From Candidatus Saccharimonadia bacterium (GTDB lineage Bacteria > Patescibacteriota > Saccharimonadia > Saccharimonadales > Saccharimonadaceae), in NCBI GenBank assembly GCA_023257815.1, contig JALRBJ010000010.1, forward strand, positions 1-34,723: a DNA stretch of 34,723 nucleotides. Reading direction: 5' to 3'. Below the pieces are notes generated by a model, which saw nothing but the letters and a program-made list of their open reading frames with translations, was not told the DNA's origin and searched no databases. Positions 1-34,723 of this stretch are shown here, in pieces. The position numbers and the translations under genes are program-made. Every line of letters begins with the position of its first letter. Position 1 is the stretch's first letter.

Positions 1-155
1 ATTATTTCAGCAGTAATTTTGTGTGCTTCTGTGTCTTCGGTAAACTCAACAAACCGTTCTAAATACAGCTTGTAATTTTCGGCAGTCTTAGCAGAGCGAC
101 CACCTTCAACTTCAAGTGATTCAACATAGTCAAGTATCAACTCTGAAACGTACAT
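1..155 (-). CDS. Tyrosine recombinase (Xer/phage integrase family), N-terminal fragment
   Basis: Only the first 51 codons are inside the window; the gene continues past the left edge. The product begins MYVSELILDYVESLEVEGG and continues with the pattern GRS-KT--NY---L-RF-EF, which is the SAM-like core-binding domain at the N-terminus of XerC/XerD-type tyrosine recombinases. These resolve chromosome dimers at dif or move mobile elements. The catalytic R-H-R-Y domain is not visible, so chromosomal Xer cannot be told apart from an element integrase. The ATG is chosen because a TATACT box (162-167, minus strand) lies exactly six bases upstream, predicting a leaderless mRNA. It diverges from uppP. 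Confidence 0.75.
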   Translation of the reverse strand, partial: MYVSELILDYVESLEVEGGRSAKTAENYKLYLERFVEFTEDTEAHKITAEI

Positions 156-203
156 GTTTATAGTATACAACGTACATAAAACTGTTCTAAAGTGTAGTAC
201 AAT
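156..203. promoter_or_regulatory. Divergent promoters of the recombinase gene and uppP
   Basis: On the minus strand TATACT (162-167) is followed by six bases and the recombinase ATG. On the plus strand TACAAT (198-203) is followed by six bases and the uppP GTG. Both predicted transcription starts fall on the first base of the start codon. Neither has a convincing -35 hexamer. The two promoters overlap in under 60 bases. Confidence 0.6.
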
Positions 204-209
204 GCTAAC

Positions 210-1004
210 GTGAGCATTATAGAAGCTATTATTTTGGGTATTGTGCAGGGGTTAACTGAGTTTATCCCTGTATCAAGTTCTGGCCATTTAGTGATTACCC
301 AGAGTTTATTAATGGGCAAGGCTGATCATTTATTTATTCAAGCGCTGGATTTTGGCACACTTCTTGCACTTTTAATCTATTTCTCTCCCAAGCTGGTCGA
401 TTTGTTCAAAAGAGTATTTTTTGAACACGACTACCGTCTGGCCCGTAATATTGTAATCACCTGTATACCGGCCGGCCTGCTTGGTTTAATTTTGGCTGAT
501 TTTATTCAAAAAAGCCAAGTACTCCTTAATCCTTTAACGGTGGCGATTATGCTGGCGCTAGTGGGTGTGCTGATGGTGATCGTTGATAAGTTGCCTAAAA
601 AATCAGCAAAAGAAACAGGAACTGACTTAAGCCCAAGACGAGCCCTGGTCGTAGGTTTAGCTCAGGCATTTGCTTTGATTCCAGGCGTATCGCGCAGTGG
701 CTCAACGATTATTGCCAGTCGAATTATGGGCTTGGGGCCAAAAGCTGCTGCCGAATATAGCTTTATGGTATCAATTCCAATTATGGTTGGCTTAATTGGC
801 AAGCTACTTCTTAAATCGTCCGATCGAACCTATATTTTTGAACATCTTGGTATGATCTTAATTGCCAATGTGGCTGCGTTTATTGCCGCTATTTTGGCTA
901 TTCATTTCTTATTGAAATATCTGTCTCGTCACGGATTGGCACTATTCGGGTGGTATCGTATCGGATTAGCTGCTGTCGTTATATCAGTTCTTTTGGTACA
1001 ATGA
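210..1004 (+). CDS. uppP: Undecaprenyl-diphosphatase UppP (BacA)
   Basis: This integral membrane phosphatase converts undecaprenyl diphosphate to undecaprenyl phosphate, recycling the lipid carrier used for peptidoglycan and surface glycans. The 264-residue length is normal. The two family motifs are present: EFIPVSSSGHL at residues 17-27 (catalytic Glu and Ser-rich loop) and PGVSRSGST near residues 158-166 (catalytic Arg). Several hydrophobic helices cover the rest. Translation starts at GTG 210, one helical turn after a TACAAT -10 box, with no Shine-Dalgarno sequence. It is the first gene of a likely operon with ndk and the 1559-1957 gene. Confidence 0.95.
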   Translation: MSIIEAIILGIVQGLTEFIPVSSSGHLVITQSLLMGKADHLFIQALDFGTLLALLIYFSPKLVDLFKRVFFEHDYRLARNIVITCIPAGLLGLILADFIQKSQVLLNPLTVAIMLALVGVLMVIVDKLPKKSAKETGTDLSPRRALVVGLAQAFALIPGVSRSGSTIIASRIMGLGPKAAAEYSFMVSIPIMVGLIGKLLLKSSDRTYIFEHLGMILIANVAAFIAAILAIHFLLKYLSRHGLALFGWYRIGLAAVVISVLLVQ

Positions 1005-1029
1005 CTCTAGTAAATCAAAGGAGAAATTA

Positions 1030-1536
1030 GTGGCTAAGAATGTTGAACAAACATTAATATTGTTTAAACCTGATGCGTTGCAGCGTGCACTTGTAGGCGA
1101 GATCTTAACTCGTTTTGAAAAAGTAGGGCTTCGGATTGTTGGTACGAAGATGCTAGCTCCAAGTCGTGAACATTATAATGCTCACTACGAAGATATTGGT
1201 AAGCTTAAAACTCGCGCAGGTGATCAGATCTTTGCAATCACACTTGATATGATGGAAAAAGGTCCTGTAATTGCGATGGTGTTAGAGGGGATTGAAGCCG
1301 CTAGTCTGGTGCGCAAACTAGTTGGCGCCACTGAGCCTAAATCGGCCGCACCTGGTACGATTCGCGGTGATTACAGTCATATGAGCTATGGCTACGCTGA
1401 TGACGAAGGCAAGGGGATTCCCAACTTAATTCACGCCTCTGGTGATGCCGAGGAAGCCAAGCAAGAAATTGCTCACTGGTTTAGTACTGACGAGCTTTAC
1501 GATTACGAAGCTATTCACGAAAAATTCACTCGTTAA
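1030..1536 (+). CDS. ndk: Nucleoside diphosphate kinase
   Basis: Transfers the gamma phosphate of ATP to nucleoside diphosphates through a phosphohistidine, balancing NTP and dNTP pools in the cytoplasm. The N-terminal strand TLILFKPDALQR with Lys13 and the active-site segment NLIHASGD with His135 are clear. At 168 residues it is about 25-30 longer than the usual 140; the extra sequence lies mainly between the GTIRGDY segment and the active-site His (residues ~113-131, rich in Tyr, Asp and Gly) and in the C-terminal tail. The GTG start at 1030 has an AAGGAG Shine-Dalgarno about seven bases upstream. It lies 25 bases behind uppP and is probably co-transcribed. Confidence 0.95.
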   Translation: MAKNVEQTLILFKPDALQRALVGEILTRFEKVGLRIVGTKMLAPSREHYNAHYEDIGKLKTRAGDQIFAITLDMMEKGPVIAMVLEGIEAASLVRKLVGATEPKSAAPGTIRGDYSHMSYGYADDEGKGIPNLIHASGDAEEAKQEIAHWFSTDELYDYEAIHEKFTR

Positions 1537-1558
1537 ATATACTACGTAGGAGATATAA

Positions 1559-1957
1559 ATGGCCTTGCAGCTCTCTGAACAAGATAAAGCCTACATGCCA
1601 ACCCTTACCTTGATCAGGCATACGGGATTATTATTAGCATGGCAACAGCAAACTTTACATTATAGGGGTACGCCAGCTCAGCTCAAAACGAAACTTTGGG
1701 AAATAACGGGTAAGAATTTACTTTTTGGCTGGTGGAGCATATTCTCGCTGTTCATCAATCCCTCTGTTACTATCGGCAATTTTTTCTTATATTGGTCGTA
1801 TCTTTCACAGTGGAATAGGTTTACGGCTTCACCGCATACTTATACCGAAAAGATTAAACAGGGCGGTTTATCAAAGCGTGACCAGTGGATAGCCGGCGTG
1901 TTTAAAATCATTTGCCCAATAGTTCTGCTAATTGTATTTGCATCTGTTTTACAATAA
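1559..1957 (+). CDS. Small membrane protein of unknown function
   Basis: I do not recognise this 132-residue protein. The first 50 residues are soluble and mixed in charge. A tryptophan- and phenylalanine-rich hydrophobic stretch at about 55-82 and a second at about 112-131 look like membrane helices, with a basic linker (residues ~95-108) between. The ATG at 1559 has a GGAG Shine-Dalgarno eight bases upstream (TAGGAGATATAA). It follows ndk by 22 bases, so it is likely the last gene of the uppP-ndk transcript. The ATG, spacing and Shine-Dalgarno support a real gene; function is open. Confidence 0.75.
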   Translation: MALQLSEQDKAYMPTLTLIRHTGLLLAWQQQTLHYRGTPAQLKTKLWEITGKNLLFGWWSIFSLFINPSVTIGNFFLYWSYLSQWNRFTASPHTYTEKIKQGGLSKRDQWIAGVFKIICPIVLLIVFASVLQ

Positions 1958-1990
1958 ACTGCAAAATTGTTGACGGATAAAAGTTCAATT

Positions 1991-2067
1991 TGGTACCCCG
2001 GGCAGGAGTCGAACCTGCAACCTTATCCTTAGGACGGATCTGCTCTATCCAGTTGAGCTACCGAGGC
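1991..2067 (-). tRNA. tRNA-Arg (anticodon CCT)
   Basis: The minus strand folds into a cloverleaf. The acceptor stem pairs GCCTCGG with CCGGGGT (two G-U pairs), the T stem pairs GCAGG with CCTGC around TTCGACT, and the D stem pairs GCTC with GAGC. The seven-base anticodon loop GTCCTAA gives anticodon CCT, reading AGG. The discriminator is A and CCA is encoded (TGG at 1991-1993 on the plus strand). The outermost anticodon-stem pair is a G-A mismatch. Confidence 0.92.
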
Positions 2068-2080
2068 GCGCGTTATTCTA

Positions 2081-2104
2081 GGGAAGGGCTCGCCCTTCCC
2101 AGTT
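2081..2104 (+). terminator. Probable terminator after the uppP operon
   Basis: GGGAAGGG and CCCTTCCC form an eight-base stem with a four-base loop (2081-2100), followed by AGTTTT. The T run is short. On the plus strand it would end transcription of the uppP-ndk-1559 operon after passing the antisense tRNA-Arg. It lies upstream of the tRNA on the minus strand, so it cannot serve that gene. Confidence 0.45.
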
Positions 2105-2185
2105 TTAGTCGAAGTAAATTCGCCAAAAACTTCCCATCCTCTAATGCCTTCGCTAACGCTCGGTGTGGAGGATGCTTTCATATTG

Positions 2186-2191
2186 TATACT
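2186..2191 (+). promoter_or_regulatory. -10 box of the bPH2 membrane protein gene
   Basis: TATACT ends nine bases before the ATG at 2201, so the predicted 5' UTR is about three bases. An inverted repeat (CATCCTC at 2135-2141 with GAGGATG at 2168-2174) sits just upstream and could be an operator or another terminator. Confidence 0.55.
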
Positions 2192-2200
2192 AGTAACACC

Positions 2201-2743
2201 ATGCGAAAAAGGGTAGAGGATCACAATAGTGAGTTTGATGGTCAGCGCGAGGGTGAAGAGCTCTTGTTTGTGTTTCGCCGCCACATCATCGCCATGCGTA
2301 AGGGCTTCTACGGACTTCTTATACCGTTTGCTGTAAGCGCTATACCCCCACTGATATGGCAAGATAACTTGCAGCTTTTCTTGCTTCCGCTAGGTGGTTT
2401 GGCACTTGGCTTAATAATATTCGCATATCACTTTATACTGTGGTATTACACCGTATATATTGTTACGACTGAACGTATCCGCCAAGTCACTCAGAACGGC
2501 TTTTTTGGTACGGATGTGGTAGAGCTGCGCCTGTCGAAAATTCAAAACATAAGCTATAATATTCCTGGGTTCAGTGGCGAAATCTTTGGCTACGGGACGA
2601 TTGTCATACAAACGTTCGTAGGTGATCTGGTAATTCATAAAGCAGAGCATCCAGACAAGACATACAATAAATTACAAGACGCCGTTATGAACGCAATTGA
2701 ACAACAAGGAGCATATGAAAAGACCGAGCTTGAAGAGGCGTAA
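2201..2743 (+). CDS. bPH2 (DUF304) membrane protein
   Basis: The 180-residue product has a charged N-terminus and two adjacent hydrophobic helices at about residues 35-85 (LLIPFAVSAIPPLIW and LGLIIFAYHFILWYYTVYIV). A bacterial pleckstrin-homology type 2 domain follows, recognisable from VTTERIRQVTQNGFFGTDVVE, the L-KIQNIS segment and FGYGTIVIQT. Such proteins sit in the cytoplasmic membrane; their ligands are mostly unknown. The frame stays open upstream to 2144, but ATG 2201 is preferred because it directly follows a TATACT promoter element and begins MRKRVEDHN. Its last 29 bases overlap the next gene, so they should be translated from one mRNA. Confidence 0.85.
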   Translation: MRKRVEDHNSEFDGQREGEELLFVFRRHIIAMRKGFYGLLIPFAVSAIPPLIWQDNLQLFLLPLGGLALGLIIFAYHFILWYYTVYIVTTERIRQVTQNGFFGTDVVELRLSKIQNISYNIPGFSGEIFGYGTIVIQTFVGDLVIHKAEHPDKTYNKLQDAVMNAIEQQGAYEKTELEEA

Positions 2744-3776
2744 AAAAGAGGCAGAGGCGCCTTCGCGTATTACAAATGAAACCGTTGCCGAGCATCGTGA
2801 AAGGATCTTGGCAGGTGGACGTAAGTTTAAATACCCACATCAATACGAAAGACATCGTCTCGTGTTTAATGTGGTGATTATTGGCTTGGTTACCATTGTG
2901 CTATTCGGGCTGATTACTTGGTGGCAGCTGTATCCACTGCAAAATACTAGTACATTTTTTTATCGCGTGACTCGAATCATTCCTTTACCGGTAGCAAGTG
3001 TTGATGGAGCGCAGGTACGCTACAGCGATTATTTGATGAGTCTTAACGGTTCACGGTATTATTTAGAACAATCAGAAAGGCTTAATCTAGACTCTGACGA
3101 TGGTAAGCAGCAAATAGAATTTATCAAGCGTCAGGCGCTCGATGGGGCAATTGCTGATACCTATGCCGCAAAAGTTGCAGGTGAGAAAAATATTCGCGTT
3201 ACCGATAAGCAAGTCGAAGATGTTATAAGTGCCAGTCTGAATACTGTTTCAGGACGTATTTCACAGGATGTTTACGATGATTCAACACTAAGTACTTTGG
3301 GTTACTCATCTGATGAGTATCGGCAGATTATTCGTCGTTCATTAGTGCGCCAAGAAGTCGCTTACTCAATCGATACGAAAGCTGCTACTGCTAAGAAAGC
3401 AGCAGAAACGTTGTTAAAGACTAGTCCAACAGTTGGGCTGGCCGATATCGCCAAAACATTACAAGATAAAGGCTATAGTAATGTTCAGCTTGGAACATCT
3501 GGGTTGGTACCACGAACGAATCATGACGGTGGGTTAACTCAGATTGCGGCTAAGCTCCAGAAGAATCAAATATCTACATTCTTTCGTTCAACTACTGGTG
3601 ATGGCTACTATGTTGTGCAACTTGCCGACAGCAATGATAAACAGCTTAGCTATAACTTCCTTAAAATTCCACTGACTATGCTGAGCGATCAAGTCAAAAC
3701 TCTTACTAAGAATAAGAAGATTCAAGAATATATTACGATTAAGCAAGCGGATAGCCAGGATATTCGCCGTCAGTAG
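2715..3776 (+). CDS. Membrane-anchored PrsA/SurA-like parvulin-type foldase
   Basis: The 353-residue protein has a basic cytoplasmic N-terminus (many Lys and Arg up to residue ~50), one membrane helix at about residues 52-75 (VFNVVIIGLVTIVLFGLITWW) and a long extracytoplasmic part. That part has the helical SurA-N-like chaperone pattern (V-Y--YL--L, then DGAIAD-YAAK and VT-KQVEDVI) and a C-terminal parvulin-like segment (residues ~225-320, with LVPRTNHDGGL and GYYVVQL). It probably helps fold exported proteins, as PrsA does. ATG 2715 is chosen over an upstream TTG at 2697 because AAGGAG lies five bases before it. The parvulin domain is diverged, so isomerase activity is uncertain. Confidence 0.7.
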   Translation: MKRPSLKRRKKEAEAPSRITNETVAEHRERILAGGRKFKYPHQYERHRLVFNVVIIGLVTIVLFGLITWWQLYPLQNTSTFFYRVTRIIPLPVASVDGAQVRYSDYLMSLNGSRYYLEQSERLNLDSDDGKQQIEFIKRQALDGAIADTYAAKVAGEKNIRVTDKQVEDVISASLNTVSGRISQDVYDDSTLSTLGYSSDEYRQIIRRSLVRQEVAYSIDTKAATAKKAAETLLKTSPTVGLADIAKTLQDKGYSNVQLGTSGLVPRTNHDGGLTQIAAKLQKNQISTFFRSTTGDGYYVVQLADSNDKQLSYNFLKIPLTMLSDQVKTLTKNKKIQEYITIKQADSQDIRRQ

Positions 3777-3796
3777 TAACTAGTAGAGGGGGTAAA

Positions 3797-4384
3797 ATGT
3801 ATAAACTACCACAGCTTCAGTATGATTACGGAGCACTTGGGGCCTATATCAGTGCTGATATTATGCAACTACATCATTCTAAGCATCATCAAACATATGT
3901 TGATAAATTTAATGCAGCACTTGATAGCGTACCCGAACTTAAGGAGCGGGCACTTGAAGATTTGTTAAGCAATTTAGGTTCTTTGCCTGAATCTGTTCAG
4001 ACTGCAGTTCGCAACCACGGTGGTGGTCACTACAATCACAGCCTCTTTTGGCAGTGGATGAGTCCAACGGGTGGGGGGGAGCCAACGGGTGCTTTGGCTA
4101 ACGCTATAATCGAACGATACGGTAGTTTTCAAAATTTTGTAGATGAATTTACTACGAAATCACTTGCAGTGTTCGGAAGCGGCTGGTGTTGGCTTCAGCC
4201 AAATATGGATATTGTTACAACAGCTAATCAAGATACTCCTATTATGCATGGCGGTGCGGCACCACTACTAGGCTTGGATGTTTGGGAGCATGCCTATTAT
4301 CTTGACTATAAGAACAAGCGTGATGACTATGTACAAGCTTGGTGGAACGTAGTTGATTGGGAGTTTGTTAGTTCAAGAATGTAA
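3797..4384 (+). CDS. sodA: Superoxide dismutase, Fe/Mn family (Mn-type signature)
   Basis: Converts superoxide to oxygen and hydrogen peroxide. All four metal ligands can be placed: His26 in LHHSKHHQTYVD, the His of NHSLFW near residue 80, and Asp161 and His165 in DVWEHAYYLDY. The segment TANQDTP carries the glutamine typical of manganese rather than iron enzymes, as do the glycines of GGGHYNHSLFW; metal choice remains an inference. Length (195) is normal, with no signal peptide. AGAGGGGG precedes the ATG by six bases. It follows the foldase by 20 bases and may share its transcript. Its presence suggests regular exposure to oxygen. Confidence 0.95.
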   Translation: MYKLPQLQYDYGALGAYISADIMQLHHSKHHQTYVDKFNAALDSVPELKERALEDLLSNLGSLPESVQTAVRNHGGGHYNHSLFWQWMSPTGGGEPTGALANAIIERYGSFQNFVDEFTTKSLAVFGSGWCWLQPNMDIVTTANQDTPIMHGGAAPLLGLDVWEHAYYLDYKNKRDDYVQAWWNVVDWEFVSSRM

Positions 4385-4389
4385 CTTCA

Positions 4390-4695
4390 ATGTATGTCTT
4401 TATTCAAGATAACTTTAAGACTGCTCGCGGAAACTTTTCAAGAGTCCTTGATGTTAGTTGCGAGAAATGCTCAAAGCATGTTGCATACTACCAAAAGGAT
4501 GGCTTGGGCACATTAAAAAGAATGTATGTGGATAGATTCGTTGATTTTACGCCATCAGGCGAAAGACTATTTTGTCCGAGTTGCAACTTTGAACTAGGTG
4601 TATTAACTACTTACATGAAAGAAAATCGACCAGCTTACAGACTTTTTCAATCCTCAGTAAACAAGAAAATTGTAAGTCGTCATTTGATTAAATGA
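4390..4695 (+). CDS. Small zinc-ribbon protein of unknown function
   Basis: The 101-residue product has two CxxC knuckles, CEKC at residues 24-27 and CPSC at about 62-65, separated by about 35 residues with a basic/aromatic segment. This spacing fits a zinc ribbon. No catalytic motif is visible and there is no membrane segment. It starts six bases after the sodA stop and has no clear Shine-Dalgarno, so it may be translationally coupled to sodA. It ends before a strong bidirectional terminator. A nucleic-acid or protein binding role is a guess. Confidence 0.65.
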   Translation: MYVFIQDNFKTARGNFSRVLDVSCEKCSKHVAYYQKDGLGTLKRMYVDRFVDFTPSGERLFCPSCNFELGVLTTYMKENRPAYRLFQSSVNKKIVSRHLIK

Positions 4696-4846
4696 GTCTG
4701 ATTCTCGACCGGACTATCACTCATTCCATTCGCTCCTCTGCTTGCTTGAAACAAGAATAGCTACGCTGTTTTTGTTTCTGCGCTTCGCGACCCGGCGATT
4801 ACTCACTTCGTTCGCCTCGCCGGTGCACATCTGGCGAATCCATGAC

Positions 4847-4884
4847 AAGAAAATATGCTCACCCGAAGGTGAGCATATTTTCTT
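4847..4884. terminator. Bidirectional terminator between zinc-ribbon gene and tRNA-Asp
   Basis: Two 17-base arms (4847-4863 and 4868-4884) are perfectly complementary around a CGAA tetraloop. The lower stem is A/T-rich, giving a U tract on either strand. It serves the plus-strand gene ending at 4695 and the minus-strand tRNA-Asp that ends at 4884. Confidence 0.85.
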
Positions 4885-4959
4885 GGCGCGCTCGACCGGA
4901 TTTGAACCGGCGATCTCCTCCGTGACAGGGAGGCGTGATAACCCCTTCACTACGAGCGC
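4884..4959 (-). tRNA. tRNA-Asp (anticodon GTC)
   Basis: The minus strand gives acceptor stem GCGCTCG/CGAGCGC, discriminator G and encoded CCA. The anticodon stem CCTCC/GGAGG encloses loop CTGTCAC with anticodon GTC. The T arm is CCGGT-TCAAATC-CGGT-like. Discriminator G is the expected AspRS identity base. Confidence 0.95.
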
Positions 4960-5052
4960 ATTTGGGATCTATCTAAAGACTTTGTCTAGTCTAGCAAATT
5001 TCTACCTCTGGTGCAACCAGTTTTAAGCAGTTCATTTCGTGAGCTCAAATGG

Positions 5053-5058
5053 TATAAT
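5053..5058 (+). promoter_or_regulatory. Extended -10 promoter for tRNA-Thr and downstream genes
   Basis: TGGTATAAT (TATAAT at 5053-5058 with a TGn extension) lies 27 bases before the mature tRNA-Thr 5' end, giving a leader of about 20 bases. Confidence 0.7.
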
Positions 5059-5085
5059 AACCTAAGACTACTAAGCTAAAAATTC

Positions 5086-5161
5086 GCCGCTGTAGCTCAG
5101 CTGGTAGAGCGGCGCTTTCGTAAAGCGTAGGTCACCGGTTCAAATCCGGTCAGCGGCTCCA
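5086..5161 (+). tRNA. tRNA-Thr (anticodon CGT)
   Basis: Acceptor stem GCCGCTG/CAGCGGC, D stem GCTC/GAGC, anticodon stem GCGCT/AGCGT with loop TTCGTAA (anticodon CGT, reading ACG), and T stem ACCGG/CCGGT. The discriminator is T and CCA is encoded, so the 3' end is UCCA; this matters for the thrS leader, whose bulge contains the complementary UGGA. The next gene begins only 11 bases downstream, so tRNA and mRNA are probably made as one transcript and separated by tRNA 3' processing. Confidence 0.95.
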
Positions 5162-5172
5162 TATATAAGATT

Positions 5173-5550
5173 ATGAAACAACTAGTACAATCAACAGCTC
5201 GAAAAGTTATAGGTGATCGACCACTTATGCTTCTTATTATGGCAATTATTCTTGGCGGAGTAGGCTACATTGTGTATGTAGCTATTAATTTAAGTCCGAG
5301 TGACTTACAGTTAGCAACTCGGTATACATCATTTGGTGATACTCACTTCTATCGAGATAAATGGTGGTATTTATTTAGCTTTGTTGGATTTGGTATCTTG
5401 TATATCATTGCGCACGCTGGTTTTACTGCTAAGTTGTTTACCATCGGCTACAAACAGCTTGCGTATGGATTTGCCTGGTTATCAATCATTCTTCTAGTGT
5501 TGATGTTTGTATATACGAACTCTGTCATAGGCATTGCTTATTTAAACTAA
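5173..5550 (+). CDS. Small polytopic membrane protein of unknown function
   Basis: The 125-residue protein has three hydrophobic helices at about residues 18-40, 70-88 and 97-122, a basic N-terminus and an extracytoplasmic-looking loop between helices 1 and 2. I do not recognise a family. The ATG at 5173 is 11 bases after tRNA-Thr. There is no Shine-Dalgarno; a TATATA element right after the tRNA could give a leaderless transcript, or the mRNA may be released by tRNA processing. One base separates its stop from the glycosyltransferase start, which suggests the two work together in the membrane. Confidence 0.75.
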   Translation: MKQLVQSTARKVIGDRPLMLLIMAIILGGVGYIVYVAINLSPSDLQLATRYTSFGDTHFYRDKWWYLFSFVGFGILYIIAHAGFTAKLFTIGYKQLAYGFAWLSIILLVLMFVYTNSVIGIAYLN

Positions 5551-5551
5551 T

Positions 5552-7204
5552 ATGATTGATCTTGAAATACCCCTAGAAAAGCGTTCCAAATCCTATCGAT
5601 TTTTTGAAATGCTACCTGGCCTTATTAGCTGGGGATCTATTATATTGTTGATAGTTCTTAGTTTGCTAAACCCACTTTGGGCTGGTATATACGTGCTGCT
5701 TATCATCGTTACGCTTCTTATTAAGGCTGCTGGCATTGCATGGCATACTTTGCAAGGCTCTACGCGAATTAATCGAGCGCAAAAGGTCGATTGGCACGCT
5801 AAGCTGATGGATTTAGCAGATCCTGAAGAAGCCCATGAGCGTTTAATAAAACATCCCAGTACTCAATTAGGTGCTTCTGCGCATCTTGAAAATCTGCGCC
5901 TTATGGCAAATGCCGCCGAGCCGTACCCCAAGCCAGATCAAATATACCATGGAGTAATAATTGCTACCTATAACGAATCGTATGAGGTGTTACAGCCTAC
6001 GATTGAATCGGTCGTAAATGGAACGTTTAATCCAAAGCAGATCATTTTGGTAATTGCGTACGAAGAACGAGGTGGCCGCAGTATCGAAGGTACCGTTAAG
6101 CAGTTGCGTGATGAATATGCGCATCGCTTTAAGGCACTCGAAATTATTAAGCATCCAAAAGATTTGCCAAACGAAGTAGTAGGCAAGGGTGCTAATATTA
6201 CCTACGGCGGTCAGTTTTTGGCTAAATGGCTTACTAAACAGGGTATAGATTATAAAGATGTTATTGTTACTACCTTAGATAGTGATAATCGTCCACATCA
6301 TACGTACTTTGATTATGTCGCTTATGAGTACATTACTCATGACGATCGCAAGCATCTGACATTTCAGCCTGTATCACTCTTTCTTAACAATATTTGGGAC
6401 GTGCCAGCACCTATGCGAGTAATAGCAACAGGTAACTCGTTCTGGAATATTATTAGTAGCATGCGACCGCATACGCTGCGTAATTTTGCTAGTCATTCAC
6501 AACCAATGGACGCACTAGCCGAAATGGATTTTTGGAGCAAACGTACCATTGTAGAGGATGGCCACCAATATTGGCGCAGTTGGTTCTATTTTGGGGGTAA
6601 ATATGAGGTTATACCAATTTATGTGCCAATCTATCAAGATGCTGTGCTGTCTGATACGTACTGGAAGACTCTCAAAGCTCAATTCATGCAACTTCGTCGT
6701 TGGGCTTATGGTGCCTCGGATGTGCCGTATGTGGCTGTGCGTGTATTCAGTGCTAAACGTAATGTTCCATTCTGGGATGGCTTTACTCGGCTAATTCGGC
6801 TTCTTGATGGCCATGTTACCCTCGCAAGCGTGTCGCTTATTGTTACGTTTGGTGGGTGGGTGCCTTTATTCATCAATTCCGAGGCGTCGCGTTCGGTGGC
6901 TGCCAATCAATTGCCGGAAGTCTTAAGTGTACTGCAGCGAATTGCAATGATTGGTATTTTAATAACTGTGTTTTTATCTTTTAAGATGTTGCCACCTCGT
7001 CCGACTCGCTATAAACGTCATCGTACGGTTGGTATGTTATTACAGTGGCTGCTTATGCCGGTGACTGCCATTGTATATTCATCGTTTAGTGCCTTTTATT
7101 CCCAAACACGGTTGTTACTGGGTAAATATCTCGATAAATTTGATGTAACCGACAAGGCAACGATTGAAACAATTGATGCCAAAAAAGAAGCCGCAAAACA
7201 GTAA
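5552..7204 (+). CDS. Membrane-bound processive glycosyltransferase, family 2
   Basis: The 550-residue enzyme has N-terminal helices (residues ~20-65), a GT-A domain and C-terminal helices (~415-520), like cellulose and hyaluronan synthases. Recognisable elements are VIIATYNESYEVL at the start of the GT-A fold, TLDSDNRPH near residue 241 (nucleotide-sugar and metal binding DxD-like), AEMDFWSKR/VEDGHQYW (acceptor/ED region) and QLRRWAYG near 382, the QxxRW motif of processive enzymes. It probably polymerises or adds sugar at the cytoplasmic face and exports it. Sugar and product cannot be read from sequence. It follows the small membrane protein by one base, with no obvious Shine-Dalgarno. Confidence 0.85.
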   Translation: MIDLEIPLEKRSKSYRFFEMLPGLISWGSIILLIVLSLLNPLWAGIYVLLIIVTLLIKAAGIAWHTLQGSTRINRAQKVDWHAKLMDLADPEEAHERLIKHPSTQLGASAHLENLRLMANAAEPYPKPDQIYHGVIIATYNESYEVLQPTIESVVNGTFNPKQIILVIAYEERGGRSIEGTVKQLRDEYAHRFKALEIIKHPKDLPNEVVGKGANITYGGQFLAKWLTKQGIDYKDVIVTTLDSDNRPHHTYFDYVAYEYITHDDRKHLTFQPVSLFLNNIWDVPAPMRVIATGNSFWNIISSMRPHTLRNFASHSQPMDALAEMDFWSKRTIVEDGHQYWRSWFYFGGKYEVIPIYVPIYQDAVLSDTYWKTLKAQFMQLRRWAYGASDVPYVAVRVFSAKRNVPFWDGFTRLIRLLDGHVTLASVSLIVTFGGWVPLFINSEASRSVAANQLPEVLSVLQRIAMIGILITVFLSFKMLPPRPTRYKRHRTVGMLLQWLLMPVTAIVYSSFSAFYSQTRLLLGKYLDKFDVTDKATIETIDAKKEAAKQ

Positions 7205-7223
7205 CACGGTCTAGGAGCGGACT

Positions 7224-7679
7224 CTATTTAATACTTGGTCGTCCGCGTCGTGAGCGGGTTGCTTTTACAAGTCCATGACCTGCAGCGTATTGTAGGGCAG
7301 CTAACTCGTCAAAACGTTTTAATACTTGGTGCGCAGTTGCTGCAACATCATCTACACTTGGTTGCCGAACCTCACGTAGGAGTAGTTGCTCAATCGTTTC
7401 GGCAAGTGGTAGCGAGTGGAGTTGGCGTGCTACTGGGTCATGACTAAAACTGTCGGCAATACTCAAAGTAAGCTTGCTTAGGCTAAAAGGTGCCTTCGTT
7501 ACACCTTTAGTATCCGGATAGTACACATATGCCGACTCATCCAAGGATGGTTTTTCATAGGTAGTGAATAGGCATTGGCAACTCTCGCATTGTCGCCGAC
7601 GCCATGTCCCTGATTGCTTTTTGTGTGGTCTGGAATTTGTAACTTTAGTTTTCCCGTGGAAACAATTTATACAAATCAT
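7224..7679 (-). CDS. nrdR: NrdR-type transcriptional repressor
   Basis: NrdR binds ATP or dATP and represses ribonucleotide reductase genes. The N-terminal zinc ribbon is clear: CINC at residues 3-6 and CESC at about 31-34, with the DNA-contacting segment WRRRQCESC and FTTYEKP. The following ATP-cone is poorly conserved: the usual V-K-DG-R-F start is replaced by YYPDTKGVTKAPFSLSKL, though the later LAETIEQ and helical ends can be aligned. The protein is 151 residues, as expected. A 16-base NrdR-box-like sequence covers its own start codon and -10 region, suggesting autoregulation. No ribonucleotide reductase gene is in the window. The mRNA is predicted leaderless. Confidence 0.88.
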   Translation of the reverse strand: MICINCFHGKTKVTNSRPHKKQSGTWRRRQCESCQCLFTTYEKPSLDESAYVYYPDTKGVTKAPFSLSKLTLSIADSFSHDPVARQLHSLPLAETIEQLLLREVRQPSVDDVAATAHQVLKRFDELAALQYAAGHGLVKATRSRRGRPSIK

Positions 7680-7714
7680 GTCTATATATTGTCATATAGC
7701 AATTAAAATAACAA
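7679..7714 (-). promoter_or_regulatory. nrdR promoter with overlapping NrdR box
   Basis: On the minus strand TTGTTA (7709-7714), a 17-base spacer and CAATAT (7686-7691) end six bases before the nrdR ATG. The sequence TGACAATATATAGACA (7679-7694) matches the family consensus ACACwATATATwGwGT at 12 of 16 positions, with the ACAATATATAGA core intact and partial dyad symmetry. Binding here would block both the -10 box and the start codon. Confidence 0.5.
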
Positions 7715-7745
7715 GTGGAAAACATAAACACGATTGGGGAAACGT

Positions 7746-7781
7746 CCAAAAAGAAAAATCGCCGCAGTATACTGCGGCGAT
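7746..7781 (-). terminator. Terminator of the 41-residue protein gene
   Basis: A perfect 12-base-arm palindrome (7758-7781, ATCGCCGCAGTA and its complement) is followed on the minus strand by TTTTTCTTTTT. It lies 35 bases after the stop of the small gene and before the nrdR promoter. Confidence 0.85.
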
Positions 7782-7815
7782 CGGATAGGTATCTATGGTG
7801 TTATTTAAGGGGCAA

Positions 7816-7941
7816 CTACTTCTTGCTCGCAATATACTTTTTGCGCGCTTCTGCCCAGGTTTCGTTGAATTCAAAACCTAGATTAAACTGCTCTAATTTT
7901 GATGGTTTTAGATGTTTGATGTTGAGTTCTTTGTTACTCAT
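7816..7941 (-). CDS. 41-residue protein of unknown function with strong promoter
   Basis: This short frame begins MSNKELNIKHLKPSKLEQF and ends in a basic tail (ARKKYIASKK). It has no membrane segment and no cysteines; aromatic residues cluster in the middle (FNLGFEFNETW). I do not recognise it. The case for a real gene is its setting: a consensus TTGACA (7971-7976), a 17-base spacer, TAATAT (7948-7953) and exactly six bases to the ATG, plus a strong dedicated terminator 35 bases after the stop. That predicts a highly expressed leaderless monocistronic mRNA. It could be a nucleic-acid or ribosome-binding peptide, but that is speculation. Confidence 0.75.
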   Translation of the reverse strand: MSNKELNIKHLKPSKLEQFNLGFEFNETWAEARKKYIASKK

Positions 7942-7947
7942 GAATTT

Positions 7948-7976
7948 ATATTAGCACAAGCGTTATATTTTGTCAA
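7948..7976 (-). promoter_or_regulatory. Consensus promoter of the 41-residue protein gene
   Basis: TTGACA at 7971-7976 and TAATAT at 7948-7953 on the minus strand, spaced by 17 bases. The predicted transcription start is the A of the ATG. Confidence 0.8.
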
Positions 7977-8062
7977 TAGAACAGTGTTCCGGTCAATATA
8001 CTATGGGTGATATATTCATCTGTTATTAATCCCAAGGATCTGCGTGGAAAACTCTTGTAAGT

Positions 8063-8091
8063 TTGTGCATAAACAATCTGCGGTCTAAAAT
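8063..8091 (+). promoter_or_regulatory. Promoter of the aldo/keto reductase gene
   Basis: TTGTGC (8063-8068), 17-base spacer, TAAAAT (8086-8091), then seven bases to the ATG at 8099. The predicted 5' UTR is one base. Confidence 0.65.
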
Positions 8092-8098
8092 AGACCGT

Positions 8099-8983
8099 AT
8101 GATTATCCCCACAAAAAAGCTCAGTAGTGACTTTGAGCTACCTGTATATGGTCTTGGGCTTTGGCAAATGGGTGGTCGCTGGGAGTCAGATACTTCAAAT
8201 GATGAAAGAGAAGTTGCGGCAATTCGAGCAGCACTTGATGCTGGAATAACTCATGTAGATACGGCAGAAGGCTATGGCAATGGTCATGCCGAGCAGCTAC
8301 TTGCACGAGCGATTAATGGTTACGACCGTGCTAAGCTACAAATTGCCACTAAAGTTGCAGGTCATAACCAAGCCTACGATGGGCTAATGCGTGCGCTTGA
8401 AGGTAGTTTAAAGCGTCTACAGACCGACTATATCGATCTTTACATGTTACACTTTTATCCTCCATCTGGAACGGATGTGAATGGTACGGTGCGCGCCCTT
8501 GATGAATTAGTAGCGCAGGGCGCTATTAAGCACATTGGTGTATGCAATATGTCACCCAATCGATTTGAAGATATCCAGCGTAGAACAAAGAACAAACTAG
8601 TTTGTAATCAAGTACACTACAATGTTCAATATCGCGAGGCTGAGAAGCGTGGAGTTTTGGAGCATGCACAGCAAAATGATGTTATGCTTGTGGCTTGGCG
8701 ACCAGTCCAGAAGGGTAATTTACCAAAATCTGCACTGGTTAACGAATTGGCGGCTAAATATGGCAAAACGCCAACACAGATTGCCATTAATTGGTTAGTA
8801 TCTCAACAAAATGTAGTCACAATATCGAAGACAAGTAGCCTAGAGCATTTAACGGAGAACCTAGGGGCTCTCGATTGGAGGATGGAAGTTCGGGATATTG
8901 AGAGGATACGTACTTTGTTTCCGGATCAAAAGAATGTGTCGGATGCTTTGCCGTTAGACTATGAAACTGATGTAGAGGTATGA
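8099..8983 (+). CDS. Aldo/keto reductase family oxidoreductase
   Basis: A 294-residue TIM-barrel NAD(P)H-dependent reductase. The catalytic tetrad can be placed: Asp and Tyr in THVDTAEGYGNG (residues ~49-60), Lys in IATKV (~82) and His in LYMLHFYPP (~117). The cofactor-binding C-terminal part includes TPTQIAINWLVSQ and the SKTSSLEHLTENL segment. The substrate is unknown. A longer frame opens at 8063, but ATG 8099 is chosen because it follows a promoter at leaderless distance and gives the family-typical N-terminus. It is monocistronic and convergent with the pilin gene. Confidence 0.92.
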   Translation: MIIPTKKLSSDFELPVYGLGLWQMGGRWESDTSNDEREVAAIRAALDAGITHVDTAEGYGNGHAEQLLARAINGYDRAKLQIATKVAGHNQAYDGLMRALEGSLKRLQTDYIDLYMLHFYPPSGTDVNGTVRALDELVAQGAIKHIGVCNMSPNRFEDIQRRTKNKLVCNQVHYNVQYREAEKRGVLEHAQQNDVMLVAWRPVQKGNLPKSALVNELAAKYGKTPTQIAINWLVSQQNVVTISKTSSLEHLTENLGALDWRMEVRDIERIRTLFPDQKNVSDALPLDYETDVEV

Positions 8984-9075
8984 TGGATATCGAAAAAGTT
9001 ATTCCTGAACCCGTATGTTGTAGGTAGCGTCATCGATAAATAAGCTGCATTGGAGTGCTTTTGTCTTCAAAGATT

Positions 9076-9747
9076 CTAGCGCAGAGTCTTGCTGACAAGC
9101 CTTTGGCAGACGATACGATCATTGCCAACACTCATTGTCGGTCCTTGGGTAAATAGTCCATAGGCTGGGCTAACCTCAACATCTGAGCCAATACACGTTC
9201 TGCCGTAGAGAGCGTATACAATAAACACACCTATGTTCTCTGGATATGTGCCGCTAAAGTAATACTTATACTGCAAGCCTTTATAGACATATGTGTTGCC
9301 ATCATAGGTTGATGTCACACTGATCGACGGGAATGCACTTGTCTTTGGTACCGAAAGATTTTGTGCTTGCAATTTATCTCGCAAGTCGTCTGCAATGGTG
9401 CCATAGTTTATGCCGTTAATTGTACCTGGTGAACCAGTGCCATTTATGAGTTTGCAATAATTTGAGCCGGAATTAGCTTCTGCAACACAGGTGGGATTTA
9501 GAATTGTCTCTCCCGATGGTTGGTTTGCAGAGTCGGGAACAGGATACTCACGCTTGACTGCATAATAGGCTCTTAATGTTCCTTCGAATGTTTTAACTTG
9601 TGCAGCTACAGACGAGTTGGCGGCTTTTTGTTGGGCGGTCGTATATCCATAGGCTGTTACGGTAACAAGCATGCCTATGACAACAACTACAATCAAAAGC
9701 TCAACCAGTGTAAAACCTTTCATTCGTAGGATCTGCTGCCTGCTCAT
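9076..9747 (-). CDS. Type IV pilin-like protein (prepilin with class III signal)
   Basis: The 223-residue product begins with a short leader ending in MKG followed by FTLVELLIVVVVIGMLVTV, the class III signal peptide cleaved after Gly by prepilin peptidase, with Glu at position +5 of the mature protein. The hydrophobic helix runs to about residue 33 and continues as an amphipathic helix (TTAQQKAANSSVAAQVKTFE), as in pilins and pseudopilins. The C-terminal domain has four cysteines that could pair. No assembly ATPase or peptidase gene is adjacent, so it relies on genes elsewhere. An AAGGA Shine-Dalgarno precedes the ATG by seven bases. Saccharibacteria are known to use type IV pili for motility and host contact. 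Confidence 0.88.
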   Translation of the reverse strand: MSRQQILRMKGFTLVELLIVVVVIGMLVTVTAYGYTTAQQKAANSSVAAQVKTFEGTLRAYYAVKREYPVPDSANQPSGETILNPTCVAEANSGSNYCKLINGTGSPGTINGINYGTIADDLRDKLQAQNLSVPKTSAFPSISVTSTYDGNTYVYKGLQYKYYFSGTYPENIGVFIVYALYGRTCIGSDVEVSPAYGLFTQGPTMSVGNDRIVCQRLVSKTLR

Positions 9748-9796
9748 AATGTTCCTTATAGTAGCATAAGCATTTCAATATGAGTATACTTATTAC

Positions 9797-9823
9797 AACA
9801 AAAGATCCACCTGGTGGATCTTT
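9797..9823 (-). terminator. Terminator of tRNA-Val
   Basis: AAAGATCCAC (9801-9810) pairs with GTGGATCTTT (9814-9823). On the minus strand it is followed by TTTTGTTG, 12 bases beyond the tRNA-Val CCA end. Confidence 0.7.
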
Positions 9824-9835
9824 AAGGTTCGTCTG

Positions 9836-9912
9836 TGGTGGGCGATAGAGGATTCGAACCTCTCACCTCTTCAACGTCAATGAAGCGCTCTAGCCAAATG
9901 AGCTAATCACCC
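9836..9912 (-). tRNA. tRNA-Val (anticodon GAC)
   Basis: Acceptor stem GGGTGAT/ATCGCCC with one G-U pair, discriminator A, encoded CCA. The anticodon stem CTTCA/TGAAG encloses loop TTGACGT with anticodon GAC (reads GTC). The T stem is GAGAGG/CCTCT around TTCGAAT. Confidence 0.95.
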
Positions 9913-9961
9913 TTGCTAATCATTCGTGTACCTGAATAAGTGTAGCAAACAGGGGTGATTG

Positions 9962-9990
9962 TTGCAATCGAGGGATTAGTTCGATATGAT
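9962..9990 (+). promoter_or_regulatory. thrS promoter
   Basis: TTGCAA (9962-9967), a 17-base spacer and TATGAT (9985-9990). The predicted transcription start is near 9997, giving a 174-base leader before thrS. Confidence 0.7.
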
Positions 9991-9996
9991 TTACTT

Positions 9997-10158
9997 AAGC
10001 GATGACGCAGCCTAACCACCTGTCGAGCACGTGTAAGCGGTTGCTGGGGCACGTAAAATCCCTAGGAGCAAGAGTAATAGCCAAGGTGGAACCTCCGGAT
10101 AACGGACCAAGGCACGCTAGGAAGATTTGTCTTCTGTAGAGCGTGTTTTTAATTTTTT
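9997..10158 (+). promoter_or_regulatory. Candidate T-box leader controlling thrS, with terminator
   Basis: The leader contains an antiterminator-like element: GCC/GGC and GG/CC pairs flanking tandem A-A mismatches, a seven-base bulge TGGAACC (10087-10093), and an upper stem TCCG/CGGA (10094-10097 with 10103-10106). In T-boxes the UGGN of the bulge pairs with the uncharged tRNA 3' end; here UGGA complements the UCCA end of tRNA-Thr at 5086-5161. A hairpin at 10004-10024 has a nine-base loop CCTAACCAC holding the threonine codon ACC (10015-10017), resembling an ultrashort Stem I with the specifier in its terminal loop. A terminator hairpin (CACGCT 10113-10118 with AGCGTG 10140-10145) and two T runs follow. 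The antiterminator and terminator overlap by only about one base, which is atypical. Confidence 0.65.
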
Positions 10159-10170
10159 AAGGAGTATATT

Positions 10171-12015
10171 ATGAGCGATCAACACGACGAACTGCATGCA
10201 ATGAGGCATAGTTTGGCACATATTACGGCTCAGGCCGTTCAGCATTTATGGCCAAATGCTAAATTTGGTGTAGGTCCGGTGGTAGAGAATGGATTTTATT
10301 ATGACATTGATTTGGGCGATACAAAGATTTCGGAAGCAAATTTTGGCAAGATCGAAAAAGAAATGCGCAAAATTATCGCTGCCAATTATACGTTCGATCG
10401 AAGTGAGAAGCCTATCGATGAAGCCCTCGAGTGGGCAAGAGCAGCTAATCAGCCATACAAGATTGAGCTACTCAACGATCTTAAGCGCGAAGGTACAACC
10501 CTAGCAAGTGAGCTTGATGCTGCCATGATGGGCATGGAGTTACCGGCTGGCATAGGAGGTTCTGCACACCAAGAGGTAAAAAGTGTCGTTGACGTATCAT
10601 TTTATACAGATGGTGACTTTACCGATCTATGTCGTGGTCCACACGTTGAGTCTACAGGCAGGGTAGGTGCCTTTAAGCTGATGCGTGTGGCCGGCGCATA
10701 TTGGCGAGGCAATGAGAAGAATCCGCAGATGCAGCGGCTCTACGGTGTTGCGTTCGCCACTCAAGAAGAATTGAACCAGTATCTTGAGATGCTTGAGCAG
10801 GCTAGACTACGTGACCATCGTAGGTTGGGTAAGGATCTTGATCTGTACACCATGAGTTCATTAGTTGGCTCTGGTTTACCTATGTTTACTCCACGGGGCA
10901 CAATTCTACGTGACTTAGCATCGCAGTATTCTAATCAGTTGCGTCAACAAAGAGGATTTCAAAAGGTTTGGACACCTCATATCACCAAGCAGGATCTATA
11001 TGAGGCGTCAGGCCACTGGGCTAAGTTTGGTGATGAATTGTTCTTGGTTACTAGCCAGGAAACAAGTGACAAAATGGCATTAAAGCCAATGAATTGTCCG
11101 CATCATACTCAGATTTTTGCTTCCCAACCGCGAAGCTATCGAGATATGCCAGTGCGTTATCTTGAAACAACTACTGACTATCGTGATGAAAAAACAGGCG
11201 AGTTAGGTGGCTTAAATCGAGTTCGTTCACTGACTCAAGATGATAGTCATGTGTTTGCACGGCCTGATCAAATCGAACAAGAGATAGATGGACTTTTGGC
11301 AAGCGCTCGTGAGCTGTACGGTACACTTGGCATGAAGTTACGAGTACGGCTTAGCTATAGGGACGACACAGACGCCTATCTGGGTGATAAAGAGCTTTGG
11401 AACTCAGCCCAAACACAATTGAAAGCGGCGGTGGAAAAGAATCAGCTCGATTACTTTGAGCAGGATGGTGAGGCTGCATTCTATGGTCCAAAAATTGACT
11501 TTATGGCCACTGATGCAATCGGTCGTGAACACCAAGTTGCGACGGTACAGCTTGATTTCGTCCAGCCTGAGCGATTTAAATTGCAATATGCAGACAATGA
11601 AGGTAATTCTCAAACTCCCGTTATGATTCATTGCGCATTACTTGGTAGTATTGAACGATTCTTGAGTGTGTTTATAGAACATACCAGCGGTTGGTTTCCG
11701 TTCTGGTCTGCCCCTGAGCAGCTAAGAATCCTAACAATCAACGATACCGTTTTGGATTATGTTGATGAAATTAGAACGATTTTATCAGATACAATTCTTA
11801 TGAAACCAGTAAAATACAACGAGGTACGATTTACAACGGATGATAGAAATGAATCTCTTGGTAAGAAAATCCGTGAGGCTACTGCGATGAAAATCCCTGT
11901 GCAGTTAATCGTCGGGCCGAAAGACAAAGAAGTCCGTGAAGTCAGCGTGCGTACTCAAAGTGCTGAAGAGAAAATAACTATTGATAATCTAGCGGATTAC
12001 CTTAAGAATCTATGA
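10171..12015 (+). CDS. thrS: Threonyl-tRNA synthetase lacking the TGS domain
   Basis: Charges tRNA-Thr. At 614 residues it starts directly in the second-domain (SAD) editing region; the N-terminal TGS domain of about 60 residues found in most bacterial ThrRS is absent. Editing-site elements HSLAH (residues ~13-17) and CRGPH (~152) are present. The class II core has motif 1 around PRGTILRDLASQYSNQLR, the zinc ligands (Cys of PMNCPHH near 309, His of DDSHVF near 360, His of IHCALLGS near 490), a motif 2 region in YRDEKTGELGGLNRVRS and motif 3 GSIERFLSVFIEH. An anticodon-binding domain ends the protein. TAAGGAG lies eight bases before the ATG, just after the leader terminator. Confidence 0.96.
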   Translation: MSDQHDELHAMRHSLAHITAQAVQHLWPNAKFGVGPVVENGFYYDIDLGDTKISEANFGKIEKEMRKIIAANYTFDRSEKPIDEALEWARAANQPYKIELLNDLKREGTTLASELDAAMMGMELPAGIGGSAHQEVKSVVDVSFYTDGDFTDLCRGPHVESTGRVGAFKLMRVAGAYWRGNEKNPQMQRLYGVAFATQEELNQYLEMLEQARLRDHRRLGKDLDLYTMSSLVGSGLPMFTPRGTILRDLASQYSNQLRQQRGFQKVWTPHITKQDLYEASGHWAKFGDELFLVTSQETSDKMALKPMNCPHHTQIFASQPRSYRDMPVRYLETTTDYRDEKTGELGGLNRVRSLTQDDSHVFARPDQIEQEIDGLLASARELYGTLGMKLRVRLSYRDDTDAYLGDKELWNSAQTQLKAAVEKNQLDYFEQDGEAAFYGPKIDFMATDAIGREHQVATVQLDFVQPERFKLQYADNEGNSQTPVMIHCALLGSIERFLSVFIEHTSGWFPFWSAPEQLRILTINDTVLDYVDEIRTILSDTILMKPVKYNEVRFTTDDRNESLGKKIREATAMKIPVQLIVGPKDKEVREVSVRTQSAEEKITIDNLADYLKNL

Positions 12016-12647
12016 AACGACTTGTTATAGCAATTGATTGTGATGATGTTTTAACAGATACGTTGCCAAAAGTTGTTGATGACTATAACCGGTTGTACAG
12101 TACAAACGTCGGACTGGAGCACATGTATGTTGATCATAATAGTATCCCCGAGGTTTTTGGTACTAAAACTGGCCAAGAAGCTATCCAACGATTTCATGCT
12201 ATCTATCGTCAAGAGGGCTACTATGAGGCGCTTTTGCCCGTCGAAGGCGCAGTCGAGGCGATTAGTAGGCTTGCCAAGAAACACGAGCTACATGTTGTAA
12301 CTGGTCGGCAGAGCTTCCTGAAGTCTGCTACCAAATATACGCTAGATAAATACTTTCCTGATGCATTCACATCCGTAGAACATACTAATTACTACAAGGA
12401 TGACACTGAAAAAACGGCAACTCATCGTTCAAAGGCTGAAGTCTGCAAAGCAATTCATGCGGACATATTAATTGACGACCATATCGTCCATGGCGAAGAT
12501 GTTTTAAACGCTGGTGTCGAATCAGTAATCTTATTTGGGGACTACCCATGGAATAAACGAGATAGCTTGGTGCCAGGGATGACCCGATGCAGTAATTGGA
12601 AAGAAGCATTAAGTGAGATTGAGAGAATCAATGGAAGCAGACGCTAA
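12012..12647 (+). CDS. HAD-family phosphatase resembling 5'(3')-deoxyribonucleotidase
   Basis: The 211-residue protein has HAD motif I at the N-terminus (IDCDDVLTDTLP, nucleophile Asp9 and acid Asp11), motif II VVTGRQ (~94-99), a Lys in SKAEVC (~138) and motif IV ILIDDH (~149-154). The pattern and length resemble the NT5C/YqfW-type nucleotidases, which remove phosphate from (deoxy)nucleoside monophosphates. Substrate is inferred only by resemblance. Its ATG overlaps the thrS TGA in an ATGA junction, so translation is coupled and the gene falls under the same leader control. Confidence 0.8.
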   Translation: MKRLVIAIDCDDVLTDTLPKVVDDYNRLYSTNVGLEHMYVDHNSIPEVFGTKTGQEAIQRFHAIYRQEGYYEALLPVEGAVEAISRLAKKHELHVVTGRQSFLKSATKYTLDKYFPDAFTSVEHTNYYKDDTEKTATHRSKAEVCKAIHADILIDDHIVHGEDVLNAGVESVILFGDYPWNKRDSLVPGMTRCSNWKEALSEIERINGSRR

Positions 12648-12948
12648 CTTTCGCAGTAGGGTGGAGGCTCTTATGGCGCAGGTTCCGTATGGCCAAGTAA
12701 CAACGTATGGTGATTTAGCGGGACTGGCTGGCCAGGCCAACGCGAGTCGGATCGTAGGCGGAATAGCTCATTTTGGTAATCCTGACTTGCCATGGCATAG
12801 ATTAGTAAATCGATTCGGTGGTTTAGCTGCTGGCTTTCATGGTGGTCGCGAAGCACAAGCTCAACTGTTAGAGCAAGAAGGGATTGCTTGCACAAATCAC
12901 ATCATCGATAATTTTGGGGATATTAGGTGGCGACCAAACCTGGATTAA
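12631..12948 (+). CDS. Alkyltransferase-like (ATL) DNA-binding protein
   Basis: The 105-residue protein matches the C-terminal DNA-binding domain of O6-alkylguanine DNA alkyltransferase: VPYGQVTTYGDLA (Tyr26 for base flipping), ASRIVGG (Arg40 finger) and the active-site segment PWHRLVN. Tryptophan (Trp55) replaces the reactive cysteine of PCHR, as in ATL proteins such as E. coli YbaZ/Atl. ATLs recognise O6-alkylguanine but cannot repair it alone and pass the lesion to nucleotide excision repair. ATG 12631 is chosen over an upstream frame extension because GAGAG precedes it and it matches the family start. It overlaps both the HAD gene (17 bases) and miaA (22 bases). Confidence 0.88.
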   Translation: MEADANFRSRVEALMAQVPYGQVTTYGDLAGLAGQANASRIVGGIAHFGNPDLPWHRLVNRFGGLAAGFHGGREAQAQLLEQEGIACTNHIIDNFGDIRWRPNLD

Positions 12949-13796
12949 TAGCTATAGTTGGGCCTACAGCAAGTGGCAAAACCGCGTTAGCTATAAATAT
13001 CGCAGAGCAATTTAATGGTGAAATAATTTGTGCTGATTCACGAACGGTCTATAAAGGCATGGATATTGGCACAGCAAAGCCTACTGCGGATGAGCAGGCT
13101 CGTGTGAGGCACTGGGGGCTTGATTTAGTCGAGCCTGGTGAGCGATTTACTGCAGCTGACTTTCAAAAGTATTCACGTGGGGTTATTGCAGATATTCAGT
13201 CTCGTGGCAAGCTACCCCTCCTGGTTGGAGGTACTGGATTGTACGTAGATGGGGTGTTGTATGATTTCACATTCAACTCTCCTACAGATAGCTTGTCGCG
13301 TGAAACATTAGAAAATATGGATGTTAGTGAATTAATAGAATATTGCAATAAAAACAACGTTACTTTACCTGAAAATATGAAGAACAAACGTCATCTCATT
13401 GCCGCCATTGAACGGAAAAACATAACTTCAATCAGTAAGTCTTTGTTAAAGCATAATCATTATATTGTAGGAATAGCTACAAATATGAATATTTTACGAA
13501 CAAGAATTGAAAAAAGAACTGAACATATTTTTGACAGCAATATTGAAGGAGAAGCTAGTATGTTGGGCAAAAAATATGGCTGGAATTCTGAAGCTATGAC
13601 AGGAAACATTTATCCGTTGATAAAAAGACATCTTGAAGAAGACACCTCGATTGAAGAAATCAAAGATAAGTTTTGTATTTTGGACTACCGGCTTGCTAAA
13701 CGTCAGATGACTTGGTTTAGGCGAAACCCTGATATTATGTGGTCTAATTTTGCTGATGCAAATGAGTATATAAACTCTCTATTCGCTCGTGAATAA
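12927..13796 (+). CDS. miaA: tRNA dimethylallyltransferase
   Basis: Transfers dimethylallyl to N6 of A37 in tRNAs reading UNN codons, stabilising codon-anticodon pairing. The P-loop GPTASGKT is at residues 12-19, followed by ADSRTVYKGMDIGTAKP (normally ADSMQVY; here Arg-Thr replace Met-Gln) and VGGTGLYVDGVLYD. The C-terminal AKRQMTWFRR motif is intact. At 289 residues it is slightly short. The central part from about 13,260 to 13,680 is visibly richer in A/T and in Asn, Lys and Ile codons than its neighbours. It starts at GTG 12927 inside the ATL gene, so it is coupled to the thrS operon. Confidence 0.92.
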   Translation: MATKPGLIAIVGPTASGKTALAINIAEQFNGEIICADSRTVYKGMDIGTAKPTADEQARVRHWGLDLVEPGERFTAADFQKYSRGVIADIQSRGKLPLLVGGTGLYVDGVLYDFTFNSPTDSLSRETLENMDVSELIEYCNKNNVTLPENMKNKRHLIAAIERKNITSISKSLLKHNHYIVGIATNMNILRTRIEKRTEHIFDSNIEGEASMLGKKYGWNSEAMTGNIYPLIKRHLEEDTSIEEIKDKFCILDYRLAKRQMTWFRRNPDIMWSNFADANEYINSLFARE

Positions 13797-13840
13797 CTTC
13801 TATGCTACACTGAGTACAGAAAAGTTATTCGGGTAGAGAC

Positions 13841-14443
13841 ATGATTGACGCACTATTTGGATCAAAGACACGTATTAAGTTATTGCACCTATTCCTGAAC
13901 AATCCAGGCAAGTCGTTTTATGTACGCGAAATTACTCGTTTGATTGACGAGCAGATCAACTCAGTTCGTCGCGAACTTGCCAACATGATGAAGGTCGGTA
14001 TTATCAAAAGTGATACAGCTGACAATAAGCTGTATTATGAAGTTGATCAACGGTATGAACACTACGTTCCATTACGTGCAATATTTGGTGATGATCAAGA
14101 AGCGACCGAAGCAGTAAGTGAACCCAAGCAGTCTACACTTGATTGGCAAACGAAGCTGGATGAAATTGGCGGTGTCCGTCTTGCTATTATGGCGGGTGTT
14201 TTTGTTCCTGGCAGTGCCAGTAAACTTGATTTACTACTTGTGGGTAATCTTGCCTCGGCCAAAGTGAAAGCCTTTATTAAGACACTTGAGAAAAAAGAAG
14301 GTAGGGAGCTCAACTATAGTGTTGTTAGTTACGATGAGTTCTATTACAGATTATCTATTCGTGATAAATTTATTACAGAGCTTACAAGCAACAAGCACGT
14401 TATATTGCGTGATACTGAGCAAATTCTAGAGAAGCAGAAATAG
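13841..14443 (+). CDS. Winged-helix DNA-binding protein with nucleotidyltransferase-like C-terminal domain
   Basis: Residues 1-75 form a winged helix (FGSKTRIKLLHLFLNNPGKSFYVREI as helix 1-2, then INSVRRELANMMKVGIIKSD as recognition helix and wing). After a linker, residues ~115-195 have the strand pattern LDLLLVGN and SYDEFYYRLSIRDKF that resembles minimal nucleotidyltransferase (MNT-like) domains, but the catalytic GS-x-DxD signature is not present. I infer a transcription regulator with a sensor or degenerate enzyme domain. A GGGTAGAG sequence precedes the ATG by five bases, and a possible TACACT -10 box lies near 13,807. It is co-transcribed with the MBL-fold gene seven bases downstream. 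Confidence 0.7.
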   Translation: MIDALFGSKTRIKLLHLFLNNPGKSFYVREITRLIDEQINSVRRELANMMKVGIIKSDTADNKLYYEVDQRYEHYVPLRAIFGDDQEATEAVSEPKQSTLDWQTKLDEIGGVRLAIMAGVFVPGSASKLDLLLVGNLASAKVKAFIKTLEKKEGRELNYSVVSYDEFYYRLSIRDKFITELTSNKHVILRDTEQILEKQK

Positions 14444-14450
14444 GAGAGAT

Positions 14451-15080
14451 ATGTTCGAGATTGAATACAAGGGTGCAGGCACGGTTGTTATTGCCACTAA
14501 AAAATCTAAATTAATCACCGATCCAAAATTATCGTTGGTTGGATTAAAAGATATTGAGCCCAAGGCTATGATTGAGTTAGCAACTGAGGAGCGATTTGTT
14601 GTTGATTCAGGCGACGCCAGTCTTATAATTGAAGGCCCTGGCGAATACGAAGTAAGCGATTTCTCTATTAAAGGAATTGCAGTACAACGTCATGTTGATA
14701 GTGAGAGCCAAAAAGCTACGGTATACAGAATTGAAGTTGCTGATGTGCGCATTGCTTTAATTGCTAATGTTGATCCTAAGCTGACTGATGATCAGCTAGA
14801 GTCAATTGGTGTCATAGATCTGATCATCATCCCCGTTGGTGGTAGCGGTTACACGCTAGACGCTACTGCAGCAGCACAGCTGGTACGAAAGATAGATGCT
14901 AAAACAGTTATTCCGATTCACTATAGTGACAGTGCGTTGAAATACGAAGTGCCGCAAGATGGGTTTGAGGTATTTCAGAACGAATTAGGTGCTGTAGTTG
15001 AAGAAGTTGATAAGCTCAAGGTAAAGACTCCTAGCTCGTTGCCACAAGTACTTACCGTTTACAAGCTCGCACGCAATTAA
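14451..15080 (+). CDS. MBL-fold (UlaG-like) protein lacking the zinc signature
   Basis: The 209-residue protein has the strand order of a UlaG-like metallo-beta-lactamase fold (ITDPKLS, then GPGEYEVSDFSIKGI, IALIANVD, IDLIIIPVGGSGYTLD, VIPIHYSD). The HxHxDH zinc-binding motif is missing; only the GPGEYE loop, the late Asp and the HY segment remain. It may bind few or no metals, so hydrolase activity should not be assumed. GGAGAG precedes the ATG by four bases. It sits seven bases behind the winged-helix gene and may supply its signal or partner. A perfect palindromic terminator follows. Confidence 0.75.
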   Translation: MFEIEYKGAGTVVIATKKSKLITDPKLSLVGLKDIEPKAMIELATEERFVVDSGDASLIIEGPGEYEVSDFSIKGIAVQRHVDSESQKATVYRIEVADVRIALIANVDPKLTDDQLESIGVIDLIIIPVGGSGYTLDATAAAQLVRKIDAKTVIPIHYSDSALKYEVPQDGFEVFQNELGAVVEEVDKLKVKTPSSLPQVLTVYKLARN

Positions 15081-15098
15081 ATAGTTTGTAGTTCTTGA

Positions 15099-15138
15099 AA
15101 TAAAATAACTCTGCTCATATGAGCAGAGTTATTTTATT
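15099..15138. terminator. Bidirectional terminator between MBL-fold gene and rpmB
   Basis: A perfect palindrome with two 20-base arms (15099-15118 and 15119-15138), GC-rich near the centre and A/T-rich outside, giving U tracts on both strands. Genes on each side converge on it. Confidence 0.9.
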
Positions 15139-15152
15139 GAGAAGTGATAAGC

Positions 15153-15368
15153 TTATTTTGCTTGGCTTACAACTGGCTGCAATAGACCCTTCTTCTTGAG
15201 AGTGCGGATTGCATGTGTTGAAAGTGTCATAGTAACCTTTTGGCCATCCACTACAAAAGTTTTCTTCTGCAAGTTTGGCTTAAAGACGCGCTTAGTGCGA
15301 CGCAAAGAGAAGCTCACATTGTGGCCAAATTGTTTACCTTTACCGGTAAGTTCACAGCGTGCTGCCAT
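15153..15368 (-). CDS. rpmB: Ribosomal protein bL28
   Basis: Large-subunit protein of 71 residues. It begins MAARCELTGKGKQFGHNVSF with the L28 pattern of C-x-x-TGK, then FKPNLQKKTF and a C-terminal STHAIRTLKKKGLL. Only one cysteine remains of the two CxxC pairs seen in zinc-binding forms, so this is a zinc-free type. AAGGAG is seven bases before the ATG. It appears to be transcribed alone. Confidence 0.96.
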   Translation of the reverse strand: MAARCELTGKGKQFGHNVSFSLRRTKRVFKPNLQKKTFVVDGQKVTMTLSTHAIRTLKKKGLLQPVVSQAK

Positions 15369-15448
15369 TTCTTTACTCCTTAAAGTTATTTTACAAACTC
15401 GTACAATTTTACCTAAAAACTTACTTCAGGTCAAGGGGTAGCTTAAGG

Positions 15449-15454
15449 TATAAT
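15449..15454 (+). promoter_or_regulatory. -10 box of the site-2 protease gene
   Basis: TATAAT ends eight bases before ATG 15463, giving a 5' UTR of about two bases. No clear -35 box is seen. Confidence 0.6.
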
Positions 15455-15462
15455 GATAAGTG

Positions 15463-16107
15463 ATGCAAATTGATGTACTCTACATTCTTATTGTTCTAAC
15501 CGTTATCTTTTTCTCAATGACACTTCATGAGGTAATGCACGGTTTTGCCGCATATTGGCTTGGCGATGATACGGCTGCAAAAGAGGGTAGACTAACCTTT
15601 AATCCCATTAAGCATATCGATCCATTTTTAACTATTGCCCTACCGCTGATCTTGGCGGTTATCGGTGCACCTATCTTTGGTGGTGCAAAACCAGTACCTT
15701 TTAACCCTTTCAAGCTAAGATATGATGATTGGGGTGCGGCACTTGTGGCCTTTGCTGGTCCGCTGACTAATTTTGTGATTGCTTTTATTTTGTTTGCAAG
15801 TTTTGCTTTGTCCAAAGTTGAAACTAGTACTTTTGCTGGTCAATTCTTAATCGTTGGTGTGTATGTCAATCTTGGTTTTTTCGTTTTTAATATGATTCCT
15901 GTCCCCCCATTGGATGGTTCTCGTGTGCTGTATGCTCTGGCGCCTGAGTTTGTGCGGCGTGGTATGGAAGCGATTGAACGGTTTGGTCTTATATTTATCT
16001 TTGCCCTGGTTATGATTGCGAGTCCGTTGATAGGCATAATTATAAGTGCTGGTACTGGTGCTATAGTGCGATGGTTTGGTCTATTGTTTGGCATAACTGT
16101 TGCGTAA
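15463..16107 (+). CDS. Site-2 protease family (M50) membrane metalloprotease
   Basis: The 214-residue protein is a minimal intramembrane zinc protease. HEVMH (residues 22-26) within the first membrane helix supplies two zinc ligands and the catalytic Glu. NMIPVPPLDGSRVL near residue 145 supplies the third ligand Asp. About five hydrophobic helices and no PDZ domain are present, as in the short S2P group. Substrates are unknown; membrane-bound regulators are typical. The start could be GTG 15460 or ATG 15463; ATG is chosen. The gene follows its -10 box at leaderless distance. Confidence 0.9.
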   Translation: MQIDVLYILIVLTVIFFSMTLHEVMHGFAAYWLGDDTAAKEGRLTFNPIKHIDPFLTIALPLILAVIGAPIFGGAKPVPFNPFKLRYDDWGAALVAFAGPLTNFVIAFILFASFALSKVETSTFAGQFLIVGVYVNLGFFVFNMIPVPPLDGSRVLYALAPEFVRRGMEAIERFGLIFIFALVMIASPLIGIIISAGTGAIVRWFGLLFGITVA

Positions 16108-16114
16108 ATAATGC

Positions 16115-16144
16115 TTGAGCCTGCAGACTAGGCGGGTGTATACT
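16115..16144 (+). promoter_or_regulatory. Promoter of the structured RNA
   Basis: TTGAGC (16115-16120), 18-base spacer, TATACT (16139-16144). Predicted transcription start near 16,151, just before the first arm of the long hairpin. Confidence 0.65.
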
Positions 16145-16150
16145 AAGAAT

Positions 16151-16330
16151 AGTCCCCATTGGTATCAGCCAGAGGACGTGGCGTAAATGATTTCCTAACG
16201 TCATTTGATAGGAAGGCCAACATTCTGCGTGACTGAGGTCGTGCTATGAGGCGTTCCACCTTGCATTTACGCGGGGATATATCAAGCGCCACGTCCTCTG
16301 GATAGCATCAGTGGGGAATTTTATTGGTTT
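16151..16330 (+). ncRNA. Long-hairpin structured RNA, possibly 6S-like
   Basis: The ends 16154-16183 and 16287-16316 pair over about 30 positions with three mismatches. Just inside, GCGTAAATG (16181-16189) can pair with CATTTACGC (16264-16272), leaving a purine-rich one-sided bulge (GGGGATATATCAAG, 16273-16286), and a local hairpin pairs TTCCTA with TAGGAA (16192-16214). A TTGAGC/TATACT promoter precedes it and a T-rich stretch (16317-16335) follows. Size (~170 bases), end-to-end rod shape and an internal unpaired zone resemble 6S RNA, the RNA polymerase regulator. I see no SRP RNA signature. Identity is inferred from shape only; existence as an RNA is better supported than its name. Confidence 0.65.
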
Positions 16331-16335
16331 GTTTT

Positions 16336-16411
16336 CGGGATGTGGCGCAGCTGGTAGCGCGCACGGCTGGGGGCCGTGAGGTCGCAAGTTCAAGTCTTGT
16401 CATCCCGACCA
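16336..16411 (+). tRNA. tRNA-Pro (anticodon GGG)
   Basis: Acceptor stem CGGGATG/CATCCCG, D stem GCGC/GCGC, anticodon stem CACGG/CCGTG with loop CTGGGGG (anticodon GGG, reading CCC), T stem GCAAG/CTTGT, discriminator A and encoded CCA. The C1-G72 pair is typical of bacterial tRNA-Pro. It begins about 20 bases after the structured RNA hairpin and may be co-transcribed with it. Confidence 0.95.
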
Positions 16412-16421
16412 AGCATTACGG

Positions 16422-16427
16422 TATAAT
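16422..16427 (+). promoter_or_regulatory. -10 box of the Nudix-RNase H gene
   Basis: TATAAT directly downstream of tRNA-Pro and eight bases before ATG 16436; predicted 5' UTR of about two bases. Confidence 0.6.
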
Positions 16428-16435
16428 CATAAGTA

Positions 16436-17323
16436 ATGAAGCAACTCATATCGGTTCGGGCTATAATTCGGAATGATTCTAAGACCTTGCTGTTTCGCAG
16501 AGCGAACGGCAGGCAATCGATAGTTGGTAAATATGAACTTCCTGGGGGCAAGCTTGATTATGGTGAGCAACCAGAAGATGCACTCGGGCGCTACCTGAAG
16601 GATGATGCAGGTCTGACTATACAATTTGCTCAGCTTTATGATGTGCTAACCTATGTTGATCACGACGATCGAGATATTCAGTATACGTTTATTTTATATC
16701 TGGTCAGCTTGAGCAATGTCGGTAACAAGGTATCATTGAATCAGAATTATGATCACTACATATGGAAAAGGCTTGGTGATGTACACCAGGATGAACTGAC
16801 GGAATCTGCCAAGTTATTGCTTGGAATCTCACAACAGGATGTAACAACCACCAAAAAAGACGTACCGATTGATAATCCGGTGGTGCAGGGCATAGGTATT
16901 AATGACGCCGCACATCTAATTCTTTATTCTGATGGTGGCTCTAGGGGTAATCCTGGTCCAAGTGCGAGCGGATTTGTAGTCATGAGTCAGAATCAAGATG
17001 TTCTTCACCAGGGAGGTATGTATCTCGGCATTACGACCAATAATCAGGCTGAATATCATGGAGTAAGGCTAGGGCTAGAGAAAGCTCTTGAGATGGGTGC
17101 TAGAACTGTTGACTTTAGAATAGATAGTTTGCTTGTGGTAAATCAGCTCAACGGTATCTATAAGATCAAAAATCGTGAATTATGGCCGATTAATGAGCGT
17201 ATTCAGGAACTTGCAACTAAATTTGATAAAGTGACTTTCAGCCATGTGCGCCGTGAGTTTAACCAATTGGCCGACGGTATGGTGAATAAGATACTTAACG
17301 CTCATGAAGCTGAGAATCACTAG
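16436..17323 (+). CDS. Nudix domain-ribonuclease HI fusion protein
   Basis: The 295-residue protein joins two domains. Residues ~1-130 form a Nudix fold: the box reads GKLDYGEQPEDALGRYLKDD-AGL, keeping the Gly, first Glu and Arg but with Tyr for the Glu after Arg and Asp-Asp for the metal-binding Glu pair, so activity may be altered. Residues ~155-290 are a complete type I RNase H: Asp in LYSDGGSRGNPGP (~165), Glu in NQAEYHG (~205), Asp in RIDSLLVVNQL (~230) and Asp in QLADGMVN (~280), with the C-terminal His-Val-Arg-Arg segment before it. RNase H removes RNA from RNA-DNA hybrids. The fusion could couple that with hydrolysis of damaged or free nucleotides, which is an inference. Confidence 0.85.
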   Translation: MKQLISVRAIIRNDSKTLLFRRANGRQSIVGKYELPGGKLDYGEQPEDALGRYLKDDAGLTIQFAQLYDVLTYVDHDDRDIQYTFILYLVSLSNVGNKVSLNQNYDHYIWKRLGDVHQDELTESAKLLLGISQQDVTTTKKDVPIDNPVVQGIGINDAAHLILYSDGGSRGNPGPSASGFVVMSQNQDVLHQGGMYLGITTNNQAEYHGVRLGLEKALEMGARTVDFRIDSLLVVNQLNGIYKIKNRELWPINERIQELATKFDKVTFSHVRREFNQLADGMVNKILNAHEAENH

Positions 17324-17411
17324 ATATTACTCACACTAAAGCTCTGTTTATTGGATCAATTTGTTGTTTCAAAATGGTTGTGAGCGTTTATCTCCCGTAG
17401 ATCTGTAATGG

Positions 17412-17417
17412 TATAAT
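17412..17417 (+). promoter_or_regulatory. Extended -10 promoter of rnpB
   Basis: TGGTATAAT with TATAAT at 17412-17417; predicted start at about 17424, coinciding with the first base pair of the RNase P RNA. Confidence 0.75.
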
Positions 17418-17424
17418 GACTATT

Positions 17425-17810
17425 GGCAGCTCGGCAGATGGTCGCTGACACCTATGGTGTGAGAGGAAAGTCCGGGCAGCGTAGGACAGGGCGGTCGCTA
17501 ACGGCGACCGGGCGAGAGCCTAGGGAAAGTGCCACAGAAACGAAACTACCTCTCATGAGGAAAAGGTGAAACGAGTGACCCGAAAGGGTTGGGAGTTCTA
17601 GCGTAGCGTTTAACGCAAGCGTTAACTCTCAAGGTAAGAGCTCACAGCGACGTACGGCGACGTACGGAGAAGGTAAACCCCGCCTGCTGCAAGGAGAGTC
17701 ACACAAAAGAATGGTCCGTTCGTGATTCGCTAACCGCTTGATGTGTCCGGTAACGGGCGTACTAGATAGATGGCCATCCACGACAGAACCCGGCTTATCG
17801 CTGGGCTGCT
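17425..17810 (+). ncRNA. rnpB: RNase P RNA
   Basis: The catalytic RNA that trims tRNA 5' leaders. P1 pairs GGCAGCTC at the 5' end with GGGCTGCT at 17803-17810. Conserved blocks of bacterial class A RNA are present: GAGGAAAGTCCGGGC near 17463, CACAGAAACGAAACTACC near 17532, GGTAAACCCC near 17672, and ACAGAACCCGGCTTA near 17783. A 10-base tandem repeat (17647-17666) is simply the two arms of a local hairpin. Length about 386 bases is normal. Confidence 0.95.
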
Positions 17811-17847
17811 ACTTAAAAACCTCCGCTATCAGCAGAGGTTTTTAAGT
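17811..17847. terminator. Bidirectional terminator between rnpB and rplT
   Basis: ACTTAAAAACCTC (17811-17823) pairs perfectly with GAGGTTTTTAAGT (17835-17847) around an 11-base loop. It ends rnpB on the plus strand and the infC-rpmI-rplT operon on the minus strand. Confidence 0.88.
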
Positions 17848-17865
17848 AAATGAGTAATAACTAAT

Positions 17866-18207
17866 TTATTTAGTACTTGCAACAACAGCAGCAAATGCTT
17901 TAGGCTCTTTTACGGCCAAGTCAGCTAACACCTTGCGATCAAGCTCGACATTAGCCTTTTTTAGACCATTAATTAGTTGACCATATGTTGTGCCGTTTTC
18001 GCGGGCAGCAGCATTAATACGAGTAATCCATAGACTGCGTAGGTCACGCTTTTTGTTGCGTCGGTCTCGATATGCATACTGTAGAGCACGGATCACGCCT
18101 TGCTTTGCAAGACGGAAACTACGGGTACGATTATGCTGCATACCTTTCGCAGCTTTTAGAATTTTCTTGTGCTTTGCGCGTGCTGGGACGCCTCGTTTAA
18201 CTCGCAT
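17866..18207 (-). CDS. rplT: Ribosomal protein bL20
   Basis: Large-subunit assembly protein of 113 residues, very basic, beginning [20 protein letters not shown] and containing the L20 signature [21 protein letters not shown]. It is the last gene of the infC-rpmI-rplT operon, four bases after rpmI. In many bacteria L20 represses this operon; no obvious L20-binding leader was recognised here. Confidence 0.97.
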
Positions 18208-18211
18208 CTAT

Positions 18212-18406
18212 TTAAACTCCTAGTGATCGCTTAACATTTTTTGCCATTTTTCCAACTACAGTACCTGTGGTGTTGATGGCTCGTTTGCGGCTCTTTGATT
18301 TTTTGGCCAAAAGGTGGCCACCCGAAGCACGCAGACGGGTAATTTTACCGCTAGCGGTTAATTTAACTCGCTTGGCGGTGCCTTTATGGGTCTTGAGTTT
18401 TGGCAC
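18212..18406 (-). CDS. rpmI: Ribosomal protein bL35
   Basis: Basic 64-residue large-subunit protein beginning MPKLKTHKGTAKRVKLTASGK, with the family's GKI-R-RASGGHLL and KSKSRKR segments. It begins one base after the infC stop (TAA) and precedes rplT by four bases, so the three genes are tightly coupled. A GGAG sequence (AAGGAGTAAATAACG) lies upstream of its ATG inside infC. Confidence 0.96.
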   Translation of the reverse strand: MPKLKTHKGTAKRVKLTASGKITRLRASGGHLLAKKSKSRKRAINTTGTVVGKMAKNVKRSLGV

Positions 18407-18407
18407 G

Positions 18408-18917
18408 TTATTTACTCCTTACTGTGATGCTCAGATTGCGACCTGCCATCATTGGTTGTTGCTCCACGACTGCGTCGTCCTCGAGCATGGCGATAATTTT
18501 ATCAATCATGACGTAGCCAAGTTCTTTGTGAGCCATCTCGCGGCCACGATAGAAAATTTGAATACGTACTTTATGACCTTCAGCTAGAAATGCACGTATT
18601 TTACGCAATTTAATCTCTAGATCACCAGAGCCGATTTTAAGCCCGAATCGCATTTGTTTCAACTCAAGTTGCTTACTTTTGGCGCGATTTTTTTGTTGCT
18701 CCTTCATCTTTTGATATTGGAACTTACCCCAATCGATGATTTTTGCAACAGGCGGGTCGGCGTTAGGGGAGATTTCAACCAGGTCAACGCCTGCTTCTTC
18801 TGCACGTTTTAGGGCTTCGTTTCGGGGGAGGACTCCGAGTTGTTCCCCACTTGACCCGATAACGCGTAACTCTGCTGCGCGAATTGCTTCGTTGATCCGA
18901 ATTTGTTGACTGGCTAT
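18408..18917 (-). CDS. infC: Translation initiation factor IF-3, probable AUA start
   Basis: IF-3 binds the 30S subunit and checks start-codon pairing. The 169-residue reading has the IF3-N domain (IRINEAIRAAELRVIGSSGE, then LGVLPRNEALKRAEEAGVDL and VEISPNADPPVAKIIDWGKF) and the IF3-C domain (MRFGLKIGSGDLEIKLRKI to VRSK). No ATG, GTG or TTG is in frame upstream of the N-domain before a TAA; the best start is ATA at 18917-18915 with GGGAG nine bases before it. Non-standard AUU/AUC/AUA starts on infC allow IF-3 to repress its own translation in other bacteria. A start restricted to normal codons would lose the whole N-domain and begin at residue 71. Confidence 0.9.
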   Translation of the reverse strand: MASQQIRINEAIRAAELRVIGSSGEQLGVLPRNEALKRAEEAGVDLVEISPNADPPVAKIIDWGKFQYQKMKEQQKNRAKSKQLELKQMRFGLKIGSGDLEIKLRKIRAFLAEGHKVRIQIFYRGREMAHKELGYVMIDKIIAMLEDDAVVEQQPMMAGRNLSITVRSK

Positions 18918-18973
18918 GTTAGTGATCTCCCTTTGGTTGGTCGCTTTTTTCTTGAGCGCTTAACTCGCTGTCA

Positions 18974-19002
18974 ATCATATCATATGCTGTCTTGCATTTC
19001 AA
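18974..19002 (-). promoter_or_regulatory. Promoter of infC-rpmI-rplT
   Basis: On the minus strand TTGAAA (18997-19002), 17-base spacer, TATGAT (18974-18979). Predicted start near 18,967, giving a leader of about 50 bases. Confidence 0.7.
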
Positions 19003-19019
19003 GAGGTGGGTGGGTGATT

Positions 19020-20561
19020 TTAGGCTGCATTAAATCGATACTGTAAAGCCTCGGCGGCATGATGATTTTTGATCTCAACACTTCCTTCAATATCTGCGAT
19101 TGTTCGTGCGACTTTCACTACCTTGAAATAACTGCGTGCTGATAGTCCAAGCTGTTCACTTGCTTTAGCCAGCAGTTCTTGGGCAGGTTCACTTAGGACA
19201 AGCTTCTTGGCGATATCCTTCGAGACAGCAGCACTATTATAAATGTTGACTTGTTTACTACTGCTGTATCTGTCAAATTGTATTTCAAGAGCTTTTTGAA
19301 TTCTTCTTTTTGCGTCTAAATGTTGTGATTTATCACTGACCTTATGATTTGTGAGTGCATTATTATCGATTCGACCTACCTGAATTACCAGATCAATACG
19401 ATCCATAAGCGGACCGCTAAGGCGCTGTTGGTACTTAAGAGTTTGAGTTGATGTGCATGTACACTCTCGCTTATCGTCACCGTAGTATCCGCAAGGACAG
19501 GGGTTCATCGTTGCAACAAGCATAAAATTTGCAGGATATGTGGCGTGACCATTCGCTCGAGAAATAGATATCTGTCGGTCTTCGAGTGGTTGGCGAAGTG
19601 ATTCAAGGGTTGCTCGCGGATACTCTGGTATCTCGTCTAAAAAGAGCACTCCATGATGAGCAAGGCTAATATCTCCAGGTTTTGGAGGATTTCCGCCTCC
19701 AATCAGCGATATTCGACTAGATGTATGATGCGGAGCACGGAAAGGTCTATGAGTAAGTGCGGTCTGAATTGAATCACCACTAAGACTATGAATCTTTGTG
19801 ACGGCAATTCGTTCTTGGGGTGTAAGGGCGGGTAGGAGATTCGGAAGAACACGAGCAAGCATAGTTTTCCCAGCACCTGGAGATCCACTAAGTAGAATGT
19901 TGTGATGGCCAGCCGCTGCGATGACCAGGGCTCGCTTGGCTTGTTCTTGGCCAAGAACATCATCAAGGAACGGCTCGCCGTGTTCAGTGGTCTGCTCGTC
20001 GTAGTTTGGAGTGGCTTGATGGGGTTGGATGACAACCTCCTGTTTGAGGTGAAGGAATAACTCCTTGAGGCTACTAATAGGGATGAGTGTTACGCCATCA
20101 ACCAGTTCCGCTTGTGTAGCATTCTGACTAGGTAGATAGAGCGTCGTGTGTCCGCTGCGACGTGCTGTTTCTGCAATTGAAATGATGCCTCTAATGGGAC
20201 GTAAGCGTCCATCAAGGCCAAGTTCACCGGCAAACAGAGCGTTTTTTACCTCAAATTGCTGAATCTGCCCACTTGATACAAGGATAGCTACTGCTATAGC
20301 CAGGTCATAGTGGCTTCCATCTTTTGGCAATTCTGCCGGAGCTAAATTAATAACAAATTTTTTGGCAGGGAAGTCTAAGTGAGAATTAGCTATGGCACTG
20401 CGTACACGCTCCTTGGCTTCGTCAATGGCCTTTGAACCCATGCCAACAATCTGCAAGGCTGGCAAGCCAGCCTTCATGTCACATTCTACTTCAACCAGTT
20501 GTCCGTCATACCCAATTGGTGCTGCTGTTAGTGTGTTTGCTACTTTCCCCACGTTGCTCAT
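19020..20561 (-). CDS. comM: YifB/ComM family Mg-chelatase-like AAA+ ATPase
   Basis: The 513-residue protein has the N-terminal ChlI-like domain (VEVECDMKAGLPALQIVGM, residues ~23-41, and FVINLAPAELPKDGSHYDL), a Walker A GSPGAGKT near residue 226, the Walker B region GVLFLDEIPEY near 304, a sensor segment MLVATMNPCPCGYYGD with a four-cysteine cluster near 350-365, and the C-terminal SARSYFKVVKVARTIADIEG. ComM is a hexameric helicase promoting branch migration during natural transformation, and a ComM-type role in DNA uptake fits the pilin in this window. It is monocistronic and diverges from tmRNA. The start has no clear Shine-Dalgarno. Confidence 0.93.
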   Translation of the reverse strand: MSNVGKVANTLTAAPIGYDGQLVEVECDMKAGLPALQIVGMGSKAIDEAKERVRSAIANSHLDFPAKKFVINLAPAELPKDGSHYDLAIAVAILVSSGQIQQFEVKNALFAGELGLDGRLRPIRGIISIAETARRSGHTTLYLPSQNATQAELVDGVTLIPISSLKELFLHLKQEVVIQPHQATPNYDEQTTEHGEPFLDDVLGQEQAKRALVIAAAGHHNILLSGSPGAGKTMLARVLPNLLPALTPQERIAVTKIHSLSGDSIQTALTHRPFRAPHHTSSRISLIGGGNPPKPGDISLAHHGVLFLDEIPEYPRATLESLRQPLEDRQISISRANGHATYPANFMLVATMNPCPCGYYGDDKRECTCTSTQTLKYQQRLSGPLMDRIDLVIQVGRIDNNALTNHKVSDKSQHLDAKRRIQKALEIQFDRYSSSKQVNIYNSAAVSKDIAKKLVLSEPAQELLAKASEQLGLSARSYFKVVKVARTIADIEGSVEIKNHHAAEALQYRFNAA

Positions 20562-20603
20562 TATGCTTACGGTAGCACACTTGTCTACCCCTGTAAATAA
20601 TGC

Positions 20604-20609
20604 TATAAT
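20604..20609 (+). promoter_or_regulatory. -10 box of ssrA
   Basis: TATAAT at 20604-20609, about 13 bases before the mature tmRNA 5' end; predicted start near 20,616. Confidence 0.7.
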
Positions 20610-20621
20610 TCTAAGCCTGAT

Positions 20622-21026
20622 GGGGCTGATATAGCTTTCGACAGATGGAATTTAACAGACTACTTTGCAAGTCGACCACAGACGTAACTGTATTTTAATT
20701 GCAACATTTGTTAGCAAAGTACGTGCTTCTGTAGTATCTCTGGCTTCAGCCTTGGTGCCTCAGACACGTGCGACAGCTCTAGCTTAATAACCTAGAGCCA
20801 TGCCCTCACCGACGCCCTCTAGGTGGTTTGGGTGTGTTATATAAGATGGCTAGGTAATACATGGCATTACAGCATGTACTATCGAATTCTTTCTGTGTTT
20901 CGCATCGTTATTATCTTTGTTTTGTTCTTAGATGACGTTGCGGCTAAATTTTCGAGCGAAACTAAACTTGTAGACGAGTAGTAGGTTACCATTTGGACGC
21001 GGGTGCAATACCCGCCAGCTCCACCA
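20622..21026 (+). ncRNA. ssrA: Transfer-messenger RNA
   Basis: tmRNA rescues stalled ribosomes with SmpB. The 5' end GGGGCTGATATAGCTTTCGAC and the 3' end with T arm GACGCGGGTGCAATACCCGCC, acceptor CAGCTCC, discriminator A and encoded CCA define a 405-base one-piece molecule; acceptor arms pair over seven bases. The tag frame appears to begin at GCA 20701 after TTTTAATT and runs 28 codons to tandem TAA TAA (20785-20790); it starts ATFVSKV and ends TRATALA. The stop is followed by the expected CCTAGAG/CTCTAGG helix. The tag is much longer than the usual 8-15 residues; a later resume codon in the same frame is possible. Confidence 0.93.
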
Positions 21027-21035
21027 ACAAAAGTT

Positions 21036-21063
21036 CCCGATGTTAATGTGCATCGGGTATTTT
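21036..21063 (+). terminator. ssrA terminator
   Basis: CCCGATG (21036-21042) pairs with CATCGGG (21051-21057), followed by TATTTTTG. Confidence 0.85.
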
Positions 21064-21085
21064 TGTCGGTAAAATTAGGCGATAT

Positions 21086-21119
21086 AAAAACGACCGCCTG
21101 CGAGGAACGGTCGTTTTTT
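21086..21119. terminator. Second terminator downstream of ssrA
   Basis: AAAAACGACCG (21086-21096) pairs with CGGTCGTTTTT (21108-21118) around an 11-base loop. It can work on both strands and insulates ssrA from the kinase gene. No minus-strand gene ends here that I can support. Confidence 0.75.
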
Positions 21120-21323
21120 GTGGAGTTTTTGTTCGGATGTTTGTTTTTGTTCGTTTTGGCTTCTGTACACTTTTTTTGCTCAGAAGCTACCCCTATAATA
21201 AGACGTGAAAATGCTTGTGTCAATAACTTTTTTAAAGATTTTTCAGGGTAATTTTGACGGCATTTTTTGAACACTATATATAGCGTGCCAATTTACTGCT
21301 ATACGCTCCATGGCTCGTTGGCT

Positions 21324-21329
21324 TATAAT
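21324..21329 (+). promoter_or_regulatory. -10 box of the APH-fold kinase gene
   Basis: TATAAT ends seven bases before ATG 21337; predicted 5' UTR of about one base. This element decides the start codon over an upstream in-frame ATG at 21310. Confidence 0.6.
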
Positions 21330-21336
21330 TTTGGGT

Positions 21337-22278
21337 ATGGCGAGTGGAAATATATTCGAGAGTCGTTTAGGTAGTGGTGTTGATGTTGAAGGACTCATTT
21401 CTCGTATTTCCGTATTTTATAAATTAGGTTCTGTTCATAGCTTTAGGGCGATTGAGATTGGTTTCGAGGATTTTAACGTGATTCTTGAAACGGGAACTGG
21501 TAAGTGGTTTGTAAAAATCTTTAGCATTGAACGTTCCGCTGCTGATGTGCGGCGCTACGTTAACATTGTAGAGAAAGTGATAGAGGGTGGGGTGTCACAT
21601 CCTCGCTTGAGAGGCAACCCACTTCTGTTTCACAGTCAGGACTATAATCTCTATGCTGTTTGTATGGATTACGTTGAAGGGAATTCGTTCTATAAGAGGT
21701 CGGGACCCAGCGCTTTTGAGCTGGATAAAATCATGGAGCAAGCTGTTTTGTTGCACGCAATAGACTATAAACCAGCTTACATCTTTGACTCTTGGGCTGT
21801 TCCGAATATTGATTTGCTCTATGGTAAGGTTGATTCAGTCCAGTTGGGGGTTTTAAAGCCGCTTATTCATAAAATTATTAGCGATTACCATCAAATTGAT
21901 ATTGAGCGGCTTTCAACTTGTTTTGTTCATGGCGATATTATCAAATCAAACGTCATTATGTCCGCCGGAGTGCCCTACATTGTAGATTTTTCTTGTGCGA
22001 ACACATATCCTAAAATACAAGAACTTGCCGTCATTGCTGCAAACTTGTTGGCGAAGACCAAACACGAAACATTTAATGAGCGGGTTAATTACGTGATTAA
22101 GTCGTATATAAAAGCTGGCGGGATATTGTCTACATATGAGAAGAAGTCAACTTTACCATATGCAAAAGCTGCCGTAGCTATGGAGCTGCTTGGATCTATC
22201 TATGATGAGGGTGGAGCTGAAGACGAAACGTTGTATTGGCGTAACTTGGCAGAAGATTCGTTATTAATAATTAAATAA
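21337..22278 (+). CDS. Aminoglycoside phosphotransferase (APH)-fold kinase, substrate unknown
   Basis: The 313-residue protein has a protein-kinase-like fold of the APH/choline kinase type. The catalytic loop is FVHGDIIKSNVIM near residues 196-208 (HGDxxxxN) and the metal-binding Asp is in VDFSCAN near 217. The N-lobe has FNVILETGTGKWFVKIFS (Lys for ATP) and VCMDYVEGNSFYKR resembling the hinge. Relatives phosphorylate antibiotics, choline, homoserine, thiamine or methylthioribose; nothing here picks the substrate. It is monocistronic, flanked by tmRNA and a long hairpin-rich gene-free stretch. A resistance role should not be assumed. Confidence 0.8.
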   Translation: MASGNIFESRLGSGVDVEGLISRISVFYKLGSVHSFRAIEIGFEDFNVILETGTGKWFVKIFSIERSAADVRRYVNIVEKVIEGGVSHPRLRGNPLLFHSQDYNLYAVCMDYVEGNSFYKRSGPSAFELDKIMEQAVLLHAIDYKPAYIFDSWAVPNIDLLYGKVDSVQLGVLKPLIHKIISDYHQIDIERLSTCFVHGDIIKSNVIMSAGVPYIVDFSCANTYPKIQELAVIAANLLAKTKHETFNERVNYVIKSYIKAGGILSTYEKKSTLPYAKAAVAMELLGSIYDEGGAEDETLYWRNLAEDSLLIIK

Positions 22279-22905
22279 TTACAACAGTATTTTTAATTTT
22301 TTAACAGATGATTAGATTGAATCGTTGTGCTAAATACATGTAAAAATCTATACAGATATATTGACTGATGATAATTCTTATGCTAAGTTAAGACTAAGCT
22401 TTTACAAAAACAAAAAAGCCAAAATAACATCACCTTAACAATCTAAACTTTGACACAAGTCGTGAACTCCATACGGCTTATCCGTTGTAACTTGAACGGA
22501 CAGTCGATAGCGCCACTAGGGCGAATTTGATAAAGCATATTGAGCTACTCTGTAGCTCACGTACCTTTTACTTTAATCGATTTCGTCATCTTTTTGTGAC
22601 GTTATCGATACTCCGGATACTTTGGTATCTTGTTGAGTAAATCAAGATTGATAAGTACCTATGCGCTGAGTTAATCCCTGCTACTTTAAGGGTCCAAACC
22701 GGTAGTTGCGATAACACTCAGCGTGTATGTGGAACATCTATCAAACGGATGCTCTAGCTTTTGCTGGAGCGGTCAGTTGCCTCGAGCGATTGGCTGTCTA
22801 TGACACACGCGCTTACTATTTACTTTTTAGAGCGGACTGTGATTTGTCTAGACATATGGCCTTTCGCTCAGGCTCTCTTGAATTTAGACATGGTATAGTC
22901 TAGAT
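22279..22905. other. Gene-free, hairpin-rich intergenic region
   Basis: No supportable coding frame lies in these 627 bases. The first ~160 bases are A/T-rich. From about 22,473 hairpins follow one another: ACGG/CCGT (22473-22485), CGCC/GGCG (22511-22523), TGAGCTAC/GTAGCTCA (22541-22559), ATCGAT-CGTCA/TGACG-ATCGAT (22576-22609), GATAC/GTATC (22616-22629), ATCTTG/CAAGAT (22627-22648), CGCTGAGT/ACTCAGCG (22664-22723, enclosing more pairs) and GCTCTAGC/GCTGGAGC (22751-22770). A 10-base palindrome TGTCTAGACA (22845-22854) precedes the promoter of the next gene. The density suggests a structured RNA of about 300 bases on either strand. I could not find a convincing promoter or terminator for it. 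Confidence 0.5.
22894..22899 (+). promoter_or_regulatory. Extended -10 promoter of the 129-residue membrane protein gene
   Basis: TGGTATAGT (TATAGT at 22894-22899) and exactly six bases to ATG 22906, a leaderless arrangement. Upstream, TGTCTAGACA (22845-22854) and TTTAGACATGG (22885-22894) share TAGACAT and may be operator half-sites. Confidence 0.65.
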
Positions 22906-23295
22906 ATGTTAGGAAAAATCATTGTAGTTAGCACAATTGCGGCAAGTATCTTGTTACTGCTGGTGTTACAGATAACAAATCCATCTACGGCCGGCCCTTT
23001 GGGGCTTTTGGCCGTCTTTTTTTTGCTTTATATTGTGATACTTGGATGCATGACTGAAGTTCTACTACTAGGGTCTTATCTTTTGAGTGTGGTTGGCCGT
23101 CGTTTGATGACCAAGCGTCCTCCTAAGAGACTTAGTCTAGCCAAATCATATTATTTTTCAACTGTTCTTTCGTTAGGTCCTATTATTGCTTTAGCGATGC
23201 AATCAATCGGGTCGTTACATCTATACGAGCTGGCTTTGATTACTATTTTTCTTGTGATTGGAATCCTGTACGTCGCTAAGCGATCTTCACACTAA
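22906..23295 (+). CDS. Small four-helix membrane protein
   Basis: The 129-residue protein has hydrophobic helices at about residues 4-25, 30-65 (long, may be two), 82-100 and 105-123, with a basic cytoplasmic loop (RRLMTKRPPKRLS) at ~65-77. I know no named family. It is the first of three plus-strand genes leading to the VirD4-like ATPase. It is translated from a start at the predicted first base of the mRNA. Its position suggests a membrane component linked to the ATPase, but it has its own promoter and so does the next gene. Confidence 0.75.
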   Translation: MLGKIIVVSTIAASILLLLVLQITNPSTAGPLGLLAVFFLLYIVILGCMTEVLLLGSYLLSVVGRRLMTKRPPKRLSLAKSYYFSTVLSLGPIIALAMQSIGSLHLYELALITIFLVIGILYVAKRSSH

Positions 23296-23314
23296 TTTAC
23301 TAAGCTCCTTATGC

Positions 23315-23320
23315 TATACT
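23315..23320 (+). promoter_or_regulatory. -10 box of the proline-rich protein gene
   Basis: TATACT ends seven bases before ATG 23328; predicted 5' UTR of about one base. Confidence 0.6.
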
Positions 23321-23327
23321 TACAGGT

Positions 23328-23762
23328 ATGGAACCAAAGTTCTCTTCACCAGAAATGAACGCGTCTCTCCCAACGCAGTCGCCAGAATCACTTCCGAATG
23401 TACCACGACCAGAGACTAAGCCTGAGCTTCCTACGTTTTCACCAGAGATTGCTCAAGAAAATCCTGAGCGTATGGGAGAACTTTCTACGCAGGCTCAGGC
23501 CGGGGTGGCTTCTCAAATAATACCTGTGACATTACCTACACCTGTGCAGGCTCAGTCAAATGATGACAGTGTAGTAGCTGATGATCTTCCTGCGGTCGCT
23601 GCCGACGAGGATTTAATAGAAAAAGAATGGGTGGATAAAGCAAAGCAAATTATCAACCAAACACGTGATGATCCTGCTCGGCGTGAGAAAGAAGTAAGTC
23701 GCTTACAAGCAGACTACTTGAAGAAAAGATACGGTAAGCAACTTGGCGCATCGCCAGAATAA
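23328..23762 (+). CDS. Proline-rich acidic protein encoded before the VirD4-like ATPase
   Basis: The 144-residue protein has a disordered Pro/Ser/Glu/Thr-rich segment (residues 1-85), an acidic stretch, and a compact helical C-terminus (DEDLIEKEWVDKAKQII through QADYLKKRYGK, residues ~96-138) that looks like the conserved part. There is no signal peptide or membrane helix. Its stop is 25 bases before the ATPase start, so the two are co-transcribed and the protein may be a cytoplasmic adaptor or substrate-recruiting partner. That role is inference from position. Confidence 0.75.
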   Translation: MEPKFSSPEMNASLPTQSPESLPNVPRPETKPELPTFSPEIAQENPERMGELSTQAQAGVASQIIPVTLPTPVQAQSNDDSVVADDLPAVAADEDLIEKEWVDKAKQIINQTRDDPARREKEVSRLQADYLKKRYGKQLGASPE

Positions 23763-23787
23763 AACAGCAAAGTAGGGAGCTTAAGAG

Positions 23788-26670
23788 GTGTTAGGGGCAT
23801 TTATCGGCATTTTTGCAGTAGCATCCTTGGTCATGGTGGCTAGTTTTATTGTGTTTTTGCAGTATCGAAAGACACTTAGAGAAGCTAAAAACTATGAGCG
23901 CGGCTTAAAGATGGTTCCAATGATAATCCATCTTCCACCTTCGAGTGAAGATCTTCAGACTAGTGGACGTGACGAAAGAGACGTCACTGAGGAGGTGCTA
24001 AGCCAGGCTCAAGTTATGTATAACATTATTGCTTCTACAGCCGTAAAAGGCTTCAAGAGTAAAGTGTATGGTCAGCGTCATTTATCGTTTGAAGTTGTTG
24101 CACGTGAAGGGCTTGTGCATTATTACACGGTGGTACCTGTGGTGCTAATAGATGTCATTCGTCAAGCCGTGGCTGCTGCATACCCATCTGCGAGGCTTGA
24201 AGAAGTAGAAGAGCATGCGATTTTTAGTGAGGTTGGTAAGATGAGCGGTACGATTGGGGGAGAATTTACCTTAAAGAAGGACTATATTTACCCGATTTCA
24301 ACCTTTCAGGAGTCAAAACGCGACGCAAGCCGTGCTTTGTTGAACGCTTTAAGTGCTGCTGGTCGAGAAGATGGTATCGGAGTGCAGATTTTAATTCGTC
24401 CAGCTGCTGATGGCTGGGCTAAGAAGTCTGTATCAGAAGCAGATTCGATCACAAAGCATAAGAGCAAGAAGTCAGGTGTGGCTGGTCTTGGTTCAGGCAG
24501 GGATTTAATGGGTGCATTATGGAAACCACCTGAAAGTGGCGAAGACAAAGAAAAACCAGAAGACAAACAGCTAAGCAGTCTTGAGCGTGCGAAAGTTGAA
24601 GCAATCGAGGAAAAAACTCGCTATCCAGGCTACGAAACACTAATTCGTGTTGTTGTAAGTTCAAACACGGCAACACGCTCGCAGGCATTACTGCAGAATG
24701 TAGTGTCTGCCTTTGCATTGTTTGACTCTACAAGCTATAACGGATTCAAGTTTACTGTGACTCGAAACATCGAGGAGCTTGTAACTGCCTATATCTTCAG
24801 ATTTTTCCCACAGGGTGTTAACAATAATATTTTAAATACCGTTGAGCTTTCAACAATATTCCATCTTCCTGATCAGAAGACGATTCCAACAAGTCAGGTG
24901 CAGCGTCAAATGAGCAAGCAAGTTGATGGTCCGACGCAAGTTATGGACGAAGGCTTTCTACTAGGCTATAACGAATTTAGGGGCATGAAGAAACCAATTC
25001 GTCTAAGTACTAATGATCGTCGTCGTCATACTTACATCATTGGACAAACAGGTACAGGTAAGTCAGTTCTTTTAGAAAACCTAGCGTTCCAAGACATGAT
25101 GGACGGCAAAGGTTTTGCTTTTGTTGATCCACACGGTGACTCAGTTGAGGCACTTCTAAGCAAGGTGCCCAAAGAGCGTGTTGAAGATGTAATCTATTTT
25201 AATCCAAGCGATATGGCCAATCCAATTGGCCTTAATATGTTTGAGTTCGATCATGAAGATCAAAAAGACTTTCTGGTACAGGAATCGATCAACATGCTTT
25301 ATGGATTGTATGACCCTGGACATACGGGTATTGTTGGCCCTCGGCTTGAGCACATTTTCCGTAACTCGGCTCTTCTACTGATGTCAGATCCAGCAGGTGG
25401 TACGTTTATAGATATCCCTAAGTTACTGATAGACCAAGATTATATGAAAAGTAAGCTTAAGTACGTAAAAGATCAAACAGTCCTTGATTTTTGGACAAAA
25501 GAATTTCCAGCGTCTCAGCGATCTAATGAAGCTGGTGAGGTGATTAGCTGGGTTGTTAGTAAATTTGGCCCGTTCATTAGTAATGATGCCATGCGCAATA
25601 TAATTGGTCAGACTAAATCTGGCTTTAATTTGCGGGACATTATGGATAACAAAAAGATTCTTCTTGTTAATTTGTCAAAGGGTAGAATGGGTGAGCTTAA
25701 CTCCAAACTCCTTGGTATTATCTTTGTTATGAAGTTCCAGGCAGCTGCTATGGGTCGGGCAAATGTCCTCGAAACAGAGCGTGTAGATTTTAGTCTATAT
25801 GTTGATGAGTTTCAAAATTTTGCCACAGAAAGCTTTGAATCAATTTTATCTGAAGCTAGAAAATACAGGTTGAATCTTATACTTGGTAATCAGTTTATGA
25901 CTCAGTTGACGGACAAAATTCGCGAAGCGATTATTGGGAACGTTGGTACTGTAATTTCGGGCCGTATTGGCATAACCGATGCTGAAGTTCTTGTAAAGAA
26001 GTTCACCCCTGTATTTGACACCGAAGATTTAACCAAACTACCAAATCATGAATCTATTACTAGCGTAATGATTAACAATGTTCCATCGGCGCCATTTAGT
26101 ATGTCTTGGATCCCGCCTATGGGCGAGACTAATGCCCAATTGAATGATGCGTTAAAACGATTATCCGCAGCTAAATACGGTAGACCCCGTGCGATAGTTG
26201 AAAAAGAGATATTCGACCGTTTGGGCGCTGCTGAGGCAGCCAAAAAACAAAGACTTGAGGATATGCGTAAAATGCAGACCAAGTCATCATTGGGGACACC
26301 TGGTGCCGCCTCTCCGGCATCAACAAAGCCAGCAGGGGCTTCATCTTTTTTGGACGAATGGCTTGCTAAGAGACAACAGCTAGCAACAAAACCTACACCT
26401 GCGGCAACTTCTTCTACCAGCTCGGAAAATTCAGATCCTCAAGGCTCAGCAGCTGGGAATGCAGCTAGTACGCCAATTCGACCACAACCTACCACTAAAC
26501 CGGCATCTCAATCTGAGCCTAGTATCACTAAATCTACAGGCTCTGAAAAGAAGCAAGAAGTAGCTAATCAGCAGGCTCAGCAGCCGTTAGCATCTGGCGA
26601 TACAGACAAGCTTCACTTAAGAGGTGACGATCATAATGCTGATAGCGAAGTTGCCATCAAGCTACGCTAG
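23788..26670 (+). CDS. VirD4/TraD-like type IV secretion coupling ATPase
   Basis: The 960-residue protein has an N-terminal membrane helix (residues ~3-25), a large domain to ~390 with no named family, then a P-loop NTPase: Walker A GQTGTGKS near 418, FVDPHGDSVEALL near 445, Walker B YVDEFQNFA near 671 and the sensor segment ILGNQFMTQL near 703. The C-terminal ~130 residues are low-complexity Ala/Pro/Thr/Ser. VirD4-type ATPases hand DNA or protein to a secretion channel; no relaxase, VirB4 or other channel genes are present in the window. GTG 23788 is the start, with GGGAG nine bases upstream. A protein-secretion or DNA-uptake role in the cell envelope is plausible. Confidence 0.85.
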   Translation: MLGAFIGIFAVASLVMVASFIVFLQYRKTLREAKNYERGLKMVPMIIHLPPSSEDLQTSGRDERDVTEEVLSQAQVMYNIIASTAVKGFKSKVYGQRHLSFEVVAREGLVHYYTVVPVVLIDVIRQAVAAAYPSARLEEVEEHAIFSEVGKMSGTIGGEFTLKKDYIYPISTFQESKRDASRALLNALSAAGREDGIGVQILIRPAADGWAKKSVSEADSITKHKSKKSGVAGLGSGRDLMGALWKPPESGEDKEKPEDKQLSSLERAKVEAIEEKTRYPGYETLIRVVVSSNTATRSQALLQNVVSAFALFDSTSYNGFKFTVTRNIEELVTAYIFRFFPQGVNNNILNTVELSTIFHLPDQKTIPTSQVQRQMSKQVDGPTQVMDEGFLLGYNEFRGMKKPIRLSTNDRRRHTYIIGQTGTGKSVLLENLAFQDMMDGKGFAFVDPHGDSVEALLSKVPKERVEDVIYFNPSDMANPIGLNMFEFDHEDQKDFLVQESINMLYGLYDPGHTGIVGPRLEHIFRNSALLLMSDPAGGTFIDIPKLLIDQDYMKSKLKYVKDQTVLDFWTKEFPASQRSNEAGEVISWVVSKFGPFISNDAMRNIIGQTKSGFNLRDIMDNKKILLVNLSKGRMGELNSKLLGIIFVMKFQAAAMGRANVLETERVDFSLYVDEFQNFATESFESILSEARKYRLNLILGNQFMTQLTDKIREAIIGNVGTVISGRIGITDAEVLVKKFTPVFDTEDLTKLPNHESITSVMINNVPSAPFSMSWIPPMGETNAQLNDALKRLSAAKYGRPRAIVEKEIFDRLGAAEAAKKQRLEDMRKMQTKSSLGTPGAASPASTKPAGASSFLDEWLAKRQQLATKPTPAATSSTSSENSDPQGSAAGNAASTPIRPQPTTKPASQSEPSITKSTGSEKKQEVANQQAQQPLASGDTDKLHLRGDDHNADSEVAIKLR

Positions 26671-26725
26671 GGAGGCCTTTAAATCATTGTTCTTGCTAGT
26701 AAACGGATACTACTGATAAAGGGGG

Positions 26726-27298
26726 TTAAGCTTTTTTGCCAGTAATCATTATACGTAGATAATCGATTAGTAGACCAACTATCCAACCGATAGCAAAAGC
26801 TGCAATGGTTTCAAACCCTGAAAGGGGGTAGCCATAATATTTAGCTACAAGATATATGACGAGTGTGAAAACAAATGCTGATAGTGAGCCTGCTAGAATT
26901 GCGTTAGGCCGAGCAACGGTTGACCCGACCACCTCCGATGTTTTCTCAACGGTTTTATTATGTATAACTTTCGAGAACGTGCGTGATGGAACCGACATAT
27001 GTGACTGAGTGTCTTTCATTGTGGCTTTGAAGTTAGCTTTTTGACGTGCCCGTCGCTGTGCAGGAGTATCACGTCGTTTTTCAACTGGTGCAGCTTCTTT
27101 CTCAATCTTTTTCTTTTCGACTTCTGCAGCCTTTTCAGCTTCTTCCTTTAACTGCTCGACATCACCATCGGATGCACGTTCACGCTCTATAGCACGTTCA
27201 CGCTCTTGCTTAATGCGCTCACTATGTGTTTCATCGGGCGCTTCATGATCTTGTTCGCCATATTCCGGAGTGTTGTTTAGTTTTTCTACCATACCCAC
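26726..27298 (-). CDS. Coiled-coil protein with two C-terminal membrane helices
   Basis: The 190-residue protein has a highly charged Glu/Lys/Arg region (residues ~15-80, coiled-coil pattern), a basic segment DTPAQRRARQKANFK near 77-91, and two hydrophobic helices at about 132-152 and 160-180 ending in a basic tail. No family is recognised. GTG 27298 is used because AAGG lies six bases before it; ATG 27292 is an alternative. It lies eighteen bases behind the LPxTG surface protein gene on the same strand, so they form one operon, convergent with the secretion ATPase. Confidence 0.7.
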   Translation of the reverse strand: MGMVEKLNNTPEYGEQDHEAPDETHSERIKQERERAIERERASDGDVEQLKEEAEKAAEVEKKKIEKEAAPVEKRRDTPAQRRARQKANFKATMKDTQSHMSVPSRTFSKVIHNKTVEKTSEVVGSTVARPNAILAGSLSAFVFTLVIYLVAKYYGYPLSGFETIAAFAIGWIVGLLIDYLRIMITGKKA

Positions 27299-27316
27299 CT
27301 ATTACCTTAACTATAT

Positions 27317-29164
27317 CTATATTGTACCAGTATTAAGATTTCGTCGAATAAGACGCACTTCTTTGCCAAGCTGTCGCGATCTAGCGTAGAAGTAAACGAC
27401 TACAGCAAGTAGCAGGGAGGCGAACATCATATTTTCGGTAGGGCCTGTTTTAGGCAGTTCACCTACTACTTGTTCAACAACTACTTTTTCAGGAGGACAT
27501 TCCACACCTACGTTAATTGAATTTCCAAAAGTATTGACCATCTTACAGTCGTAGCTGTCCTCGTCGCTTTTGCCGGTGTTGGTTGCCGGTATTGAGCTAA
27601 ATAATTGCACTGCAATCGTTCGAGACTGTTTTTTACCAGGTTCAAGGTTAACTGATGGCCAGGTGAGTGTCTTAGTTTGATTATCATACTGTCCGCCGCC
27701 TTGATCAATGAGCGTCGCGTATTCCAGTACATCTGTTAAGTTCTCGGTCATGACCACAGGCTTGCTTGCTAGGCCTTTGTTCTCGACTGTTAGGGTGTAG
27801 CTTATTTTGTCGCTAGCTTTAGCAATGACCGAAGAGGCGATCACATTTCCTTGCGTCATATTTATACCCGATTTAGTGCTTAGTATTTCAGCCGCACACT
27901 TTTCATCTTTGACCCAGATTGTTGGATTCCCTGGGCAGGGCTGACAGTCTGGACTGTTGACTGGTAGGCTTGGATTATATTGACAGACTTGAGGTTTAGT
28001 AATGGAGAAGGGCTTCACACAGGTGGTGGTATTTGTCTTTGGACCCAAACTGGTGGCCACTGTTAACGTAACAGTATAGTTACCAGGCTTATCAAGCGTA
28101 AAGCTTGGTGCAGTTACTGCTTGTGCAGAAGACACAACAGGAGGAAGTGTTTTGATGACTTTGCCGGTGCTATCTTTTACGGTAAAGGTGTAGCTTTTTA
28201 TTGTTGCTCCGTTTTGTGCCGTGGCACTACCGCTAAGTGACACAATCGTACGGTTTTGTATGATTGGAACAACGTTCTTACATTCAGCAATGGGGCTTGC
28301 TGCAACTGTGAAGGATTCAACACAATTACTGTCACGTTCAACACCAGTTGATGCCTTAACTGCTAATCGCACCGTGTATTTACCAGGGGTTGCTTGGTTG
28401 TACTCAACTTGATCAAGAGTTGAACTGTTCTTGTGAGGAATCTCTGCTACTAATGTGTTGCTGGCGTTTCGCACGCGGTAAATATAACTATAAATCTGGG
28501 CTCCTTCTTGCTTGGAGGCTTTACCAGTGAATATAAAGCGTGTTGAGCTCATAGGAACGGGGGCAACGTTAAGATTGACGCAGTCTGCCTCTGGCACCGG
28601 TGGTGTCTTAGTGATTAAGTTGCCACAGTCCATCTTGATGGCAAACCAACCAAAGGCCGCTGAATGGCCTACTAGAACATCGTAAGGAGGATCGTTAGCT
28701 GTTAGAGACAGGGGACGATAGTAGAAGGTGACATTACCAGCACCATTATTAAATGTATAGCTTCTCTGACCTTGAGCAGCGCTATAAAGGCTAGTGCGTG
28801 ACCAGTTATATTTTCCTGGTACTTCACCCGCTGTGATTGTCTGTCTTGTCATGCCGTCTACCTCTTGGCTCGTGATGCCCAGACTTGTAAACAGCCCTTT
28901 GATTCTATTCGTATTATTATTGTAATGATTAATGAAGTCTTGCTTACTTGATACACCCCCTGAGATGAAATCGGCTGGACTAGCGGCATTAGCTGCTTCT
29001 GGGGGACTAAACACTGCAAGGGACTGCACTACTAGGGCTAATGCAGTAAAAATTAGACCAATGCGGCGAGTTGATTCCTCTTTACGTAAGCGCTTGGCAT
29101 AAAACCCTAGTTGACCCACAAGGGCAGGGCTTAGATTTAGATTAGAAACGATACGACGAAACAT
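27317..29164 (-). CDS. LPxTG-anchored surface protein with PKD-like repeats
   Basis: The 615-residue protein has a long N-terminus (~30 residues, basic), a signal-peptide helix RIGLIFTALALVVQSLAVF and a likely cleavage site after AANA near residue 60. A unique domain follows (~65-195), then two PKD-like beta domains (~205-290 and ~295-385, each ending PGKYTVRLAV or PGNYTVTLTV), a cysteine-rich linker and a DUF11-like domain (~435-540, ISYTLTVENKG). LPKTG at 570-574 with a membrane helix and basic tail is a sortase signal; the 22-residue tail is longer than usual. It should be displayed on the cell surface, perhaps for attachment to a host cell. No sortase gene is in the window. No Shine-Dalgarno is seen. 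Confidence 0.88.
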   Translation of the reverse strand: MFRRIVSNLNLSPALVGQLGFYAKRLRKEESTRRIGLIFTALALVVQSLAVFSPPEAANAASPADFISGGVSSKQDFINHYNNNTNRIKGLFTSLGITSQEVDGMTRQTITAGEVPGKYNWSRTSLYSAAQGQRSYTFNNGAGNVTFYYRPLSLTANDPPYDVLVGHSAAFGWFAIKMDCGNLITKTPPVPEADCVNLNVAPVPMSSTRFIFTGKASKQEGAQIYSYIYRVRNASNTLVAEIPHKNSSTLDQVEYNQATPGKYTVRLAVKASTGVERDSNCVESFTVAASPIAECKNVVPIIQNRTIVSLSGSATAQNGATIKSYTFTVKDSTGKVIKTLPPVVSSAQAVTAPSFTLDKPGNYTVTLTVATSLGPKTNTTTCVKPFSITKPQVCQYNPSLPVNSPDCQPCPGNPTIWVKDEKCAAEILSTKSGINMTQGNVIASSVIAKASDKISYTLTVENKGLASKPVVMTENLTDVLEYATLIDQGGGQYDNQTKTLTWPSVNLEPGKKQSRTIAVQLFSSIPATNTGKSDEDSYDCKMVNTFGNSINVGVECPPEKVVVEQVVGELPKTGPTENMMFASLLLAVVVYFYARSRQLGKEVRLIRRNLNTGTI

Positions 29165-29279
29165 ACGATTGCTAACTTTTAATTTTTGTTTTATTTAGGT
29201 AAAAGTTGGATCCTTTGCAGCTAGATTAGCATAAACATTGTGTTCAATGCAAGCATTTTCTTTACGTAGTTTTGAGGGG

Positions 29280-29308
29280 TTGAGTGAACACACATAGTTC
29301 GATATAAT
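29280..29308 (+). promoter_or_regulatory. gyrB-gyrA promoter
   Basis: TTGAGT (29280-29285), 17-base spacer, TATAAT (29303-29308); predicted start near 29,315 with a leader of about 56 bases. It diverges from the surface-protein operon. Confidence 0.75.
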
Positions 29309-29358
29309 AGCCATAGTGTAAATAGGCTTACTGCAGATATAAAGCCGGATAGCAATGA

Positions 29359-31344
<1,986 letters not shown>

Positions 31345-31353
31345 GGGTTGATG

Positions 31354-33876
31354 ATGAACGAAGATGAGATTGTAGATACACCGATGAACGACAAGTTGCC
31401 AGAAGAGATTGTTATCGATATGCCGGGTGTCGAGCACCGTACACTTGAGAAGGTGATGGAAGATAGCTTCTTCCGTTATTCAATGAGCGTTATTATTGAT
31501 CGTGCACTCCCAGATGTGCGTGATGGCTTAAAGCCAGTACACCGACGTATTTTGTATTCAATGAACCAAAACGGTAACCGTTCCACGGCGAAGTTTGTAA
31601 AAAGCGCGCGTATCATCGGTGACGTAATGGGTAAATATCACCCGCACGGTGACTCAGCAATCTATAATTCGATGGTTCGATTGGCACAACCGTGGGCCTT
31701 GCGGTATCCGCTTGTTCAGGGGCAGGGAAACTTTGGCTCCATGGACGGTGATGAGCCAGCGGCGCACCGTTACACCGAGGCCCGTATGGCAAAACCAGCC
31801 GAGGAAATGTTGGCAGATATAGATAAAGAAACGATTGATTTAAAGCCGAATTTTGATGGTTCAGAACAAGAACCTATGGTGCTGCCTGCAAAACTACCAA
31901 ACCTTCTTTTGAATGGTCAGATTGGTATCGCTGTGGGTATGGCAACTAATATTCCACCCCACAACTTAGGCGAGTTAGTTGATGCGACGGTTGAGTTGAT
32001 TGATAATCCAGCTGCTACGCTTGATGATCTTTTAGTGCACGTTAAGGGTCCGGACTTCCCGACAGGTGCGACTGTTTACGGTGGCACACCAATGAAGCAG
32101 GCCTACGCGACTGGTCGCGGTAGTGTTATGATGCGAGCTGTTGCAGATATTGAAGAGACCAAAAAAGGTCGACATCAGATTATTGTGACTGAGGTTCCAT
32201 ACGGCGTAAATAAGGCAACGTTGATTGAACGCATCGCAGAACTTGTCAAAGAGAAAAAATTGACCACTATTAGCGATATTCGTGATGAAACGGCTCGTGG
32301 TAAGGTACGCGTGGTTATTGAGCTAAAGAAGGATGCTTATCCAAAGAAAGTTCTAAACCAACTCTATAAACAAACGTCGCTTCAGACCAGCTTTAACTTC
32401 AACATGCTTTCGCTCGTTGATGGCATTCAGCCTCGTATTCTTGGCTTGCAAGAAATGTTGCAGGAGTTTATTAAGCATCGTCAAAACGTTGTTCGTAGGC
32501 GGACTGAATTTGAATTGCGCAAGGCGAAAGAGCGCGCTCACATTCTTGAGGGTTATAAGATTGCACTTGATCATATTGACGAAGTAATCAAGACTATTCG
32601 TGCCAGCAAAACACAGGAAGAGGCCGAAAAAGCATTAATTGCCAAATTTAAGCTGAGTGAGATTCAAGCCAAGGCAATTCTAGCGATGCAGTTACGTCGT
32701 CTGACGGGCTTAGAGCGCCAGGCTATTGAAAACGAACTTAACGAGCTTCTTAAACTCATTACTAAGCTTGAAGGTATCTTGGCTGACGAAAAGGAAATTC
32801 TTAAAATTATCAAAACCGAGCTACTCGAAATGAAAGAAAAATATGGTGATGAACGTCGTTCTAAGATGATAAATCACGAGCTTGGTAAGTTCAGCGATGA
32901 AGAGCTAATTCCAGAAGAAGACAGTGTTATTTTACTAACCACTGAAAACTACATCAAGCGAACCCTTGTAAGTGAATATCGCCGTCAGAATCGTGGCGGC
33001 AAGGGTAAGCGAGGTATGACAACCAAGGAAGAGGATGTAATTGATCAGCTTGTTCCTGCTAGCACTCACGACTACCTGCTGTTCTTCACAAATCGTGGTC
33101 GCGTATTCCGCTTGAAAGCGTATGAAGTTCCAGCGGCAAGCCTAGCTGCCAAAGGTGTTGCAGCAGTTAACTTGTTGCAGCTGCAGCCAGAAGAGAAGAT
33201 CACGAGTATTATTCGTCACGAAAAAGATGCAAGTGACGAGGGCTTTTTGTTCATGAGCACCATTAAAGGGACAATTAAAAAAACACCCCTTAAGGATTAC
33301 GCGAATATTCGAACCAATGGCTTGATTGCTATCAACCTTGACGAGGGCGATGAACTGCGCTGGATTCAGAAGACAAGCGGGTCGCATGATATCATCATCA
33401 GCACTAGCGCTGGGCAAGCAATTCGCTTTAATGAATCCGATGCTCGTCCGATGGGGCGTGCGGCTCGCGGTGTGCGTGGTGTTCGCTTGCGACCAAATGA
33501 CTGGGTGGTTGGTATGGATGTCGTAACTGATGACCAACGTACACTACTCGTTATTAGCGAGAATGGTTATGGCAAAGCGACTAAAGTGGTTAACTTCACT
33601 GCTCATAAGCGTGGAGGTGTTGGTATAAAGGCTGCTGTTGTGACGGCAAAAACTGGTCCAATTATTGCTGTCAGAACACTACCCGAAGATGCGAGTGAAG
33701 TGCTTCTAATTAGTAGCAAGGGTCAGGCGATACGTATTGCTTTGAAGGATGTGCCAACTCTGGGGCGTACAACACAAGGTGTTCGTATTATGCGCATGAG
33801 TGAGGGTGATAAAGTGTCATCGCTTGGGTTGATGCCTGAGCAGGTTGCTGAAGTTGAGGGCGAGGGTGAGGACTAG
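31354..33876 (+). CDS. gyrA: DNA gyrase subunit A
   Basis: The DNA breakage and wrapping subunit. The winged-helix core has the active-site Tyr in HRYTEARM (residue ~140) and the quinolone-region segment [19 protein letters not shown], in which the position equivalent to E. coli Asp87 is Asn (~105) while Ser83 is kept (~101). A coiled-coil gate (~340-480) and the C-terminal beta-pinwheel follow, with GyrA box QNRGGKG, which marks gyrase rather than topoisomerase IV. ATG 31354 is chosen with AGGGG six bases upstream; TTG 31348 and ATG 31351 are in-frame alternatives. It follows gyrB by under 10 bases. Confidence 0.96.
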
Positions 33877-33879
33877 ACC

Positions 33880-34314
33880 ATGGATGCGATCATTTCACCT
33901 TACCTGATCGCCATTGCACTTGGGTGGATTGTCGCACAGGGTTTGAAGTACGTTTTTGCAGTCGTACGCACCGGCAAAATCGGTAATCTTCGTCAGCTTT
34001 ACTTATCAGGTAATATGCCAAGTGCTCATAGTGCAACCGTTGTAGCGTTAGCAACTACTATTGGTTTGTATGAAGGTCTTGATTCAGCACTCTTTGGTAT
34101 TGCAGCTTTGTTTGCAGCGATCGTTATGTATGACGCCATAATGGTACGTCGATCCACTGGTGAACAGGGAGTTGCTATTCAGCAGCTGATCAAAACTACT
34201 CATTCTAAAATTACTTTACCAAGGGCAGCTAAGGGACATACCCCTGTAGAGGTGATTGTTGGTATGGTTCTAGGTGTCGTAATTGGAATAGTTGTATTCT
34301 TCGCTACAAAATAA
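33880..34314 (+). CDS. Divergent PAP2-family (DUF212) membrane protein
   Basis: The 144-residue membrane protein has the signatures of the divergent PAP2 group: LSGNMPSAHSATVVALAT near residues 43-60, YDAIMVRRSTGEQ near 84-96 and KGHTPVEVIVGMVLG near 118-132. These correspond to the three phosphatase motifs of PAP2 in altered form. The family is expected to act on lipid phosphates, but activity is unproven. About four hydrophobic helices are seen. It starts three bases after the gyrA stop, so it is part of the gyrBA transcript. Confidence 0.88.
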   Translation: MDAIISPYLIAIALGWIVAQGLKYVFAVVRTGKIGNLRQLYLSGNMPSAHSATVVALATTIGLYEGLDSALFGIAALFAAIVMYDAIMVRRSTGEQGVAIQQLIKTTHSKITLPRAAKGHTPVEVIVGMVLGVVIGIVVFFATK

Positions 34315-34327
34315 CAGAGGAAAACTA

Positions 34328-34356
34328 TTGACCTATTAGTTTTAAAGGGGTATGAT
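34328..34356 (+). promoter_or_regulatory. rRNA operon promoter
   Basis: TTGACC (34328-34333), 17-base spacer, TATGAT (34351-34356), just after the PAP2 gene. Predicted start near 34,363 gives a leader of about 180 bases. In the leader GTTTGCTAA (34369-34377) can pair with TTAGCAAAC (34532-34540) right before the 16S 5' end, and TTCATTAACA near 34,459 resembles boxA. Confidence 0.75.
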
Positions 34357-34541
34357 TGATATCAGTCTGTTTGCTAAAACCGTCTGGTTTAATAGCAAAA
34401 CAACATGCGAGGTATACCGAGTACAACTATCTACCATGCGAGTTGATATAGTCAGACAATGTTCATTAACAGTTTAGTTGTGCAATATCATCGTCAGTTT
34501 ATATATGTTTAAAAACTACCGGTAACGGAAGTTAGCAAACT

Positions 34542-34723
<182 letters not shown>

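Follow-up and report, generated by a model that had tools for sequence, protein, structure and literature searches.

The leader of the thrS gene (positions 9997-10158) appears to be a transcription-attenuating T-box riboswitch in a minimal form, with an ultrashort Stem I, and on the basis of the comparison of leaders across relatives we put the probability of this reading at about 0.93. The window, i.e. the whole stretch of 34,723 nucleotides that was analysed, carries thrS on the plus strand at 10171-12015, and the encoded threonine--tRNA ligase matches TIGR00418 with 598 bits (cut-off 384). The named sequences most closely related to this ThrS belong to Saccharibacteria, which places the source genome in Candidatus Saccharibacteria. 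The first-pass annotation had described a UGGAACC bulge between two helices, followed by a terminator and thrS, and a hairpin near the predicted transcript start that shows ACC in its loop; a check of the sequence of the leader agreed with this description.

All the parts of the leader lie on the plus strand. A sigma-70-like promoter (TTGCAA-N17-TATGAT, 9962-9990) predicts a transcript start at about 9997, which is the first base of Stem I. The ultrashort Stem I (9997-10030) is composed of a C-stem, a kink-turn, an upper stem and a 9-nt terminal loop. The C-stem has only 2 bp in this leader (GC 9999-10000 with GC 10027-10028), and the kink-turn is predicted from its sequence signature (G10004 A10005 and G10025 A10026, with a 3-nt bulge). 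The upper stem corresponds to a codon hairpin of 17 nt (10007-10023), in which GCAG (10007-10010) pairs with CUGU (10020-10023) and the 9-nt loop, CCUAACCAC, contains the specifier codon ACC at 10015-10017. Directly 3' of Stem I, a predicted IIA/B-type pseudoknot (10029-10054) pairs ACGUG (10029-10033) with CACGU (10050-10054), the latter strand being supplied by the loop of a hairpin at 10041-10071 (UUGC 10041-10044 with GCAA 10068-10071). The inner GGG/CCC helix of this hairpin covaries in an alignment of 30 leaders, and its outer part was recognised by inspection only. A conserved purine-rich run, AAGAGUAAUAG (10070-10080), precedes the antiterminator (10080-10113), which consists of helix A1 (GCC-AA-GG 10080-10086 with CC-AA-GGC 10107-10113), the bulge UGGAACC (10087-10093) and helix A2 (UCCG 10094-10097 with CGGA 10103-10106). 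When this segment was folded alone, the minimum was exactly the bulged structure, at -8.8 kcal/mol. The intrinsic terminator (10109-10158; stem from about 10109/10111 to 10149; -16.0 kcal/mol) reuses the 3' strand of A1 as its 5' arm, and its stem runs into UUUUUAAUUUUUU (U5AAU6, 10146-10158); a simple terminator scan of the window did not list it. The Shine-Dalgarno sequence AAGGAG (10159-10164) is found 3' of the terminator, outside both alternative hairpins, and is followed by the ATG of thrS. The folding energy of the whole leader is by itself unremarkable (z -0.28); the case for the leader is a comparative one.

The thrS genes of the order and of named genomes were collected, and yielded 80 distinct Saccharibacteria leaders with the bulge; a complete Saccharibacteria genome (TM7i, L108) also has a member. 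Thirteen other genomes of the genus were searched by sequence alone; 11 of them matched the leader DNA, as did two more members of the family. All 80 leaders, which were gathered by the motif GGUGGAACC, have UGGA in the bulge; in a looser scan for UGGNACC, thrS antiterminators showed no base other than A at the fourth bulge position. The A2 hairpin is also present in all 80, and its complementary closing strands differ widely in sequence. The retention of bulge, A2 hairpin and specifier in these leaders indicates a structure well beyond chance.

When 54 leaders were aligned, a structure of 22 pairs was 92.9% paired, as compared to 79.1% in shuffles and 25-42% in slid versions. Changes on both sides were observed at 16 of the 22 pairs, and the covariation score was reached by none of 500 shuffles, a test that overstates significance because related sequences enter the pair counts. 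The slid controls and a held-out model are less exposed to this kinship bias. With a cleaner alignment of 30 leaders, from which the window's own type was excluded, the structure was 95.4% paired, and 15 of 21 pairs changed on both sides. The covariance model trained on this set (R2) matched the window leader with 66.5 bits (E = 4.9e-14), the next match in the window having E = 0.72, and it also recovered thrS leaders from other Patescibacteria. Compensating changes occur in Stem I, in the pseudoknot and in the antiterminator of the Saccharibacteria thrS leaders. In particular, the upper Stem I helix is about 99-99.5% paired with all four pairs covarying, and the pseudoknot is 94% paired in the 30-leader alignment, with compensating changes at one pair; both GA dinucleotides of the kink-turn are invariant (54/54). 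From these patterns we infer the kink-turn and the pseudoknot. The helices flanking the bulge do covary across the leaders of relatives, where the first-pass annotation had proposed to look, and its T-box with an ultrashort Stem I and the specifier in the terminal loop passed the comparative tests.

The same annotation had coupled this T-box to a transcription terminator, and the relatives support it. A terminator hairpin with a U-tract was found in 77 of the 80 leaders (the other three have interrupted U-tracts), and in all 77 its 5' arm begins 2-6 nt inside the 3' strand of A1, so that antiterminator and terminator are mutually exclusive. These counts also bear on a class II translational T-box, as in actinobacterial ileS, in which the Shine-Dalgarno sequence would be hidden or freed and the terminator would be secondary. 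An ultrashort Stem I with the specifier in its loop is indeed a hallmark of class II, and in the window the segment CCUCC, formed by ACC and the 5' strand of A2, might base-pair with AAGGAG. However, only 19 of the 80 leaders offer five matching bases between this segment and the Shine-Dalgarno region, the sequence of the A2 strand is free to vary (UCC, GCC, GUC, ACC), and the Shine-Dalgarno sequence, standing 3' of the terminator, is left out of both hairpins. Its sequestration was rejected as a general output, and we consider a translational T-box very improbable here.

The specifier columns of the 54 aligned leaders contain ACC (46), ACG (6) or ACU (2) and nothing else. This fixed frame is the sole one that always encodes one amino acid, and neighbouring columns vary; other frames of the loop were discarded, the one that starts a base earlier giving AAC, CAC or UAC. 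When relatives were checked for loss of ACC or UGGA, as had been suggested, the codon was found to drift only within ACN, and UGGA was kept. All three tRNA-Thr genes of the source genome (anticodons CGT, GGT and TGT) end in UCCA, and among its other recovered tRNAs only those for Lys and Cys clearly share the discriminator base of tRNA-Thr. The tRNA-Thr gene of the window (5086-5161, plus strand) had been noted for a UCCA end complementary to UGGA, which implied it as the partner. It does have this end, but its anticodon is CGT, which reads ACG and not ACC, and it was therefore rejected as the cognate; the ACC reader, tRNA-Thr(GGT), is located outside the window, on contig C17. A fixed anticodon-loop/T-loop pattern missed this gene because it has ATGGTAA and GGTTCAAGCC at those places. 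In the ileS leaders of Saccharibacteria the codon is AUC and the bulge is UGGU in nearly all, with one exception. Codon and bulge therefore change together with the gene (ACN and UGGA before thrS, AUC and UGGU before ileS). A tRNA-Ile, whose end would be ACCA as a partner of UGGU, was not among the recovered tRNAs of the source genome.

This matching weighs against an operator that mimics tRNA-Thr and is bound by ThrRS, with a terminator downstream, as might be suspected from the identity of the gene and from a leader that starts with a hairpin of the size of an anticodon arm. In E. coli, the translational operator of thrS likewise controls the gene from its leader; it mimics tRNA and is bound by ThrRS, and has no codon, UGGN bulge or terminator. 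In the present leaders, by contrast, the loop holds the codon ACN instead of the anticodon NGU, with drift at the third codon position only, the bulge UGGA complements the tRNA end instead of resembling it, and ileS is preceded by the same layout with AUC and UGGU, which makes such an operator extremely improbable. Attenuation by a leader peptide, or a plain constitutive terminator, to which the codon and UGGA would be coincidental, would agree with the presence of a terminator and with the ordinary folding energy of the single leader, but is hardly conceivable given the covariation in 54 and 30 sequences (0 of 500 shuffles), the invariant bulge, and a hairpin with a single threonine codon and no run of them.

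According to the attenuation reading, the first 34 nt or so would fold behind RNA polymerase into the kink-turned hairpin displaying ACC, and the pseudoknot would form right after. The anticodon of tRNA-Thr(GGT) would then pair with ACC. An uncharged tRNA could pair through UCCA with the UGGA of the bulge and stabilise A1 and A2; the 3' strand of A1 would be withheld from the terminator, and thrS and the downstream genes would be transcribed, as expected from T-box biology. With charged tRNA-Thr the contact between UCCA and UGGA would not be possible, and the terminator would form. Points that count against this reading are the short C-stem of the window leader, the missing Stem I head and usual S-turn hairpin, the failure of RF00230 to match the window, and the lack of a detectable leader in about half of the Saccharibacteria genomes searched.

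The genes that would fall under this control are a HAD/NT5C-like gene (12012-12647), an alkyltransferase-like gene (ATL, 12613-12948) and miaA (12927-13796), all on the plus strand. A MiaA homologue is found 3' of thrS on the same strand at 77 of 80 thrS loci, and at 26 of the 27 loci with a leader. It is plausible that HAD, ATL and miaA are co-transcribed with thrS under the leader, considering the overlap of the genes on one strand and their conserved order. The open reading frame 3' of miaA (13841-14443) gave no Pfam or NCBIfam match, and is 87-89% identical in close relatives, above its neighbours.

Of 79 leaders, 77 have a -10-like hexamer just 5' of Stem I, as compared to 12-33 of 75-78 when control positions were shifted, and in 59 leaders the hexamer ends 6 or 7 nt before Stem I. 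The transcript most likely begins with Stem I, since -10 boxes about 6 nt upstream of it argue that no part of the leader is missing on the 5' side and that there is no longer Stem I. The elbow-binding double T-loop head of Stem I is absent, the 9-nt loop being placed directly above the 4-bp stem. A divergent tRNA-Val(GAC) gene (9836-9912, minus strand), which is kept in several relatives, lies just 5' of the thrS promoter.

The usual S-turn Stem II hairpin was not found in its usual place between Stem I and the pseudoknot, and there is no room for it, as no more than about 2 nt separate Stem I from the 5' strand of the pseudoknot. The hairpin of the pseudoknot has purine bulges or mismatches in groups of leaders, differing from group to group, and may contain an S-turn-like element. 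Stem III is optional, being absent from the window leader and present in other genera; in many relatives it is inserted within the purine run as AAGUG-Stem III-AA, which fits the discriminator signature RRRxG-Stem III-AA (PMC7583486). The literature attributes importance in tRNA binding both to the elbow-binding Stem I head and to the S-turn, and describes the S-turn of Stem II as essential where Stem I is truncated (PMC7583486). The architecture of the thrS leader, as predicted, apparently departs from this published requirement. A minimal T-box class extending across Patescibacteria, in which tRNA-Thr would be sensed by a kink-turned codon hairpin, a pseudoknot and the discriminator, with neither the Stem I head nor the Stem II S-turn, seems to us a reasonably probable interpretation. 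If the leaders work, the set of parts sufficient for co-transcriptional tRNA sensing would be smaller. They would also offer a means of sensing amino acid supply to ultrasmall bacteria that depend on a host, a group in which very little is known of gene regulation.

Within the order, 198 genomes were searched with a model trained on Saccharibacteria leaders, which matched 93, about half having no detectable leader. In a sample of 380 genomes from across the phylum the model matched 42, of which 26 do not belong to the order. Some 17 of the Patescibacteria matches that were examined stand before thrS, with UGGA kept and, in most, an ACN hairpin. Several host-associated Saccharibacteria from gut and rumen have thrS with no recognisable leader (e.g. 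L141-L165), suggesting that the T-box leader was lost in many host-associated lineages. The first-pass annotation had also proposed a search with the Rfam model RF00230, and this did not detect the leader: the window yielded no hit at E<=5, and none of 119 Saccharibacteria genomes reached the gathering threshold (93 bits). Some sister leaders gave weak matches, such as a thrS leader of genome G101 (36 bits) and the ileS leader of the source genome (20.5 bits). At E<=0.001, RF00230 matched 58 of 192 Patescibacteria genomes, with only 4 above the cut-off. Inspection of the translations 3' of these matches identified ileS, valS, tyrS, aspS, glyS, proS and trpE/anthranilate synthase. Together, the matches and their downstream genes point to T-boxes as a general and common feature of Patescibacteria. 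In the Saccharibacteria lineage, predicted T-boxes turn out to be frequent and not isolated, and the thrS leader, as modelled, is the most reduced form among the Patescibacteria T-boxes examined.

Within a set of loci spanning Patescibacteria (L302-L331), genome G229 has nine RF00230 matches. In Patescibacteria T-boxes, the base at the fourth position of the bulge often agrees with the tRNA to be expected, e.g. UGGC before aspS. The T-box-like leader of the source genome at G000:C32:25817-26037 (L167:1501-1721) precedes a gene of the inositol-monophosphatase family (suhB) and ileS; it has AUC in the loop of GUGG-CUAUCAA-CCAC, the bulge UGGUACC and a terminator. An ileS leader of genome G052 (L178:1500-1700) has the AUC specifier and the bulge UGGAACC instead of UGGUACC, which may derive either from a changed discriminator base of tRNA-Ile or from a decayed switch. 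A further T-box-like leader (L183, G150:C3:174338-174521) with UGGGACC, the bulge expected for tRNA-His, precedes a D-Ala-D-Ala dipeptidase-like gene; its RF00230 match (27.7 bits) is weak and could be due to chance.

A search of the open-licence literature found no T-boxes described in Saccharibacteria, Patescibacteria or candidate phyla; subscription papers or the TBDB tables may mention them. With class I T-boxes (RF00230; B. subtilis thrS, tyrS and glyQS) the thrS leaders have in common the specifier, the kink-turn of Stem I, the 7-nt UGGNACC bulge between A1 and A2, the purine flanks of Stem III, a terminator sharing the 3' strand of A1 and an aminoacyl-tRNA synthetase gene downstream. 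They differ from class I in a Stem I of only about 34 nt, which bears the specifier in its terminal loop and lacks the double T-loop head, and in that no S-turn Stem II hairpin separates Stem I from the pseudoknot. The ileS T-boxes of Saccharibacteria also present the specifier in the loop of a short hairpin and have a terminator and a UGGN bulge, whereas they use AUC, and their middle region is longer and contains GAA and AGUA strands that resemble those of an S-turn Stem II. The class II ileS T-boxes of actinobacteria (M. tuberculosis and N. farcinica) share with the thrS leaders the ultrashort Stem I, the codon in the terminal loop, the kink-turn, the IIA/B pseudoknot and the antiterminator-like discriminator. 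They are distinguished from them by the Stem II S-turn, which was not found in the thrS leader, and by the gene and the output, which in Saccharibacteria would be thrS and a terminator in place of Shine-Dalgarno sequestration.
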